Source of the DNA: Armatimonadota bacterium
GTDB taxonomy: Bacteria; Armatimonadota; Fimbriimonadia; Fimbriimonadales; Fimbriimonadaceae
Reading direction: 5' to 3'
NCBI GenBank assembly: GCA_018268355.1
Contig: JAFDWR010000001.1
Span: 539,797-603,796, forward strand
Length of the DNA stretch: 64,000 nucleotides
The notes under the pieces were generated by a model. The model searched no databases and had not been told where the DNA came from. It saw only the letters and a list, made by a program, of their open reading frames with translations. Made by a program: the position numbers and the translations under genes. This document shows, piece by piece, positions 1-64,000 of the stretch; the stretch's first letter is position 1, and each line of letters starts with the position of its first letter.

Positions 1-745
1 GGTCGATGACTTCGGCCTCGATTCCCTGTCCGGCGAGCGTCTCCGCCGCCTGAAGGCAGTGATAGACGTTCTGACCGTAGGTCACGTAGGTGAGGTCCTT
101 TCCGGGGCGACGAATCGCGGCCTTTCCGAGGGGGACAAGGTAGTCACCTTCAGGCAGGTCTTCGGCGATCTTGGAGTCGCGGTAAAGGTTCTTCACCTCA
201 TAGAAGATGGTCGGGTTGCCGCTTCGAATCGCCGCCTTGAGCAGGCCCTTGGCGTCCGAAGGGGTCGACGGGCAAACGATCTGGAGTCCGGGCGAGTTCG
301 CGAACCAAGCCTCGTTCATCTGGCTGTGGTAGAGCGCGCCACCCGAGTAGCCACCGGCGGGACCACGGACGACGATCGGCATGTTGACCTCGCCGGCGGT
401 TCGGTAGTGGTAGGTCGCCATGTTGTTGACGATCTGGTCGAATCCGCACGAGATGAAGTCGATGAACTGCATTTCGCAGACGACGGTCATGCCGTTGAGC
501 GCCATACCGACCGCCGAGCCAATGATGGCGGCCTCGCTGATCGGCATATCGACCACGCGGTGGGTGCCGAACTGCTCTTGCAGGCCTTCCGTCACACCAA
601 ATGCTCCACCCAGGAGACCGACGTCTTCACCCTGGATGATCATCATCGGGTTGCGTTCCATCTCCTCGGTCAGCGCCTCTTTGAGGGCATTGAGGAAGTT
701 CTTCTTCGTGGCTTTCGCCGTATCGGGAGTTACCGTCGCGCTCAT
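1..745 (-). CDS. pdhB: Pyruvate dehydrogenase E1 component, beta subunit (3' part off the window)
   Basis: This is the beta subunit of the thiamine-diphosphate-dependent E1 enzyme, which decarboxylates pyruvate and passes the acetyl group to E2. The reading frame is open from ATG at 745 to the left edge, giving about 248 residues of a protein usually near 325. It shows the GEDVG motif near residue 39, the FGTHRVVDMPISE segment and the HSQMNEAWF region typical of E1 beta. The start codon overlaps the pdhA stop as ATGA, so translation is probably coupled. The C-terminal transketolase domain lies outside the window. Identification is secure as a 2-oxoacid dehydrogenase E1 beta; pyruvate as substrate is inferred from the partner genes. 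Confidence 0.93.
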   Translation of the reverse strand, partial: MSATVTPDTAKATKKNFLNALKEALTEEMERNPMMIIQGEDVGLLGGAFGVTEGLQEQFGTHRVVDMPISEAAIIGSAVGMALNGMTVVCEMQFIDFISCGFDQIVNNMATYHYRTAGEVNMPIVVRGPAGGYSGGALYHSQMNEAWFANSPGLQIVCPSTPSDAKGLLKAAIRSGNPTIFYEVKNLYRDSKIAEDLPEGDYLVPLGKAAIRRPGKDLTYVTYGQNVYHCLQAAETLAGQGIEAEVID

Positions 746-1848
746 GAAATCTCCTTGAAAACCCACTTGCCGCCTTCTTCGGCGGGGGGCACGGGCGAGG
801 CGAGAGCAAACTCGATGCCCTCGTTCAAGTATTCGACGACTTCCGGCGGGAAGTCCTCGTTCGTGGTTTGGGCCGAACCCTTACCCTCGGCCATGTAAAG
901 ACCGGCTTCTTCCTTGCTCAGGTAGCCCCAATCAAGGAGCTTGGCTCGGCAGATCGCAATCGGGTCTCGCTTGCGGCCTTCTTCAACGCCCTGCGTCGGT
1001 CGGTACTTCGCCGCTCGATCGTCGTCGTGGTCGCCGTGGCCATAGGCTCGGAAGGTCTTGCACTCGACAATGCTGGGGCCGTTACCGGCGCGGGAGAAGG
1101 ACACCGCCTCCATCACCTTGTCGTAGACGTCGAAGACATCTTGACCGTCGGCGACGAGGCCGGGGATGCCATAGCCATCGGCTCGGCGAGCGAAGTCTTC
1201 AAGCGAGTACTCCAGGTGGGTCGGCGTTCCGTAAGCCCATTGGTTGTTCTCGATGATCGTGACGACGGGCAGCTTGTGGACCGCGGCATAGTTGATCGCT
1301 TCGTGGAAGACGCCCTGGGCGGTCGAGCCCTCACCATTGTAGGTGACGACGACCGCGTTGCCGCCCTTCATTCGGTCGGCATAGGCCACACCAGCAGCGA
1401 CCGGAATCGTTCCTGCGAGCATCGAGGTCGAGTGGATGATGTTCGCGCTACGGCGGCCGATGTGCGACCAGTTGTCGCGTGCTCGTCCGGGCGAATCCGA
1501 TCGACCCCACACCTGGCTACAGACTTCCTTGATCGACATGCCGATGCGATTCTCATCGCGCCATCGGAACTTCGCGTCCTTCAGGAAGAAGCCAGGCATG
1601 TCGCGGTGGATCGGCGAGATCCAGTCCGTCGATTCAAGGCCATACAAGGAGCCGACAATGACGGCTTCCTGGTTGTGGGAAGAGTAGAGGGTGCCCTTCA
1701 GTCGTCCGCGCTTCTTCTCTTTGATCAGGCGGACGTCGAAGTAACGGGCGAGGAAGAGTTGCTTGAAGATCTCAAGACAATCTTCCTTCGAAAGCAGTTG
1801 GTGCGGTGGTTTATGACCTTCCTTGGCCGAGACCGTCGTTGCGCTCAA
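742..1848 (-). CDS. pdhA: Pyruvate dehydrogenase E1 component, alpha subunit
   Basis: This is the 368-residue alpha subunit of the pyruvate dehydrogenase E1 heterotetramer. The thiamine diphosphate and magnesium site is visible as NGEGSTAQG followed by the ENNQWAYGTP segment, and the phosphorylation-loop region RAYGHGDHDDD is present. The start is a TTG at 1848 preceded by GGAG about 10 nt upstream; no ATG fits better. It ends in an ATGA overlap with pdhB, so the two are co-translated. The E2 gene is about 4 kb away on the same strand (5775-7013), with unrelated genes between, so the complex is not encoded in one compact operon. No E3 gene is seen in the window. Confidence 0.95.
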   Translation of the reverse strand: MSATTVSAKEGHKPPHQLLSKEDCLEIFKQLFLARYFDVRLIKEKKRGRLKGTLYSSHNQEAVIVGSLYGLESTDWISPIHRDMPGFFLKDAKFRWRDENRIGMSIKEVCSQVWGRSDSPGRARDNWSHIGRRSANIIHSTSMLAGTIPVAAGVAYADRMKGGNAVVVTYNGEGSTAQGVFHEAINYAAVHKLPVVTIIENNQWAYGTPTHLEYSLEDFARRADGYGIPGLVADGQDVFDVYDKVMEAVSFSRAGNGPSIVECKTFRAYGHGDHDDDRAAKYRPTQGVEEGRKRDPIAICRAKLLDWGYLSKEEAGLYMAEGKGSAQTTNEDFPPEVVEYLNEGIEFALASPVPPAEEGGKWVFKEIS

Positions 1849-1936
1849 AACGTGAATTCTCCTAGGCGTGTGCCCACTTGTAAGGGTACCCCCTTTTGAT
1901 TACGGTCTTTCCCCCCACGTTCATTAGCCAAAATGA

Positions 1937-1971
1937 CATCGACCCAGACTCCAAAAGAGTCTGGGTCGATG
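1937..1971 (-). terminator. Perfect 15-bp hairpin after the thioredoxin-fusion gene
   Basis: A perfect inverted repeat has arms 1937-1951 and 1957-1971 and a 5-nt loop. It lies just past the stop codon of the gene at 1989-2951. Read on the minus strand it is followed by TCATTTTG, a weak U-run, so it is probably an intrinsic terminator separating that gene from pdhA. Confidence 0.65.
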
Positions 1972-1988
1972 CGAGTTGGTCCGGCGAA

Positions 1989-2951
1989 TTAGTTGCCGTA
2001 CTGAGTGATCCAGCCCCAAAAGTCGTCGGGACTGCCATAGCCAACCTTGGTGGCGATGATCGAGCCATCGGCGTTGAGGACCATCTGGGTCGGCATCGCT
2101 TCGATGTTGTAGGCCTGGGCCACGTCCTTTCGCTCATCGACGTCGATTCGGCAGAACACCATCGACTTCGCCATCTTCTCGCCGAATTCCGGCTTGTCGA
2201 GGACGTCGGCAGCGAGTCGCTTGCACGGGCCGCACCAGGTGGCAAAGAAGTCGACGAAGATCTTTCGACCGCTCGCCGAGGCGGCTCGCTTGGCTTCCTC
2301 GAGGTCGGTGTACCACTTGGCACCTTCCATGTCAGCAAAGCTCACTTCCTTCGATCCATCGGGAGCGTTGAAGGCGAAAGCGGTGTCGCCGAGGGTTCCG
2401 TTCAGCTTGACCGACGTGGTGTCGAGGATGAGGATCTCAGCCTTTCCGCCGTTCTTCCACTCGAACTGGGCTTGTCGAGCCACTCGGTCGCCGTCGAGGT
2501 AGAGCGACATGGTTCGGGTCTTCGACTCGTCCATGAACGCGGAAACGCCTTCGAGGTCCATTCCCTTTCGGTTGACCGTGCCGAGCGACTTTTCGTTGTA
2601 GCCCTTGAGGGTCGACTTGAAGAACGGGTTCCAGATGAGCAGGTCGCTGTTGTTGAACTGCTTCTTGATCGCATCCGGAGTCTGGTCGGTCTTGAAATAG
2701 GTCTTGCTCTTCTTGTCGTACTTGGTGATCTGGGTGCCGTCGGCAATCCAAATCATCGTGTTCGTCTCGATCCGAGCCTTGTTTGGCTTTTGGAGAGCGA
2801 TCTTGTAGTTCGTGGCCGACTGGCCAACGATCTGAGCTTTGTACGTGGCTTCGAACGCGGTCGCGTTCGAAAGCGCCTCGTTGAATGAGCTGAGGGTGGC
2901 CGGTCCGCGCGCGATGAGCGCGAGGCCGAGTGCTGCAAGGTTTGTGAGCAT
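1989..2951 (-). CDS. Exported LolA-like domain fused to a thioredoxin domain
   Basis: The 320-residue protein begins with a short hydrophobic segment that may be a signal peptide. Residues about 20-200 resemble the LolA/DUF2092 beta-fold family of lipoprotein-carrier-like proteins: many short strands, with a motif pairing a tyrosine-rich section and KTYFKTDQTP. Residues about 212-320 are a thioredoxin domain with the redox motif WCGPC (Cys240, Cys243) and the cis-proline loop AMPTQ. The likely role is thiol-disulfide chemistry in the cell envelope, with the N-terminal part binding a hydrophobic or lipid ligand; that second part is inference. It is flanked by pdhA and a divergent membrane protein. 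A GGGG run about 8 nt before ATG serves as ribosome site. Confidence 0.75.
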   Translation of the reverse strand: MLTNLAALGLALIARGPATLSSFNEALSNATAFEATYKAQIVGQSATNYKIALQKPNKARIETNTMIWIADGTQITKYDKKSKTYFKTDQTPDAIKKQFNNSDLLIWNPFFKSTLKGYNEKSLGTVNRKGMDLEGVSAFMDESKTRTMSLYLDGDRVARQAQFEWKNGGKAEILILDTTSVKLNGTLGDTAFAFNAPDGSKEVSFADMEGAKWYTDLEEAKRAASASGRKIFVDFFATWCGPCKRLAADVLDKPEFGEKMAKSMVFCRIDVDERKDVAQAYNIEAMPTQMVLNADGSIIATKVGYGSPDDFWGWITQYGN

Positions 2952-3029
2952 AAGTTCATCCCCGAAGTAGAACTTCGTTTCATTTATGATAACGTAGCAA
3001 AGCGAAGTTCCGCGTCCCTCACCACAAAA

Positions 3030-4430
3030 ATGTCATCTAGAACTGCGTTCATTTGCGCCCTTCTCCTCTGCGTCGTGCACTTCGTGCTCTCGCTCGTCTT
3101 CTCGGCGGCGACTCCCTATCGCACGGCGGGCGTCCTCCTCGGCCAGCGCGACCCCAACACGGGCGGACCGCAATTCGCGAAGGACATCGGCGCGCCCGAC
3201 GAACGCCAGCACGCGAACTACGTTCAGCGGCTCATGGATGGTCGCGGGTTTGGGGTGCTTGGTGACCCTTCGGAGGACCCTTATGAGAACTATCAAGCCC
3301 ACCAGCCGCCGCTTTATTACATCCTGAGCGCGGCGGTCGGGAAGGTCATCGGTGCGAATCCGGCTTCGGCCGAGAGCCCAAGCGCGAATCTCCGCGCAGT
3401 GAACGGCCTGATTGGCGCGGCGGGCGTCCTGGGCGTCTACTTCCTTTTGGCTTGGGGTCTGGGGCGACCCGACCTTGGCGCGATTGCCGCCGCGATCCCT
3501 GCTCTGCTGCCGATGAACGTCGCGCTCAGCGGCGCGATGTCGAACGACCCGCTGCTGATCGCGCTTTGCACGTGGACGGTGGCGGTGCTTGCGCTCTGCA
3601 TGCGCGAGGGCTGGACGATGAAGCGCTCGGTGGTTATCGGCGTCCTCATTGGAGCCGCACTCCTGACCAAGTCGACCGCGCTCGCCCTCGTTCCCGTCGC
3701 CTTGCTCGCTGGCCTCGTCCTCTCGAAGGATCGCGCTCCCGCCAAGCTCATCGGCGTGTCGGCGGCAATCGCTCTGTTGATGGTCACGCCGTGGTGGGTC
3801 CGTAACCAGAAGCTCTACGGCGATCCCCTCGCACTCAAGGCCTTCAATGCCGCATTCACTGGGAATCCCACCCGGGAGCTCATGACCGAGGTCGCCGCCG
3901 CCGAGCCGGACGCTTCCCTACCTCCCGCCATTCGCTACTGGACGGACTGGGTCGGTTGGTGGGTCGGACGCTCGACGGTCGGCGCTTTCGGCTACATGGA
4001 CGTCTTCATGAACGAGCGCGGCGTCCCTTCGACCGGTCCCCGCAACCCGAACCTGCTCTATCGGCTTTGCCTCGTGGCGCTGCTCGGGCTGCTCGCGGCG
4101 GCGACACTGGGCTGGGGGCATCTGACGGGCGACGACGAATTAGCACCCCCCTTGCGGAAGGTTCTCGCCGTGCTATCGGTCACTGTCGCGATTCTCTTCG
4201 TTGGGTTCACGATGAAGTACTTCCAGGGTCAGGCGAGGTACATCTTCCCCGCGATGGCGGCGATCAGCACGTCCCTCGCCCTCGGGCTGTGGGTGGCGAC
4301 GAAGCGCAACGCGGTCGCGAGCCTTGTCATTGCCGTCGTCGCCCTCGGCTATCTCGACTTCGTCGCCCTCAACACGATGAAAACCGAGTTTCCGAAGCGG
4401 ATCCAGGCCGGGTCGGTTCAACCTGGGTAA
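3030..4430 (+). CDS. Polytopic membrane protein, GT-C glycosyltransferase (GT39/DUF2142-like)
   Basis: The 466-residue protein has an N-terminal transmembrane segment, an extracytoplasmic loop carrying an acidic DERQHANY motif (about residues 55-65) and QPPLYY, and roughly nine more hydrophobic helices. This is the layout of lipid-linked-sugar glycosyltransferases of the PMT/ArnT superfamily, where an acidic residue in the first loop is catalytic. The sugar donor and acceptor cannot be told from sequence. The gene is divergent from the thioredoxin-fusion gene and ends just before the ECF sigma gene. Its stop codon lies inside the candidate ECF promoter at 4426-4456. Confidence 0.7.
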   Translation: MSSRTAFICALLLCVVHFVLSLVFSAATPYRTAGVLLGQRDPNTGGPQFAKDIGAPDERQHANYVQRLMDGRGFGVLGDPSEDPYENYQAHQPPLYYILSAAVGKVIGANPASAESPSANLRAVNGLIGAAGVLGVYFLLAWGLGRPDLGAIAAAIPALLPMNVALSGAMSNDPLLIALCTWTVAVLALCMREGWTMKRSVVIGVLIGAALLTKSTALALVPVALLAGLVLSKDRAPAKLIGVSAAIALLMVTPWWVRNQKLYGDPLALKAFNAAFTGNPTRELMTEVAAAEPDASLPPAIRYWTDWVGWWVGRSTVGAFGYMDVFMNERGVPSTGPRNPNLLYRLCLVALLGLLAAATLGWGHLTGDDELAPPLRKVLAVLSVTVAILFVGFTMKYFQGQARYIFPAMAAISTSLALGLWVATKRNAVASLVIAVVALGYLDFVALNTMKTEFPKRIQAGSVQPG

Positions 4431-4456
4431 CCAAGAATTTCATACACTTCGTCTAA
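4426..4456 (+). promoter_or_regulatory. Candidate ECF-sigma promoter for the sigma gene (autoregulation)
   Basis: GGTAACC at 4426-4432, a 17-nt spacer and CGTCTAA at 4450-4456 match the general form of ECF-sigma promoters (GGAACC, 16-17 nt, CGTCT). The element lies directly upstream of the ECF sigma gene, and the -10 box ends 6 nt before the GTG at 4463. Autoregulation is an inference. Confidence 0.55.
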
Positions 4457-4462
4457 AGGGGC

Positions 4463-5032
4463 GTGGTGTCAGCAACCATGGAGACCGTAATCAACGAAGG
4501 ATGGGATGAAGATCTCGGGCTCGTTGACAGGTTCCTCTCGGGGGACGACTCGGCCTTCCAAGCGCTGTACACCAAGTACCACGACCGCGTCTTTGCCCTT
4601 GCGCGCGGCGTTTTGATCGATTCGGACGAGGCCGCGGATGCGGTCCAAGAGGTCTTCACCCTCGTCTATCGCAACCTCTCCAAGTTCGACCGTCGATCGA
4701 AGTTCAGCACGTGGCTCTTCCGCGTTGCTGTCAACCGGAGCATCCAGGAAGCGCGGCGAAGCCGGTTCAAGTACCGCTTTGTCCCCTTGCAAGAGGCCGC
4801 CGCCAACCCTGTGGAAGAAGAAGCCGACCAGGCGGACCCTCGCATCGACGCTGCACTCGCCAAGCTCGCTCCGGCTGACCGCGCGCTTCTTGTGCTGTTC
4901 TATTGGGATGAACTAAGCCTACAGGAGATCGGCGATTCGATCGGCTGCAGCCCGAACGCAGCGAAGACCCGGCTTTACCGTGCCCGCGAGCGCTTCCGAA
5001 TTATCTACGAATCGATGGAGGGGGCGGAATGA
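4463..5032 (+). CDS. ECF-type RNA polymerase sigma factor
   Basis: The 189-residue protein has a sigma-70 region 2 at about residues 30-95 (LYTKYHDRVFALARG, AADAVQEVF, FSTWLFRVAVNRS) and a region 4 helix-turn-helix at about 133-183 (LSLQEIGDSIGCSPNAAKTRLYRARERF). There is no region 1 or 3, as expected for an extracytoplasmic-function sigma factor. The start may be GTG 4463, GTG 4466 or ATG 4478; I chose 4463 because the candidate -10 box ends 6 nt before it, the spacing seen at many other starts here. It overlaps the following membrane-protein gene as ATGA, the usual sign of a sigma/partner pair. Confidence 0.93.
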   Translation: MVSATMETVINEGWDEDLGLVDRFLSGDDSAFQALYTKYHDRVFALARGVLIDSDEAADAVQEVFTLVYRNLSKFDRRSKFSTWLFRVAVNRSIQEARRSRFKYRFVPLQEAAANPVEEEADQADPRIDAALAKLAPADRALLVLFYWDELSLQEIGDSIGCSPNAAKTRLYRARERFRIIYESMEGAE

Positions 5033-5778
5033 AGCCAAAGATCGCGCCCGAAGTCGATCAGCTGATGTGGCTCGTCGCCGAAGAGGCGTCGCCCGCCGCG
5101 ATGGAAGATTTTGTCGCCCGATTCCCCGATCTCAAGTCCGAGCTGATGAAGCGGGTTGAGATGGTGCGCTCATTGCGCGGGGCAGGCGGCGGCAAGCAGG
5201 CCGTTCGTGAGGCTCTTCCCCACTTTGAACCTAGGATCACGACGAAGGCGGCCCCGACCAGTCGACTAGGATCGGTCGCGGCGATCATCACTGCGGTAGC
5301 GATCATCTGCCTCGGCACGCTGTATCTCGCTTTTCGACCGCGCGAGGTCCGCGTCATCCCTGACCCCAAGCCGATTTCCACCGAACTGCCGACCGCCCCC
5401 CCGACGACGATGCCAACGGCGACGCCAACGCCCTCGCCCACCACGATGCCAACTCCAGGGCCGTCACCTTCGCCTTCGGAGTCTCCGGCCTTGCCCGCCT
5501 ATCTGACCCCGACACGCTTTGCGTTCATGAATTCGAAGCTCGCGGCGGCGATACGGACCGTCTGTGTGGCGGGTGAGCTCAAGGTGACGATTGAACCGGG
5601 CCTTCCCGACATCGAGATCACGCGGGAGTGGCCAGAAGCGACGCCGATCGACGTGCTGAAGGAGATGGGCACCGACTACGGATTTGATGCCTTTGAAGCC
5701 GCGCCGGGGCAGATTCAGATCGTCCCCAAGAAGGACAAACCTGACCCCACCCCGACGGTGATGCCGAACAACCCTTAG
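5029..5778 (+). CDS. Single-pass membrane partner of the ECF sigma factor, with STN-like C-terminal domain
   Basis: The 249-residue protein has a cytoplasmic N-terminus (1-80), one transmembrane helix at about 83-103, a Pro/Thr/Ser-rich linker at about 115-155, and a C-terminal domain (about 160-235). The last contains the ITREWPEATPIDVLKEMG segment, which resembles the secretin/TonB short N-terminal (STN) fold. It overlaps the sigma gene by 4 bp, so it is likely the anti-sigma factor or a sensor regulating it. No zinc-binding HxxxCxxC anti-sigma motif is present, so the mode of sigma binding is unknown. Its stop codon overlaps that of the convergent pdhC by 4 bp. Confidence 0.65.
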   Translation: MKPKIAPEVDQLMWLVAEEASPAAMEDFVARFPDLKSELMKRVEMVRSLRGAGGGKQAVREALPHFEPRITTKAAPTSRLGSVAAIITAVAIICLGTLYLAFRPREVRVIPDPKPISTELPTAPPTTMPTATPTPSPTTMPTPGPSPSPSESPALPAYLTPTRFAFMNSKLAAAIRTVCVAGELKVTIEPGLPDIEITREWPEATPIDVLKEMGTDYGFDAFEAAPGQIQIVPKKDKPDPTPTVMPNNP

Positions 5779-7013
5779 CTGAGCAGCCGGGTCGGATTCT
5801 CGAGATAAGCGCGAACGATGTTCATGAACTTTGCGCCGACCGCGCCATCGACCACTCGGTGGTCGAACGAGCCGGTGATGTTCATGCGCTGGCGAATCTG
5901 AACTTCGTCATCTTCCATCGCGACGACCTTCTTTCGAACCGACGCGATTGCGACAATGCCGCTATTCGGCTGGTTGATGATCGCGCCGAAGTTGTCGACG
6001 TCGAGCATTCCCATGTTCGAGACCGCAAAGGTCGAACCGCTGAGCTCGTCGAGCGAAAGCTTGTTCTCGCGGGCTCGACCAGCGAGGTCGCGGACCGCGG
6101 CCGAGATTTGGCGGAGGCTGAGCCGGTCGGCGTGGTGGACAACGGGGACGGTGAGGCCGTCTTCGAGCGCCACGGCAATGCCAACGCTCACGTTGCCGTG
6201 CTGGAGGAGGTGGTCCCCCTGATAGGAGCTGTTCACCACCGGCATCTCGCGAAGCGCGAGCGCCACGGCGCGGACCACGAAGTCGTTGATGCTGACCTTG
6301 CCGCTTCCCTCTTCCTCGAACATCGTTCGGAGGTCCATGATGCGCTCGACATCGACCTCAACAGTGACGTAAAAGTGGGGGACGGTCTGCTTCGATTCTT
6401 GGGTTCGCTTCGCGGTGATCTGGCGAAGGCGGTTGAGGGCGACGTTGGTATCGGCTGCCGAAGCCGCGAGGGGAACAAAAACGGGGGCCGCCGTCGCTTG
6501 CTTGGCGGGGGCGGATTGAGCGGCAGCGCGGACATCCTTTTCGATGATGCGTCCGCCGGGGCCAGTTCCAGAAACCGTAGCAAGGTCAACTCCGAGTCCA
6601 GCAGCGACTTTCTTGGCGAGCGGCGAGGCAACGAGGCGTCCGGCAGGGGCAGCGACGGCCGGCGCAGCCGATGCGGCGGCAGCGGCGGAGCCATTGCTTC
6701 CTGCGGCGACGGCAACGGGCTCGGGTTCGGCGGCAGGAGCGGCGGATCCGCTGCCCCAATTGCTCGGGAGCGACTCATCGCCCTTGAGGATTGCCGCCAT
6801 CGGCTTGCCAACGGGGACATTCGCGCCCGCTTGGACCAAGATGCCCGCGAGCTTGCCGCTTCCGGGGGATTCGAGCTCAAGCGTGGCCTTGTCCGTTTGG
6901 ATCGTGCCGATCACTTCGCCGGACTTGACGGTGTCACCGTCTTTCTTGAGCCACTCGAGGAGGGTTCCCTCCTCCATCCCGTCGCCCATCTTGGGCATGA
7001 TCACTTCTGTCAT
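5775..7013 (-). CDS. pdhC: Dihydrolipoyllysine-residue acetyltransferase (pyruvate dehydrogenase E2)
   Basis: The 412-residue E2 has one lipoyl domain at residues 1-76, with the lipoylation lysine in the QTDKATLE motif. An Ala/Pro-rich linker leads to a peripheral-subunit-binding domain at about 127-165 (ASPLAKKVAAGLGVDL, GPGGRIIEKDV). The catalytic acyltransferase domain spans about 185-412 and ends with the active-site motif FDHRVVDG. It transfers acetyl groups from E1 to CoA and forms the core of the complex. A Shine-Dalgarno-like AGGAGA lies about 19 nt before ATG, farther than usual. The gene is on the same strand as pdhAB but separated from it by about 3.9 kb. Confidence 0.95.
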   Translation of the reverse strand: MTEVIMPKMGDGMEEGTLLEWLKKDGDTVKSGEVIGTIQTDKATLELESPGSGKLAGILVQAGANVPVGKPMAAILKGDESLPSNWGSGSAAPAAEPEPVAVAAGSNGSAAAAASAAPAVAAPAGRLVASPLAKKVAAGLGVDLATVSGTGPGGRIIEKDVRAAAQSAPAKQATAAPVFVPLAASAADTNVALNRLRQITAKRTQESKQTVPHFYVTVEVDVERIMDLRTMFEEEGSGKVSINDFVVRAVALALREMPVVNSSYQGDHLLQHGNVSVGIAVALEDGLTVPVVHHADRLSLRQISAAVRDLAGRARENKLSLDELSGSTFAVSNMGMLDVDNFGAIINQPNSGIVAIASVRKKVVAMEDDEVQIRQRMNITGSFDHRVVDGAVGAKFMNIVRAYLENPTRLLS

Positions 7014-7070
7014 TCGCGCCTGGTTCTCCTAAGCTCTGCAGTTTACCGGGGCGACGACGCTGTCGCATTC

Positions 7071-7098
7071 CGCCCTGGATTCTACGCAATCCAGGGCG
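7071..7098. other. 11-bp perfect inverted repeat between the RDD gene and pdhC
   Basis: The arms are 7071-7081 and 7088-7098 with a 6-nt loop. It lies downstream of the RDD gene stop and upstream of pdhC, both on the minus strand. No U-run follows on either strand, so it may be a factor-dependent terminator, an mRNA end or a leader hairpin for pdhC. Confidence 0.5.
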
Positions 7099-7117
7099 TC
7101 GAATGCTCGCCTGAAGT

Positions 7118-7903
7118 TTAGGCGTTGACCACGTGGTACTTGAAGAGCTTGTCGCCGATGCGCTGCTTCGTCATGATGACAAGCACGAGCTCGATGAGGC
7201 CGACCACGCCGGAAATGGGAATCGCTATGACGAGCAGGAAAGGCAGGAGCTGCAGGAACGAGCCGATCGCGCTGGCGATGTTCCTCTTGACGGAGTCAAC
7301 CATGGTGAACGGGGCGCCACTTTCGGTGATGCAGCGGGTACCCGCAATCTTTTTTCCAAAGCTCTGCCCGGGACCCGCTAGACAATCGCGGATGAGAAGG
7401 TAGCCGCCAAACAAGATGGCACTGATCAGGTAGTAGGTGTAGCTGTAGGTGACCGCAGCACCAAAACCGCCCGGGCCTGATGTAACCGAAACCGCCGGCC
7501 GGAACATCATCGCAAGGAGGAAGCTCAGGATGATCACCGGGATAACGTCAATCAATAGCCCGACGAAGCGCTTGCCAAGGTCGGCCTCGCCCGCATAGTT
7601 CGACGCCGCGAAGAAGTTGTCGGGCGGTCGATAGTAGGCACCGCCTTGGGCTCCCGGTTGACCGGCGGGCTGGGCAAAGTTCTGCGGCGTTGAGGGAGGT
7701 GCTTGGCCAAACGGCGCAGGCTGTGCGGGTGCCGCCGGGGCTGCCGCGGCCTGCCCAAAGAACTGGGCGGGCGGTGTCGCCGCTCCCGTCGTGTCGTGGA
7801 TCATCGAGGTCGGCGCGATCCGACCTTCCTGGTACCACTTCGTCAAATCTTCCAATGAAACCGGGCCATAGGAATTGCCCTGTGCGTCCACCACCGTGTA
7901 CAT
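7118..7903 (-). CDS. GYF_2 and RDD domain membrane protein
   Basis: The 261-residue protein starts with a GYF_2 domain (residues about 1-40, with YGPVSLEDLTKWYQEGRI), then a Pro/Ala/Gln-rich linker to about residue 95. An RDD domain follows with several transmembrane helices (FVGLLIDVIPVIILSFLLAMMF and later segments), including the conserved Arg-Asp-like surface residues near ILIRDCLAG. RDD proteins are poorly characterised; some act in Na+/H+ or solute transport. The GYF_2 part probably binds proline-rich partners. The start is supported by a promoter with TTGACT, a 17-nt spacer and TATGAT ending 6 nt before ATG. Confidence 0.85.
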   Translation of the reverse strand: MYTVVDAQGNSYGPVSLEDLTKWYQEGRIAPTSMIHDTTGAATPPAQFFGQAAAAPAAPAQPAPFGQAPPSTPQNFAQPAGQPGAQGGAYYRPPDNFFAASNYAGEADLGKRFVGLLIDVIPVIILSFLLAMMFRPAVSVTSGPGGFGAAVTYSYTYYLISAILFGGYLLIRDCLAGPGQSFGKKIAGTRCITESGAPFTMVDSVKRNIASAIGSFLQLLPFLLVIAIPISGVVGLIELVLVIMTKQRIGDKLFKYHVVNA

Positions 7904-7909
7904 GACCTC

Positions 7910-7938
7910 ATCATAAAGGTCTTTCGTTTAGAAGTCAA
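7910..7938 (-). promoter_or_regulatory. Sigma-70-type promoter placing transcription start at the RDD gene start codon
   Basis: On the minus strand TTGACT (7933-7938), 17 nt and TATGAT (7910-7915) match the housekeeping consensus. The -10 box ends 6 nt before the ATG at 7903, so the mRNA should begin at or next to the start codon. Confidence 0.75.
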
Positions 7939-8356
7939 CAAATTCGTAGGGTTCCACGGTGCGGAAGAGATTCCTTCCCTCTTTCGCCGCGATTTGGTCC
8001 ACTTTTCGGATGATCTGCTCCGCCGCGGTGGAAACGTCGAGCCACTTACCCTGGAACTTCACGCCCTCAAGGACATCGGTGGCGAGGTAGACGAAGGCGA
8101 GCGAGCGGTAGACGCTGAGGAAGATGGTCTTCATCGGGTCGGAGAGCGCCTCGTAGGCATGCTCGTCGTGGGCTATTGCCTCTTCCAGGCTGCTGCCCGA
8201 CGCCATTTGCTTCAGAACCCACGCCGCGACCGGCCCATCGGCGTTGGGAGAGTCCACAAACGGCCGCACCATGGCCGCAACTTCCTCGCTCGACCGGAGG
8301 GGCAACCTGAGCAGACGCTCGTTGTCATCATCTAGCTCTTGGCTCCAATGGACCAT
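7928..8356 (-). CDS. Hypothetical protein, 142 residues
   Basis: I do not recognise this family. It is a soluble, acidic, mostly helical protein with no signal peptide or transmembrane segment. The central part (about residues 55-100) holds two amphipathic helices. It is on the same strand as the RDD gene, but that gene has its own promoter. A TAGAGT box ends 6 nt before the ATG, giving a likely leaderless start immediately after the terminator of the upstream gene. Confidence 0.6.
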   Translation of the reverse strand: MVHWSQELDDDNERLLRLPLRSSEEVAAMVRPFVDSPNADGPVAAWVLKQMASGSSLEEAIAHDEHAYEALSDPMKTIFLSVYRSLAFVYLATDVLEGVKFQGKWLDVSTAAEQIIRKVDQIAAKEGRNLFRTVEPYEFVDF

Positions 8357-8369
8357 GTCTCTACTCTAC

Positions 8370-8411
8370 AAAAAAAGAAGGCCCCCGCACGTGGCGAGGA
8401 CCTTCTTTGAC
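8370..8411 (-). terminator. Intrinsic terminator after the 8544-9188 gene
   Basis: Read on the minus strand, the stem AAAGAAGG...CCTTCTTT with GC-rich inner pairs is followed by a run of seven T. It lies downstream of the minus-strand gene 8544-9188 and just upstream of the next minus-strand gene. Confidence 0.8.
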
Positions 8412-8543
8412 TACCGACAAGCAGTCGCATCCCAAAACTTTGAGTCCACCCAGCCTCCCAACTACCTTCTCTGCCCAGGAAGTAGAGAAGGGCTGGTCAT
8501 TCCTGAAGGCCACCGAAGAAGTTGGGCCGGCGGTCACTAAAAG

Positions 8544-9188
8544 CTAGGGGACAATTCCTGACAACTTGTCGGCGGTGAGAAAACCAAGATACTCAACTGA
8601 GTACCGCCAACCAGCCTCTTCGAGCAGATGGCGCTGGAACTGATCGGCCACTCCGTGGATGCTGAACAGGTGCGGACCTTGTCTCTCCCGAGCCCAACCC
8701 ACGACCAGCGACCCGGGCACCTCAGTTCCCGCAAAGGCAAAAATGGGCGTCAGGAAACTTGTGACCCGCGCAGACTGCAGAATCCCTGCGAGGACCTTGT
8801 CATCTTCCTCGGAACGAAGTCCGAGTCCGGAATGAGGTTGAGGGATCAAGGGAATTGGGGTGTCCTCTCCTCCCCACGGATTAGCGAGCAGCGCCAATCG
8901 CATCAGGCTAGCCTGGTAGAACTTCGGATCCATGTTGTGCGCGCGGCGCATAGCCATGGCCTCAACCCGGGCTTCGAGAAGGGAGTCATTACCGAACACA
9001 AAGACTCGATGGACGTTCGTGCCTCGACCAAGCGCGAACGTCGTGGCTCGATGCCCCGCGGTGTCCATCAAAGAAAAGATGAACAAGATGTACATGTTCC
9101 GGAATGCGGATCCCTCCATGATCCGATAGGCTCGGAGAAACTCTTCTTGGGTAGGGTCGGAGAACGAGATATAAGGGCGGTTTTCCAT
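8544..9188 (-). CDS. Hypothetical protein, 214 residues (accessory)
   Basis: No family is recognised. The protein looks soluble and mixed alpha/beta, with a glycine-rich piece near TFALGRGTNVHRVFVFG (about residues 51-67) and a C-terminal half rich in hydrophobic strands. It is divergent from the unknown gene at 9307, with about 120 bp between them, and is closed by a strong terminator at 8370-8411. A TAGAAT box lies 5 nt before ATG. Codon use looks less biased toward G/C third positions than in the neighbouring housekeeping genes, which hints at recent acquisition; this was judged by eye only. Confidence 0.6.
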   Translation of the reverse strand: MENRPYISFSDPTQEEFLRAYRIMEGSAFRNMYILFIFSLMDTAGHRATTFALGRGTNVHRVFVFGNDSLLEARVEAMAMRRAHNMDPKFYQASLMRLALLANPWGGEDTPIPLIPQPHSGLGLRSEEDDKVLAGILQSARVTSFLTPIFAFAGTEVPGSLVVGWARERQGPHLFSIHGVADQFQRHLLEEAGWRYSVEYLGFLTADKLSGIVP

Positions 9189-9306
9189 GCTGCATTCTAA
9201 ACACCGGTCTCTCTCCCTACCGGAAATAAACCAAAAGTAGTTTTTTCCGAAGGGTCTTGCCCCGGAACTCTCAGACCGCCGCCGTTTTCAGGCAATACTC
9301 GCTCGA

Positions 9307-10533
9307 ATGAAGGAAGGTCATCGCAATATTCCTGAGGCGGTGAGCATGGCAGCCACGGCCATTCGCGGTGTTCCCATGAGCCATGGTGGACTGGGAGTAG
9401 GCCTCTTCGCCATTGTAGATGCAATTTCATTGCTTTATAGCATCTGCTACGGGCAATGTATGGTTCATGTCTATCTCGACGGGGTCCGGCTCACAGCAAC
9501 TCCACTCAGGAAACCCAGCGGTCCATTTCACAGATTCAGGTTCTCCTACGACCACTCTGGCCACAGCTGGCAATTACGAGTCGAAGTCTGCCCAATGCTG
9601 CCGAGTCGTGTGTACAACGGGCCAAATCTCTTGGAAGGCCTGTTCTGCCGTAAGGGCGTCTTGGAGGCCCTCATTGAGTCGTGCCGAGAGCATGTTCCTG
9701 ACGTCAAGACCCTGAAAGACAAAAAGGCGCGAAAGGGGTCACCATCCCATTCTGCGGTTGAGAAGTTTGATCCCGGGTTTTGGCGTGGACTGGACTTTCG
9801 ACTTCAAGCGTTGGTCAATTCGTTCGGCGAGAAGAAATACCTTACGGTCAAGTCTGGAACCGGAGACAACATGGCTTCGTTCGTCTTGGTCCACCGAGTG
9901 CCAGTCACGCGACAGGCCATTGAATCAAAGAACATATTGGCTGCAGATCGCCGATTCAACAAATCAGATTATCAGTACCGTTACGTCCTTACGGAACGGC
10001 AGATCAATTGCTTTGACGGCAAGCCTGAATTACTTGCGGCACTGGCCGAGGGGGACCCGACTCCCCACTTCTCGAACCTGGACTATTGCTTCCAAACCGA
10101 AACCGCGACGGCATACTTTAGGAAGGACAATACCGATTCGCACATCGTTTGCGGCAAACGCGGCAAATCCCGAGAGGCAGCCCTAAACTACCTTAGGGAG
10201 TGTCTCCAGATAAAGACGGACACGATCCAGGTTTACGTGCCCATCCACGTAGACGGGCGGGTGGTCTTTGTCGTCGCGTTTCACCTTCCTGCCAGCGATT
10301 ACCTACAGGTGTTCAACATCTATGCACTCATCGTCCCCGCCTTGTCCCAGGGCCTCAGGCAGTCTGTTTTTGAAACGGCCCTGGCGGCTGACAACTTTGA
10401 TCGATGCATGACACATCTGTGTGGCAAAGAGCTCGAGGGCCGGGAGCGACTGATTCGAACTGAGGGCCTTGCTGAATATCGATCGCAGTCTGAAGAAAGG
10501 ACGAACTATGAGAAGCAATCCACCCCCGGCTGA
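9307..10533 (+). CDS. Hypothetical protein, 408 residues (accessory)
   Basis: No family is recognised. The N-terminus (about residues 27-50) is moderately hydrophobic, but no clear signal peptide is seen. Residues about 45-110 and 230-400 look like mixed alpha/beta folds, and the C-terminal part (IQVYVPIHVDGRVVFVVAFHL) could be a GAF-like sheet, a weak impression. The gene is divergent from the unknown gene at 8544-9188, and its stop lies within a strong hairpin (10520-10554). An AATACT box ends 7 nt before ATG. Codon use looks atypical compared with groEL next door. Confidence 0.6.
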   Translation: MKEGHRNIPEAVSMAATAIRGVPMSHGGLGVGLFAIVDAISLLYSICYGQCMVHVYLDGVRLTATPLRKPSGPFHRFRFSYDHSGHSWQLRVEVCPMLPSRVYNGPNLLEGLFCRKGVLEALIESCREHVPDVKTLKDKKARKGSPSHSAVEKFDPGFWRGLDFRLQALVNSFGEKKYLTVKSGTGDNMASFVLVHRVPVTRQAIESKNILAADRRFNKSDYQYRYVLTERQINCFDGKPELLAALAEGDPTPHFSNLDYCFQTETATAYFRKDNTDSHIVCGKRGKSREAALNYLRECLQIKTDTIQVYVPIHVDGRVVFVVAFHLPASDYLQVFNIYALIVPALSQGLRQSVFETALAADNFDRCMTHLCGKELEGRERLIRTEGLAEYRSQSEERTNYEKQSTPG

Positions 10534-10554
10534 TCGGAACATCAGCCGGGGTGG
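10520..10554. terminator. Strong hairpin between the convergent 9307 gene and groEL
   Basis: Arms of about 14 bp (10520-10534 with one bulged C, and 10541-10554) flank a 6-nt loop. It overlaps the stop codon of the plus-strand gene and lies downstream of groEL on the other strand. It has no U-run, so terminator function is inferred from position and strength. Confidence 0.55.
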
Positions 10555-10576
10555 AAGGGCGAAGTGACGTCAGGAC

Positions 10577-12513
<1,937 letters not shown>

Positions 12514-12550
12514 GGTTTTTGTTTACTCTCCAAGGTGGGCCGGGCGAGCG

Positions 12551-12577
12551 TTAGCAGTCGCCCAGTCCGATTGCCAA
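12551..12577 (-). promoter_or_regulatory. CIRCE-like HrcA operator, proximal copy
   Basis: TTAGCAGTC (12551-12559), a 9-nt spacer and GATTGCCAA (12569-12577) match the CIRCE consensus TTAGCACTC-N9-GAGTGCTAA at 8 of 9 and 7 of 9 arm positions with exact spacing. On the minus strand it falls at or just after the predicted transcription start of groESL. Confidence 0.8.
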
Positions 12578-12607
12578 AAGGTACCCTCGGCAGCCCCTCA
12601 TCGTCAA
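12577..12607 (-). promoter_or_regulatory. Candidate groESL promoter between the two CIRCE-like sites
   Basis: On the minus strand TTGACG (12602-12607) and TACCTT about 18 nt downstream form a candidate housekeeping promoter. The -35 box starts 8 bp after the distal operator, and the -10 box abuts the proximal operator. Confidence 0.55.
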
Positions 12608-12614
12608 CATTTCC

Positions 12615-12641
12615 TTAGCAGTTTCTTAGCCCGATTGCTAA
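12615..12641 (-). promoter_or_regulatory. CIRCE-like HrcA operator, distal copy
   Basis: TTAGCAGTT (12615-12623), a 9-nt spacer and GATTGCTAA (12633-12641) match CIRCE at 7 of 9 and 8 of 9 arm positions. It lies immediately upstream of the candidate groESL -35 box, and 64 bp from the proximal copy. Confidence 0.8.
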
Positions 12642-12718
12642 ATCATGGAAGTGGCATGAGACTTGCATCTAGGTGGGCGGGAACCCACCATGCGGTACAT
12701 TCCCAAACAGTTGACGTC

Positions 12719-13501
12719 ATGAAGCTTGATTGGAACCGACTGCGGCAGCACGAGAAGCGCATCATCGAAACGCGCTTCGAGACCTTCCCTGAACTGCCTG
12801 ATAAATACACGTGCTACTCGCCCGAGTACGTGGGCTTCCACTCGCGCCGCTTTGCCGTCCTCGTCCAGATCCTCGAGCAGCTCGACGTGACCGAAAAGTC
12901 GGAGGTCCTCGACATCGGTCCGACCTACACGTCGAAGATGTTTGCCGATCACTTCAAGTGCCGGGTGGACTCGCTGAGCTTCTCTGAGGACGAGGAAACG
13001 CCCTTTGGTACCAACTTCAAGTTCGACCTGAACCGGGCCCAGTTCCCCGACCTCCACCGCAAAGACCTGAAGCAATACGACGTCGTCGTCATGGCCGAGG
13101 TCATCGAACACCTTTACACTGCGCCCAAGGTTGTCATGGCCTACCTGCGGACCCTGGTGAAGCCGGGTGGCTATCTGGTCGTCCAGACGCCGAACGCGCT
13201 TGGCCTCAAGATGCGGATCCAGCTCCTCCTCGGCAAGCACCCGTACGAGGAGATCAGCCCTGAGCCGGAGAGTCCGAACCACTACCGCGAGAACACCCTC
13301 GCCGAGCTCACGCGCTATGCCCAAGAAGCGGGCTTCAACGTGGTCCACAACGCGCACTACAACTACTTCAACCCGACCTACCGCCAGAACAACCAGCGCA
13401 TCCGACCCTGGATGGGCAAGATTTACTTCAAGTTCAGCGACTTTCTGCCCGCCAAGATGAAGCGCGGCCTCATGGTTGTCGGTCAGAACCCAAAATCATA
13501 A
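12719..13501 (+). CDS. SAM-dependent class I methyltransferase
   Basis: The 260-residue protein has the Rossmann methyltransferase motif I as VLDIGPTYTSKMF (about residues 63-75) and motif II/post-I around KQYDVVVMAEVIEHLY (about 117-132). The LRTLVKPGGYLVVQTPN segment (about 140-157) is typical of ubiquinone/Methyltransf_11/23-like enzymes. The substrate is unknown; such proteins near envelope genes often modify sugars or lipids. The ATG at 12719 is chosen because the in-frame extension upstream would run through the groESL regulatory region. It is divergent from groES. Confidence 0.85.
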   Translation: MKLDWNRLRQHEKRIIETRFETFPELPDKYTCYSPEYVGFHSRRFAVLVQILEQLDVTEKSEVLDIGPTYTSKMFADHFKCRVDSLSFSEDEETPFGTNFKFDLNRAQFPDLHRKDLKQYDVVVMAEVIEHLYTAPKVVMAYLRTLVKPGGYLVVQTPNALGLKMRIQLLLGKHPYEEISPEPESPNHYRENTLAELTRYAQEAGFNVVHNAHYNYFNPTYRQNNQRIRPWMGKIYFKFSDFLPAKMKRGLMVVGQNPKS

Positions 13502-13511
13502 CGTCAACGCC

Positions 13512-13541
13512 TTGACGCCTTCACGTTCGTCCGCCTAGACT
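13512..13541 (+). promoter_or_regulatory. Promoter for the cNMP-binding gene, leaderless type
   Basis: TTGACG (13512-13517), an 18-nt spacer and TAGACT (13536-13541) form a good housekeeping promoter. The -10 box ends 7 nt before the ATG at 13549, so the transcript should start at or beside the start codon. Confidence 0.75.
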
Positions 13542-13548
13542 GTGGTCT

Positions 13549-14007
13549 ATGTCCAGCACGACGAATTTGGTTGATCAGATTAAGCGAAATTATCTTCTCC
13601 ACGGCCTCTCAGAGGAGGAGATTGGTCAGGTCGCCGAGATCGCCGTCGTCAAAGACTTTTCTGGTGGTGACCAGCTGGTCCGCCAGTTCGCCAAAGATTC
13701 TGATCTCATGATCATCCTCGATGGCTTCGCCCGCATCGCCACCTTCTCGGGTGAGACGATTGCCGAGGCAGGTCCGGGAAGCGTGATCGGCGAGATGTCG
13801 CTCGTGGACGAAAAGCCGCGATCGGCCACCGTCATTTCGAAGGGCCCTTCGAAGGTCGCGATGATTCCGTCGGAAGACCTCTGGCGGTTGATGGACACTC
13901 AGCCCGCGATTGGAAAGACGATCCTTGCCAACATCTCGCGCATCCTTTGCGCGAGGCTTCGCGCTGCCAACATGCAGCTCGACCTTGTGGTCAGCAACAA
14001 GGTTTAA
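13549..14007 (+). CDS. Cyclic-nucleotide-binding domain protein without a DNA-binding domain
   Basis: The 152-residue protein is a single CRP/cNMP-binding beta-roll (about residues 20-135). It has the segment GPGSVIGEMSLVDEKPRSATV, which carries the phosphate-binding cassette (GEMSL...RSATV). No helix-turn-helix follows, so unlike CRP it is unlikely to bind DNA itself; a role as a cAMP-sensing regulatory subunit is inferred. It has its own promoter. Its stop codon overlaps by 4 bp that of the convergent small gene at 14004. Confidence 0.85.
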   Translation: MSSTTNLVDQIKRNYLLHGLSEEEIGQVAEIAVVKDFSGGDQLVRQFAKDSDLMIILDGFARIATFSGETIAEAGPGSVIGEMSLVDEKPRSATVISKGPSKVAMIPSEDLWRLMDTQPAIGKTILANISRILCARLRAANMQLDLVVSNKV

Positions 14008-14312
14008 CGCACGAAGTGGATGACCGGCGCATCAAGCTGGTCGAGCAGCATCACCGCGACGACCGGTAACGGGCGGCCTTTGGCAACGTCCCGCGATTCG
14101 TCGAAGCTCACCATGCAGATCTCGAGGTTCGAGATGTCGATCGCGCTACCGAAATTGAGAGCGTGAGCTTCATCGCTGAAGACGGCAAGTCCGTGAATGC
14201 CTTCGTGGCAATAACAGCCGTATCGTCCTGTTGGCGCATGCTTCAGGATGAAGACGTGGTCTGGAAACTCGGTTCCAAGACCTAAAATCGGCTGTTCGAG
14301 GATGCTTGCCAT
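14004..14312 (-). CDS. Hypothetical protein, 102 residues
   Basis: No family is recognised. It is a small soluble protein with a Cys/His cluster in YGCYCHEGIHGLAVF (about residues 31-45), which could bind a metal but does not match a known motif. GAGGAG lies 7 nt before ATG. It follows the 82-residue gene on the same strand and may be co-transcribed with it. Confidence 0.6.
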   Translation of the reverse strand: MASILEQPILGLGTEFPDHVFILKHAPTGRYGCYCHEGIHGLAVFSDEAHALNFGSAIDISNLEICMVSFDESRDVAKGRPLPVVAVMLLDQLDAPVIHFVR

Positions 14313-14356
14313 GGGTTCGCTCCTCTAAGGAAGATTGGCGTCGGAGGCTAAAAACC

Positions 14357-14605
14357 TCAGCCTCGATACATCACTTCGAGCACGACATCTCTGATCTCAG
14401 CCTTCGTCCGAAGGACTTTGGCAATCAGCTCGCACTCAGCTTTGAGGTCGGGGAAGGTCGCGGTGGCCATCCTCGCAATCGTGCCGCGGACATAAACGTT
14501 CCCGTGCATGCAGCGGATATCAGCTGTTGAAAGGTCCACGCCTCGGCGGGAGAACTCCGCGCGAGCCATCTTGGTTCCTCTAACATCTTCAGGTCTAACG
14601 GCCAT
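14357..14605 (-). CDS. Hypothetical protein, 82 residues, possibly BON-like
   Basis: This small protein has the sequence pattern VYVRGTIARM...DLKAECELIAKVLRTKAEIRDVVLEV. It resembles half of a BON-type alpha/beta fold, but the match is weak. There is no signal peptide, so it would be cytoplasmic. A TAACCT box ends 6 nt before ATG with GTGAAT 17 nt further up, suggesting a leaderless transcript that continues into the 102-residue gene. Confidence 0.6.
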   Translation of the reverse strand: MAVRPEDVRGTKMARAEFSRRGVDLSTADIRCMHGNVYVRGTIARMATATFPDLKAECELIAKVLRTKAEIRDVVLEVMYRG

Positions 14606-14640
14606 GCTTGCAGGTTATCACATCGGGGAGTGGGATTCAC

Positions 14641-15519
14641 CTAGAATCGAACGTGGACGGAAACCGAGAAATCGCGTAGGTTACCGTTGCGCATCCGGAG
14701 CATCGGCTCAAACGAAATGTTCTTATTGAGCATGATCTCCGGCGCGACCCGGTAGAAGTCGGCCCCGACTGCCCGAGTGTAACCGAGGGTCAGCCGCCAG
14801 TTCTTCAGACTCGTCGTGGTTGCGCTGAGGTCAAAGGCGGTGATAGCCTCGTCGGCGGTCCGTTCGGGCCGCGTGGCGCGGAGTAGTTCCGCGCGCCAAC
14901 TGACGGTGCCGATGCGCTTTGAGAAGTCAAGGCCAAAGATCGCGCCGTAGCCTGCGCCCTGACCGGGCGATTGGTTCACATCGCGAAAGAGGGCAAACGT
15001 GCTGCCGTTGATCCCCCAGTGGTTGCCGATCGCCGCGCTGAGGCCAATTCCCGGTGATCGGAGCACAATGCGGCCCACCACACCGCTCTGGCGTCGCCGA
15101 CCCGAGTCGGCGAGCATCAGCGAGGCCGTCCCGTTCAAGAAGGGAACGTCGACCGTGCCTTGCACGCCCCAAACCGTCTCGCGTAGGAAGGCGCCTTGGC
15201 CAAACGGGGCGACCACCTTCCCCACTTTCCAGACGCCAGGGTCTTCGACGTAGGCCTCGTCAACCAGCTCGGGGTCACCGTCATTGTCGATCCGCTGGAG
15301 CCGCTGGTTAATCACCACATTGAGGCCGAGGTCGAACTTGACCTTCAGCTTCACGAGGCTTGGCCGTCCGAGCACGTCGTACAGCCGCTGGGTGTTCCGC
15401 TGGTTCAGGGCGGTACGACCGTTGAGCCGCAGGTCGAGGTTGATCGTGACGTCCGGCGCCTGGGCGGCAACCCAGGCGGACGTCGCCAACAGGCCTAGCG
15501 CGAGGAATGAGCGAACCAT
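14641..15519 (-). CDS. Putative outer-membrane beta-barrel (porin-like) protein
   Basis: The 292-residue protein has a clear signal peptide (MVRSFLALGLLATSAWVAAQA). Alternating amphipathic strands follow to the end, and the C-terminus is HVRF, an aromatic last residue as in outer-membrane proteins. The segment KVVAPFGQGAFLRETVWG recalls phosphate-selective (OprP/OprO-like) porins, but that assignment is weak. The start overlaps the 3' end of hisS by 25 bp, so it may be translated by coupling from the hisS transcript. It supports a diderm envelope. Confidence 0.6.
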   Translation of the reverse strand: MVRSFLALGLLATSAWVAAQAPDVTINLDLRLNGRTALNQRNTQRLYDVLGRPSLVKLKVKFDLGLNVVINQRLQRIDNDGDPELVDEAYVEDPGVWKVGKVVAPFGQGAFLRETVWGVQGTVDVPFLNGTASLMLADSGRRRQSGVVGRIVLRSPGIGLSAAIGNHWGINGSTFALFRDVNQSPGQGAGYGAIFGLDFSKRIGTVSWRAELLRATRPERTADEAITAFDLSATTTSLKNWRLTLGYTRAVGADFYRVAPEIMLNKNISFEPMLRMRNGNLRDFSVSVHVRF

Positions 15520-16754
15520 TGAGCCACCTCTTCGCGGCGAACGACGACCTGTTCCCTGCTCTGCAGGTTGCGGACGGCCGCCGACCCACTGGCGAGTTCG
15601 TCTTCACCGATGAGCACGAGCCACTGCGCACCCGCTTCCTCGGCCCGCGCGATCAGCTTAGGAGCCTTGCGCGGTTCAAAGTCGAGAAGCGCGGATCGCC
15701 CTGTTCGTCGAAGGGTCCGGGCGACCTCTTCCGCCGCATCGATGCCGCCATCAACCATTGCGCCGACGTAAACCGGCTCCGCCAGACGAGGCAATTCCAC
15801 GCCGAGCTCTTCGAGCACGATCAACGCACGCTCGACGCCCATACCCACGCCCACGCTTGGCGTGACCGGTCCGCCGAGCTCCTTCGCAAGGCCGTCGTAG
15901 CGACCGCCGCCGCAAAGCGCGCTTTGGGATCCAAGGAGCGTGCTCTGCACTTCGAAAACGGTCTCCGAGTAGTAGTCGAGCCCCCGGACGATCTTGGGGT
16001 CGATCTCAAACGGTACGCCTGCGCCGGTGAGAAGCCGTTGCAGTTCGTCGAAGCGCCCCTTCGATTCGGGTTCGAGGTAGTCGAGGATGCTCGGCGCCTT
16101 GGCGAGGGCCTCGATCATCGCGGGATCCTTCGAATCGAGCAACCGAAGCGGGTTCTTCCTGGCCGCTTCGAGCGCTTCGGGTGTGCCCTCGCTAAGTAGG
16201 GGCATCGCGAAGTCGAGCAGTACCTGCCGGTAGCGGCTCTGGCACTCCTCTTGGCCAAGCGAGTTGACCTTCACCACCGTCGACTTGATGCCGATCGCTT
16301 CATAGAAGGCATGCGTCGCAATGATGATCTCGGCATCGGCGCGGACGTTCTGCGTGCCGATGCACTCCAGGCCGAATTGGTGCGCCTCCCGCAATCGGCC
16401 CTTCTGGGGTCGCTCGTAGCGAAAAATCGGCGTGATGTAGCTCGCGCGGAGCACCTTGCCTTGCTGAATCAGGTTGCCTTGAATCAAGGCGCGGACGACG
16501 CCGGCGGTTCCTTCAGGCTTAAGGGTGATGCTGCGATCACCTTTGTCGATAAAGGTGTACATCTGCTTGGTGACCACTTCGCTCGTGTCACCCGCCGTGC
16601 GCAGAAACACGTTGGTGTCCTCGAACGTTGGGGTTCTCACCTCGAGGTAGCCGAACTGCGAGGCGATTCGTCGGAACGTGGTTTCCAGATGAACCCATCG
16701 GTACGAGTCGCTGGGCAGAACATCTTCGGTACCTCTTGGGGATTGAAACTTCAT
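15495..16754 (-). CDS. hisS: Histidyl-tRNA synthetase
   Basis: The 419-residue class II synthetase charges tRNA-His. It shows motif 1/2 elements (SPRGTEDVLP at the start; RYERPQKGRLREAHQFGLECIG), the histidine-specific signatures VRGLDYYSETVFE and GGGRYDGLAKELGG (about residues 255-290), and a C-terminal anticodon-binding domain (about 325-419). It lies 105 bp downstream of rpoB but is separated from it by an intrinsic terminator. An AGGG run lies a few bases before the ATG. Confidence 0.97.
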   Translation of the reverse strand: MKFQSPRGTEDVLPSDSYRWVHLETTFRRIASQFGYLEVRTPTFEDTNVFLRTAGDTSEVVTKQMYTFIDKGDRSITLKPEGTAGVVRALIQGNLIQQGKVLRASYITPIFRYERPQKGRLREAHQFGLECIGTQNVRADAEIIIATHAFYEAIGIKSTVVKVNSLGQEECQSRYRQVLLDFAMPLLSEGTPEALEAARKNPLRLLDSKDPAMIEALAKAPSILDYLEPESKGRFDELQRLLTGAGVPFEIDPKIVRGLDYYSETVFEVQSTLLGSQSALCGGGRYDGLAKELGGPVTPSVGVGMGVERALIVLEELGVELPRLAEPVYVGAMVDGGIDAAEEVARTLRRTGRSALLDFEPRKAPKLIARAEEAGAQWLVLIGEDELASGSAAVRNLQSREQVVVRREEVAQWFAHSSR

Positions 16755-16800
16755 CGGAACCCTATTTTGGCTGAACGGCTCCCTTCTTCGTCACCCAAGC

Positions 16801-16835
16801 AAAGCAAAAGGGCGAACCCTTTTGAGGTTCGCCCT
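16801..16835 (-). terminator. Intrinsic terminator downstream of rpoB
   Basis: A perfect 10-bp stem (16809-16818 and 16826-16835, 7-nt loop) is followed on the minus strand by TTTTGCTTTG. It lies between the rpoB stop and hisS, so rpoB transcription ends here rather than reading into an rpoC gene. Confidence 0.85.
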
Positions 16836-16858
16836 GTGTGGTTCGCGAATCGCGAGCC

Positions 16859-19800
16859 TTAGTTGAAGAAGCCGACCGATCGTGCGAGGCGCATATCGTC
16901 GCCGCCGCCACCGAGCGCATCGAAGTCGTCGAGGCTGATCTCCTTGTTGTGGACATCTTCGACGGTGACGCGCAGACCCAGCGAGCGAAGCTCGTTGACG
17001 AGGATCTTGAACGACTCGGGGATCCCCGGATCGGACAGGGTCTCGCCCTTCACGATGCTCTCATAGGCCTTGACACGGCCGGTGACGTCGTCCGACTTGA
17101 TCGTGAGAAGCTCTTGGAGCGTGTAGGCTGCGCCATACGCTTCAAGCGCCCAGACTTCCATTTCACCGAATCGCTGACCACCGAACTGGGCCTTACCACC
17201 GAGCGGCTGCTGGGTGACGAGCGAGTACGGTCCAATCGAACGGGCGTGGATCTTTTCGTCGACCAAGTGCTCAAGCTTGAGCATGTAGATCATGCCGACT
17301 GTGATCGGGTTCGGAAGTCGATCGCCGGTGAGACCGTCTCGGATCGAGCTCTTCATCGAGCGAGGATCAAGTCCTGCTCGCTTGAAGACGTTCCGATTGA
17401 TGATCTCCATCAGGGCGTCGTAGATGTCTGCCTTGGCCTTCGCCGGGGCTTCACCTTCTTCGTCCTCGATGACTTCCGGCTCCCATGATTCGAAGTCGAC
17501 CGCCATGAGGTCTTCCATTCGAACGGTGACCGGTCCCGCGAGGATTCGCGAAATGCGCTCAAGTCCCTTCGGTCCGAGGACCTCGATGCGGGCGCGGACA
17601 CGATTCATCATCGTCTCCAGCGTCTCGGCGTGGTCGAACGGCAGGTTGAGCCGAAGTTCGGTGTTGACGTAAGCGCCGAGAGCCTGCTTTCGCATGTGCT
17701 CCGCAAGTCGATCCATCTCAGAGAGGATCTCCTTCTCCGTTGCGCCTTCGAACGCCGGGCAGAGGTACTTCACGCCAAGGTGCTTGCCAACGTAGCCAAG
17801 GTGGGTTTCGAGGATCTGACCGATGTTCATTCGGCTCGGAACACCGAGCGGGTTGAGCACGATGTCGACCGGCGTACCGTCCTCGAGGAACGGCATGTCT
17901 TCGACCGGGAGAACCTTCGAGATAACGCCCTTGTTTCCGTGGCGCCCCGCCATCTTGTCACCGACCATGAGCTTTCGCTTCTGGGCGATGTAGACCTGAA
18001 CCGTCATGTTCGTGCCCGCCGGGAGTTCATCGCCGGGGATCTGGAGCAGCGGCTCTTCGGTGCGGTCGCAGATGAGGCGATCGCGCTTCTTCGATTCCTT
18101 GTAAATGTAGTTGATCGACGGCGAGAGATACTTGTAGCGGCTGAAGACCTTAACGTCAACAACCTGACCCTTTTCGCCGTGCGGCAGTCGGAGCGAGACG
18201 TCGCGGGTCTCTTCTGCCTTCTTACCGAAGATCGCGATGATGAGTCGCTCTTCGGCAGTCATCTCGACCTGGCCCTTCGGAGCGACCTTACCGACAAGGA
18301 TGTCTTCCGGTCGAACTTCAGCGCCGATTCGGACGATGCCGAATTCGTCGAGGTCCTTGAGGGCGTCTTCACCGACGTTCGGGATGTCGCGAGTGATTTC
18401 CTCCGGCCCGAGCTTCGTGTCGACCGCTTCCGTCTCATGTCGCTCGATGTGGATCGACGTGAAGACGTCGTCCTTCACAAGGCGCTCACTGATGAGGATG
18501 GCGTCTTCGTAGTTGTAACCGTGCCACGGCATAAACGCGACAAGCACGTTCTGGCCGAGGGCGAGGTTGCCCTGGTCACAGCAAGCACCGTCGGCGAGAG
18601 GGTCGCCTTCGAGGACGCGCTGGCCGAGCTCAACGATCGGTCGGTGAGTGAAACAGGTCGACTTGTTGCTCTGCACCATGTGCATGAGCGGATAGACATC
18701 AACGTTGCCCTCGTCGGTCTTGACCCGAATCTCGGTCGCGGTCACGCTCTCGATGACGCCCGAATTGTTGGCCAGGACAGCCGCACCCGAGAACTTCGCA
18801 GCCGCCTTCTCGTAGCCGGTGCCGACAAGCGGAGCGTCGCTTCGCAGGGTCGGAACGGCCTGGCGTTGCATGTTCGCGCCCATGAGAGCGCGGTTCGCGT
18901 CGTCGTTCTCAAGGAACGGGATGAGCGCGGTGGCAACCGAGATGATCTGGACCGGCGAAACGTCCATGAGCTCGACCTTATCGCGGTTGACGGTCGGATA
19001 CGAAGCACCCGAAACGTCGGCACCAGCGGATCGGCACTGAACTCGCTCAAGAACGATCATGCCGTTCGCGTCGGTTTCGGTGTCGGCGGGGGCGACCATC
19101 TGGCCACGCTCGTCCTGGGCGGTCAGGTAGATGATGCCCTCGGTGACCTTGCCTTCCTTAACCTCGCGGTACGGCGTCATGATGAAGCCGAACTCGTCCA
19201 CGCGAGCGTGGGTGGTGAGCTGGCTGATGAGACCGATGTTCGGACCTTCAGGCGTTTCGATCGGACAGATTCGACCGTAGTGCGAACGGTGGACGTCGCG
19301 AACTTCCAGCTTGGCGCTGGTTCGCTGCAGACCACCCGGTCCAAGGCTCGAAAGACGTCGCTTGTTGGTGATTTCCGAAAGCGGGTTCGTCTGATCCATG
19401 AACGTCGACAGCTGGTTGCTGCTGAAGAAGCTCTTGATCGACGCGCTGATCGGCTTAACGCTGAGGATGATGCCCGGAAGGAGGTTCTCCTGGTCCGTCG
19501 AGGTCATTCGCTCTCGAGCGACCTTCTCCATTCGGACAAAGCCGAGTCGGAGCTGGCTCTGAAGGAGTTCACCGACGCTGCGAACGCGCTTGTTCTTCAG
19601 GTCGTCGATGTCGTCTCGTTCGCTTTCGCGCTTGACGTAGGGGAGCATCGCGGTGAGAAGGCTCGCGAGGTCCTCAGCAGTCAGGTTGCGCACGTTGAGC
19701 GGAATGTTGACGTTGAGTCGCTGGTTCAAGAACCGGCGGCCGACCTTTCCGAGGTCGTATCGCTTGACGTCGAAGAACAGGCTGTAAACCAGCTGTCGAG

Positions 19801-20878
19801 CGGCGTCTTCGTTGGCCGCTTCGCCCGGTCGAAGTCGCTTGTAGATGTCAAGCAGGGCTTCTCGGGTGTTGCTGGTGCTGTCGGCATCGAGCGTGGACGC
19901 CACGAGCGGCTGAACTTCGAGCACTTCGAGGCTCTCGAGGCCCATCGCCTCGATTCGCTTCGCGGTGTCGCGCTCGATCGTCTCGCCCGCCTTAACGATC
20001 ACTTCCTTGTCATCAACGATGTCGGTGATCGCCTTTCGACCCGCGATCGTCTCAATCGTCGGATTCTCGACGGTGACCGGTCGCGTGAAGAGCTTCAGGA
20101 TGTCCTCGTTCGTTCCGAGCGGGGTCTCCATGAGCGTCGATGCGTTCTTGGCCTCGTCCGATAGGCCAGCGACGAGATCGTGGGTGATCGGCGTGCCCGC
20201 TTCGATGAGCACTTCGCCAGTGTCCTGATCGACAACTGGGTCAACGACGCGCTTGCCGACCGACTTGGCAATCACGCCCTGGTGTCGGCCTCGACCCTTT
20301 TCAAAGCCGTAGAGGGCCTTGATGAGCTGGGTGAGCGGAAGTTTCTTGGTCTGGCTGATCTGAGTTCGAACGACGAGGTTGGCGTCGGATTCAACTTCGA
20401 GCCAGGGACCCTCGTTCGGGATGATGCGGGCCGAGACGATGACTTGCATCGACGTGTCCACGCCCTCTTCGAAGTAAAGACCCGGCGATCGGCTGAGCTG
20501 GCTGACAATAACGCGCTCACGACCGTTAATGATGAACGTGCCCTTGTCCGTCATCAGGGGAAGATCGCCGAGATAGACCTCAGACTCGATGACCTCACGG
20601 TCATTGCCACCAAAGCGAACGATCGCCTTGATCGGAGCCTCAAAGGTCATGTCGCGATCTCGACACTCCTGAATGTTATACTTCGGCTCGCCCAAGGTAA
20701 AGCTGACGAGCTCGATGTAGTTGGTCTGAGTGAAGTCCCAGATAGGGCTGAACGTTTGGAAGAGTTCAGGGAGTCCCTCTTCTAGAAACCATTTATAGCT
20801 GTTAAGCTGCAATTCGATGAGATTCGGGACCTCGAGGAATCGACCGATTCGCTTCGAGGAGGGCTGAATAATTCTCAT
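16859..20878 (-). CDS. rpoB: DNA-directed RNA polymerase beta subunit
   Basis: The 1339-residue RNA polymerase beta subunit has the rifampicin-pocket region [16 protein letters not shown] and the GPGGL and [14 protein letters not shown] motifs. It also has the [14 protein letters not shown] element, the [13 protein letters not shown] motif and the C-terminal [23 protein letters not shown] clamp segment. In the lobe region two related stretches (about residues 209-236 and 280-312) look like a duplicated hybrid motif. The residue equivalent to E. coli His526 is Asn (codon 19364-19366). GGAG precedes ATG. No rpoC, rplJ or rplL gene is adjacent, which is unusual. Confidence 0.98.
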   Translation of the reverse strand: [1339 protein letters not shown]

Positions 20879-20902
20879 AGTTCTCCGGACGTAGTGGGGC
20901 GA

Positions 20903-20934
20903 ACTTTCATCTTACCTGGCTGGCAGATGAAAGT
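20903..20934 (-). other. Hairpin in the rpoB leader
   Basis: A perfect 10-bp inverted repeat (20903-20912 and 20925-20934, 12-nt loop) lies 25 bp upstream of the rpoB start codon. There is no U-run, so it is more likely a leader structure or operator than a terminator of the upstream gene. Confidence 0.5.
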
Positions 20935-20978
20935 CTACGGTTGGACCGCGATTTCTTTACGAACCGTGCTTCCCTTCT

Positions 20979-21644
20979 TCAGGGCATCGGAATCGCAACC
21001 CGGAAGCTCGGATCCGCCGAGGTGTAAGCGATCTTCATGCTGGTCTTCATGTACTTGGTCGTGAACTCGTCGGGCCGAATCACGAGCATGAGCTTCGTCG
21101 GCTTCTTGTTAGGGAAATCGTCATAGAGTTCCCAAACGAGGTTCAGGTTCACGCCGTTGCCCTGGACAAAGCTGACATCGCGAATCTCGGTGATGTTGCC
21201 CGGCTGCATCTGCGATCCATCGTTGAACACGAGGTTCAGCGCCTCAAAGCCGGTGCCCGAGAGGGCGATACCATCGGTTTTGGTGCCATTCCGGAGGTCG
21301 ACGTTGATCGTGATTCGCTTGGTGTCGGCGTCCGCGCTGAACGAATTCACCCGGAATCGCCAAACGCCGTTAAAGAGCCAATCGCCGACCTTGCCTTCGT
21401 TCGCCGCCATCTGGTTGGCTCCCCCTGCGGGCGGAGTCACGCTGAGCTGGCTCTTCTCGTCGGTGACCGTGAAGCCTGCTTTCTTGAGGATCGACACCGG
21501 GACGTAGGTTTTGCCGTTCATCACCACCGCGTCTTCGCCCGACTTCGCACCCGCATAGACGATGGGCTTTTTCACCAGCGCCTGCACCCCAATCACCGAT
21601 GCCGCTAGGGCAAGACCAGCCACCACAAATCCAGAGGACTTCAT
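20979..21644 (-). CDS. Secreted protein with a copper-amine-oxidase N-terminal-like domain
   Basis: The 221-residue protein has a signal peptide (about 1-22) and a short domain at about 35-75 (VVMNGKTYVPVSILKKAGFTVT). The latter is the pattern of the Cu_amine_oxidN1 repeat found in many secreted Gram-positive and Armatimonadota proteins, where it is a structural/binding module rather than an oxidase. A beta-rich domain follows (about 85-221). Function is unknown. A TAAACT box ends 6 nt before ATG. It lies upstream of rpoB on the same strand, where rplJL would often be. Confidence 0.7.
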   Translation of the reverse strand: MKSSGFVVAGLALAASVIGVQALVKKPIVYAGAKSGEDAVVMNGKTYVPVSILKKAGFTVTDEKSQLSVTPPAGGANQMAANEGKVGDWLFNGVWRFRVNSFSADADTKRITINVDLRNGTKTDGIALSGTGFEALNLVFNDGSQMQPGNITEIRDVSFVQGNGVNLNLVWELYDDFPNKKPTKLMLVIRPDEFTTKYMKTSMKIAYTSADPSFRVAIPMP

Positions 21645-21839
21645 GTCCCCAGTTTAGGCCAATGCGGGCCAGCAACGATCATGAATCTGAGCTTTCGCAG
21701 CCCCGTTATCGCCCCGCAACTTCACGAGGCCCAGCTTCCCTGCTTCCTTCCTCATCAAACCCTCATAGAAACCTCAACATTTCCTCACCTGCGGGGCCGA
21801 TGATCTGCGGCAACAAGGCAACCCCTTGTTGGAGGATCT

Positions 21840-23096
21840 ATGAAGCAACATTTGGGCAAAGCCACTCGCTTCTCCGCATGGATGGCATCGGGCTGTATTG
21901 CCATGAGCTGGGCTCTATCGGGCTGCGGCGGCTCTTCGGCTGCGGTGTCTATGGATACAGGCCCTACCGATCCCGGTGCGCCCGTTCCCCCTGCGCCGCT
22001 GGGTGAATCCATCGCAGGACTCACCGCCACCGAGCGCAACCTGTTCGTGCAGGGTCGAGATTCCTTCGCTGCGGTTGAAGACGCGGCGGATGGACTCGGT
22101 CCGGTGTTCAACGGGCGAAGCTGCGGTGAATGCCATACGTCGGGCGCACTCGGCGGCGCAGCGACGAACATTGGCGTCGCCCGCGTCACGCGCATCGGTG
22201 GAATCGAAGCCGGTAAGTACAGCGACCTCGTGAACTACGGCGGTCCTGTGCTCCAGGCGCGCTCGCTTCGCGAAGACATCCCGAACTATCCTCACCCCGG
22301 CGAGGTCATCCCTCCCCAGGCGCGGTTCGTCTCGCGGCGAATCACCACCCCGCTCTTCGGCGCGGGCCTGATGGAGGCGATCCCCGGCGAGGCGATCATT
22401 GCGCGGTCGCGGCTCAACCTTTCGGACGGCGTCCGCGGCGTTCCGAACATGGTCGTGAACCCGCTCAACGGTCGCACCGAGGTGGGTCGGTTCGGATGGA
22501 AGGCCCAGCACTCGAATCTCGAGGTGTTCTCGGCGGACGCGTACCTGAACGAGATGGGCATCACGACGCCGCTTGATCCGAAGGAGAACAACCCGCAAGG
22601 CCTGCCGATTGCTCCCGGCGCGGATCTTGTCGGCGATCCGGAAGATCAAGAGGACGTGGAGCTCTTCGCGGACTTCATGCGCTTCCTGGCTCCACCCGTT
22701 CCGACCGTCGTCACGAACATCACGCAGCGCGGCGAGCAGATCTTTAACCAGATCGCTTGTACCAACTGCCATGTTCCGTCGATGCGGACCGGACAAAACG
22801 CGGTCGCCGCGCTCTCGAACAAGGCGGTCGCGCTCTACTCCGACCTGCTGCTCCACCGAATGGGGCCGCAGCTCGCCGATGGCATCGTGCAAGGAAATGC
22901 TCAAGGGGACATGTTCCGCACTGCGCCACTGTGGGGTCTGGGCCGGCGACGGTTCTACCTCCACGACGGTCGAGCGACCACGGTTGAGGCGGCAATCCTC
23001 AACCACGGCGGCGAAGCCACCAACGCCCGGAACCGGTTCATGAACTTGAACCCGGCCGACAAGGGTGCGCTGCGCGACTTCTTGAACAGTCTGTAA
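21840..23096 (+). CDS. DUF1111-family dihaem c-type cytochrome lipoprotein (peroxidase/thiol-oxidoreductase-like)
   Basis: The 418-residue protein has a lipoprotein signal (lipobox LSGC, Cys29). Two haem-c sites are present, CGECH (95-99) and CTNCH (307-311), in the arrangement of the DUF1111 dihaem family, which is related to bacterial cytochrome c peroxidases. Conserved family segments include TPLFGAGLMEAIP and TAPLWGLGRRRFYLHDGRA. It is expected on the outer face of a membrane, passing electrons to or from an unknown substrate. GGAGG lies 6 nt before ATG. It is monocistronic, closed by a terminator at 23129. Confidence 0.9.
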   Translation: MKQHLGKATRFSAWMASGCIAMSWALSGCGGSSAAVSMDTGPTDPGAPVPPAPLGESIAGLTATERNLFVQGRDSFAAVEDAADGLGPVFNGRSCGECHTSGALGGAATNIGVARVTRIGGIEAGKYSDLVNYGGPVLQARSLREDIPNYPHPGEVIPPQARFVSRRITTPLFGAGLMEAIPGEAIIARSRLNLSDGVRGVPNMVVNPLNGRTEVGRFGWKAQHSNLEVFSADAYLNEMGITTPLDPKENNPQGLPIAPGADLVGDPEDQEDVELFADFMRFLAPPVPTVVTNITQRGEQIFNQIACTNCHVPSMRTGQNAVAALSNKAVALYSDLLLHRMGPQLADGIVQGNAQGDMFRTAPLWGLGRRRFYLHDGRATTVEAAILNHGGEATNARNRFMNLNPADKGALRDFLNSL

Positions 23097-23128
23097 GTTC
23101 CTGTGAACTTCAACCTGTAAGAAGCTCT

Positions 23129-23160
23129 GGGGCCTTCCGACAATCAAGAAGGAAGGCCCC
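23129..23160 (+). terminator. Hairpin terminator after the dihaem cytochrome gene
   Basis: A perfect 10-bp GC-rich stem (23129-23138 and 23151-23160) with a 12-nt loop lies 32 bp after the stop codon. Only a weak pyrimidine tail follows, so termination may be partial and fliL could receive read-through. Confidence 0.7.
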
Positions 23161-23193
23161 TCGCCATGCCTGGGGCTTTGAAGGGTTTAAGCG

Positions 23194-23766
23194 ATGTCGG
23201 AAGCCAAAGAAGCCGCACCAAAGAAGAAAGGGAAACTCCCGATCATTCTCGTCCTTGTCCTCGTCCTCGGCGGCGGTGGATTCTTCATGATGAAGGGCAA
23301 GGGGGCCAAGAAGGCCGAGCCGAAGATCCCCAAGCTCGGTCCGATTGTGGACATCAAGGAAGAGTTCCTCGTGAACCTCCGCGATGGCAGCGCGTCGTAC
23401 CTGCGCACCTCGGTCTCGCTCCAGTTTGCAGAAGGATTCGGCGCGGAAGCGCTCACCAAGAACATGTCGGCGGTCCAGGGGCTTATCACCCTTCGACTCC
23501 GGTCGAAGAGCCTCTCCGAGATTCGAACCGTTGAAGGTACGCGAAAGCTCCAGCACGAGATCGCGGAAGACATCAATGGAATGCTCGACTCGTCGGAAGA
23601 GAAGCACGATGAGGGCGGCAAGGACGAGAAGGGCAAGGGCGAACACAAAAACGAAGTCCCGTTCGACAAGCAGCCCAAGATGAAGCTCGAAGTCCCTGAA
23701 GACTGGGATTCCGAGAAGGGCCCCTGCCTGAAGGTCATCTTCCGGCAGTTCGTCACTCAGCAGTAA
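23194..23766 (+). CDS. fliL: Flagellar basal-body-associated protein FliL-like
   Basis: The 190-residue protein has a short basic N-terminus, one transmembrane helix (about 15-33) and a FliL domain (about 48-190). The domain carries the typical VDIKEEFLVNLRDGSASYLRTSVSLQF pattern and the end LKVIFRQFVTQQ. A charged Lys/Glu-rich insertion at about 133-160 interrupts the domain. FliL supports stator function around the flagellar motor. No other flagellar or motility gene is in the window, so this copy is isolated. A strong terminator follows at 23784. Confidence 0.8.
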   Translation: MSEAKEAAPKKKGKLPIILVLVLVLGGGGFFMMKGKGAKKAEPKIPKLGPIVDIKEEFLVNLRDGSASYLRTSVSLQFAEGFGAEALTKNMSAVQGLITLRLRSKSLSEIRTVEGTRKLQHEIAEDINGMLDSSEEKHDEGGKDEKGKGEHKNEVPFDKQPKMKLEVPEDWDSEKGPCLKVIFRQFVTQQ

Positions 23767-23783
23767 ATCCGTCTAGGCTTCCG

Positions 23784-23825
23784 AACGGCCCGGCCAACTC
23801 CCCTTGGAGCGCCGGGCCGTTTTCG
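23784..23825 (+). terminator. Intrinsic terminator after fliL
   Basis: A perfect 10-bp stem (23784-23793 and 23812-23821) is followed by TTTTCGTT. It overlaps the promoter region of the next gene, whose TATGCT box starts at 23827. Confidence 0.88.
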
Positions 23826-23839
23826 TTATGCTGGACGGC

Positions 23840-26062
23840 ATGGCTCGTCTCCTTTGGCTGCCGGTTTTGTTTGGTTTGGCGGCGCTAGTCTCCGCCCGCT
23901 CGATTTCCGATTACGACGTGGTTTGGACCACACCCTCGAAAGACTCGTCGGGATCGATGCCGATTGGGAATGGCGAGGTCGCCCTCAACGTCTGGGTAGA
24001 GGCGGCGACCGGGGACGTGGTCTTCCTGATCGGGCGCTCCGATGCGCTCTCCGAGATCAGCCGAATCCTCAAGCTGGGGCGCGTGCGCGTGCATCTGGAC
24101 CCGCCGCTCCTAAAGGGACAAGGGTTCAACCAGCGGCTTCGGCTCCAGGACGGATTGATGGAGTTCAACTCGGAGCAAGCGAACCTCAAGCTTTGGGTCG
24201 ATTCTCGCGAGCACGTGATTCGGATTTCCGGCGCGACGCGCCAAACCGTTTCGGTGAGCGCGAAACTTGAGGTCTGGCGCACCTCGGAGCGGACCCTGCC
24301 GAAATCCGAGATGGTCAGTGCGTGGTCCTTTCGCGATGCTCCGTTCCCTCTCGTCGAGTCCGCCGACGTCGTGGAGCCTTCGGCAAACGGCATCACCTGG
24401 TTTCACCACAACGCTAAGTCGATGGTGCCCCGTCTTTGGGAGAACCAATCGATCCAGGACCTTCCCGGTCTCTCCGACCCGCTGCAAGGTCGAACGTTCG
24501 GGGGCCGGATCTCAGGGCCGGGATTCAAGCTCCTCGGCAAAGACCTTGTCCACCAGCCCACAGCGTCTTTTGACCTCGCCATTGCCACCCACACTACGAC
24601 CGGGATTCAGCCCTGGCGCTCTGGGCTTGCTCGCCTTGGCCGAGGCAAACCCGAGGAGTCGCTGAAGCGGACCAAGTCGTGGTGGAACAGCTTCTGGGAT
24701 CGCAGCTTTGTCCTCGTGCAAGAAGACCCGCAGAAGCCCTCGAAGGTGACCCAGGCCTACCTGCTCCAACGCTACTCACAGGCGGTCCAGGGTCGCTCGG
24801 AGAACCCAATCAAGTTCAACGGCGGGACCCTCACCGTCGAGCCGACGCCGATGGGGATCAACTCCAACCCTGACTTCCGAAAGTGGGGCGACGCGCACTG
24901 GTTCCAGAACGTCCGCCACACCGTCCACCCCATGCTCGCCTCCGGCGACTTCGAGATGATGGAGTCGTTCTTCGCGCTCTATGAGCGCAACCGTATGCTC
25001 TGCGAGGCGCGGACGAGAAAGTATTACGGCGCAGACGGCGTCTACTTCCCGGAGACGATGTCGGTCTACGGAACCTATTCCGGCGGCGACTACGGGTGGG
25101 ACCGCACGGGCCTGCGCCCGCAAGACGTGCAATGCCCGTGGTGGGATGACGCCTGGAATCAAGGGTTGGAATTGTCGTGCCTCATGCTCGACCGTTGGGA
25201 GTTCACCGGCGATGATCGCTTCTTGAAGAGCCGCGTCTTGCCGATGGCCGAGTCGGTTCTGCGCTACTTCGACACCCGATTCAAGCGGGATGCAGGCGGC
25301 AAGATCATCCTCGACCCCACTCAGGTCGTTGAAACCTATTGGAAGGACGTCAAGAACGACATGCCGAGCGTCGCGGGACTGCGAACGCTCACCCGCAGGC
25401 TCGTCCAGCTTCCGCCGACACTCGTCCCAACCAAGCTGCGCGCTTACTTCCAGAAGATGCTCGCCGCTTGCCCCGAGATGCCGTTCGAGACGGAGAAGGG
25501 CCTTCGCAAGCTCGCCCCCGCGCAGGCCTACAACCCCGAGGTCAGCAACTGTGAGAACGGCGAACTCTACGCGGTTTGGCCGTTCGGCGAGGTTCGCCTC
25601 GGCCGCGAGTCGCTCATGCAGGAAGCCAAGAATGCCTATCAACTTCGAAAGAACAAGCTCGATACCGGCTGGGGCTACGACGGGAATGTCGCCGCGATGC
25701 TCGGGATGGCCGACGAAGCGGCGAGGATCCTGCTCGTGAAGGTCGCGAACTCGCATCCGGGCTACCGCTGGCCGGCGACTTGGGGACCCAACTTCGACTG
25801 GCTTCCCGACCAAAACCACGGCGGAAACCTCCTCAACACGACGAATCTGATGCTGATTCAGTCCGACCCGATGGCAGAAGGAGGCGCGATCCGCCTTTTC
25901 CCCGCTTGGCCGATGAAGTGGGACGTGAAGTTCAAGCTCCACGCCATCGGACGAACGACGGTCGAAGCGGAACTCCGTGGAGGCAAGCTGGTCTCGCTTA
26001 AAGTCACCCCCCGGTCGGCCCGCAATCGAATTGTGCTGCCGACCGGGATTAGCCTGCCTTAG
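23840..26062 (+). CDS. Secreted DUF5703/GH95-like glycoside hydrolase-type protein
   Basis: The 740-residue protein has a signal peptide (MARLLWLPVLFGLAALVSA). It then has a DUF5703-like N-terminal domain (DYDVVWTTPSKDSSGSMPIGNG, VVFLIGRSDALSE). The large helical catalytic-type region carries GDYGWDRTGLRPQDVQCPWWDDAW and NPEVSNCENGELYAVWPFGE, which fits the alpha/alpha barrel of GH95-type enzymes. A role in fucose- or galactose-containing glycan breakdown is inferred only. The start at 23840 is preferred over ATG 23828 because TATGCT ends 7 nt before it and the signal peptide starts there. It is convergent with the deacetylase fusion, overlapping by 4 bp. Confidence 0.8.
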   Translation: MARLLWLPVLFGLAALVSARSISDYDVVWTTPSKDSSGSMPIGNGEVALNVWVEAATGDVVFLIGRSDALSEISRILKLGRVRVHLDPPLLKGQGFNQRLRLQDGLMEFNSEQANLKLWVDSREHVIRISGATRQTVSVSAKLEVWRTSERTLPKSEMVSAWSFRDAPFPLVESADVVEPSANGITWFHHNAKSMVPRLWENQSIQDLPGLSDPLQGRTFGGRISGPGFKLLGKDLVHQPTASFDLAIATHTTTGIQPWRSGLARLGRGKPEESLKRTKSWWNSFWDRSFVLVQEDPQKPSKVTQAYLLQRYSQAVQGRSENPIKFNGGTLTVEPTPMGINSNPDFRKWGDAHWFQNVRHTVHPMLASGDFEMMESFFALYERNRMLCEARTRKYYGADGVYFPETMSVYGTYSGGDYGWDRTGLRPQDVQCPWWDDAWNQGLELSCLMLDRWEFTGDDRFLKSRVLPMAESVLRYFDTRFKRDAGGKIILDPTQVVETYWKDVKNDMPSVAGLRTLTRRLVQLPPTLVPTKLRAYFQKMLAACPEMPFETEKGLRKLAPAQAYNPEVSNCENGELYAVWPFGEVRLGRESLMQEAKNAYQLRKNKLDTGWGYDGNVAAMLGMADEAARILLVKVANSHPGYRWPATWGPNFDWLPDQNHGGNLLNTTNLMLIQSDPMAEGGAIRLFPAWPMKWDVKFKLHAIGRTTVEAELRGGKLVSLKVTPRSARNRIVLPTGISLP

Positions 26063-27789
26063 CGGTCGCGTCGGCGGCGGCGACGGCGGTTCGGGTCGGA
26101 GCCCTGGCCTTGACTGCCGTCGTCGACGGTGGCCGTGCTGACGTCGGCGGTCGGGTCCTTCGTGCCCATGAGAACGATGGCGTGCGGGACGGGCCGTGAG
26201 GCGTGGTCGAGCGAGCTGTGGCCGGTCGCGAGGACCTTACCGTCGAACACCACCGACGTGCTGAACCCGGAATCGAGAAGAACCGCTTCCTTCGCGCCCG
26301 CCAGCTGGGCTGCTTCAGCCAGCATCTCGGTCGTCACGCTTCCCTTTGATGCGCCGCAGATGATCTCGCCCGATTCGGTGAACCCAAAGAAGGCCCGGCG
26401 CCGGAAGTCCATGATGTCCTGGCTTGCGAACGGGACCATCTGATCCTTCGTCCGCGCCACGCCATCCTTGACGATCCAGCAGCCCGCCATGAAGAGGTTC
26501 TTCACGTCCGGCATGTGAAGCTTGTAGGGGGTCTCGTCGTTCATTCCCGCGGCGAGGAACGGCACGATCATCACCTTAGAGTCGTTCCACATGACGACGG
26601 GCCGATTGCGCAGCTTCGGTAGGCGATACTCCTGGTCGTCGATCTTAAAATCGGGCTTGTTGCTGACCAGCGATGGCCCGATGAGGCCGTTGTCGGTCGC
26701 GGTGATCGCCGCCATGTTGAAGAAGGTGCCGTTGATACCGGCGACGCCGCCCGCTTGACTGACGAAGTCGCCGACGCTTTGGCGCGAGTCGCTGAGGAAG
26801 GTTTGGGGCATCCCGCCGCGGAGCAGAACGAGGTCGCACTTGCCAAAGGTGCCGAATTCAAACTTGATCGGCGCATCCTTCATCGGCAAGGTCGAATAGC
26901 CAAGCGGGGCCTTTTCGAGGTCTTCCTTGGTCTGCTCGATGACCTTTTCGAACTTGGATTGCTCGAACCGGTTCACCCGCCAGATGTCGGGCGAGCCTTC
27001 GGCAAACTCGGCCTTCATCGTGAACGCCATCTTATAGCCAAGCTCCTTCGTCAGTCGGCGCGTGGTTTCGTCGTTCATCCCCACTGGATAGGCGAGGTAG
27101 TCGACCTTGATCCCGAGGTTCGATTCGAGGTCTTTCTTGCTCTGCTCCAATTCATATCGCTGCTGGTCCTCGGTGAGCAGCTTCATGTCGGCGGGGTGGG
27201 TAACGGTGTGCCCCTCAACCTGGATGATCCCCTCGTCGAGGAGCGACTTGAGGGTCTCGTAGGTCATCTTGGGCCGGCCCTGAGTGACGTTGCCGACGTA
27301 CTTCGTGTGAACAAAAACCGAGGCCTTGAACCCGTACTTACGGAGCACAGGGATCGCGTTGTCCATCACGCCTTGATAGTTGTCGTCGAAGGTGAGGACC
27401 ATGCACTTCGTGGGCACCGTCTTGCCGGTCGTGAGGTGCTCATACAGCTCGTCGAGCGTGATTGTCACGAAGCCTTCTGCGGCGGCAAGGGCCATTTGCT
27501 TCTCGAAGTCCTCGGCAGTGACGTCGAAGTAGACGCCGCCCTTCTTTGGCCGCTCAATCTGGACGTCGTGGTACATGAAGACGGGGACGCGCTGGGTGAG
27601 GCAGTTCCAGTCGATGTCACCTTCAGTCGAAACGACGGTGGGCGTTTCTCCGCCACCGGAAGTTCCGCCGGTCTCGGCGGTCGACGAAGGCGTCGGACGG
27701 TCCGGACTCTGCTTGGTTAGCGGGTCGTTACAACCAATCAGCCCCAACGCGAAGGCAAGGGCACAGGTCCAGAGGGTGAGAGCGCGCAC
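26059..27789 (-). CDS. Lipoprotein fusing a polysaccharide deacetylase to a phosphodiester glycosidase domain
   Basis: The 576-residue protein has a lipobox LIGC (Cys20) and a Ser/Thr/Gly linker. A NodB-type deacetylase domain at about 65-290 has the catalytic TFDDNY (Asp135, Asp136) and metal ligands His194 and His198 in HTVTHP. A phosphodiester glycosidase (NAGPA-like) domain at about 320-550 (GINGTFFNM, AVLLDSGFSTSVVFDG) ends in a seven-arginine tail. It should act on surface or cell-wall glycans from the outer face of a membrane. The start is GTG with a TAAAAT box ending 6 nt before it. Confidence 0.88.
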   Translation of the reverse strand: MRALTLWTCALAFALGLIGCNDPLTKQSPDRPTPSSTAETGGTSGGGETPTVVSTEGDIDWNCLTQRVPVFMYHDVQIERPKKGGVYFDVTAEDFEKQMALAAAEGFVTITLDELYEHLTTGKTVPTKCMVLTFDDNYQGVMDNAIPVLRKYGFKASVFVHTKYVGNVTQGRPKMTYETLKSLLDEGIIQVEGHTVTHPADMKLLTEDQQRYELEQSKKDLESNLGIKVDYLAYPVGMNDETTRRLTKELGYKMAFTMKAEFAEGSPDIWRVNRFEQSKFEKVIEQTKEDLEKAPLGYSTLPMKDAPIKFEFGTFGKCDLVLLRGGMPQTFLSDSRQSVGDFVSQAGGVAGINGTFFNMAAITATDNGLIGPSLVSNKPDFKIDDQEYRLPKLRNRPVVMWNDSKVMIVPFLAAGMNDETPYKLHMPDVKNLFMAGCWIVKDGVARTKDQMVPFASQDIMDFRRRAFFGFTESGEIICGASKGSVTTEMLAEAAQLAGAKEAVLLDSGFSTSVVFDGKVLATGHSSLDHASRPVPHAIVLMGTKDPTADVSTATVDDGSQGQGSDPNRRRRRRRDR

Positions 27790-27798
27790 GAAGGCATT

Positions 27799-28209
27799 TT
27801 ACAATGCGAGCGGTGGCAACAGGCAGAGCAGCGCGCCGGCGGTCCACAAAACCGTTCGGGGCAAGTTCGCCCGGATCAATTGGTCGATGACCACGGAATC
27901 CTTCCCCGCCCCCAGGCGAGAATGGAGCGGCGCGGGACGGGCGAAGGTCCAAACGAAGCCCAGGATGAAGCAAACCGCCGCCGATTTCAACCCGATCCCA
28001 AAGGGCTGAACCAAGCAAATGACGCTTGCGCCAAAGCCCCCGAGCATCGGCGGGATCACGACCAGCCCGATCAGAAAGCAATGCCGTCGGTGGTGCTCCG
28101 CCCAGCGGTCGTCCGGCACGTCATGGAACGCGGGATAAACGAACCCCTGCACCATCCAACAAACGCCTGCCATCCATGCTGAACAAAGCAGCAAAACGAG
28201 ACCAGGCAT
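27799..28209 (-). CDS. Small integral membrane protein, four helices
   Basis: The 136-residue protein has about four hydrophobic helices (residues 1-25, 45-68, 73-92 and 113-134) with a His-rich loop, AEHHRRHCF, between the first two. No family is recognised with confidence. It lies 8 bp downstream of the TIGR00300 gene and 9 bp upstream of the deacetylase fusion on the same strand, so it may be co-transcribed with the former. Confidence 0.6.
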   Translation of the reverse strand: MPGLVLLLCSAWMAGVCWMVQGFVYPAFHDVPDDRWAEHHRRHCFLIGLVVIPPMLGGFGASVICLVQPFGIGLKSAAVCFILGFVWTFARPAPLHSRLGAGKDSVVIDQLIRANLPRTVLWTAGALLCLLPPLAL

Positions 28210-28217
28210 GGAAGGAA

Positions 28218-29231
28218 CTACGCGGTCAGCTGGCGGTGCAATTCGCGCATGAAGAACTCGCAGTCGGTCACGATGCCCACCGCCTGGTGAGTTCCTCGGT
28301 CGGTGAGCTTGATGACGGTGTCGGCATCGCTGTCCACCGCGAAGGTCGCCACCGATACGGGCAAGATGTTGCCAACCGCGACGCTGTGGAGGGTGGTTGC
28401 GACCATGAGCGCGACCCCGACCTCGCTGATGTAAGTGCGCATCTTATCCACCGCTTGCACGGCGTCAGTGATCACATCGGGGAGCGGTCCGTCGTCGCGG
28501 ATGGAGCCGCAAAGCACAAACGGCGTGTTCGTTTCGACGCAGGCGGCCATGATCCCGCTGGGGATGAGGCCCTGTTCCACCGCTGCCTTGATGCTGCCTG
28601 CCCGGCGGACACGGTTGATGGCTCGCAGGTGATGGGTGTGGCCGTGCGCGCTTGACTTGCCCGAACTCAGATCCACCCCAAGCGAAGTGCCCATCATCGA
28701 CGATTCGATGTCGTGGGCGGCAAGGGCGTTACCGGCGAAGAGGAGGTCGATCCAGCCGATGCGAATGAGGTCGGCGAGCACTTCGGCACATCCGCAGTGG
28801 ACGATCGCGGGTCCCCCGACGAGCAGGTTGCGCTTCCCTGCTGTCCTTGCCGCGCGCATCGCGTTCGCGGCGACCTCGATCATGCGCCGTTTTGGTCGCT
28901 CGGTGCTGACCTCGTTGCTCATGAACTGGAACTCGTGGACCTCAGAGCTCGACTCCGAATCGGTGACGATGTGCGTCCCGTCGAACCCGGTAACAAGAAG
29001 ATCGCCTACCCGGCAGCGGTGCATGGGGCACGTCGCCGCCTTCCATTCGCCGCCTTCTTTCCAGACGCGGACACCGCAGTCCATCTCGAGGTTTTGAACC
29101 GGAACCCACTCGCCTTCGACCCGAATCCACGTGGGGAAATTGGTGGTGGAAAAGAAGTCCTCGGGCAACACGCCTTCGACATCGACGGGCGTCAGCGAGG
29201 CGTTCGGAGCATCAGTGGGAAACGAGTTCAC
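28218..29231 (-). CDS. TIGR00300 (LOR/SDH) family protein, archaeal-type ornithine cyclodeaminase-like
   Basis: The 337-residue protein matches the TIGR00300 pattern over its C-terminal two-thirds. It has GGPAIVHCG, LLFAGNALAAHDIES, MGTSLGVDL, HHLRAINRVRRAGSI, CGSIRDDGPLPDVITDAVQ and VATTLHSVAVGNILP, ending with KLTDRGTHQAVGIVTD. Archaeal members have been described as NAD-dependent ornithine cyclodeaminases, and related domains sit in plant LOR/SDH lysine-catabolic enzymes. The substrate here is unproven. The GTG at 29231 is chosen because TAAAAT ends 7 nt before it; a longer form from 29288 would overlap aroC by 47 bp. Confidence 0.8.
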   Translation of the reverse strand: MNSFPTDAPNASLTPVDVEGVLPEDFFSTTNFPTWIRVEGEWVPVQNLEMDCGVRVWKEGGEWKAATCPMHRCRVGDLLVTGFDGTHIVTDSESSSEVHEFQFMSNEVSTERPKRRMIEVAANAMRAARTAGKRNLLVGGPAIVHCGCAEVLADLIRIGWIDLLFAGNALAAHDIESSMMGTSLGVDLSSGKSSAHGHTHHLRAINRVRRAGSIKAAVEQGLIPSGIMAACVETNTPFVLCGSIRDDGPLPDVITDAVQAVDKMRTYISEVGVALMVATTLHSVAVGNILPVSVATFAVDSDADTVIKLTDRGTHQAVGIVTDCEFFMRELHRQLTA

Positions 29232-29241
29232 ACCTAATATT

Positions 29242-30330
29242 TTACCGGTCCAGCCGTGCCGCCCGTTGGCGAAGGGCGTGGTCGACAAGCACGAGCGCGA
29301 TCATCGCCTCGACCATCACGACCGCGCGGGGGAGGACGCACGCATCGTGGCGACCCCGACCCTGGAGGGTGGTGTTTTCGCGCTCCGTGGTGACGGTGTC
29401 CTGGGTGCGCATCACCGTCGCGGTGGGCTTAAACGCGGTGCGCACGAGGATTGGCATCCCGTTGCTGATGCCGCCTTGGATGCCGCCGCTGTTATTCTGC
29501 GTCGTGTGGACGACGCCGTTCTCTGCCCGGTACGGGTCGTTGTGCTCCGAACCCCGTTGCAGGATGCCCTGAAAGCCCGATCCCGATTCAAATCCCTTAC
29601 ATGCGGGGAGAGAAAGAAGTGCTTTGGCGAGGTCGGCCTCCAGCTTGTCGAAAACGGGTTCGCCCCATCCAGCAGGGACGCCTCTCGCGACCGCCCCAAT
29701 GACGCCGCCGACCGAGTCACCGTCTTTTCGGACCGCTTCGATTCGCTCAATCATCTGCTCGGCCAACGCGGGATCAGGACAACGGACTGGCGTCGCCTCG
29801 ATCGCGTCCAGCGTCACCGTCAGCGGATCAACGCTCGCGACGAGCTCTTGGATTTGCTCGACCCAGGCCAAAACCTCAACGTCGAAGTTCTCGCGGAGGA
29901 CCTGCTTCGCAATCGCCCCCGCCGCCACGCGACCGATGGTCTCCCGTGCGCTGGATCGTCCGCCGCCTTGCCAAGCCCGAATTCCATACTTCTCGTCGGT
30001 TGCGAAGTCGGCGTGGCTCGGCCGGTACTTCTCCTTCATTTCAGAGTAGTCCTGCCAGCGGGCATCCTCGTTTCGCACCAACAGGGCAATCGGCGTCCCG
30101 AGAGTGAGGCCGTCCTCGCTAAGGCCACTGAGGACCTCGACGCGGTCACCTTCTTTGCGCTGGGTGACGAGTTTCGACTGGCCAGGACGGCGGCGATCAA
30201 GCTCCGACTGAATAAAATCAAGGTCAAGCCGCATCCTCGAAGGACAACCGTCGACGACCACGCCAACGCCGACCCCGTGGGATTCGCCGAAGGTGGAGAT
30301 TCGAAAGAGCTGACCGAACTGGCTAGACAT
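29242..30330 (-). CDS. aroC: Chorismate synthase
   Basis: The 362-residue enzyme converts 5-enolpyruvylshikimate 3-phosphate to chorismate, the last step of the shikimate pathway, using reduced FMN. Diagnostic segments are GESHG near the N-terminus, [27 protein letters not shown] (about 105-132), [15 protein letters not shown] and the C-terminal [18 protein letters not shown]. The ATG at 30330 begins the conserved [18 protein letters not shown]; the longer open frame upstream has no family character. No other aromatic amino-acid gene is adjacent. Confidence 0.97.
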
Positions 30331-30476
30331 CGCTGGACCGAGGTTACCTCTTGATTCAAGCCCGCCCGGATGTGCCATACTTCCCGTGCCCGCTGATGGT
30401 GGAGGCGATTTGTCGTCTACAGGAACCTTCATGGCCAAGGCTGCGTTGAATTCGCAAGCCGGGAGTACTAAACGAA

Positions 30477-30827
30477 ATGTCAAAGCAAGCACTGCTCGAT
30501 AGCGTGGTTGAGAGCCTGAAGAAGACTGACCTTCCTCGGATCAACCCGGGCGACACCGTGAAGGTGTCGGTAAAGGTCCGCGAAGGCGGCAAAGAGCGAA
30601 TCCAGGTTTTTGAAGGCGTTTGTATCGCCTGCAAGCACGGCGGCATCGGCGAAACCATCACGATTCGAAAGATTTCCAGCGGCGTTGGCGTCGAGCGAAC
30701 GTTCCCGCTCCACTCGCCGAACGTGGCCAAGTTCGAAGTCACCCGACGCGGTAAGGTCCGACGAGCCAAGCTCTATTACCTCCGCGACAAGGTCGGTAAG
30801 GACGCCCGCATTCCGGAGAAGCGCTAA
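30477..30827 (+). CDS. rplS: 50S ribosomal protein L19
   Basis: The 116-residue protein has the typical L19 pattern: [34 protein letters not shown], then [20 protein letters not shown] and the basic end [19 protein letters not shown]19 sits at the 30S-50S interface. GGGAG lies 11 nt before ATG. It is 3 bp upstream of lepB; rplS next to lepB is a common pairing. No trmD or rimM gene is adjacent. Confidence 0.97.
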
Positions 30828-30830
30828 GCC

Positions 30831-31868
30831 ATGCCCGTTCTGCACTTGCTTGCCCAGTCGCAAGAAGGCGGCGTGCAGAACTTCATCGACAAACTGGCCC
30901 GGACGCCACTCAGCCAAATCCTTATCCTGGTTTTGGTCTGCACGGTGATCCGGGTCGCTTTGTATCCGAAGCTGGTCAAAACCGCGCCGCACCTCCGCAC
31001 CGGCAACTACAAGATCTTTCGAGGCTTTGCCGACTTCCTCGACGCGATCATCTACGCGGCGGTCTTTGTCTTCTTCTTCATCCGCCCGTTTGCGATTCAA
31101 ACGTTCAAGATCCCGAGCGGATCGATGTTGCCCACGCTTTACCTGCAGGACTTCATCGTCGCGAACAAGTGGGTCTATCGATTCTCTGATCCCAAGCCCG
31201 GCGATATCGTCGTCTTCCGACCGCCGGCCTATGCTTGTATGCCCGGTCAGATCGAAGCCGACGGCCAACCGAACGTTGACTTTATCAAGCGCTGCGTCGG
31301 CGCGCCTGGCCAAGTCATCGAGATCAGGGATTCCGTGCTCTGGGTGAACGGTGTGAAAGCCGACGACCGGTACCGCTGGTTCACCGTCGACAACTCCTCG
31401 CCAATCGGAGCCACCCGCGACGGCTACCTCTGCGATTTCAAGCTCATCAAGTACGACGGCCCCAAGTATCGCAACTGGAACGGTCGCTACATCCCCGTCA
31501 TCATCGACCGCGCCCACGGCGGCATCCCGAACACCTCGAGCATCACCGGCAACGGTGGCCCGAGCGTCTCGGCTGAGTTCATGATCGGAGTGACGAAGTC
31601 TGAAGGCGCGGTGCCCAAGGAGTTCCGATCCGAATCGGAATACATCGACGAGGACCGAAAGGTAGCCGAGTACCTGTTGAGCGCGCCTCCCGCCGCGATC
31701 CCGAACGGTCAGTTCCTCATGATGGGCGACAATCGAAACGGCAGCTTTGATGGCCGCGCCTGGGGCCTCGTCCCGAGCGATGACATCGTGGGTCGAGCCG
31801 AGGCCGTCTGGCTTCCGCTGAACCGCATCCACCGGGTCGGACCGCAGACCTCGGGCGACACGAAGTAA
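30831..31868 (+). CDS. lepB: Signal peptidase I
   Basis: The 345-residue enzyme removes signal peptides from exported proteins at the outer face of the inner membrane. Two transmembrane helices (about 26-44 and 69-86) precede the catalytic Ser98 in the SGSMLPTL motif. The general-base Lys152 is in FIKRCVG, and box E is MGDNRNGSFDGRAWG near residue 302. An insertion of about 90 residues between the Lys box and box E makes it longer than the simplest Gram-positive forms but comparable with LepB of diderms. It forms an operon with rplS. Confidence 0.96.
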   Translation: MPVLHLLAQSQEGGVQNFIDKLARTPLSQILILVLVCTVIRVALYPKLVKTAPHLRTGNYKIFRGFADFLDAIIYAAVFVFFFIRPFAIQTFKIPSGSMLPTLYLQDFIVANKWVYRFSDPKPGDIVVFRPPAYACMPGQIEADGQPNVDFIKRCVGAPGQVIEIRDSVLWVNGVKADDRYRWFTVDNSSPIGATRDGYLCDFKLIKYDGPKYRNWNGRYIPVIIDRAHGGIPNTSSITGNGGPSVSAEFMIGVTKSEGAVPKEFRSESEYIDEDRKVAEYLLSAPPAAIPNGQFLMMGDNRNGSFDGRAWGLVPSDDIVGRAEAVWLPLNRIHRVGPQTSGDTK

Positions 31869-31888
31869 GCCAACTGCAAGCAGAATTG

Positions 31889-31918
31889 AAAAGGGCCTCT
31901 CAGTTGAGAGGCCCTTTT
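31889..31918. terminator. Bidirectional intrinsic terminator between lepB and guaB
   Basis: A perfect 14-bp inverted repeat (31889-31902 and 31905-31918, loop GT) begins with four A and ends with four T, so it can terminate both lepB and guaB, which converge here. Confidence 0.92.
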
Positions 31919-31920
31919 CT

Positions 31921-33399
31921 TTAATCGTCGCCTTGGCTGCCCCAGGGCGAACTGTAGTTGGGTGGCTCCTTGGTGATGCTGATGTCGTGGGGGTGGCTCT
32001 CGCGGAGGCCGCCGCTCGTGATCTTGCAGAACTCCGCCTTGTCGCGAAGCTCTTTCAGGTTGTTCGCTCCAACGTAGCCCATGCCACTTCGTAGGCCGCC
32101 GATGAGCTGGGCCATCGTGTCGGCGAGGACACCCTTGTAAGGCACGCGGCCCTCCACGCCCTCGGGGACGATGACGCCGCCCTTTTCCTTCACCTGCATG
32201 TACCGGTCAGAAGAGCCTTGCTTCATCGCGCCAATCGAACCCATGCCGCGATACACCTTGTAGGCGCGGTTGCGGAAGATCTCAATTTCGCCCGGCGACT
32301 CGTCGCATCCGGCAAACATGTTGCCCATCATAACCGTGCTTGCACCGGCGGCAAGGCACTTTACGACGTCACCGCTAGAGCGAATGCCGCCGTCGGCGAT
32401 GGTCGGGATGCCGAGCCGGTTTGCCTCGTCGCAGCACTCCAGCACCGCGGTGAACTGCGGGATGCCGACGCCAGCGACAATGCGCGTGGTGCAGATGGAA
32501 CCCGCTCCGATGCCGAGCCGGAGTCCGTCCGCACCCAGCGCGTGGAGATCGCGAACCCCTTCGCGCGTAGCGACGTTGCCCGCGATCACCTTAAGGTCGG
32601 GCAGCTTCGCCTTAAGCATCTTGAGGCATTCCATGACGCCCTTCGAGTGACCGTGGGCGGCATCGATGACGATGAAATCAACGCCGGCATCCAGCAAGGC
32701 CTTCGACCGCTCATAAGGCTCGCGGAGCGCGCCAATCGCTGCGCCGACAACGAGTCGGCCGCGCGAGTCCTTCGTCGAATTCGGGTGCTGCTGGACCTTC
32801 AGGATGTCCTTGATCGTGATGAGGCCTTCGAGGCGGCCGCCGTCGCTGACAATCGGGAGCTTTTCAATGCGATGCTCGGCAAGGATCGCCTGCGCCTGGT
32901 CGAGCGTCGTACCGACCGAAGCGGTGACGAGGCTCTCACTGGTCATTCGCGAGTGGATCGGCTTCGAGAAGTCAGTTTCAAAGCGGATGTCGCGGTTGGT
33001 GAGGATGCCAACGAGTCTGCCCTCTTCATCGACGATGGGCACGCCGGAAATATGAAAACGCTCCATGAGCTGGAGCGCGTCTTGGATCGGGTGGTTCGGT
33101 CCCAGCTTGATCGGATTGGTGATAACGCCACTCTCCGACCGCTTGACCCGGTCCACGTGCTCGGCCTGCTGCTCAATTGTCATGTTGCGATGGAGCACAC
33201 CCACGCCGCCTTCCCGCGCCATCGCAATCGCAAGCCGTGAATCGGTCACGGTGTCCATCGGCGCGGAAACGATCGGGGTTCGGAGCTGGATGCCGGGGAG
33301 GAACTCGGTGGCAAGGCTGACCTCGCTCGGCAGGACCTCGGTGCGCTGAGGCACGAGAAGAACATCGTCGAAACTAAGTCCCTCAATGAAGGTGGGCAT
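31921..33399 (-). CDS. guaB: Inosine-5'-monophosphate dehydrogenase
   Basis: The 492-residue enzyme oxidises IMP to XMP, the committed step of GMP synthesis. It has the N-terminal FDDVLLVPQRTEVLPSEVSL, and two CBS domains (about residues 90-205) inserted in the barrel. The catalytic loop GAGSICTTR holds the active-site Cys, and the flap region is YRGMGSIGAMKQGSSDRY. The ATG at 33399 is chosen; a TTG two codons earlier (33405) is possible. A CATAAT box lies 5 nt before the ATG. Confidence 0.97.
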   Translation of the reverse strand: MPTFIEGLSFDDVLLVPQRTEVLPSEVSLATEFLPGIQLRTPIVSAPMDTVTDSRLAIAMAREGGVGVLHRNMTIEQQAEHVDRVKRSESGVITNPIKLGPNHPIQDALQLMERFHISGVPIVDEEGRLVGILTNRDIRFETDFSKPIHSRMTSESLVTASVGTTLDQAQAILAEHRIEKLPIVSDGGRLEGLITIKDILKVQQHPNSTKDSRGRLVVGAAIGALREPYERSKALLDAGVDFIVIDAAHGHSKGVMECLKMLKAKLPDLKVIAGNVATREGVRDLHALGADGLRLGIGAGSICTTRIVAGVGIPQFTAVLECCDEANRLGIPTIADGGIRSSGDVVKCLAAGASTVMMGNMFAGCDESPGEIEIFRNRAYKVYRGMGSIGAMKQGSSDRYMQVKEKGGVIVPEGVEGRVPYKGVLADTMAQLIGGLRSGMGYVGANNLKELRDKAEFCKITSGGLRESHPHDISITKEPPNYSSPWGSQGDD

Positions 33400-33453
33400 G
33401 TTCAATTATGAACTCTGGCGAAGCGCGCGCGCCCTTGGTGCGTCGGGGTTTAT

Positions 33454-34347
33454 ATGAGTTTTCTCAGCGTTGCCCTGCTTTGCGCAAATTTCCAAAGTTC
33501 GTTCTCCCTGGCCGAGCTCGCGGTGAAGCTCGAAGAGCACTACAAGAGGCCGGTGTTCATCGGGGTCTCGAAGGTGCAGAACAAGGTCACGGGGATCACC
33601 TTCCCCGCCAAGCTCGACGACCTCAACGACGAGCTGAAGAAGAACATGCTCCGCCTGGTCCCCGGCGACGCCTTGATGATCACCGACGAGGAGCTTTCGC
33701 ATCAGGAGATGCTCGGCATCAGCCTTCCGCCCGTCGATATCGACTTTGACATCAAGGATGGCAAGGTCGCGGCGAAGTCGACCAAGGACCCGGGTTTCGG
33801 CGTCGTCGAAGTGGCGAAGATGGGCTGGCGCAAGAAGGTGAACCTGCCTTGGTTCCTGAATGGCAGCCTGATCACGATCTCCGCGAAGACAATGCTCGAG
33901 GATGACTTCGTCCGATCAGTCGCGCTTTCGCACGGCTGTTACGCCCGCCAAACTCCCGAGGAGTGGACGTTCACGATGACCCCGGATGAGTTCCGTCGCC
34001 GCCTCATCAAGACGATTGAGCGCAGCAAGAACCCCGCCATCGTCAGCCGCAAGGACTACTTCCTCGCGGCGATTAACTCACTCCCGAATAGCGCGCTCAC
34101 CAAGGCGATGGCCACTAAGGGCGACATTCAGGAGATCAAGCTCGCGCCCAACGCGCCTGTCATCCGAGCAGGACTCGCGACCCTTAAGAAGTTGATGGGC
34201 GCGAACGCCGATAAGCTCGACCGATTGAGCTTTGACAAGACGCGACAGATGAAACTGCAATACCAAACGCCGCTGAGCTTCCGGCTGAGCATCCCCGTGT
34301 TCGATTCAGAAAATCCAACCGACAAGTCCGAAATCATTGTCCAGTAA
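33454..34347 (+). CDS. Hypothetical, possibly exported protein, 297 residues
   Basis: No family is recognised. The first 15 residues (MSFLSVALLCANFQS) could be a short signal sequence. The rest is mixed alpha/beta, with a hydrophilic central region and a C-terminal beta section. It is divergent from guaB and is followed 9 bp later by the YbjQ-family gene, which has its own -10-like box. Confidence 0.55.
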   Translation: MSFLSVALLCANFQSSFSLAELAVKLEEHYKRPVFIGVSKVQNKVTGITFPAKLDDLNDELKKNMLRLVPGDALMITDEELSHQEMLGISLPPVDIDFDIKDGKVAAKSTKDPGFGVVEVAKMGWRKKVNLPWFLNGSLITISAKTMLEDDFVRSVALSHGCYARQTPEEWTFTMTPDEFRRRLIKTIERSKNPAIVSRKDYFLAAINSLPNSALTKAMATKGDIQEIKLAPNAPVIRAGLATLKKLMGANADKLDRLSFDKTRQMKLQYQTPLSFRLSIPVFDSENPTDKSEIIVQ

Positions 34348-34356
34348 TCTAGATGG

Positions 34357-34698
34357 ATGCGAAGCGACATTCATCAATGGATCACGACGGCGAACGGCTT
34401 TGAGGGCTACCGAGTGATCCGGAGCCTTGGCGTTGTCCGGGGCATCACGGTCCGAAGCCGATCGGTTCTCGGCAACATTGGAGCGGCGTTTCAGTCGCTG
34501 GCGGGCGGCAACATCACGCTCTACACCGAGCTGGCCGAGAAGGCCCGCGGCGAAGCCTACGAGATCATGCTCCAGCACGCAGCCCAGGTTGGCGCGAACG
34601 CGGTGATCGCGATGCGCTATGACGCGAACGAAATCATGGACGGGATCACCGAGGTTTTGGCCTACGGCACCGCCGTCGTGATTGAACGGATCCCCTAG
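34357..34698 (+). CDS. YbjQ/UPF0145 family protein
   Basis: The 113-residue protein has the family pattern RSLGVVRGITVRSRSVLGNIGAAFQSLAGG, then YTELAEKARGEAYEIMLQHAAQVGANAVIAMRYD and a final beta hairpin EVLAYGTAVVI. The family forms pentamers and is annotated as heavy-metal-binding-like, but its physiological role is not established. TAATCT ends 6 nt before the ATG, so the transcript is probably leaderless. Confidence 0.88.
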   Translation: MRSDIHQWITTANGFEGYRVIRSLGVVRGITVRSRSVLGNIGAAFQSLAGGNITLYTELAEKARGEAYEIMLQHAAQVGANAVIAMRYDANEIMDGITEVLAYGTAVVIERIP

Positions 34699-34711
34699 TC
34701 TCGGGTACCTT
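34682..34711 (+). promoter_or_regulatory. Promoter for the 34720 gene
   Basis: TTGAAC (34682-34687), an 18-nt spacer and TACCTT (34706-34711) lie just before the GTG at 34720, with 8 nt between the -10 box and the start codon. Confidence 0.55.
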
Positions 34712-34719
34712 GTCCACCT

Positions 34720-36522
34720 GTGCTCAGGGGATTTGCAACACGCGCCTTCTTTGCTGGGCTAACTCTGTTGTTTTCGGCGACCGGGTTCCCCGCTTCCACT
34801 CGTCTCGAAGGGCGATTGCTTTTTGTCAACCAGGTGCCGGTTTTCCGACTTGCGACCGACGCCCGTGCGCAGGTCCTTGCCGCTGAGCTTCGCCGCGACC
34901 AGACAGGTTCCGTTCGCGTCGAGATGGTCGGGACGAGTGCCTACCTTCGGTGGGGTTCGAACGTCATCGCCACGATCGAACCCTCCGAGGCCAAGCTCTA
35001 CGGCCTGACTCCGCGCCAACTCGCCGATACTTGGGCCAGCAAGCTCAATCCGGCCCTGAGTCTTCCCGCGATCAAGCTCACCACGGTCTCGATGCGACTC
35101 GCACCGGGCGCAGTCGGCAAAGTGGGCGTCACCGGGAGTTCGGCCGAAGTCGCGGTGGCCCGCTCCGAGGATAACTCGATTGTCGGCGTCGATGTCGATG
35201 GACCGGGACTGACCCTCCGCGCCTACAAGCCCGGCCGGGCAAGGGTCGTGGTCGAGGGTGGCGACGGCAAACAGGCGATTGACGTTTTTGTCCTTCCCTT
35301 CGCGGCCAAGTTTCCTCAGACCGTGACCGCGCTGGTGACGGGCGCACCCGCCACCGTCGACACCGTGCGCGGTTCGATCCATTCCGCCCTGCTGAGCCAG
35401 GTGATCCGCGAGCCCGGGACCAAGCTGACCTATTCGATCGACCGGGTGACATCGCTTGCTTCGGGATCACGGCGGACCTACTCGATCAATGTTCGCAGTC
35501 AGGCACCGAACGCCCTTGCAAGCCAAGGCGTGGTCAACGTTTCGGTGCAAAACTCGCCGATTCCGCCGATGAAGGAGGCCGAACTCCTCTTCAGCAACAA
35601 GCCAGAAGCGCTCAAGGGGCCGGGCGACTACTATTGGGGCATGGTCGGCACCGATCAGCCGGTGCGGATGCTCTATCACCACGTCAACCGCAGCGGCAGT
35701 GAGCTCTTCGTCAAGGTCGAACTCCTGAACCTTGGGTCCCAGCCGGCAGAAGCCCTCTTGATTCCCGGTGACAGCGCGCCGAGCAAGAACCCAACCCTTG
35801 CCGGACTCCAAGCCGCTGACCAGTTCGCCCGCAACTGGGTCTCGAACAGCGCGGAGATCGTCCGCATCCCCGCGAACGGCTCGCTGCCCATCGCGGTTCG
35901 TAAGCTTTACATCGGGCAGACAATGAGCGGCCTTTGCAGCATTCGCCTCCTTCCCGGCGGTCCCGAAGCGCTCACGGTGCGCGTTTCCGCCATGCCGCCC
36001 TTCCCTCTCGACGACCGATGGGCAGACGCGCTGAATTCCAGCACCCCTTGGCACGAGCTTGGAACGATGCCCGTCCCACGCGGACTGAGCGAGGTCTGGC
36101 GCCCCAGTGAGCACGTCTACGCCGCGCCCACCCTCGAGAGCGACTTCTCGTACCGCATTGGCGACACGCCGACCATCTTCCGCCTCGGTACCACCGCGGA
36201 GATCAAGCGCCGCGACGGCTCGACAAAGCTTTCAGGCAACTTCGGCGTCATCTACAACCTCCGGACGATCCTGGAGAACCCCACCAAGCAGGCCAAGCAG
36301 GTTGAGATGCTTTTCCGGGCGAGCGGCGGCTATAGTGGCGGGCTGTTCCTCATCGATGGCCAGATTGTTCGCACCCCGCTTCTAAACCCTCACCAAGAGG
36401 TTGTCGTCACCGTTTTCAAGGTCGAACCCGGCATCAAGCGGTTCATCACGATCCAGACGTTGCCACTCTCGGGCAGCAGCTATCCGGCGACGATCACGAT
36501 GCGCATGCGCGAGGGCAAGTAA
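34720..36522 (+). CDS. Secreted hypothetical protein, 600 residues
   Basis: The protein has a signal peptide (about 1-25) and is beta-rich over its whole length, suggesting several immunoglobulin-like or similar domains. One is at about residues 125-200, with the pattern of a bacterial Ig/invasin repeat (VTGSSAEVAVARSEDNSIVGVDVDG). No catalytic motif is seen. The GTG start is supported by the promoter just upstream and the signal peptide. It is 7 bp upstream of the TPR gene on the same strand. A surface or periplasmic structural role is possible but unproven. Confidence 0.65.
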   Translation: MLRGFATRAFFAGLTLLFSATGFPASTRLEGRLLFVNQVPVFRLATDARAQVLAAELRRDQTGSVRVEMVGTSAYLRWGSNVIATIEPSEAKLYGLTPRQLADTWASKLNPALSLPAIKLTTVSMRLAPGAVGKVGVTGSSAEVAVARSEDNSIVGVDVDGPGLTLRAYKPGRARVVVEGGDGKQAIDVFVLPFAAKFPQTVTALVTGAPATVDTVRGSIHSALLSQVIREPGTKLTYSIDRVTSLASGSRRTYSINVRSQAPNALASQGVVNVSVQNSPIPPMKEAELLFSNKPEALKGPGDYYWGMVGTDQPVRMLYHHVNRSGSELFVKVELLNLGSQPAEALLIPGDSAPSKNPTLAGLQAADQFARNWVSNSAEIVRIPANGSLPIAVRKLYIGQTMSGLCSIRLLPGGPEALTVRVSAMPPFPLDDRWADALNSSTPWHELGTMPVPRGLSEVWRPSEHVYAAPTLESDFSYRIGDTPTIFRLGTTAEIKRRDGSTKLSGNFGVIYNLRTILENPTKQAKQVEMLFRASGGYSGGLFLIDGQIVRTPLLNPHQEVVVTVFKVEPGIKRFITIQTLPLSGSSYPATITMRMREGK

Positions 36523-36529
36523 AGCCACC

Positions 36530-37414
36530 ATGAGCCAGGACAAGCCCGATTTTCGATCCGTTGCCCAGCTGTTCCAAGTCCCGATTCTTCCGGATGAGGA
36601 GCTTGAGGGCCTCGCCGAAGTCGACCGAAGCAAGGTCGGCGAGAACGCGGAAGAGAGCGAGGCGCTTGGACGCGCCTTCCTCAACGAAGGCGACTACGAC
36701 AAGGCGATCGAGCATTTTCGACGCGCGTGCACCCAGCGCGAACCCGGCGATATCCATTCGCAAGTTGAACTTGCGGGCGCGATGGACGCCGCCGACCGCG
36801 CACCCGAGGCCTTCCGTCAGTACCTGAAGGCGATCCGCGCCCAGCAGGGCGCGGTCGAGCCGAAGGTCGGGATGAGCGAAATCCTTAAGCGATATGGCCG
36901 CACCGGCGACTCCATCAAGCTTTTGATCGAGGCCGCCGAAGCTGACCCGAGCAACGCTTACCTTCGCATCAAAGTCGCCGAGGCTCTTCGCGACAACGGT
37001 CAGCCCAAGGCCGCCCTCGAATGGGCGACCCAAGCGGTCGCGATTGCTCCCGAGGACTCGTTCAACCACGCGTGGATGGGCGATCACCTTCTCAGCATGG
37101 GGCGCAACGCCGAAGCCCTCGAATCGCTGCGCGCGGCCCTCGAGCTCAGCCCGGGCGACGACTATCTCTACCTTCGCGCTGCAGTCGGGTTTTGGCGAGA
37201 GAACCGGCCAAAAGAGGCGATCAAGGCGCTCGTCACTGCGATTGAACTTGATCCCGAGCGAGGCATGACCCACGCCGCGCTCGTGCGGTTCTACAACGAG
37301 ACTGATCAGGTGATGGAAGCCCAGGTTGCAGAAGAGGTGATGCCGACGCTTGACCGCTATGACGAGGACCTCCTCCACAAGTTTCTTGTTGAATGCGGGC
37401 TTGAGCCTGCGTAG
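36530..37414 (+). CDS. Tetratricopeptide-repeat protein
   Basis: The 294-residue cytoplasmic protein has about five to six TPR-like helix pairs, for example ALGRAFLNEGDYDKAIEHFRRA (about 46-67), AYLRIKVAEALRDNGQPKAALEWATQAV and AWMGDHLLSMGRNAEALESLRAALELSPGD. These repeats usually mediate protein-protein contacts. There is no signal peptide. The ATG at 36530 follows the upstream stop by 7 bp, and the gene's last bases hold the promoter of the next gene. Confidence 0.85.
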   Translation: MSQDKPDFRSVAQLFQVPILPDEELEGLAEVDRSKVGENAEESEALGRAFLNEGDYDKAIEHFRRACTQREPGDIHSQVELAGAMDAADRAPEAFRQYLKAIRAQQGAVEPKVGMSEILKRYGRTGDSIKLLIEAAEADPSNAYLRIKVAEALRDNGQPKAALEWATQAVAIAPEDSFNHAWMGDHLLSMGRNAEALESLRAALELSPGDDYLYLRAAVGFWRENRPKEAIKALVTAIELDPERGMTHAALVRFYNETDQVMEAQVAEEVMPTLDRYDEDLLHKFLVECGLEPA

Positions 37415-37417
37415 AAT
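37389..37417 (+). promoter_or_regulatory. Promoter inside the 3' end of the TPR gene
   Basis: TTGAAT (37389-37394), exactly 17 nt, and TAGAAT (37412-37417) form a good housekeeping promoter. The -10 box ends 6 nt before the ATG at 37424, another predicted leaderless start. Confidence 0.75.
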
Positions 37418-37423
37418 AGGCTC

Positions 37424-38623
37424 ATGAAGCCCGTTCTTCCGGTGTTCATCGGCCTTTCTTTGATTGCAAGCTGCGGCGCAGGTCCTTCCGCAGGTTCTCC
37501 GAGTTCCGCCCCGAGCTCTGCCCCTCCCACCGGCGAAGTCGGCGCGGGCGTTCCGAAGTTTTGGGTCCGGCCGGGTTACCGAGTTGACCTGGCGGGCGAC
37601 AAGATTTCGGGGGCAAGGTTCCTCGAGGTCGATGACAAGGGCATCGTCTATGTGAGCCGTCCGAACCAGGGCGACATCCTCACCTTCCGGTACGAGAATG
37701 GCAAGCTCAAGCCGCTCGGCACCTTCATCAGCGGCAAGTCGAGCGTCCACGGAATGCAGTTCGCCGACGGTTGGCTCTGGTACACGACCACCGGAGCGAT
37801 CTACAAGTCCCGCGACAAGAACGGCGACGGAAAGAGCGATGAAGACGTCACCGTCATCGCCGAGGGCAACCTCCCGCGCGGCGGCGGTCACTGGTGGCGG
37901 CCGATCCTCGTCACCCAAGATGCGATCTACACCGGCATTGGCGACAACGGCAACATCAGCGAGGCGAAGAACGAGCGCGAGAAGCTCTTCCGATTCGACA
38001 AGCAGGGTGGCAATAAGACGCTCTGGTCCACCGGTATCCGCAACACCGAAAAGCTCCGCCTGCGACCCGGCACGAACGAGATATACGGCGCGGACCACGG
38101 CAGCGATAACTTTGGCGGCCCTCTCGGCGAGCGAGGCGGCGCGAACCAGCCCGTCACGAACCTGAACCCACCTTGTGAGTTCAACCGCTACGTCCAAGAC
38201 GGCTTCTATGGCCACCCCTACGTTCCTGGCTACGGCGTGCCGCGCTACGAATACAAGGATCGGCCCGACATCCTCGAACTCGTCGCGAAGACGATCCTGC
38301 CCGAGTGGAACTTCGGCGCGCACTGGGCGCCCAACGGCTTTACGTTCCTCACCAAGAATGGACTCGGTGACGACCTGAAGGGCGATGCTCTCGTCGCCAT
38401 GCACGGCTCCTGGAACAGCACGGTGAAGGTCGGCTACCGCATCGAGCGCGTCATGTTCGACAAGGCCCTCGGACGTCCAATTGGCGGCCAGCCGATGGTC
38501 ATGACGATCACGCAGGAAGGCAACGTCCTCGCTCGACCGGTGGACTGCGTTGAGCTTGCCGATGGATCGGTCCTGTTCTCGTGCGACGCGACGGGCAAGA
38601 TCTTCCGGATCAGAAAGTCTTGA
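37424..38623 (+). CDS. Sorbosone/glucose dehydrogenase-like beta-propeller lipoprotein
   Basis: The 399-residue protein has a lipobox IASC (Cys17) and a Ser/Pro linker. A propeller of the L-sorbosone/PQQ-glucose dehydrogenase type follows, with GHWWRPILVTQDAIYTGIGDNGN, RNTEKLRLRPGTNEIYGADHGSDN and MHGSWNS. An EF-hand-like calcium loop, DKNGDGKSDED, lies near residue 133. The next gene, overlapping by one base (TGATG), encodes a monohaem cytochrome c, a natural electron acceptor for such an enzyme. The sugar substrate and cofactor are not shown by sequence. Confidence 0.85.
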   Translation: MKPVLPVFIGLSLIASCGAGPSAGSPSSAPSSAPPTGEVGAGVPKFWVRPGYRVDLAGDKISGARFLEVDDKGIVYVSRPNQGDILTFRYENGKLKPLGTFISGKSSVHGMQFADGWLWYTTTGAIYKSRDKNGDGKSDEDVTVIAEGNLPRGGGHWWRPILVTQDAIYTGIGDNGNISEAKNEREKLFRFDKQGGNKTLWSTGIRNTEKLRLRPGTNEIYGADHGSDNFGGPLGERGGANQPVTNLNPPCEFNRYVQDGFYGHPYVPGYGVPRYEYKDRPDILELVAKTILPEWNFGAHWAPNGFTFLTKNGLGDDLKGDALVAMHGSWNSTVKVGYRIERVMFDKALGRPIGGQPMVMTITQEGNVLARPVDCVELADGSVLFSCDATGKIFRIRKS

Positions 38624-39132
38624 TGACCTCGGCCATTCTTCTACTGCTGCTTGGTCCGCCAAAGGCCCCTGCCTTTCGGCCGCTTGCTTACTTCGAGGAT
38701 AAGTGTGCGCGGTGTCACGGCTCGATGGGGTCGAACTATGGCGACGAGTTCGGCAAGGACCTCACCGACGCCAAGCTCGTGACCGTGGTGCGAGACATGG
38801 CGTCGGGCCCCGCCCAGGCGCCGGTGAGCGAGGTGGACCTCAGACCGCTCGTGGCCTTCCACCGCTCGCTCATCCTCGGCAAGCCTTTTGGGATCGTGGT
38901 GGAAGTCGTCGGCGCGACCGTGAGGGGCGAGACCACGCCGGGGTCGAAGGTGAGCCTTCGGTGGGGCAAGGTGGTTTCCGTCGCCAAGGTGGATGGCTCG
39001 GCGTGGTCAGCAATCATCCCGAAGGGCAAGACCCTCAGCGGCGCCGAGCTGGTGCTGAGTCTCAAGGGCGCCACCGTCGTCCAGGCGCTCGATTCTCGAA
39101 GGTACACCGACTGGGTACCCTCGAAGAAGTGA
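38623..39132 (+). CDS. Monohaem cytochrome c-type protein
   Basis: The 169-residue protein has a very short hydrophobic N-terminus (MTSAILLLLLGPPKA) that may be a signal segment. One haem-c site, CARCH (28-32), is followed by a small cytochrome fold to about residue 85 and a beta-rich C-terminal domain (about 87-165). It overlaps the dehydrogenase-like gene before it by one base and the next gene by GTGA. A role as electron acceptor for the upstream propeller protein is inferred from this gene order. Confidence 0.8.
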   Translation: MTSAILLLLLGPPKAPAFRPLAYFEDKCARCHGSMGSNYGDEFGKDLTDAKLVTVVRDMASGPAQAPVSEVDLRPLVAFHRSLILGKPFGIVVEVVGATVRGETTPGSKVSLRWGKVVSVAKVDGSAWSAIIPKGKTLSGAELVLSLKGATVVQALDSRRYTDWVPSKK

Positions 39133-39905
39133 AGCTTTGCCGTTTTGAACTGAAATCCCAGCCCGGGACCATCCGATCTGGAATCATCTACGGAGGAAAG
39201 GTCTATGAGACCGACGGCTCGCAGCCAATCGCCGTCCACGAGGCCGAAGACGTCATACCCCTCAGCCCGATGGGGCAGCCGGGTAGCGTCCGGTTCTTCC
39301 GGCAAGGCGATCAGCGCGGCCATCGACCCCAGTATTTTTACGGTAATCCGAACTCGGTCATCGGCCCGAGCCAAGTGGTGGAGCTTCCCCAGGAAGTCGG
39401 TGCGGTCGACGTTGAGGCATACCTAGCGATTGTCGTCACCGCCGACGGCCGCGATGTCGCTCCCGACGACGCCCTTGCTTATGTCCTCGGCTATTCGCTC
39501 GCCGTCGTCCTCGTTGACCGCGCTGCCGAACGCGAGGAGCAAGCGCTGAACCTGAGCCCCGCCCGCAGCTATGACGTTGCGATTGCCTTTGGACCCGCGC
39601 TCACCACCCCCGACGAGATCGTTTCGAACTTCATCAACAAGGACGACGAGAACCTCATTTCGCTCACCGCGAGCCTGAGCGTCAATGGGGTTGAAGTTCA
39701 CAAGGCGGAGGCCGACCACCTCACGCTGACCGTCGAATCGTTGATCACCGCCGCCAGCTCCTCCGCACCGATTCGAGCGGGCGAACTCCTCCTTTATGGC
39801 CCCCTCCTCACCGGCTCACCCCAAGCCCTCACCCAAGGTGACGAAGTCCGCCTCGCGGTCGAAAACCTCGGCGCTCTGTTCCTGAAGATTAGTGAAACCC
39901 TATGA
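39129..39905 (+). CDS. FAH-fold (fumarylacetoacetate hydrolase family) protein lacking usual metal ligands
   Basis: The 258-residue protein follows the FAH-family layout: SGIIYGGKVYETDG at the N-terminus, GNPNSVIGPSQVVELPQEVGAVDVEAYLAIVV, GYSLAVVLVDRA, and a C-terminal GELLLYGPLLTGSPQALTQGDEVRLAVENLG. In active members the metal site uses an ExE pair and an Asp in GYxxxND. Here these positions read EAY and GYSLAVV, so two ligands appear lost. It may be a non-catalytic or altered member. The GTG start overlaps the cytochrome gene stop, and its stop overlaps the peptidase start as ATGA. Confidence 0.75.
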   Translation: MKLCRFELKSQPGTIRSGIIYGGKVYETDGSQPIAVHEAEDVIPLSPMGQPGSVRFFRQGDQRGHRPQYFYGNPNSVIGPSQVVELPQEVGAVDVEAYLAIVVTADGRDVAPDDALAYVLGYSLAVVLVDRAAEREEQALNLSPARSYDVAIAFGPALTTPDEIVSNFINKDDENLISLTASLSVNGVEVHKAEADHLTLTVESLITAASSSAPIRAGELLLYGPLLTGSPQALTQGDEVRLAVENLGALFLKISETL

Positions 39906-41131
39906 GCCTCATCACCAAATTCACCTTGCCCAACGGCGTTCGTGTCCTCGTTGAGCCGTCGCTGACCGTCAAGTCGGTTAGCATCGGCCTTTGGTGCCAC
40001 ACCGGTAGTCGCCACGAGTTCGACAACGAGGCAGGAATCACCCACCTCATCGAGCACATGCTCTTTAAGGGCACCAAGAAGCGGACCGCTAAGGAGATTG
40101 CCGAGGCGATCGAGGGTCGCGGCGGAATGCTCAACGCCTTCACCGACAAGGAGTCGACCTGCTACTACTGCCGCATGCTCAGCGACGATGTCGCGGTCGG
40201 GATCGATGTCCTGAGCGACATGATGCTGAATTCGCTTTTCGATCAAGAGGAACTTGAGCGCGAAGAGCAGGTCGTGCTTGAGGAAATCCGGCGCGGCGAA
40301 GATGAGCCGGGCGACCACGTTCACGAGGTCCACCTGGAGCAGCGATGGGGCAGCCACCCGCTTGGAAAGCCGATCATCGGCACCGCGGAATCGGTCTCGA
40401 GCTTCATGCGCGATGACCTGATCACCTACATGGACCGCCGCTACCGAGGCGAGAATATCCTCCTCAGTGTCGCGGGCAATGTCGATCCTGCCGCCGTGGT
40501 GGCCCTCGCCGAGTCCAAGCTGGGTTCGATCCCTTCGGGAACCGAAAACGGACAGCCCGCGCGTCCCCTCGGCAAGCCGGGCATGCACTACGTCGAACGT
40601 CCGGTCGAGCAGGTTCACTTCTGCATCGGTGGCGATGGGCTCTCGTTCTACGACGACGACATCTACACCCTCAAGGTCCTCGATGCCGCCCTCGGTGGAT
40701 CGATGAGCAGCCGCCTCTTCCAAGAGATTCGCGAGCGACGAGGCCTCGCCTATGCGGTGGGTAGTTACTCCCTTTCCTATGGCGCGGGCGGCGCATTCAC
40801 CGTGTATGGCGGCACGAGCCGGAAGAACTGGGAGCAGGTTCAAGAGTTGACCGCAGTCGAGTTTGGCAAGGTGATGAGCGACGGCCTCATGGCGGACGAA
40901 CTTGAGCGCACCAAGCGCAATCTGATCGGCTCCATCGTCCTCGCGCTCGAAAGTACGAGCAGCAAGATGATGCGGCAGGCGCGCAACGAACTCAACTTCC
41001 AACGCGAGATCCCCATCGAAGAGACCACCTCGAAGATCGAAGCGGTCAGCGGCAACCAGGTCATCGAACTCGCTCGTCGTCTTCTGGACCCTGCGACCCT
41101 GAGCACGACCGCGATTGGCCCCGCTTGCTAA
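39902..41131 (+). CDS. M16-family zinc metallopeptidase (processing-peptidase-like)
   Basis: The 409-residue protease has the inverted zinc motif HLIEH (His48, Glu51, His52) in GITHLIEHMLFKGT and the third ligand Glu128 in EEQVVLEEI. The C-terminal half carries the family segment EIRERRGLAYAVGSY, which contributes substrate-binding Arg/Tyr. It resembles the PqqL/YmxG/mitochondrial-processing-peptidase group. No signal peptide is seen, so it is probably cytoplasmic. It overlaps the FAH-fold gene (ATGA) and is 2 bp upstream of the histidine kinase gene. Confidence 0.93.
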   Translation: MSLITKFTLPNGVRVLVEPSLTVKSVSIGLWCHTGSRHEFDNEAGITHLIEHMLFKGTKKRTAKEIAEAIEGRGGMLNAFTDKESTCYYCRMLSDDVAVGIDVLSDMMLNSLFDQEELEREEQVVLEEIRRGEDEPGDHVHEVHLEQRWGSHPLGKPIIGTAESVSSFMRDDLITYMDRRYRGENILLSVAGNVDPAAVVALAESKLGSIPSGTENGQPARPLGKPGMHYVERPVEQVHFCIGGDGLSFYDDDIYTLKVLDAALGGSMSSRLFQEIRERRGLAYAVGSYSLSYGAGGAFTVYGGTSRKNWEQVQELTAVEFGKVMSDGLMADELERTKRNLIGSIVLALESTSSKMMRQARNELNFQREIPIEETTSKIEAVSGNQVIELARRLLDPATLSTTAIGPAC

Positions 41132-41132
41132 G

Positions 41133-42728
41133 ATGCCGGCCCTTCCGCCCGCCTTATTGGAGTGCCTCCACGCGGCGACGAGCGAAGCGAGCTTGCTCGC
41201 CGAACTCGCGACCGTGTGGCAGTCGCTCACCAAGGCCGACTCCGTCGATCTGCTCATGATCGACGCCTCCGAGAAGCTGGTCCTCGCCGCGTCCACCCAC
41301 GCGCCCGACTTCGTCGGCCGCATCAAGCTCGGCAAGGGCAAGGGCGTTGCCCAGAGGATCCGCGACCACGCGAGCCCGATCTACCTTGAGGATGGGGCCA
41401 AGAAGCACCCCGACTACGTCGTCGTGGAGAGCCTCGACGACCACAAGGTCGAGGCGATTGCCGGCCTGCCCCTCATCGCCTGGAACAAGGAGATCCTCGG
41501 GGTTGCGCTGCTCAACCGCTATTCGCCTTGGTCGATGAGCGAGGACGACCGCGAGGCGCTCCAGGGCACCGCCTCCCAGCTCGCCGATCTCATTTGGACC
41601 TACCGTGCAGCGTTCCAACACGGCAGCGAGAGCAACCGCCTCGGCGCGCTTAGCGAGGTGACCCGTTTGATGGCGGACTCGCCGTACCTGGAGGAGATTC
41701 TGCAGCTCCTCGTCAGCCTCACCGCCCAACAGTTCGGCTACCGGGTCGTCACCGTCCGGCTGCTTGATGACTCCCGCAAGGAGCTCGTCCTTCGCGCCAC
41801 CCAAGCCCCCGCCCGCGCCTACCAACGCAAGCGCGCGATCAAGCTTGGCGAAAGCATTGCCGGACGCGCGATTGGCGAGCGCTCGCCGGTCATCGTGCCC
41901 GACGTCCAGCTCGAAGCGGACTACATCGGCCACGACCTCGCCGCCGAACAAGGCCTGCGGTCGATGATCTGCGTGCCGCTCATCATCCAAGAGCGACCGG
42001 TGGGCGTCATGAGCTGCTACACGACCGAGCTCCACGAGTTCACCGAGGCCGAGGTCAGCGCGCTCCAGACGCTTGCGCAACAAGCCGCGATCAGCATTGA
42101 ACATGCGAAGCTCCAGGTTCGCACGACCCTGCTCCAAGAGATGCACCATCGGGTCAAGAACAACCTCCAGCAGATTGCCTCGCTGATCCGCCTCCAGATG
42201 CGCCACCCGGGCGAAAAGACCCTCGCCGAAGCCCTCAACGACACCCAGGCGAGGATTCTCTCGATCTCGGCGGTCCACGACCTGCTCAGCCGCGACGACC
42301 TTGACCACGTCAGCATCCTCTCCATCGCCGAGTCGCTCGTACAGCTCCAGCAAAGCTCACTCCTCCGCCCCGACCGACGCATTCAGTTCCTGGTCCGGGG
42401 TGACGCGGTCTATCTCAGCACCGCGCAGGCGACCCAGGTGGCCCTCGCCCTCAACGAGCTAATCCTCAACGCGGCTGAACATGGCTTTGCCCGGACCGAG
42501 TCGGGCGACATCCACATCACGGTCGAGGACATGGACGAAGAAGTTGGCGTTTGGGTGAGCAACAAGGGCGACAGCTTGCCCCCCGATTTCGACCTTTCCA
42601 AGTACGGAAACCTTGGCCTGCAGATCGTGGACAGCCTCGCGCGGTCACTCGGCGGACGGTTTGTTCTTGAGGACCGGCTCGGCTGGACGGTCGCCGAAAT
42701 TCAGTTCCCGCGCGCGTCGGGCGAGTAG
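41133..42728 (+). CDS. Cytoplasmic GAF-GAF histidine kinase (HisKA_2 type)
   Basis: The 531-residue kinase has two GAF domains (about residues 15-160 and 175-325). A HisKA_2 dimerisation domain follows with the phospho-acceptor in EMHHRVKNNLQQIASLIRLQ (His338/339). Its HATPase domain has ALNELILNAAEHG, WVSNKGDSLP and NLGLQIVDSLA. There are no membrane segments, so it senses an intracellular signal, perhaps a small ligand or redox state bound by GAF. No response regulator is adjacent. The last 84 bp overlap in antisense the MASE1 kinase gene. Confidence 0.92.
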   Translation: MPALPPALLECLHAATSEASLLAELATVWQSLTKADSVDLLMIDASEKLVLAASTHAPDFVGRIKLGKGKGVAQRIRDHASPIYLEDGAKKHPDYVVVESLDDHKVEAIAGLPLIAWNKEILGVALLNRYSPWSMSEDDREALQGTASQLADLIWTYRAAFQHGSESNRLGALSEVTRLMADSPYLEEILQLLVSLTAQQFGYRVVTVRLLDDSRKELVLRATQAPARAYQRKRAIKLGESIAGRAIGERSPVIVPDVQLEADYIGHDLAAEQGLRSMICVPLIIQERPVGVMSCYTTELHEFTEAEVSALQTLAQQAAISIEHAKLQVRTTLLQEMHHRVKNNLQQIASLIRLQMRHPGEKTLAEALNDTQARILSISAVHDLLSRDDLDHVSILSIAESLVQLQQSSLLRPDRRIQFLVRGDAVYLSTAQATQVALALNELILNAAEHGFARTESGDIHITVEDMDEEVGVWVSNKGDSLPPDFDLSKYGNLGLQIVDSLARSLGGRFVLEDRLGWTVAEIQFPRASGE

Positions 42729-44351
42729 GTTCCTCGGGAATTCGATTCGGAAAAGTGCGCCTTCGTTGGGCTTGGAGGTCGCCATCACTTGGCCACCCAT
42801 CCGCTCCATCGCGCGCTGGACAATCGCAAGCCCAACACCGGTTCCCTCGAAGTCGCGTCCGGGGTGGAGTCGCTCAAAGAGGCCAAAGATCTTGTGCCCA
42901 TACGCGGGATCGAAGCCGGCGCCATTGTCCTTGACTTCCATCCAGCTCCACTCGCCGTTCTCACCGCCCCGAATTTCGATCTGCGGCGACTCGACACGCC
43001 CGGAGTACTTGATCGCGTTGTCGATCAGGTTGTCAACGACCTGTCGGAGTAGCACCGGGTCGGCCTCCACCGTCGGGAGGGGCTGGACCTTGACTTCGTG
43101 CCGGAAGCCCGGGCTCTTTCGGGGGCCCGCGAGGGCCTGCTCCACCGTGTGGTTGAGGTCGACCATTCCCAGCTCAAGCGGCCTACGGCCTGCGCGGGCA
43201 TAGCTCAGCAGGTCATCGAGGAGCCTCGACATGCGCATCGCCGACTGGTCAATCGACTCAATCGAGGCGCGAACTTCGGCTTCGTTGAGGGGTTCGTCGG
43301 GCGAAAAGGCAAGGCGGGCCTGAGCGCTGATGTTCCTGAGCGGCGCGCGGAGGTCGTGGGACATCGAGTAGCTCAGCGTCTCAAGGTCGGAGTTTCGCTG
43401 CTGAAGTTCGATCGTGCGACGCTGAACGCGACTCGCTTGGCGGTCCCGCTGTTGTTGCAGCCGCTCGATGTAGCGCAGTCGCTCCTGGTTCATTGCCGCG
43501 AGCAGGATGATCGAGCCGCAGAGGATGAGGAGGTACGTGTGGAGCCAATACTCCGCGCCGCCACCCTTGGAGAGCAGGAAGTCCATCGGCCCAAGGCGGA
43601 GGGAGGCGCCAATGCCGCCGATCAGAGCGACGAGCGAGACGGTGAGGCTGGTTTCGTGGGCGGGTCGGTTATAGGCCTGGGCCACCAGGAACGGAAGTGG
43701 CAGGAAGACGTAGCTGATCGACAGCTCCGAGTTTTGTCCCGGCTGCAAGAACACAAAGAGCGCGGAGCCCAGGCTCCCAATCGCATACCAAAAGGCGGCC
43801 TTCTTGTTCTTTGCCGTCTCTTGCCATGCCGCGCGATGACAGCATCCGAGGATCGCGGGCGTCGTAGCGATCACGCCGAGGCTGGTCGCAACCACAAAGC
43901 CCTGGATCACCGCGCTCAGGATGTTGATCTTGTTAAAATAGGCACCGATACTGGCGATTACTCCCGCGCCGATGGAGCCAATAAACCCGGCGAGAAAAAT
44001 CGCGCCGACATCCCAGACGCGCTGAATGGTGGGCGGTCGCCGGAGGACGCGGTCCATGAACCAGATCATCAAGAAGATCCCAACGAAATCGGCGACGTTC
44101 AGAAAGATGGTGTAGGAGGTGCTCTTGCTGATCGAAAGGTCGGCGATCATGCCGAGCGGCACCGACGTCAGGATGATCGGCCAGCGGTAGTTCCGGGGAT
44201 GGACGAGGATCATCCCGAACAGAAATCCGGACGGAAACCAATACACCGAGACCTGGGCATCAGCGATGTTGAAATACTGCACGCACGACCAAGCAAGGGC
44301 CGTGTAGACAAGTGCAATGAGTCCGATTCGTCCCCAATTCAGAGGGGCCAT
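42645..44351 (-). CDS. MASE1-domain membrane histidine kinase
   Basis: The 568-residue kinase has an N-terminal MASE1 sensor of about eight transmembrane helices (1-285) and a coiled coil (about 287-325). A HisKA domain has the phospho-acceptor His332 in SMSHDLRAPLRN. The HATPase domain has NLIDNAIKYSG, EVKDNGAGFD and GTGVGLAIVQRAM. The kinase domain ends at about residue 540; the last 27 codons are antisense to the convergent GAF-GAF kinase gene. A TAAACT box ends 5 nt before the ATG. The ligand is unknown and no response regulator is adjacent. Confidence 0.92.
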   Translation of the reverse strand: MAPLNWGRIGLIALVYTALAWSCVQYFNIADAQVSVYWFPSGFLFGMILVHPRNYRWPIILTSVPLGMIADLSISKSTSYTIFLNVADFVGIFLMIWFMDRVLRRPPTIQRVWDVGAIFLAGFIGSIGAGVIASIGAYFNKINILSAVIQGFVVATSLGVIATTPAILGCCHRAAWQETAKNKKAAFWYAIGSLGSALFVFLQPGQNSELSISYVFLPLPFLVAQAYNRPAHETSLTVSLVALIGGIGASLRLGPMDFLLSKGGGAEYWLHTYLLILCGSIILLAAMNQERLRYIERLQQQRDRQASRVQRRTIELQQRNSDLETLSYSMSHDLRAPLRNISAQARLAFSPDEPLNEAEVRASIESIDQSAMRMSRLLDDLLSYARAGRRPLELGMVDLNHTVEQALAGPRKSPGFRHEVKVQPLPTVEADPVLLRQVVDNLIDNAIKYSGRVESPQIEIRGGENGEWSWMEVKDNGAGFDPAYGHKIFGLFERLHPGRDFEGTGVGLAIVQRAMERMGGQVMATSKPNEGALFRIEFPRNLLARRARELNFGDRPAEPVLKNKPSAE

Positions 44352-44408
44352 GAGTTAGTTTATCAAGTTGGTCGATTTTTGCCGAGGAAAAGATCGTAGA
44401 AGTGCCTG

Positions 44409-45089
44409 ATGAAGGTGATTGAGACCCGTGGACTCGCGCGGAAGTTTTTGATGGGAAGCACCGAGGTGCATGCCCTTCGCGGGGTCGACCTCTCGGTTGA
44501 ACAAGGCGAGTTCGTTGCGATCATGGGTCCTTCCGGCTCCGGCAAGTCGACTTTGCTCAATCTCCTTGGCTGCCTTGATCGCCCCACCGGCGGCGAATAC
44601 CTCCTTGCAGGCCGCCCGGTCCAGGACCTTTCCGACCGCGACCTCGCCCAGATGCGCCAAAACCAAATCGGCTTCATTTTCCAGAGTTTCAACCTTCTCC
44701 CCCAGCTTTCCGCCGCCGAAAACGTCGAGCTACCCACGCTCTACCGCGATCAGCCAGCCTCAAGGTCGGTCGCCGAAGTCCTGACGAGCGTTGGACTGGC
44801 GGACCGGATGGATCACCGGCCTCACCAGCTTTCGGGTGGCCAGCAGCAGCGCGTGGCGATCGCCCGTGCCCTGATCAACGAGCCGGTGCTGCTTCTTGCC
44901 GACGAGCCAACAGGCGCGCTGGACTCGAAAACAGGTGAGGAAATGATGGCCCTCCTCGCTGACCTCCACAAGAAGGGCAACACGATCCTCATCGTCACCC
45001 ACGAAGAGGTGATCGCTGAGAAGTGTGAGCGCGTGGTGAAGCTCCGGGACGGCGAAATCGTTTCCGACGAACGCCTAGCGCGCGCGTAG
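44409..45089 (+). CDS. ABC transporter ATP-binding protein, LolD/MacB type
   Basis: The 226-residue ATPase has Walker A GPSGSGKST (40-48), the signature LSGGQQQRVAIARAL, Walker B LLLADEPTGALDSKTG and a switch His in IVTHE. The family of DEPTGALD ATPases pairs with MacB- or LolCE-type permeases for export of lipoproteins, peptides or drugs. No permease lies beside it; the adaptor-like lipoprotein gene is convergent and overlaps it by 15 bp, so a functional link to that gene is plausible but not shown. Confidence 0.94.
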   Translation: MKVIETRGLARKFLMGSTEVHALRGVDLSVEQGEFVAIMGPSGSGKSTLLNLLGCLDRPTGGEYLLAGRPVQDLSDRDLAQMRQNQIGFIFQSFNLLPQLSAAENVELPTLYRDQPASRSVAEVLTSVGLADRMDHRPHQLSGGQQQRVAIARALINEPVLLLADEPTGALDSKTGEEMMALLADLHKKGNTILIVTHEEVIAEKCERVVKLRDGEIVSDERLARA

Positions 45090-46607
45090 AACGAGGACGC
45101 GCTGGTCCGATTCGAGGCCGGAAAGGACTTCCATTCGATCAACCAGATCACGACCAAGCTTCACTTCGCGGAGCTGACCGCCTTGTTCGAGCCGCACGTT
45201 GCCAACCCCAGGACGGATGAACTGAATCGCCCGCTTCGTAAGGGTCACGCGCTTGGTCTGAATTCCGGTGGGGATCATCGCCTTCCCAGCGACGCCCGGC
45301 TTGATCAGGGGTTCGTTGGAGAGGACCTTGATTTCAAGGATCGTATCCGTCGGCTTGGTGCCCGGTTTCAGGTTGAAAACCTTGGCGGGCAGGTCCTTTT
45401 TGGCCATGGAATCGAGCTGGACCGTGAGCGGAGTGCCTGGTTTGAGGTTGATCGCGGTCGGGGTGGGAATCGTCGTGATGAACACGCGGAAATTGGACCG
45501 CGAGACCTTTCCGAGCAAGCTTCCCTCCGCCACCTGGCCCGTCTTGGCGTCCGGAGCGATGAGAACCCCATCCATCGGGCTCGAAATCGTGATCGACCGT
45601 GAACCGGTGCGAATCCGGCCTCGAACGGTCGGGAAAGCGTCGGGCTCGGGCGAAAGCATGGGGCCGCTGATTCCGCCACCGCCATCGGACGGGTACTTCG
45701 CTGCTTCCTTTTGGGCCGCGCTCAGCTCTTCCATTGCCTTGGCGAGCTCTTGCTGGAGCTCTACGGTGACGCTGCTGCCGCCTTGCGAGCGGTTTAGAGC
45801 GGCGGCGGACCGCTTGACCTCGTCATCCAGCCGCTTCTTTTCCTTGCTCAACGTGGCCTCGAGGTCGTCTCGCTGATCCCGTGCTTTGGCCGCCGCCGAT
45901 TTGGCGGCTTCGAGCTGGCGGACCTTGGCATCAAATTCGTTCTGGCTGATCGCGCCCGCGGCGAGGAGCTGGTCGCACTTGTCCTTGTCGCCTTGGATCT
46001 TTTGGGCGAGGCTTTCGGCCTCTTCGACCTTGGCCTCCGCCTCATTTCGACGCCGAGGGTGGTCGACCGAAAGGGCATCCGCAAGGCGCTGGCGAGCAGT
46101 TTCCCATCGGGTCTTGGCCCGCGCGATTTCGCCGTCCGACTTTCGTCCGCCGGAGCGCAGCTCGGTCCGCAACGCTTCCACCTTTTCCTCCGCCGCCTTG
46201 AGGCGGCGCTGAGCCTTGTCCCCAGTGTTCAATTCTTCGGGGATCGAGGCGGGGCGCATCGGCGAGACCGGCGGAAGGCTTGCATACTGCTCGGAGGAAA
46301 TCCCACCGTCATCGCCGCCGCGCGGCGAAACCATGAGGGTTGCAATGACCTGACCCTGCTTCACGGGATCGCCCGACTTGACCGCCCACCGGACAAGAAC
46401 GCCGCTCGAAGGTGCCTTGAGGTCGACGTCGGTCGAGCTCGAAATCAAGCCGCGAACATCGAGGGTGGGCTTGAAAACCTCCACCTTCGACGTTGCGATC
46501 TCAGGTGGAGGCGCTGTGACCACGCTCGGCGCGGGCATGTCGGTCCGGAGCGTGCAACCGCTCAACAGCACCGAACCCAACGCAATCCACGGCCACCGAC
46601 TCTTCAT
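45075..46607 (-). CDS. Periplasmic adaptor (HlyD/MacA-like) lipoprotein
   Basis: The 510-residue protein has a lipobox LLSGC (Cys18) and a biotinyl-lipoyl-like hairpin at about 62-90 (LKAPSSGVLVRWAVKSGDPVKQGQVIATL). A long coiled coil spans about 125-320, with high Lys/Glu/Ala content. A second lipoyl half (TISSPMDGVLIAPDAKTGQVAEGSLLG) and a beta-barrel/membrane-proximal domain follow to the end. This is the layout of membrane-fusion adaptors that link an inner-membrane pump to an outer-membrane channel. The ATG at 46607 starts the lipoprotein signal; the longer open frame does not. Confidence 0.85.
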   Translation of the reverse strand: MKSRWPWIALGSVLLSGCTLRTDMPAPSVVTAPPPEIATSKVEVFKPTLDVRGLISSSTDVDLKAPSSGVLVRWAVKSGDPVKQGQVIATLMVSPRGGDDGGISSEQYASLPPVSPMRPASIPEELNTGDKAQRRLKAAEEKVEALRTELRSGGRKSDGEIARAKTRWETARQRLADALSVDHPRRRNEAEAKVEEAESLAQKIQGDKDKCDQLLAAGAISQNEFDAKVRQLEAAKSAAAKARDQRDDLEATLSKEKKRLDDEVKRSAAALNRSQGGSSVTVELQQELAKAMEELSAAQKEAAKYPSDGGGGISGPMLSPEPDAFPTVRGRIRTGSRSITISSPMDGVLIAPDAKTGQVAEGSLLGKVSRSNFRVFITTIPTPTAINLKPGTPLTVQLDSMAKKDLPAKVFNLKPGTKPTDTILEIKVLSNEPLIKPGVAGKAMIPTGIQTKRVTLTKRAIQFIRPGVGNVRLEQGGQLREVKLGRDLVDRMEVLSGLESDQRVLVLRAR

Positions 46608-46660
46608 CCAACTATATACAACGTTGAAAACGCCTTTTGCGTTCAACGCTCGGGAGGGTC

Positions 46661-47200
46661 CTAGGCCACAATCGTGCTGGATTTGAACTCTTCGAACTGC
46701 GGCAGATAGTCCTGCCAATCCGCACGCCCAATCGCCTTCAGGTACGTCGGCAGCGCGAGGTACGGGATGAAATGCGGTCGCTTCGGCCGTCGGAAGAGCT
46801 TCATCTGTGCCTGCTGGGGCGTCTTGTCACCCTTGGCTAGGTTGCAGCGGCGGCAGCACGCGACGAGGTTATCCCACGTGTGCGGCCCGCCCACCCAACG
46901 CGGGATGACGTGGTCGATCGTGAGGTCCTTCTTCGACCCGCAGTATTGGCACGTGTAGTTGTCGCGAGCAAGGATTGAATGTCGCGAGAGTCGAAGCTCG
47001 GGCATCGGCCTTCGGACCATGTACTTCATTCGCAGCACCGAAGGCGCGAAGAGCTCGCCGCTCCCGGTTCGGATCGGCTCACCGCGTTCTTCCATCACGT
47101 CGGCCTTGCCTAGCAGCAGCAGGGCAAACGCTCGTCGCAAGTTGCAGACGTTGAGCGGTTCATAGTTGCTGTTCAATACGAGTACGTCGTGCGGTCCCAA
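46661..47200 (-). CDS. HNH endonuclease family protein
   Basis: The 179-residue protein has an N-terminal region VLVLNSNYEPLNVCNLRRAFALLLLGKADV that is typical of stand-alone HNH proteins. Its HNH domain (about 78-125) has CQYC (Cys84, Cys87), the catalytic Asp96-His97 in IDHVIPRWVGG, Asn111, and CRRCN (Cys116, Cys119, Asn120). Such genes are widespread and chromosomal, and their role is unclear. GAGGAG lies 6 nt before ATG. A 59-residue ORF and a terminator-like hairpin lie immediately upstream on the same strand, suggesting read-through control. Confidence 0.92.
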   Translation of the reverse strand: MGPHDVLVLNSNYEPLNVCNLRRAFALLLLGKADVMEERGEPIRTGSGELFAPSVLRMKYMVRRPMPELRLSRHSILARDNYTCQYCGSKKDLTIDHVIPRWVGGPHTWDNLVACCRRCNLAKGDKTPQQAQMKLFRRPKRPHFIPYLALPTYLKAIGRADWQDYLPQFEEFKSSTIVA

Positions 47201-47210
47201 TGGCTTCTCC

Positions 47211-47390
47211 TCAGTTCAAATGGCTTTTTTCCAGGCGTATGAATTGGTCGAGATCAGTGACAAAAAAGGGTCCGGCGTGAAACGGCCCGGACCCCATGCT
47301 GCTCGCAGTCATGCCACGAGCTATCATGGTGTCCACCCAAGCGGGCGGCCATTGCATGAACGGATTCTGTCCTTGATCAAGACTTCGCAT
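47211..47390 (-). CDS. Possible 59-residue leader or small protein upstream of the HNH gene
   Basis: An ATG at 47390, preceded on the minus strand by AAAGAAAGGAC, opens a 59-codon frame. It begins MRSLDQGQNPFMQWPPAWVD and ends KSHLN 10 nt before the HNH start. No homolog is recognised. A perfect intrinsic-terminator hairpin lies inside its coding sequence (47267-47295). It may be a leader peptide for attenuation, a genuine small protein, or a chance frame; I favour a regulatory leader but cannot prove it. Confidence 0.4.
   Translation of the reverse strand: MRSLDQGQNPFMQWPPAWVDTMIARGMTASSMGSGPFHAGPFFVTDLDQFIRLEKSHLN
47267..47295 (-). terminator. Terminator-like hairpin within the HNH leader
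   Basis: On the minus strand the 8-bp stem GGGTCCGG...CCGGACCC with an 11-nt loop is followed directly by six T. No complete gene ends upstream of it, so it appears to terminate transcription before the HNH gene unless antiterminated. Confidence 0.75.
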
Positions 47391-47504
47391 GTCCTTCTTT
47401 CCTACCGACGTACAAATCCACCAAAACGGATTCGCACCTCGCGAAAAATTCTCCCTTTCAACTAAGTTTCCGCCAGTTTCTTTGCACTCGGCTACCAGGT
47501 TTTG

Positions 47505-47518
47505 TTAAGGGCCCTTAA
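47505..47518. promoter_or_regulatory. Perfect 14-bp palindrome between the divergent HNH leader and small gene
   Basis: TTAAGGGCCCTTAA is a perfect palindrome located 77 bp upstream of the small gene start and 115 bp upstream of the leader ORF. Its symmetry and its place in the divergent intergenic region suggest a dimeric-regulator operator. Confidence 0.45.
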
Positions 47519-47581
47519 TCTTCGGGATCAAAACGGCACGAATTCTGTCAGATTAATTGCGGTAACGCAAAGGAGGCAACC

Positions 47582-47800
47582 ATGGAGTTCATCCACAATG
47601 GGTTGCAACTGAGCGAAGAGGAAGCGTACGCCCTGTTGAGTTTGTGTTTGACAAGCCCGCAGGCGCTCGACGCGGCCTCAGAAAAAGCGGTTCGGAAATT
47701 GGCAGGATACGCAACGGCCTTGCGCCAGAGTCATCATCATCATTCAACTGCCGTTTGCCCCGCTTTGGAGCTAAAGTTGAACCGGACGGGGACCAATTAG
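47582..47800 (+). CDS. Small hypothetical protein, 72 residues
   Basis: A strong AGGAGG lies 5 nt before ATG, directly after a 5-bp hairpin with a GTAA tetraloop (47557-47570). The protein has a helical N-terminal part (GLQLSEEEAYALLSLCLTSPQALDAASEKAVRKLAGYAT) and a His-rich stretch SHHHHS near residue 52. No family is recognised. The TAG stop codon sits at the end of the loop of an intrinsic terminator, so the gene is a compact, clearly defined transcription unit. Confidence 0.7.
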   Translation: MEFIHNGLQLSEEEAYALLSLCLTSPQALDAASEKAVRKLAGYATALRQSHHHHSTAVCPALELKLNRTGTN

Positions 47801-47813
47801 GTCCCCGTTTTTC
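47786..47813 (+). terminator. Intrinsic terminator overlapping the stop codon of the 72-residue gene
   Basis: A 9-bp stem (47786-47794 and 47800-47808) with loop AATTA is followed by TTTTTC. The UAG stop codon spans the loop/stem junction, so a terminating ribosome would cover the left arm. Confidence 0.85.
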
Positions 47814-47830
47814 TTGTATTCTGGTCACTC

Positions 47831-48916
47831 ATGATCAGGGTTGCCGACGTCCTCCACCAGCTTGAGTCGATTGCTCCGAGACGCTACGCGTTTGGGTTCG
47901 ACAAGGTCGGCTTGCAAGTGGGCGACCGTTCCGCTCCCGTCGCCAAGGCGGTGGTGTCGCTCGACCGGTCCCTCGGGGCGATCCGCTTTGCCGCTGACCA
48001 CGGTGCCCAACTCCTGATTGCTCACCACCCGGCGATCTGGGACCCGCTCAAGAGCGTCCTTGCGGGTGATCCCGTCTTTGAGCTTATTCGGGCGAATGTC
48101 TCGTTCATTGCCGCTCACACGAGTTGGGATGTCGCACGGGGTGGCGTGAATGACACCCTTGCCGAAGTGCTGGGTCTCACCGACGTTGTTGACTTTGGTC
48201 AGCGACCCGAAACCCACCTGCTGAAGCTCGTCTTCACCGCGCCCAGTGCGGACTCGGAGAGGGTCATCGCCGCCGCAGCGGCGGCAGGAGCGGGAAGGCT
48301 TGGGAGCTATGATTCCTGTGCGTTTTCGAGTCAGGGCACGGGCCAGTTTCGCGCCCTCGATGACGCAAATCCCCACGTTGGGAAGGTGGGCGAGGTCCAC
48401 CAAGAGCCCGAAACCCGCGTCGAGATGATCCTGCCGACCGGGTTGCAACTCGCGGTTGATACCGCCGTCCGCAGAGCCCACCCTTACGAGACGCCCGCGA
48501 TCGACTACTTCCCTCTTTCCAACCCCGGCGAACTTCCGATTGGTCGGATTGGATCCCTTGCCCATGCGGTTACCCTCGCCGGCTTCTCCGCAACCGTCGC
48601 AAACCGACTCGGTCATCCACCCCTCGTCTGGGGCGAACCTAAGCGGCTCATCAAAAAGGTCGCGGTGGTCGGCGGCGCGGCAGACGGCGAATGGCAGGAA
48701 GCCGCCCGAGCGGGGGCCGACTGCTTCGTCACCGGCGAGGTCCGCCAGAACATCGCGGTCGATTCGACAATCCCGATCATGGCCGCTGGACACTATGCGA
48801 CCGAACAGCCCGGCGTCCGTGCCCTGCGCGACCGACTCCATGCGGCGATCCCCGAGGTCGAGTGGCTGCTTTTCACGCCGGAACCAGGCTTCGACGGGCG
48901 TCCCTTCGTGCCCTAG
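47831..48916 (+). CDS. NIF3/YbgI (DUF34) family protein
   Basis: The 361-residue protein has the family start VADVLHQLESIAPRRYAFGFDKVGLQVGD. The metal-binding IAHHPAIWDPLKS (His pair near residue 75), the AHTSWDVARGGVND segment and a C-terminal VTGEVRQNI...AGHYATEQPG with further metal ligands are also present. A central insert (about 125-235) holds a CutA-like/PII-type fold (LVFTAPSADSERVIAAAAAAGAGRLGSYDSC). Proteins of this family form dimetal hexamers of uncertain function and are often mislabelled as GTP cyclohydrolase 1 type 2. A TATTCT box lies 8 nt before ATG. Confidence 0.93.
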   Translation: MIRVADVLHQLESIAPRRYAFGFDKVGLQVGDRSAPVAKAVVSLDRSLGAIRFAADHGAQLLIAHHPAIWDPLKSVLAGDPVFELIRANVSFIAAHTSWDVARGGVNDTLAEVLGLTDVVDFGQRPETHLLKLVFTAPSADSERVIAAAAAAGAGRLGSYDSCAFSSQGTGQFRALDDANPHVGKVGEVHQEPETRVEMILPTGLQLAVDTAVRRAHPYETPAIDYFPLSNPGELPIGRIGSLAHAVTLAGFSATVANRLGHPPLVWGEPKRLIKKVAVVGGAADGEWQEAARAGADCFVTGEVRQNIAVDSTIPIMAAGHYATEQPGVRALRDRLHAAIPEVEWLLFTPEPGFDGRPFVP

Positions 48917-48935
48917 CGGGTAAGTTGAGGACGCA

Positions 48936-49919
48936 ATGAAGTTCACCTCTCTCGGTCGTACCGGTCTCCAAGTCAGCCGCCTTTGCCTCGGCACGATGAA
49001 CTTTGGTGTCGACACCACCAAAGAAGACGCCTTCCGCATCATGGACCGCGCCCTTGAGCTCGGGATCAACTTCTTTGACACGGCCGACGTTTACGGCTGG
49101 AAGAAGGGCGAAGGCATCACCGAGAGGATCATCGGCGAGTGGTTTGCCCTCGGCGGCGGTCGGCGCGAGCGCGTCGTCATCGCAACCAAGCTCTATGGCG
49201 ACATGGGGAACGGCCCCCTCGAGAACTGGCCGAACACGAATCGCGTCACTGCGCTTCACCTTCGCCGCGCCTGCGATGCCAGCCTTGCTCGCCTCCAGAC
49301 CGACTACATCGACCTCTATCAGATGCACCACATCTTTCGCGTCGCGCCGTGGGACGAGGTGTGGGAGGCCTACGAAGTGCTCCGCTATCAAGGCAAGATC
49401 CTCTATGCCGGTTCGAGCAACTTCGCCGCGTGGCACATCGTCCAGGCGAACGAAGCCGCGAAGCGCCGCAACTTCCTTGGCCTCGTGAGCGAGCAGTCGA
49501 AGTTCTCGCTCCTCCAGCGCGACATCGAGCTCGAAGTCGGTCCTGCCTGCGAAGCCTATGGCGTGGGCGTGATTCCGTGGTCGCCGCTCGCGGGCGGTGT
49601 GCTCGGCGGCGTGAGTGAAGGTGCAGGCGGCGTCCGACGGCGATCGGATTGGGCTCTAAAGGTCGCCGAGAAGCACGCCGATGGCCTCGCGAAGTGGGAA
49701 GCACTCTGCAAGGAGCTGGGCGAGCAGCCCGCCGATGTTGCCCTTGGCTGGACGCTCACCCGCAGCTTTGTGACCGCGCCGATCATCGGTCCTCGAACGA
49801 TGGATCAGCTCGAAGGCAGCCTCCGCGCCTTGGAAATCGAGTTCACGCCCGAAGTCCTTGCCGCGATTGACGAGATCTTCCCTGGGTTCAAGACCGCTCC
49901 CGAGCACTACGCTTGGTAA
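48936..49919 (+). CDS. Aldo/keto reductase
   Basis: The 327-residue enzyme is an NADPH-dependent aldo/keto reductase. It begins with MKFTSLGRTGLQVSRLCLGTMNFG and has the catalytic set Asp/Tyr in FFDTADVYG, Lys in VVIATKLYG and His in LYQMHHIF. The phosphate-binding C-terminal TAPIIGPRTMDQLEGSL is also present. It resembles the YghZ/YajO-like group; the substrate is unknown. TTGAGGA lies about 6 nt before the ATG. It is 20 bp after the NIF3-family gene and may be co-transcribed. Confidence 0.94.
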   Translation: MKFTSLGRTGLQVSRLCLGTMNFGVDTTKEDAFRIMDRALELGINFFDTADVYGWKKGEGITERIIGEWFALGGGRRERVVIATKLYGDMGNGPLENWPNTNRVTALHLRRACDASLARLQTDYIDLYQMHHIFRVAPWDEVWEAYEVLRYQGKILYAGSSNFAAWHIVQANEAAKRRNFLGLVSEQSKFSLLQRDIELEVGPACEAYGVGVIPWSPLAGGVLGGVSEGAGGVRRRSDWALKVAEKHADGLAKWEALCKELGEQPADVALGWTLTRSFVTAPIIGPRTMDQLEGSLRALEIEFTPEVLAAIDEIFPGFKTAPEHYAW

Positions 49920-49981
49920 GCCAAACTACCAAACTCGTCCGTCCTTGCCTATAATGGGTTCGACAACAGGAGAGAACTGAC

Positions 49982-50722
49982 TTGCCGCGAGTTGTAAGAA
50001 AATCTGACGCGATCGAAAACCTTTGGGCAGACGCCATGCCCATGTTCCTTGGCGGAGTGCCCATGATCCTTTTGGGCGCCCTGCTTTGGAAGTTCAAAGG
50101 AGATGGTGCGCTCGTGGGTCTCGCGGCGGTCCTTATCCTTGGTGGAGTTGGGCTTATCGCTTGGGGGTTCACCAAGGTCCGGAAGGTCAAAGAAATCGGC
50201 CCTGGCCACATGCTGGAGTGCGTTTTCTGCTCCCGCCAGATCGAGCTCTTGGAGCCACCTTCCAACGAAGACGTCACCTGCCCCGAGTGCCACCGCCTCA
50301 TTCCGATCCAGAACGGTGTGCCCCTTCCCGTTCACCAGGTTCGCTGCGGCTTCTGCAACACGCTGAACTACTACAGTGAAAAGACCGAGTTTCTGATCTG
50401 CGAGAAGTGCGACCGCGAAATCCCGCTCACGCTTGATGAGGACAAGGAGCAACGTCACGCACCTAAAGGCTATGTCGTCGTCGATGACAACCAGGCGTAT
50501 CAGTTGGTGCTGAGAGAAGTCCCGAATCCGGACCACCCACCGGAGGACTGCATCACGACACTCCAGACCATGCTCGCGCTGAACCGAAACCAGGTCAAGC
50601 AGCTGCTGGGTGACCTTCCCGCCGTGCTTCTAACGGGCATCCCAAGAAAGAAAGCTGAGCTCCTTGAAGCTCAGCTCACTTCCCTCGGCATGACCGCCGT
50701 CCACGAACCGATCTCAAACTAG
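49982..50722 (+). CDS. Membrane protein with zinc ribbons and an L7/L12-C-terminal-like domain
   Basis: The 246-residue protein starts with TTG behind AGGAGAG. Two transmembrane helices (about 21-37 and 42-63) are followed by two Cys pairs in a ribbon (CVFC...CPEC) and a second set (CGFC...CEKC), both likely to bind zinc. The C-terminal 50 residues (LNRNQVKQLLGDLPAVLLTGIPRKKAELLEAQLTSLGMTAVHE) resemble the C-terminal domain of ribosomal protein L7/L12. The combination suggests a membrane-anchored regulator or translation-linked factor, but no function is known. Its stop overlaps that of etfA by 4 bp. Confidence 0.7.
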   Translation: MPRVVRKSDAIENLWADAMPMFLGGVPMILLGALLWKFKGDGALVGLAAVLILGGVGLIAWGFTKVRKVKEIGPGHMLECVFCSRQIELLEPPSNEDVTCPECHRLIPIQNGVPLPVHQVRCGFCNTLNYYSEKTEFLICEKCDREIPLTLDEDKEQRHAPKGYVVVDDNQAYQLVLREVPNPDHPPEDCITTLQTMLALNRNQVKQLLGDLPAVLLTGIPRKKAELLEAQLTSLGMTAVHEPISN

Positions 50723-51606
50723 ACTTTCGAGGTCAGTTCGGGAACGGCATCGAACAGGTCGGCCACGAGTCCAAAGTCCGCGGTCTCAAAGATCGGCGCA
50801 TCGGGATCCTTGTTGATCGCGACAATGACCTTCGAGTCCTTGATGCCCGCCATGTGCTGGGTCGAGCCCGAGACGCCGGCCGCGATGTAGAGGTCAGGGG
50901 CGACGATTTTGCCGGTTTGGCCGACCTGGAGTTCGTTCGGGGCGATCCCCGAGTCCACCGCCGCGCGCGTTGCGCCAACCGCACCGCCAACCTTGTCGGC
51001 GAAGGCTCCGAGCACGGACTCGAACGTCGCAGCATCCTTGAGCGGTCGTCCGCCCGAGATGATGATCTTCGCCTGAGTGAGGTCGGGGCGTGCGCCGCCG
51101 CCTTGCACCCGGTTGGTCACCACCACATTGCTAGCGGCTGAGATCGAGATCGTTTCGACCGCGCTCGATCCACCCCGGTTCGGTTGGCCGAAGCCCGCCG
51201 GTCGAACCGTCAGCACCGCGACGGGGTCGAGGACCTCGACGGTCGCAATCGCGGAGCCCGCAACGATTGGTCGCTTGAAGACGGTCGGCGAATCGGCGGC
51301 AATCACGTCGGTGACCATGGCGCAGTCCAGTGCACCCGCGAGTCGAGCGAGGACGTCCTTGCTTGCCATCGATGAGATACCCGCGATATGGGTGTAACCC
51401 GTGGCATGGGCACGAAGCGCCTCAACGAGCGCGCTCGCCGGGGGCAGGTCGCTGAGACCGGCCGAAAGCACCTTCTCCGCGCCGAGATCGGTTTCTGCGT
51501 TGCCCGTGAGCACCAGGAGGTCAAACGGCAAGCCCAGTCGCTGCGCAAAGGCGGCGAGCGGAGCGGCTTCGTGACCGGCAAAGGCGATACCAAGAATCTT
51601 GCTCAT
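50719..51606 (-). CDS. etfA: Electron transfer flavoprotein alpha subunit
   Basis: The 295-residue subunit binds FAD through its C-terminal domain ([78 protein letters not shown]), the signature of ETF alpha. With EtfB it carries electrons from acyl-CoA dehydrogenases to the quinone pool through ETF:quinone oxidoreductase. It lies 4 bp after etfB and downstream of a FadB-type gene on the same strand, so the three form a fatty-acid oxidation operon. Confidence 0.97.
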
Positions 51607-51610
51607 GTCG

Positions 51611-52348
51611 TTAGAGAACCCCCTTTTCCTTGAGTGCCGAGATCAGCTCGTCGACGCTGGCGACCTTGCGGCCGGCGGCGCGCGAGGGCGGCGACTCCAC
51701 CTTCAGGACGCGCGTGCGCAATCGAGGCGTGGTTTGGGCCGGACGGCGCTCCAGCGGCTTGCTCCGTGCCTTGATGATCCCGGGAAGGGCTATGTAGCGC
51801 GGCTCATTCAGACGAAGGTCGGTCGTGACGACGGCCGGCAGAGGAATCTCGAGGGTTTCGGTGCCGGTGTCGGTCTCGCGGGTCACCGTCGCCTTCCCTG
51901 CTCCGAGTTCGAGCTTGGAGGCAAAGGTAGCTTGCGGCCAGCCGAGACGGCTCGCGAGCATCTGACCGGCTTGATTGTTGTCATCGTCGGTCGCCTGCTT
52001 GCCCATGAGGACAAGGTCAGGTGATTCGGCGGCGACCACGGCGGCGAGTTCGGCAGCAATCGAGGGTGAGTCGTAGGCTTCCGAGGTCTCGACGAGGATC
52101 GCGCGGTCGGCACCGATCGCGAGGGCCTTGCGAAGTTGCTCTTCGCATTCGCCCGCGCCGATTGACACGACGACGATTTCGACCGATGGATCGGCCTCCT
52201 TTCGGCGAACGGCCTCCTCGACCGCAATCTCATCAAAGGGATTAATTTCGAACTTTGCGCCGGTCGTATCCAAGCCGCTACCATCGGCAAGCGGACGGAC
52301 CTTGGCGTACGGATCGACGACCCGCTTCACTGGAACCAGGATTCGCAT
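51611..52348 (-). CDS. etfB: Electron transfer flavoprotein beta subunit
   Basis: The 245-residue subunit has the ETF-beta pattern MRILVPVKRVVDPYAKVR, KFEINPFDEIAVEEAVR and LVLMGKQATDDDNNQAGQMLASRLGWPQATFAS, which includes the AMP-binding region. The C-terminal VTTDLRLNEPRYIALPGIIKARSKPLE is the recognition-loop section. It is 24 bp after the FadB-type gene and 4 bp before etfA. Confidence 0.97.
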   Translation of the reverse strand: MRILVPVKRVVDPYAKVRPLADGSGLDTTGAKFEINPFDEIAVEEAVRRKEADPSVEIVVVSIGAGECEEQLRKALAIGADRAILVETSEAYDSPSIAAELAAVVAAESPDLVLMGKQATDDDNNQAGQMLASRLGWPQATFASKLELGAGKATVTRETDTGTETLEIPLPAVVTTDLRLNEPRYIALPGIIKARSKPLERRPAQTTPRLRTRVLKVESPPSRAAGRKVASVDELISALKEKGVL

Positions 52349-52372
52349 AGGTTGCCCTAAAGGATACCGGCC

Positions 52373-54535
52373 TTAGTTCGGCAAAGGCTTGCCCGTTTGG
52401 AGCATATGCCGGATTCGTGCATGAGACAGTGCCTTTCCGCAGAGCTCCAAGAACTCCCGTCGCTCCATCTCCGTCGCCGATTCATAGCTTGTTGGCTTTG
52501 CAAAAACCATCCGAATTCGGTCACCGATGAAGCTATCGTGCTCGGAGAACTTCCCGGCGTTGTTCAGCTGGTCAATCTCACGATCAATCATGCCGCTGAT
52601 CGGCCCTTCGAGGTTCGTCCAACCCGGCCTGCCGCTAGGTTCGACCGTCTTGGCCGCCTCAATCGCTTCGAAAACGAGCCGGTCGGGGTGATAGACGGTT
52701 TGGTCCGTCGGTCGCAGGTAGCCAAGGATGCGGGCTTCTTCCGCATTGCTCGCGCTCTCGCCTCGGATCAGGTTCATCGCGACTTCGACACATCGCTTGA
52801 TCGAGCCTTGGCTATGGAGGCGCATGAGCACCGTGCCGCGTCCGCCGGGGAGCAGGCCAACCTTGGCCTCGGGGAGGCCGATCTGGGCATCTACCGCGGT
52901 CACGATCTTGGGGCAGCTCAGCGCCAGCTCGAGGCCCGCGCCAAAGCAGTAGCCATGGACCGCCGCGACGATGCGGCGCTGCTCCATCAGTTCACCCAGA
53001 GCGTGAAGCTCGGCAAGGCCCGCGTCGATGCCCTTCATGTCGCCGGAATCGATCCGCTCATCAAAGAATCGAAGGTCATAGCCAACGGAGAAGCACCGGC
53101 CATCGTTGCACAGTACAAACCGGTCGTCGGGGCGGGCGGTGAAGAGTTCGGTGAGGTCGCGCACGAGTTCGGGGCTGATCGACCCCATCTTCGTGCGCAG
53201 GACGACGCCGGTGATGCGATCGCCCAGGTCAACGAGGGCATAGGTTCCCTTCTCCTCGATTACCGGGAAGCCCTTGATTGACAAGTAATGCGGCTCGGTC
53301 GGTCGCGGCTGCCATTCACCGCTGTGCGAGAGGACTTGGCCCGACTGATAGTAGGTCGGTGATTCAAAACCGAGGTTCTCGGGGCCAATCGCGTCGATCA
53401 TCGCGAACGGGCCCATCTGCCATCCAAAGCCCCACTCCATGACGCGGTCGAAATCGAGGACGTTGTGGCTGATCTCTTCCTTGATCTCGGTCGCGTACTT
53501 GAGGGTCGGGATCAGGTACTCGCGCAGAAACTCGCCGGCCTCGTCGCGCTCCTGGAGGGTGGCGGCGATTCGCTGACCGAGCGGGAGTTTTCCGTGCTTT
53601 TCCAGGCTGGGGATCGACGGCTCCACGCGCTCGCGGTACGCCTGGGTCACGGGATCAAAGGTGAGCAGTTCCTTATTCTCGCGTCGATAGAATCCATGGC
53701 CCGACTTTTCGCCGATCCATCCCTTGCTCATGAGGAATTCGATGGACCGAGGGGTTGCGAGGTCGGCGGTGCGAGGGTCGTGGGGGCATCGCTGCTGGAG
53801 GTTTTGCGCGATGTCGACCATGATGTCGAGGCCAACAAGATCATTGAGTCGGAATGAACCGGTTCGCGGCCGCCCGAGGAACTGACCGGTAATGAGGTCC
53901 ACCGCTTCCGGCGAAAGGTGAAGCTGCTCGGCGACGTGGGTGGCCCAGATCATCGACCACATGCCGTATCGGTTGGCGATGAAGCCGGGCGTGTCCTTCG
54001 CGAGGACTATGCGGCGGGCGGCCTTCTCTTCGAGGAACCGGGTGAAGGCGGCAATCGCTTCGGGGGCGGTGTCGTCGGTCGGGATGAGTTCGAGGAGCTT
54101 TAGGTAGCGCGGCGGGTTGAAGAAGTGGGTCCCGAGGAATCGCTTGCGCCACGATTCCGAACGACCCTCGTTCAGGAGCTCAATTTGAAGGCCGCTCGTG
54201 TTCGTGCTAATCATCGCGTCATCGCGGAGCAGCGGCTCAATCTGGGCGAAGAGAGCCCGCTTGGCATCGAGCTTCTCGATGATCGCCTCGCAAACCCAGT
54301 CGGCTTCGCTAACCCAATGGAGGTCTTGATCAATCCCGCCTCGGCGAACCGAATTCGCGCGGTCGTGGGTGAGGAAGTGCGGGGGCCGAGCGGAGCGCGC
54401 GCGATCAAACAGGGCGTTGCACGATTCCCGTGTCAAGTCGAGGAGCGAGACCTCAAAGCCGATGTTGGCCATGTGGGCGGCAATTCCGCTCCCCATAGTG
54501 CCTGCGCCAATCACGACGACCTTTTTCGCATTCAT
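52373..54535 (-). CDS. 3-hydroxyacyl-CoA dehydrogenase / enoyl-CoA hydratase fusion (FadB/FadN-type)
   Basis: The 720-residue enzyme has an N-terminal NAD-binding domain with GAGTMGSGIA (about residues 9-18). 3-hydroxyacyl-CoA dehydrogenase C-terminal domains span about 180-285 and 310-390. A C-terminal crotonase domain (about 410-640) has GYCFGAGLELALSC as oxyanion-hole segment and IGLPEAKVGLLPGGRG. The order, dehydrogenase first and hydratase last, is that of Bacillus FadN-type proteins rather than E. coli FadB. It catalyses two steps of beta-oxidation, with EtfBA taking electrons from the acyl-CoA dehydrogenase step. ATG 54535 is preferred over TTG 54550. Confidence 0.93.
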   Translation of the reverse strand: MNAKKVVVIGAGTMGSGIAAHMANIGFEVSLLDLTRESCNALFDRARSARPPHFLTHDRANSVRRGGIDQDLHWVSEADWVCEAIIEKLDAKRALFAQIEPLLRDDAMISTNTSGLQIELLNEGRSESWRKRFLGTHFFNPPRYLKLLELIPTDDTAPEAIAAFTRFLEEKAARRIVLAKDTPGFIANRYGMWSMIWATHVAEQLHLSPEAVDLITGQFLGRPRTGSFRLNDLVGLDIMVDIAQNLQQRCPHDPRTADLATPRSIEFLMSKGWIGEKSGHGFYRRENKELLTFDPVTQAYRERVEPSIPSLEKHGKLPLGQRIAATLQERDEAGEFLREYLIPTLKYATEIKEEISHNVLDFDRVMEWGFGWQMGPFAMIDAIGPENLGFESPTYYQSGQVLSHSGEWQPRPTEPHYLSIKGFPVIEEKGTYALVDLGDRITGVVLRTKMGSISPELVRDLTELFTARPDDRFVLCNDGRCFSVGYDLRFFDERIDSGDMKGIDAGLAELHALGELMEQRRIVAAVHGYCFGAGLELALSCPKIVTAVDAQIGLPEAKVGLLPGGRGTVLMRLHSQGSIKRCVEVAMNLIRGESASNAEEARILGYLRPTDQTVYHPDRLVFEAIEAAKTVEPSGRPGWTNLEGPISGMIDREIDQLNNAGKFSEHDSFIGDRIRMVFAKPTSYESATEMERREFLELCGKALSHARIRHMLQTGKPLPN

Positions 54536-54621
54536 CCAATTCTCGTACAAAACAAATTCTCCTACGGCCTGACCTACAGATTGTGACTCAGCGATTTAGA
54601 CAATTGGTTTGGCTCCAGGCA

Positions 54622-54666
54622 CAAAAAAGGCCCGCACCCCTGGGAAGTCCCTGGGATGCGGGCCTT
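54622..54666 (-). terminator. Intrinsic terminator downstream of the pyrophosphatase gene
   Basis: On the minus strand a long GC-rich stem (about 18 bp with one mismatch, 54627-54666) is followed by six T. It ends the pyrophosphatase transcript and separates it from the beta-oxidation operon. Confidence 0.9.
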
Positions 54667-54677
54667 GGTCGACTCGA

Positions 54678-57600
54678 TTAGTCTTCGTCGACGGTGATCT
54701 TCTTCTTGCCGCTGCTGGCCTGAGCCTTTTCGGCTTCGGCCGCTTCTTCGGTGACCTTCATCATCTCGTCGGCAAGCGAGCCCTTCTTCGAAAGGTAGAT
54801 CGCAAAGCCGAGCGCACTGATGGCAAGCACGGTGACGATAATCAGCGTCGTGTTGCCAAACGGTCGGATGATGACCGGAGCGAGAAGGAGCGCAACAAGG
54901 TTCATAACCTTGATGAGCGGGTTCAGGGCAGGACCAGCCGTATCCTTGAACGGATCGCCAACAGTGTCGCAAACGACGGCTGCCTTGTGAGCGTCCGTAC
55001 CCTTGCCACCGTAGAGGCCATCTTCGATGAGCTTCTTAGCGTTGTCCCACATACCGCCAGAGTTGGCGAGAAGGACGGCCATCAGCTGACCCGAAAGGAT
55101 CGCACCCGCGAGGAAGCCACCCAGTGCCTGAGCACCAACGAGGCAATAGGCGTTGCCGTCCACGTAGGTCACCGGCTTGCCGATGGCAAAGCCGAAGGCA
55201 ACCGCGACCGGCAGGGCAATCGCGAGGATGCCCGGGCCGAGGAGTTCCTTCTGGGCGGCGGCGGTGACGATCGCAACGCACGAAGCATAGTTCGGCTTGC
55301 TCGTACCGGCGAGGATGCCCGGATCGTTGCGGAACTGGCGTCGCACCTCATTGATGAGCTGGAACGAAGCTCGTCCAACCGCGTTGATCGAGAACGCCGA
55401 GAAGAGATAGGGTGCCGCGCCGCCAACAAGGAACCCAAGGAAGATCTCGGGCATGTCGAGCGGAAGACCACGGCCCGTCAGCTGGGCGTCTTCGATGTAC
55501 GAGTGGAACAAGGCAACCGCAGCAACAACGGCAGTTGCAATCGCAAAGCCCTTCGTGAGTGCCTTGGTCGTGTTTCCAGCGGCGTCCAGTCGCTGGACAG
55601 CCTTCGAACCTTGGACGTTGTCGTGACCTTCACCCGACATCTCATAAACGCCCTGGGCGTTGTCCGAGATCGGACCGAAGGTGTCCATCGCGAGCACGTA
55701 GCCCGTGGTGGTGAGGAGTCCAAGACCAACCAGCGCGATGCCGTAGAAGCTGAGGATCAGACTTCCGTAGGTTGCCGGGTTGAACAGGAAGAGCGGAACG
55801 AGCAGTGCAAGCACGATCGCGAAGACCATGTACACGCTCGATTCCGAGGCGTAAGCGAAGCCCTGAATGATCATCGGGGCCGGACCAGCGGTCGAAACGC
55901 CGGCCACTTCCCTCGTCGGCTTCTTGTGGGTGCTGACGAAGTAGTCGGTGAGGATTTCAATCACGAACGCAAGGAAAAGACCAAACGTGATCGCGATGAA
56001 GAACAAGTACCAGGGCACCTCGGTTCGCGAGAGCTTAACGAGCGTGATCTGGGCAGGAGGCGGCAGCTTTGGCGCGCCCTCGAGGCTTCCCTTCTTCGAA
56101 AGGTCCTCGATCTGCTTGCTGATCTTGCCGTACTCTTCCGCGTTGATCGGGAAGTAGGACGGTGCCGACACGACCGGCTGCGAGTTCACGCCGCTGAAGT
56201 CGAAGTCCTGCGGAAGATCCTTGTCTTCGACGGCAGCAACGAGCTTGCCGCGCTTGTCAACCATGAGGTCAAGGTTGATGGTCTTGCCCATCTCGACCTT
56301 GGTCATCGGCTGGCCCTTGGCCTGTGCCTTCTGTTGCTCTTCGATCTCAGCCACTCGCTTCTTGGCGAAGGCGAGCGAGACCGGACCGTTCCAGGTGCTC
56401 TTGGTGCTCGCAGGAACACCGTTCGAGGCCGGGGTGGTGAGCTTAATTTCAACGAGCGCGAGGTCGAGCTTCTTGCCCTCAACCGCGCTCGCGAGGTCGA
56501 TCGTTTCGTTGGCCGACGGCGTCTTGCCATCCGGCTGAACGAAGCTCGACGAGGTGAACGAGATCTGCTTGGTCTTCAGATCGACGGTGCTGACGCTCGA
56601 GAAGCCTTCCAGCGGCTCGGGCTTGGCACGATCGACGTCCTTCGAGGAGATGGAACCAAGTCGCTCAAGCATCTGATCGATGGCTTGAGTCTTGTCCATC
56701 TTCTGCCCGGTCATCGGGTTCATGTCCTCGAACTTCAGGTTTGCCAGCTCGGGAGCATTGGCGATGTCCTTCGCGCTAACTTCCCAGGCCTTCTTTCCGT
56801 TGGAGCTGGCGAAGCTGTCTCGAGCCTGAATGAGCTTTTCAATTCGCTCGATCTGATCTTCGTTGGTTCCGCGGAGCTTGATCGTGTTGATCTTCGCACC
56901 CGTACCACCCATCATGAGATAGGCAAGGCCGAGCGTGGCGATCGCAGCGATAACGGCCGAGATTCGGAAGCCACCTTGGATCGGCTTCAGCGGGTCGGAG
57001 TCAAGGTCATCCGAGCCCTTGACGAGGAAGATGCCAATCGTCGAAGCGATGATGCCAATGCCGCGCGCCATAAGCGCGAAGAGCACGAGCCGCATCCACG
57101 TGGCCTGGTCAAAGATTGCCGAAGTCGCCGCACCAAGAACGATGGCCGCGACGAGGGTGACTTCGTACGATTCGAAGACGTCTGCGGCCATACCGGCGCA
57201 GTCGCCCACGTTGTCGCCGACGTTGTCAGCGATGGTGGCCGGATTTCGAGGATCGTCTTCGGGAATTCCAGCTTCAACCTTACCGACGAGGTCCGCACCG
57301 ACGTCAGCTGCCTTGGTGAAGATGCCACCGCCAACGCGCATGAAGAGTGCGGCGAGCGAGCCACCAAAGCCAAAGCCAACGAGGAGGATCATCGCCTGGC
57401 TTCCACCGAACAGCAGGATCAGCGTCGCGCCAAGGAGGCCGAGGCCAACCGTGACGAGACCCGCGACTGCACCGGATCGGAAGGCGATTTCAAGCGACTT
57501 CTTGTAGCTCGTTAGCGCGGCGGCTGCGGTTCGCATGTTGCCATCGACCGCGGTGAGCATGCCGGCATAGCCCGCAAGATACGACGCGGTCACACCTGCG

Positions 57601-57998
57601 ATAAAGCAGAGGGGGACAAGGAAATTCTTGTCGAACAAGAAGAAGAGGCCCACGGCGAGAATCACCATGAAGACCAGCATCAGCTTGACCTGCTGCTGCA
57701 GGTAGGCCAGTGCGCCCTCTCGGATTGCCTTACCGACCTCTTGCATCTTCTCTCCGCCTGGGGTGTTCTTCAACACCGCATTGCGAAGGGCAAACGCGCC
57801 GAGCACGGTCAGGATACCGATGGCGAGGGAAATGTACAAATACATCTTGTCGCCTTCGCTGAACTTCAGAACGACGTCTTTTTCACCCGCAAAAGAGAGC
57901 GCGGGGGTAAGGACGCCGGCCAAAGTGGCCAGCAAGGCAACCCAAGCTTTACTGGGGCACATGGCCATCCAGCGCTTAGCATTGCTAAGGAATTTCAT
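54678..57998 (-). CDS. hppA: Membrane-bound pyrophosphatase (ion-pumping) with a large extracytoplasmic insertion
   Basis: The 1106-residue protein couples PPi hydrolysis to ion export. It has the catalytic segment DVGADLVGKVEAGIPEDDPRNPATIADNVGDN, the GNTTKALTKG motif and the VCDTVGDPFKDTAGPALNPLIK end. Lys in GNTTKA, where K+-dependent enzymes have Ala, marks the K+-independent class, usually H+ pumps. Typical length is about 650-800. The excess is an insertion of about 295 residues (approx. 366-660; DNA 56022-56903) between helices 8 and 9, predicted outside the cytoplasm, plus a signal-like N-terminus. The ATG at 57998 has GGAG 11 nt upstream; GTG 58010 is an alternative. Confidence 0.95.
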   Translation of the reverse strand: MKFLSNAKRWMAMCPSKAWVALLATLAGVLTPALSFAGEKDVVLKFSEGDKMYLYISLAIGILTVLGAFALRNAVLKNTPGGEKMQEVGKAIREGALAYLQQQVKLMLVFMVILAVGLFFLFDKNFLVPLCFIAGVTASYLAGYAGMLTAVDGNMRTAAAALTSYKKSLEIAFRSGAVAGLVTVGLGLLGATLILLFGGSQAMILLVGFGFGGSLAALFMRVGGGIFTKAADVGADLVGKVEAGIPEDDPRNPATIADNVGDNVGDCAGMAADVFESYEVTLVAAIVLGAATSAIFDQATWMRLVLFALMARGIGIIASTIGIFLVKGSDDLDSDPLKPIQGGFRISAVIAAIATLGLAYLMMGGTGAKINTIKLRGTNEDQIERIEKLIQARDSFASSNGKKAWEVSAKDIANAPELANLKFEDMNPMTGQKMDKTQAIDQMLERLGSISSKDVDRAKPEPLEGFSSVSTVDLKTKQISFTSSSFVQPDGKTPSANETIDLASAVEGKKLDLALVEIKLTTPASNGVPASTKSTWNGPVSLAFAKKRVAEIEEQQKAQAKGQPMTKVEMGKTINLDLMVDKRGKLVAAVEDKDLPQDFDFSGVNSQPVVSAPSYFPINAEEYGKISKQIEDLSKKGSLEGAPKLPPPAQITLVKLSRTEVPWYLFFIAITFGLFLAFVIEILTDYFVSTHKKPTREVAGVSTAGPAPMIIQGFAYASESSVYMVFAIVLALLVPLFLFNPATYGSLILSFYGIALVGLGLLTTTGYVLAMDTFGPISDNAQGVYEMSGEGHDNVQGSKAVQRLDAAGNTTKALTKGFAIATAVVAAVALFHSYIEDAQLTGRGLPLDMPEIFLGFLVGGAAPYLFSAFSINAVGRASFQLINEVRRQFRNDPGILAGTSKPNYASCVAIVTAAAQKELLGPGILAIALPVAVAFGFAIGKPVTYVDGNAYCLVGAQALGGFLAGAILSGQLMAVLLANSGGMWDNAKKLIEDGLYGGKGTDAHKAAVVCDTVGDPFKDTAGPALNPLIKVMNLVALLLAPVIIRPFGNTTLIIVTVLAISALGFAIYLSKKGSLADEMMKVTEEAAEAEKAQASSGKKKITVDED

Positions 57999-58071
57999 CG
58001 TTTCGGTCACTCCATGCAGTCGCGCGCTTCCGTGTGTCGCACTTGGCCGCCGACGATCTGGGGGAGGATAC

Positions 58072-58110
58072 CCTGCAAAAACTGGGCCGACAACCCGTCG
58101 GGTTTGCAGG
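58072..58110 (-). other. Structured hairpin between tRNA-Phe and the pyrophosphatase gene
   Basis: CCTGCAAA (58072-58079) and TTTGCAGG (58103-58110) pair perfectly, enclosing a second stem CCGAC/GTCGG. There is no U-run. It could be a processing site after the tRNAs or a leader structure of the pyrophosphatase mRNA. Confidence 0.45.
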
Positions 58111-58135
58111 ACTCGCCGAAATGGCGAAAAGAAGG

Positions 58136-58211
58136 TGGTGCCTCAGGCCGGACTCGAACCGGCGACCCAAGCATTTTCAGTGCTTTGCTCTACCAACTGA
58201 GCTACCGAGGC
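58136..58211 (-). tRNA. tRNA-Phe (GAA)
   Basis: The minus strand folds into a full cloverleaf. It has acceptor stem GCCTCGG/CTGAGGC with a G-U pair, anticodon loop CTGAAAA (anticodon GAA), T-loop TTCGAGT, discriminator A and an encoded CCA. It is 7 bp downstream of tRNA-Asp and shares its promoter. Confidence 0.97.
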
Positions 58212-58218
58212 CTAAAAA

Positions 58219-58294
<76 letters not shown>

Positions 58295-58308
58295 GCTCGC
58301 GAGTCAAA

Positions 58309-58337
58309 AGTATGGCAGGGCCAACTGGAGATGTCAA
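58309..58337 (-). promoter_or_regulatory. Promoter of the tRNA-Asp/tRNA-Phe unit
   Basis: On the minus strand TTGACA (58332-58337), exactly 17 nt, and CATACT (58309-58314) form a near-consensus housekeeping promoter 14 bp upstream of tRNA-Asp. Confidence 0.88.
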
Positions 58338-58362
58338 GCGGCCCATGGCCTTTTTGACGAAC

Positions 58363-58812
58363 TTAGACCTCGACGCGGCTGCTCGGGATGCAATTGAGGA
58401 GCAACCAGTACATCGCGAGGTTCAAAATCATCTCCGAGAAGTCCATCGGGTCGCTCGGCTTGCGCACGAACGAGTTTGCCCCTGCTTCATAGGCTTCCGT
58501 AATCCGGTTGGGGTCATCGGAGGAGGTGAGGACGACGACCGGGATCAGCTTGGTCCGGGCATCGGAGCGAATTCGGCGAAGGACTTCGAGACCACTCAGC
58601 TTCGGGAGCTTGAGGTCGAGGATGATGACCGCGGGCATCGAGTTCAGGTTTCGGCCGTCGTATTCGTTCTGCCCAAAGAGGTAGTCGAGGGCCTGTTGAC
58701 CGTCGGCGGCAATGACAAGCTCGTTCATCACGTTGCTCTTTCGCAACGCGCGAAGCGTCAGACGCTCGTCATCGACGTTATCCTCGATCAGTAGGATGAT
58801 CTTTTTTTCCAT
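58363..58812 (-). CDS. Single-domain response regulator (Rcp1/CheY-like)
   Basis: The 149-residue receiver domain has the acidic pocket IEDNVDDE (Glu10, Asp11), the phospho-acceptor Asp66 in VIILDLKLPKLSG, Thr96 in VLTSS and Lys118 in VRKPSD. The wide spacing before Asp66 and the KLPKLSGLEVLRRIR pattern are typical of Rcp1-type regulators that pair with phytochrome-like or GAF histidine kinases. There is no output domain. No kinase gene is adjacent, although two orphan kinases lie about 15 kb away. Confidence 0.94.
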   Translation of the reverse strand: MEKKIILLIEDNVDDERLTLRALRKSNVMNELVIAADGQQALDYLFGQNEYDGRNLNSMPAVIILDLKLPKLSGLEVLRRIRSDARTKLIPVVVLTSSDDPNRITEAYEAGANSFVRKPSDPMDFSEMILNLAMYWLLLNCIPSSRVEV

Positions 58813-58955
58813 CTTGTTTGGAGCCCGGCCCCAGCCTCAACGCTTTCCTTTGTACCACAGAGAAGCAAATTCTTGGCAGTGATTCACGGGCAAACTGTGA
58901 CAATTCCGCTCGAAACGTAAAAAATCGAAGCTTAACACATATGTAGACATTCTTC

Positions 58956-58964
58956 TGTTATACT
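58956..58964 (+). promoter_or_regulatory. Extended -10 promoter element for the SnoaL-like gene
   Basis: TGTTATACT is an extended -10 box (TGn plus TATACT) ending 9 nt before the ATG at 58974. No good -35 box is found at the standard spacing, which fits an extended -10 promoter. Confidence 0.6.
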
Positions 58965-58973
58965 GCTCTCGCT

Positions 58974-59333
58974 ATGAACGCAACCCAGATTGGAAATCGG
59001 CTTGTCGAACTCCTCAACGCCATGGAGATGGACAAGGTTTATGCAGAGCTTTATTCGCCCAACATCGAGAGCATCGAGTCAGATGGCATGGTAAGCAAGG
59101 GCATGGAAGGCATTCACGCCAAGAACGAATGGTGGGCAAACACCTTCGAGGTTCTTGAGTGGGTCAATGTCGGCCCGTTCCCCCACGGCGAGTCGATGTT
59201 CTGCATCATTTATCGCCTGAAGACGAAGAACAAGGAATCCGGCGACGTCACCGAGTTCGAGGAAGTCGGCGTTTATGACGTCGAAGACGGCAAGATCGTC
59301 CGCGAGCGATTCTGCTACACCCCCGGCACGTAA
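58974..59333 (+). CDS. SnoaL-like (NTF2-fold) protein
   Basis: The 119-residue protein has the cone-shaped NTF2/SnoaL fold pattern: an N-terminal helix (IGNRLVELLNAMEMDKVYAELYSPN), the IESIESDGMVSKGMEGIHAKNEWWAN section and a curved sheet ending EEVGVYDVEDGKIVRERFCY. Members act as polyketide cyclases, isomerases or binding proteins; the role here is unknown. It is convergent with the sugar-transporter permease gene, 12 bp apart. Confidence 0.85.
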   Translation: MNATQIGNRLVELLNAMEMDKVYAELYSPNIESIESDGMVSKGMEGIHAKNEWWANTFEVLEWVNVGPFPHGESMFCIIYRLKTKNKESGDVTEFEEVGVYDVEDGKIVRERFCYTPGT

Positions 59334-59345
59334 GTCCGCCGGCGA

Positions 59346-60152
59346 CTACTTGACCGAACCCGCCAGCATCGCCTGGTGGATTCGGTCCTTAAACATCCAA
59401 TAGACCGCGAGCACGGGCAGCATGACAAGGACCATGCCCGCCATCATCGCGCCCCAGTTGCTCGTATACTGCTGGTTGGTCGCCATTTCCGCGATGTTGA
59501 GCGGCAAGGTGAGGTTGGATTCCTTCTGCAGCAGCACCAAGGCGAGCTGATACTCGTTCCATAGGCCGATCAGGTTGAAGATCCCGACGATCACCAAATA
59601 GGGCCGTGCGAGGGGCAGCATCACCCGGGTGAACGTCTTCCCTTCCGAGCAACCGTCGAGCTTCGATGCCTCCTCGAGTTCCGTCGGCAAGGCCTCGAAG
59701 GCTCCGTGGAGCACGAAGATCGTGAACGAGAGCGAATACGCCGCGTACACGAGAATCAATCCGAGCTTGGTGTCGACAAGGCCGACCTTGCTGAGCATCA
59801 AGAACAGCGGGATGACCACGAGGAAGTTCGGGATCATCATCTGCGCGCAGAAAACCTGAAGGAGGAGTCTGCTCCCCCTGAATCGGAACCGAGCGAGCGC
59901 ATAAGCCGCCATTGCGCTCAGCGGCAAGATCAGGAGCAAAGCCCCGACCGACACGATCGTCGAATTCAGAATGCCCGAGCCGAGCTTGGCATCCACCCAG
60001 CCCTGCGCGTAGTTGCCCCACCGCAGACTCTTCGGCAAGCTCCACGGCGAGGCGAAGATCTCCTCGGTGGACTTGAACGACGAGAGCACGAGCCAAACCA
60101 GCGGCAACAGCGTCGTCGCGAGGTACAGCCAAAGCACGATGCGGCGTTTCAT
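59346..60152 (-). CDS. Carbohydrate ABC transporter permease, MalG-type
   Basis: The 268-residue inner-membrane protein has six helices. Its EAA loop, EASKLDGCSEGKTFTRVMLPLARP (about residues 180-203), contacts the ATPase. It begins with MKRRIVLWLYLATTLLPLVW, and the ATG at 60152 overlaps the preceding permease stop as ATGA. It is the second permease of a sugar importer; no ATPase (MsmK-like) gene is nearby, so a shared ATPase elsewhere is likely. Confidence 0.94.
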   Translation of the reverse strand: MKRRIVLWLYLATTLLPLVWLVLSSFKSTEEIFASPWSLPKSLRWGNYAQGWVDAKLGSGILNSTIVSVGALLLILPLSAMAAYALARFRFRGSRLLLQVFCAQMMIPNFLVVIPLFLMLSKVGLVDTKLGLILVYAAYSLSFTIFVLHGAFEALPTELEEASKLDGCSEGKTFTRVMLPLARPYLVIVGIFNLIGLWNEYQLALVLLQKESNLTLPLNIAEMATNQQYTSNWGAMMAGMVLVMLPVLAVYWMFKDRIHQAMLAGSVK

Positions 60153-61024
60153 CGAGCCTTCGCCTCCTCGGGATTGCGCCGGAACCGCCACCGGATCGCC
60201 GACGACAGTCCCAGCGCGAGAATCAGGTTCACCGCCGCAACCGCACACGCGCGGCCATACTGGCTCTCGCCAATTCCAACCTGATAAAGAACGGTGAGCG
60301 GCATCTGGGTTGCGTTGTCGGGGCCGCCCGATGTCATCAGCCAAACCAGGACAAACAGGTTCAGCACCATCACAACGACGTAGATCGACGCCGTCCGGCG
60401 CACCGAGAACAGCAGCGGCCAAACCACCTTCCAGTAGGTCTGCGAAGGCGAAGTGCCGTCGAGCTGGGCTGCCTCGCGGACTTCTTGCGGCACCGACCCC
60501 ATCCCGGCCGAAAGGAGAAGCACGAAGAATCCCAGGGCGTACCAAAGGAAGGCCATCCCGACTCCAACGAGGGCGTATTGGCTCGACCCAAGCACCGTCT
60601 TCGTCAGGCCCGCCTTGGCAAAGAGGTCGTTCAAAGGCCCAAAGCCCGGATTGAACGCAAATCGCCAGATGATCGCGACCGCGACGAGCGAAACCACGTG
60701 CGGCACGAGCGCAAACCCCCGGGTCACCTTGCCAAGCCGGTCGTTCTTGCCCAGCTGAGCCGCGATCAACCCCGCACCGACGACCAAGACGACCGCGCCG
60801 ACCGCGAGCAGGATCGCCGTATGCCAGAGCGACTGCTTGAAGGCGTCATCGCTCGCGAGGCGACCGTAGTTTTCGAGTCCAACGAACTTCGACCGGCTGG
60901 AGAGTCCTCGGAACTGATAGAGGCTCAGCTGGAAGACCCGGAACACAGGCAAGACCACCAACCACCCATAAAGCAGGGCGGCTGGGGTCAGAAGAAGGAC
61001 GATGAACCGGTTGCGCGCGCTCAA
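60149..61024 (-). CDS. Carbohydrate ABC transporter permease, MalF-type
   Basis: The 291-residue inner-membrane permease has six helices and the EAA loop EVREAAQLDGTSPSQTYWKVVWPLL (about residues 181-205). It is overlapped by ATGA with both the binding-protein gene upstream and the second permease downstream, so the three are co-translated. It belongs to the binding-protein-dependent sugar permease family; substrate unknown. Confidence 0.94.
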   Translation of the reverse strand: MSARNRFIVLLLTPAALLYGWLVVLPVFRVFQLSLYQFRGLSSRSKFVGLENYGRLASDDAFKQSLWHTAILLAVGAVVLVVGAGLIAAQLGKNDRLGKVTRGFALVPHVVSLVAVAIIWRFAFNPGFGPLNDLFAKAGLTKTVLGSSQYALVGVGMAFLWYALGFFVLLLSAGMGSVPQEVREAAQLDGTSPSQTYWKVVWPLLFSVRRTASIYVVVMVLNLFVLVWLMTSGGPDNATQMPLTVLYQVGIGESQYGRACAVAAVNLILALGLSSAIRWRFRRNPEEAKAR

Positions 61025-62373
61025 TGCTTGTGCTTGGGAATCGCAGAATCCTTACGACACTCTTCGGCGGCGGCTTCGGCTCGATCGCAGAAGGCTTCCG
61101 GGGTGATCTCTCGGTTCAAAAGGGCCGCCATCGCGTCTTCCAGCTTCTTGTTGAACGCCGGATACCACTGGCGATACTGGACCGCCCAGACTTCCTTCGA
61201 GGCCTTGAAGGCGTCCGCTGCGCCCTTGAGCGTCGGGTCCATCTCGACTTCATCCGAGCCCTTAATCGCCATGAGCGTGCCTTTCTCCTTCACGAAGGCC
61301 TTGGCCTGGTCCAGGCTCGTCATGAACTTGAAGAACTCGATTCCAGCCTCGGGGTGCTTTGCCTTGGCGGGCACCATCCAGGGCTCGATGCCGATGAGGA
61401 GCGACGAGGCGTCGCCCTTGCCGCCATCCGCGACGGGAGGCAGGAAGAAGGCGAGCTTTGCACCCTTCGGCATGACGTCCTTCATTTCGGCCTGGAGCCA
61501 CGATCCGCATGGGATCATCGCCGCCTTGCCCCGCAAGAATTCCATCTGCGATTCCGTGTGGTTGAGGCCGGTTGCTCCGGTCTGGAAGTAGCCCTTATCG
61601 GCGAGCTCGCGGATCATCGACGCCGCCTTCAGCATCGCGGGGGACTTCCAAGCGCCCGGTTCGAGGTTTTGGGCTGCCTTTACCGCATCACCGCCACCCA
61701 CGCTGTAGCACCAAGGGAGCAGGAATCCATCGAGCATGTAATAGGGGTACTTGCCCTGGAAGGTCAGAGGAGCGATCCCCTTTGCCTTGATCTTCTCGCA
61801 AAGGGCGAGGAGCTCAGAATAAGTCTTCGGAGCGGTCCAGCCGTTCGCCGCGAAGAGGTCAGGGTTGTACCACCAGCCGTAGACCATCACGTAATACGGC
61901 AGGACATATTGTTTGCCATCAAGCTGGCCGAGCTTGAGCAGTTTCTCGTCGAAGGTGTCCTTCCAGGCGGTCTTGCCATCGAAGGCGGGCGAATTCATCG
62001 CCTCGGTGAGATCAAAGAGCTGACCTTCTTCGACGAGGCCCCAGTGGTCCATGCCCCAGCCCGGGAAAACGAGGTCGGGGACGTCGCCCGAGATGAATCG
62101 GGGTTTGAGCTTTTCCCAGATCTTGCTGTCGCCGGTGACCGCGACCTTCATGCCCGGCTCTGCGGCCTCGAACGCCTTGCCCGCCGATTGGTAAAAGTCG
62201 ATGTTGTAGCCGCCCTTAAAGGCGACAACTTCGATGGAAGCGGGAGCGGCCTTTTTGGCGACCGTGAGTTTCGGAGCCGGTGCGGTGTCATCCGAGCCAC
62301 CCCCGGGCGAACCACAACCAGCCATCAAAGCGACGAGGAAAAGAGCACCAAAACTAGACCGCCTGCGCAGCAT
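61021..62373 (-). CDS. Extracellular sugar-binding lipoprotein of the ABC importer
   Basis: The 450-residue family 1 solute-binding protein has a lipobox LMAGC (Cys20). The typical segments are AAEPGMKVAVTGDSKIWEKLKPRFISGDVPDLVF, YYVMVYGWWYNPDLFAANGWTAPKTYSELLALCEKIK and GKAAMIPCGSW. It captures an oligosaccharide or sugar and hands it to the two permeases. TATCGT ends 5 nt before ATG. It is divergent from the sialate O-acetylesterase-like gene, with only 46 bp between start codons, so the two are probably controlled together. Confidence 0.94.
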   Translation of the reverse strand: MLRRRSSFGALFLVALMAGCGSPGGGSDDTAPAPKLTVAKKAAPASIEVVAFKGGYNIDFYQSAGKAFEAAEPGMKVAVTGDSKIWEKLKPRFISGDVPDLVFPGWGMDHWGLVEEGQLFDLTEAMNSPAFDGKTAWKDTFDEKLLKLGQLDGKQYVLPYYVMVYGWWYNPDLFAANGWTAPKTYSELLALCEKIKAKGIAPLTFQGKYPYYMLDGFLLPWCYSVGGGDAVKAAQNLEPGAWKSPAMLKAASMIRELADKGYFQTGATGLNHTESQMEFLRGKAAMIPCGSWLQAEMKDVMPKGAKLAFFLPPVADGGKGDASSLLIGIEPWMVPAKAKHPEAGIEFFKFMTSLDQAKAFVKEKGTLMAIKGSDEVEMDPTLKGAADAFKASKEVWAVQYRQWYPAFNKKLEDAMAALLNREITPEAFCDRAEAAAEECRKDSAIPKHKH

Positions 62374-62419
62374 GACTCACGATATCACACGATCTCTTGA
62401 TCCTGCATATACTGAACCT

Positions 62420-64000
62420 GTGCTTCTTGTCGGAATCTCCCTCGGCGTCAGCCTCAAAGTCATCGAACTCGGACCGCTGTTCCAAGACGGCATGGTGTTG
62501 CAACAAGGTCGCCCGTGCCCCATCTGGGGCCATGCCGACCCGAACCAACCCGTGACCATAACGTTCACCGGTCGCACCGTGCGCGGAACCGTCGATGCCC
62601 AGGGCAATTTCAAGCTGCGACTTCCCTCTTTCCCCAGTTCGGCAACGCCGCAGACCCTGACCGTCAAGATTGGCGACCAAGAAAAGACGATCCAGAACGT
62701 AGTCGTTGGCGAGGTTTGGCTCTGCAGCGGTCAATCGAACATGGAGATGGGCGTCGATGCCATCCAATCCGCCAAGGGCGACATCGACAAAGCGAACGAC
62801 CCGCTCCTGCGGACCTTCCTGGTGAACCACCAGATCAGCGCGATCCCGCGGCCGTCGGTGGGCGGGGTCTGGCGCGAAACCACGCCCGCCAACCTACGCC
62901 AAGGCGGCTGGGCTGGCTTTAGTGCGGTCGGCTATAGCTTCGGGCGGCGGCTTCGCAAGGAGCTCGGCGTGCCCGTCGGCCTTATCGGCAGCTATTGGGG
63001 TGGCACCCCCGCCGAATCGTGGGTGAGCGATGAGGGCCTGCGCGGGCTGAAGGATTGGAACGCGATCCTCGATGAGCAAAAAGCCGGGCGAGAGGTCGAC
63101 GCGACGAGCATGAGCGGCTACCGCCTCCGCCTCCTGGGCTACCTGAACGGACTCGATGCGAACGGCGAGGGCCTGCGAAAGACGCTTGATCCGAATTCAA
63201 CGGGCTGGCAGGACTCCAGTCTCCTCGGTCTCTGGTCGCGAAAGGGAATCCGCGACGTCCGCGCGATGTGGTACCGAAAGACCTTCAATCTCGATGCCGC
63301 TCAGGCGCGGGGCGTCCTGACCCTCAGCCTCCCGCGTGCCCGCGAGGTCGAGGTGCTCTACATCAATGGCGAACCCCAACGCGGCGTCCGGCTCGGCGAC
63401 GGCTCCAAGAAGTACTTCGTCTCCGCCTCCAAACTGAAGGTCGGCGACAACACCCTGTCCGTCCTTGTCATCAACCTCTATGGCGACGGCGGCTTTGAAG
63501 GTAACGCTGCCCAGGCCTCGGTTGAGCCGCGCGGCGGACCCGCGATTCCGATCGACGAAGGTTGGCAGATCACGGTCCACAAGACTGGCCAGCAAGGCGG
63601 CTACCCGGTCTATCCCGAGCACACCGCAGGCGCGCTTTTCAACGGCATGATCGCACCCCTCGCGCCCTACGCGATCTCGGGGGCGCTCTGGTACCAGGGT
63701 GAATCGAACGCATGGCGTGCGGCGCAGTATGGAAAGCTCCTTCCCGCCTTAATTCTCGACTGGCGCAAGCAGTTTGAGACCGCCTTCCCGTTCTACATTG
63801 TCCAGTTGGCCGCCTTCAAGCAGCCGCTGAGCACGCCCGCCGAGGACGACTGGGCCGAGCTGCGTGAGTCGCAGTACCTCACCGCCCGCCGGACCCCAAA
63901 ATGCGACCTCATCAGCGCGATTGACCTTGGCAACGCCAACGACATCCACCCGCAACAGAAGTTCGAGCTCGGCGAGCGCCTCGCCAACCTCGGTTTGACC
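62420..64000 (+). CDS. Sialate O-acetylesterase family protein (3' part off the window)
   Basis: About 527 residues are visible and the frame is open at the right edge. It has the SASA-family start LGPLFQDGMVLQQGRPCPIWGHA, the catalytic Ser block VWLCSGQSNMEMG, a jelly-roll-like insertion (about 235-370) and the second block SGALWYQGESNA. These enzymes remove acetyl groups from sialic acids or plant xylan-type sugars; the substrate here is unknown. The GTG at 62420 is chosen because TATACT ends 6 nt before it; ATG 62372 would overlap the divergent gene. Confidence 0.9.
   Translation, partial: MLLVGISLGVSLKVIELGPLFQDGMVLQQGRPCPIWGHADPNQPVTITFTGRTVRGTVDAQGNFKLRLPSFPSSATPQTLTVKIGDQEKTIQNVVVGEVWLCSGQSNMEMGVDAIQSAKGDIDKANDPLLRTFLVNHQISAIPRPSVGGVWRETTPANLRQGGWAGFSAVGYSFGRRLRKELGVPVGLIGSYWGGTPAESWVSDEGLRGLKDWNAILDEQKAGREVDATSMSGYRLRLLGYLNGLDANGEGLRKTLDPNSTGWQDSSLLGLWSRKGIRDVRAMWYRKTFNLDAAQARGVLTLSLPRAREVEVLYINGEPQRGVRLGDGSKKYFVSASKLKVGDNTLSVLVINLYGDGGFEGNAAQASVEPRGGPAIPIDEGWQITVHKTGQQGGYPVYPEHTAGALFNGMIAPLAPYAISGALWYQGESNAWRAAQYGKLLPALILDWRKQFETAFPFYIVQLAAFKQPLSTPAEDDWAELRESQYLTARRTPKCDLISAIDLGNANDIHPQQKFELGERLANLGLT

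Follow-up and report, generated by a model that had tools for sequence, protein, structure and literature searches.

A gene for a free-standing HNH nuclease in an Armatimonadota bacterium is preceded by a short open reading frame that contains an intrinsic terminator, and the question raised by this locus is whether translation of that small frame decides if the nuclease gene is transcribed at all. The locus lies in a stretch of 64,000 nucleotides of contig JAFDWR010000001.1, here called the window, and all coordinates refer to it.

The leader of the HNH nuclease gene

The HNH nuclease gene is located on the minus strand (47200–46661, with a TTG start at 47200–47198) and encodes a protein of 179 amino acids that matches the Pfam families PF14279 and PF01844. 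Directly upstream, on the same strand, is a leader ORF of 59 codons (uORF; 47390–47211), which begins with ATG and ends with a TGA codon (47213–47211) overlapping the HNH Shine–Dalgarno sequence GAGGAG, read from the sequence at 47212–47207. A sequence-only reading of this DNA had placed the uORF stop 10 nt before the HNH start, and this distance was borne out. The same reading had described an 8-bp GC stem followed by six T inside the 59-codon ORF, and all of these details were found to be right (47294–47262, minus strand). The hairpin (47294–47268) is composed of the 5′ arm GGGTCCGG (47294–47287), an 11-nt loop (47286–47276) and the 3′ arm CCGGACCC (47275–47268), and runs directly into the T tract TTTTTT (47267–47262). 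Its stem of eight GC-rich pairs was assigned −17.7 kcal/mol by our own hairpin scan; a consensus terminator scan, with a loop limit of 8 nt against the 11 nt present here, did not return it. Upstream of the hairpin the uORF encodes the conserved motif WPPAWVDTMIAR (47351–47316), which, like the distribution of the system across the phylum described below, goes beyond that reading in bringing conserved Trp, Pro and AUA codons into the leader.

The uORF had no match in Pfam, NCBIfam or PADLOC, and an Rfam scan of the window at gathering score returned two tRNAs and nothing else, hence no known cis-regulatory RNA family. The whole window leader folded mildly better than its shuffles (z −1.75). 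No clear promoter for the leader was seen in the window, and a sigma-70 consensus scan of positions 45000–50000 gave no sigma-70-like site.

Conservation of the leader peptide

Of 61 genomes of the order Fimbriimonadales, to which the window belongs, 59 have an orthologue of the HNH nuclease, and the nuclease was found in 181 of 201 Armatimonadota genomes, the window's own genome being included in both counts. By its named matches among GTDB species, the nuclease belongs to Fimbriimonadaceae/Fimbriimonadales within the Armatimonadota. A search with the 59-aa uORF peptide produced weak matches, the best two (7.8e-4 and 0.005) lying directly before HNH in G011 and G021, and because of this position all 59 HNH leaders were compared. 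These comprised 35 leaders from the window's own family, Fimbriimonadaceae (f1), and 24 from the sister families (f2–f5). The pattern [WR]PPxWxDTIIR was encoded before HNH in 28 of the 35 f1 leaders, and RWSTGSWF or a close variant in 22 of the 24 sister-family leaders, so that 50 of 59 leaders carried one or other motif; by the pattern used, neither was present in the remaining nine (G004, G005, G008, G015, G025, G029, G036, G039 and G040). The search pattern itself required the invariant Trp, and Trp counts should be read with this in mind: 10 of 28 f1 motifs begin with a second Trp codon, and two Trp codons were present in 22 of 22 f2–f5 motifs. The motif at the DNA level was confined to HNH leaders, and each of the five matches obtained from 41 genomes lay a short way upstream of HNH.

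Variation within the motif was largely synonymous. All four codons were used for Pro and for Thr, several for Arg, and Ser switched between TCN and AGY. In the motif frame, amino-acid identity was 0.470 among the 27 distinct f1 cores, compared with 0.418 for the best of 1000 column permutations, and 0.889 among the 19 distinct f2–f5 cores, compared with 0.837 for the best of 1000 permutations. In the +1 and +2 frames of both groups, identity did not rise above the column permutations. The dependence of the variation on codon position, together with the serine codon-class switches, indicates that conservation acts at the level of the peptide. A non-coding RNA element was also considered for the conserved block and rejected, since the variation follows codon positions and the Rfam scan of the window found only tRNAs. 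In a further set of leaders, those identical to earlier ones were dropped and 32 were kept. Separately, many f2 leaders, L070 and L063 for example, have a TATAATAT box a few nucleotides before the uORF ATG, so close that the f2 leader mRNA may be nearly leaderless.

The rare Ile codon of the f1 motif was quantified by comparing codon counts in leaders and genes. In the window the codon is AUA at 47324–47322 (minus strand), and across the 28 f1 leaders 35 of 38 motif Ile codons were AUA, whereas stretches of f1 HNH genes used it for 2 of 167 Ile codons and seven window genes for none of 136. This bias suggests selection for a slow codon, and points to selection for a rare codon within a regulatory ORF. 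Alternatively, the conserved ATA may reflect a signal at the nucleotide level rather than a codon effect; in L090 and L146, two leaders that may be one organism, ATA is out of frame, an argument against explaining it by codon choice alone. A promoter lying within GATAATACG was considered and dropped, as ATA stays in frame in most variants and a −10 box need not do so.

Conservation of the terminator

Terminators were scored by a rule requiring a stem of at least −15 kcal/mol and at least four T in seven, within 160 nt. In the window, terminators of at least −15 kcal/mol were present in 38 of 842 tiles of 152 nt, so that a single terminator at the position of the window leader would be uncommon, yet unremarkable. 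What places it beyond chance is its conservation: by the same rule a terminator was found in 29 of 35 f1 leaders and 21 of 24 sister-family leaders. Conservation of the small ORF and the hairpin in relatives had been proposed as a check by the sequence-only reading, and it was observed for both, the peptide motif and the hairpin each being present in 50 of 59 leaders. Opposite-strand sequence satisfied the rule in only 2 of 35 f1 and 1 of 24 f2–f5 leaders, and same-strand windows further upstream did so in 3 of 124 (f1) and 4 of 48 (f2–f5), or 7 of 172 together. A looser rule based on the T run raised the count to 53 of 59, including weak hairpins in G039 and G040 and a hit in the wrong place in G042, so 50 of 59 is the stricter count; under the looser rule no hairpin was found in G003, G023, G025, G030, G032 and G046.

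The nearest likely long upstream gene, judged by a codon-composition heuristic, was divergent in many genomes, which argues that the hairpin is not in general simply the end of an upstream gene. As a harder control gene, the neighbouring NIF3 was examined and its leaders contained a hairpin in 11 of 30 cases, which shows that other genes too can be preceded by a terminator. The NIF3 hairpins often follow a small conserved co-directional gene, and this control is therefore less clean than the upstream windows.

Arrangement of the uORF and terminator

The relation between frame and hairpin was examined in the 45 leaders that have both motif and terminator. The motif frame remained open past the terminator in 44 of these, compared with 22 and 33 for the two alternative frames read from the same point. 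In 47 of 50 leaders its first stop fell at −25 to +20 relative to the HNH match start, against 8 and 15 in the other frames, and in many f2 genomes the uORF overlaps the HNH start. The distance from motif start to hairpin was 47–61 nt (median 55) in f1 and 64–78 nt (median 72) in f2–f5. Exceptions in which the uORF stop lies inside the hairpin were G046, G050 and the extra f1 leaders L088, L089, L090 and L146.

The geometry had been said to fit transcription attenuation, and the comparison supports this claim, with the uORF frame spanning the hairpin in 44 of 45 leaders, in the arrangement of E. coli pyrL. A promoter between hairpin and HNH gene, which would speak against attenuation, was not found by the sigma-70 consensus scan, and only 24–72 nt separate the terminator from the HNH match start in 45 relatives. 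It could be that the hairpin marks where a separate small transcript ends, and that HNH is transcribed from a promoter of its own further downstream. The terminator itself is indeed there, but this short gap and the empty scan, which was limited to the sigma-70 type, make such an arrangement highly improbable.

Possible pairing between the leader and the terminator

The possibility of an antiterminator was explored by asking whether the 5′ arm of each terminator is more complementary to the leader it belongs to than to other leaders; G032, a near-duplicate of G003 with no hairpin hit, was skipped and G042 was left out. In f1, no excess complementarity was detected for the motif (p 0.49), for the segment from motif to hairpin (p 0.09) or for the whole leader (p 0.11), and a conserved antiterminator is thus not supported in the window's family. 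In f2–f5, the motif seemed complementary to the 5′ arm beyond permutation (p 0.0004, or 0.008 after removal of eight leaders from one genus), an excess that relatedness among the genomes can produce. Such complementarity would allow an antiterminator in the sister families, and the sign of a stall could be reversed there. Nascent leaders folded mildly better than shuffles, with mean z values of −1.0 and −1.6 (G042 left out), and in the window leader the 5′ arm can pair with the upstream leader (arm pairing 0.83 free in G000).

Leaders of other families

Forty HNH-bearing genomes from other Armatimonadota families were chosen by hand, with at least one per family. A terminator preceded HNH in 34 of these 40 representatives, compared with 5 of 40 on the opposite strand and 1 of 38 upstream windows, and the leader peptides of these families looked unrelated. 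Two of the families, f21 and f12, were covered in greater depth. In f21, seven of nine leaders (L216–L219 and L221–L223) encode a SLRxLEDGxC peptide before the HNH terminator, and in all seven its stop falls between 4 nt before and 14 nt inside the start of the hairpin. The 14 leaders of f12 (L225–L238) have His-rich stretches of the HLHHLHH type near the hairpin; the best 15 codons held a mean of 4.4 His (range 1 to 7), while the mean was 1.43 in 112 controls and 1.4 on the reverse strand.

Among 38 named HNH leaders from outside the phylum, a set from which L173, L191 and the Armatimonadota leader L178 had been left out, a comparable hairpin was present in five, against 5 of 152 controls, a weak signal. 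The Acidobacteria leaders L192, L196 and L199, the last of them weak, have a hairpin with a T tail approximately 35 nt before the gene, and judging from these leaders the arrangement may extend beyond the Armatimonadota.

Comparison with known attenuators

The E. coli leaders pyrL, trpL and hisL were measured with the same kind of script as yardsticks. The pyrL terminator occupies −47 to −27 relative to the leader stop, whereas those of trpL and hisL begin only beyond the stop, at +42 and +61 respectively. In the window the terminator occupies −85 to −56 and the HNH gene begins at +10, and the terminator start lies between −102 and −41 in 24 f1 leaders and between −95 and −15 in 20 f2–f5 leaders (G042 left out). 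The likeness is to the pyrBI attenuator, in which the pyrL ORF spans the intrinsic terminator and ends a few nucleotides before the structural gene. The pyrL system senses UTP via polymerase pausing, and has a U-rich pause region before its terminator. No run of at least four T occurs between motif and hairpin on the minus strand of the window, and the window leader, lacking such a pause region, would accordingly be described as working like pyrL but is not classed as a UTP-sensing member. In contrast to pyrL, the HNH leader carries a Pro/Trp/AUA motif, its peptide is conserved as amino acids, and the gene that it would control encodes a nuclease.

For pyrL, a ribosome close behind RNA polymerase is reported to suppress termination, and in the experiments of Elgamal et al. 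2016 a polyproline stall before the pyrL terminator raised termination in E. coli lacking EF-P (PMC5021804). The reporter described there, which joins a stall motif to the pyrL terminator and in which a slower ribosome led to more termination, resembles the f1 leaders in having Pro-Pro upstream of a terminator in a translated ORF. That construct is synthetic, contains six prolines and gave its effect in E. coli without EF-P (PMC5021804), whereas the HNH leaders are natural and those of the sister families have no Pro-Pro. The antibiotic- or stress-sensing TopAI-YjhQ and vmlR leaders (PMC12121999, PMC9226507) are similar in that a short ORF monitors translation and thereby sets the expression of the gene behind it. 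However, stalled ribosomes or inhibitors of translation turn such leaders on, while the geometry of the HNH leader argues for the opposite sign and its gene encodes a free-standing nuclease. Searches of open-licence PMC turned up no report of attenuation in the leader of an HNH gene, nor of any leader peptide or attenuator in the Armatimonadota.

A model for translation-coupled attenuation, and alternatives

The comparison of leaders establishes, at the level of sequence, a conserved peptide that bears the marks of translation, a conserved terminator, a frame open through that terminator and a fixed spacing. One interpretation of these data, and the one that we judge rather likely, is that the HNH leader is a translation-coupled transcription attenuator. 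RNA polymerase would transcribe the leader with a ribosome translating the 59-codon uORF behind it, and this ribosome would have to cross a slow motif made up of Pro-Pro, Trp codons and the rare AUA. If it entered the hairpin segment in time, the terminator could not fold and transcription would read through into HNH; the uORF stop that overlaps the HNH Shine–Dalgarno sequence may also couple translation of the two frames. If the ribosome failed to start, lagged, or stalled at the motif, the hairpin would fold and transcription would end at ~47262. With AUA in its A site, the front edge of the ribosome would stand ~14 nt short of the hairpin, as estimated from the median spacing of 55 nt and a standard footprint. 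The Pro-Pro/Trp/AUA motif of f1 looks, by analogy, like a natural brake of the polyproline-stall kind. The pyrL-type arrangement and the polyproline-stall result (PMC5021804), as described there, favour complete translation giving read-through and slow or absent translation giving termination; for the window, we infer the sign of the stall effect in this way. Termination at the hairpin would then be real, translation would be the ON signal, and the leader would sense the supply of charged tRNA or the speed of translation.

The opposite sign is that of the trp and his attenuators, in which ribosome stalling switches expression on. During amino-acid shortage, a ribosome waiting at a Trp, AUA or His codon would then allow an antiterminator to form, and the nuclease would be induced by starvation. 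The HNH leaders do share with trpL and hisL the presence of rare-amino-acid codons in a short leader ORF before a terminator, with two Trp codons in many motifs and the His-rich stretches of f12 (4.4 against 1.43 in the 112 controls), and such a mechanism would also draw on the excess complementarity between motif and terminator in f2–f5 and on the foldable 5′ arm of the window leader, with its upstream pairing (0.83 free in G000). However, the f1–f5 leader stop lies at or beyond the terminator, whereas in trpL and hisL the stop precedes it by 42–61 nt, the HNH nuclease is not an amino-acid biosynthesis enzyme, and the window's family shows no complementarity excess that would support an antiterminator (motif p 0.49, whole leader p 0.11). 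We therefore regard starvation induction of this kind as unlikely.

Another possibility is that the uORF encodes an ordinary small protein, for instance one that partners or inhibits the nuclease, and is followed at its end by a partly active terminator. Its position directly before HNH, its conserved peptide and its codon pattern of translated sequence would all be expected of such a gene. Conservation is, however, limited to approximately 8–11 codons, the peptides of the other families look unrelated, and the hairpin lies inside the ORF rather than after its end and largely determines the sequence of the second half, which renders a small protein gene improbable. Little more can be said for translational coupling on its own, in which the uORF would serve simply to bring ribosomes to the start of HNH, with the hairpin weak or unused as a terminator. 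The overlap of the uORF stop with the HNH Shine–Dalgarno sequence in the window, and of the uORF with the HNH start in many f2 genomes, would suit this explanation, but the hairpin and its T-rich tail are conserved on the coding strand only and persist in those families, too, whose leader ORF ends ahead of or within the hairpin; its probability is slight.

Distribution and significance

Attenuators are best known from the biosynthetic and resistance operons of model bacteria. The HNH leader would be one that is kept across a phylum with hardly any experimental genetics, while the leader peptides differ by family. Judging from the leaders compared, attenuation before HNH is probably phylum-wide, and the conserved translated leader with an internal terminator suggests a new variant of translation-coupled attenuation. 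A bolder reading, offered tentatively and as one that may well prove too broad, is of a phylum-wide gate on translation speed, by which nearly every Armatimonadota lineage would license a single free-standing HNH nuclease by requiring that translation of a leader peptide reach or cross the terminator. The brake codons would have been swapped and the gate kept, the candidate brakes being Trp with Pro-Pro and AUA, Trp pairs, His runs and, equally tentatively, the LEDGxC peptide. If this were true, the input would be overall ribosome speed or the supply of aminoacyl-tRNA and not a single amino acid. The leader gives a direct clue to when a conserved nuclease is made, and the family-specific leaders form a natural series for asking whether exchangeable slow codons serve one regulatory logic.

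The nuclease and its neighbours

In NCBIfam, the top similarity of the HNH nuclease was to the HNH part of IscB, below cutoff. The HNH domain (46661–47200, minus strand) gave its best scores, also below cutoff, against IscB and Cas9d HNH models, and the best solved structure by profile was an IscB (9k30). A gene for an HlyD-type membrane fusion protein (46607–45075, minus strand) has its apparent start ~53 nt past the HNH stop. As it lies close behind HNH on the same strand and is perhaps co-transcribed, the leader could control this gene too.

On the plus strand, a 72-aa ORF (47582–47815) encodes HHHH near its end, and its stop codon is located in the loop of a strong terminator just before NIF3 (47831). 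The 72-aa protein is conserved, 46 of 61 genomes having given a match at E <= 0.5, often beside NIF3, and a stop-like triplet is present in the loop of the hairpin before NIF3 in several relatives too.
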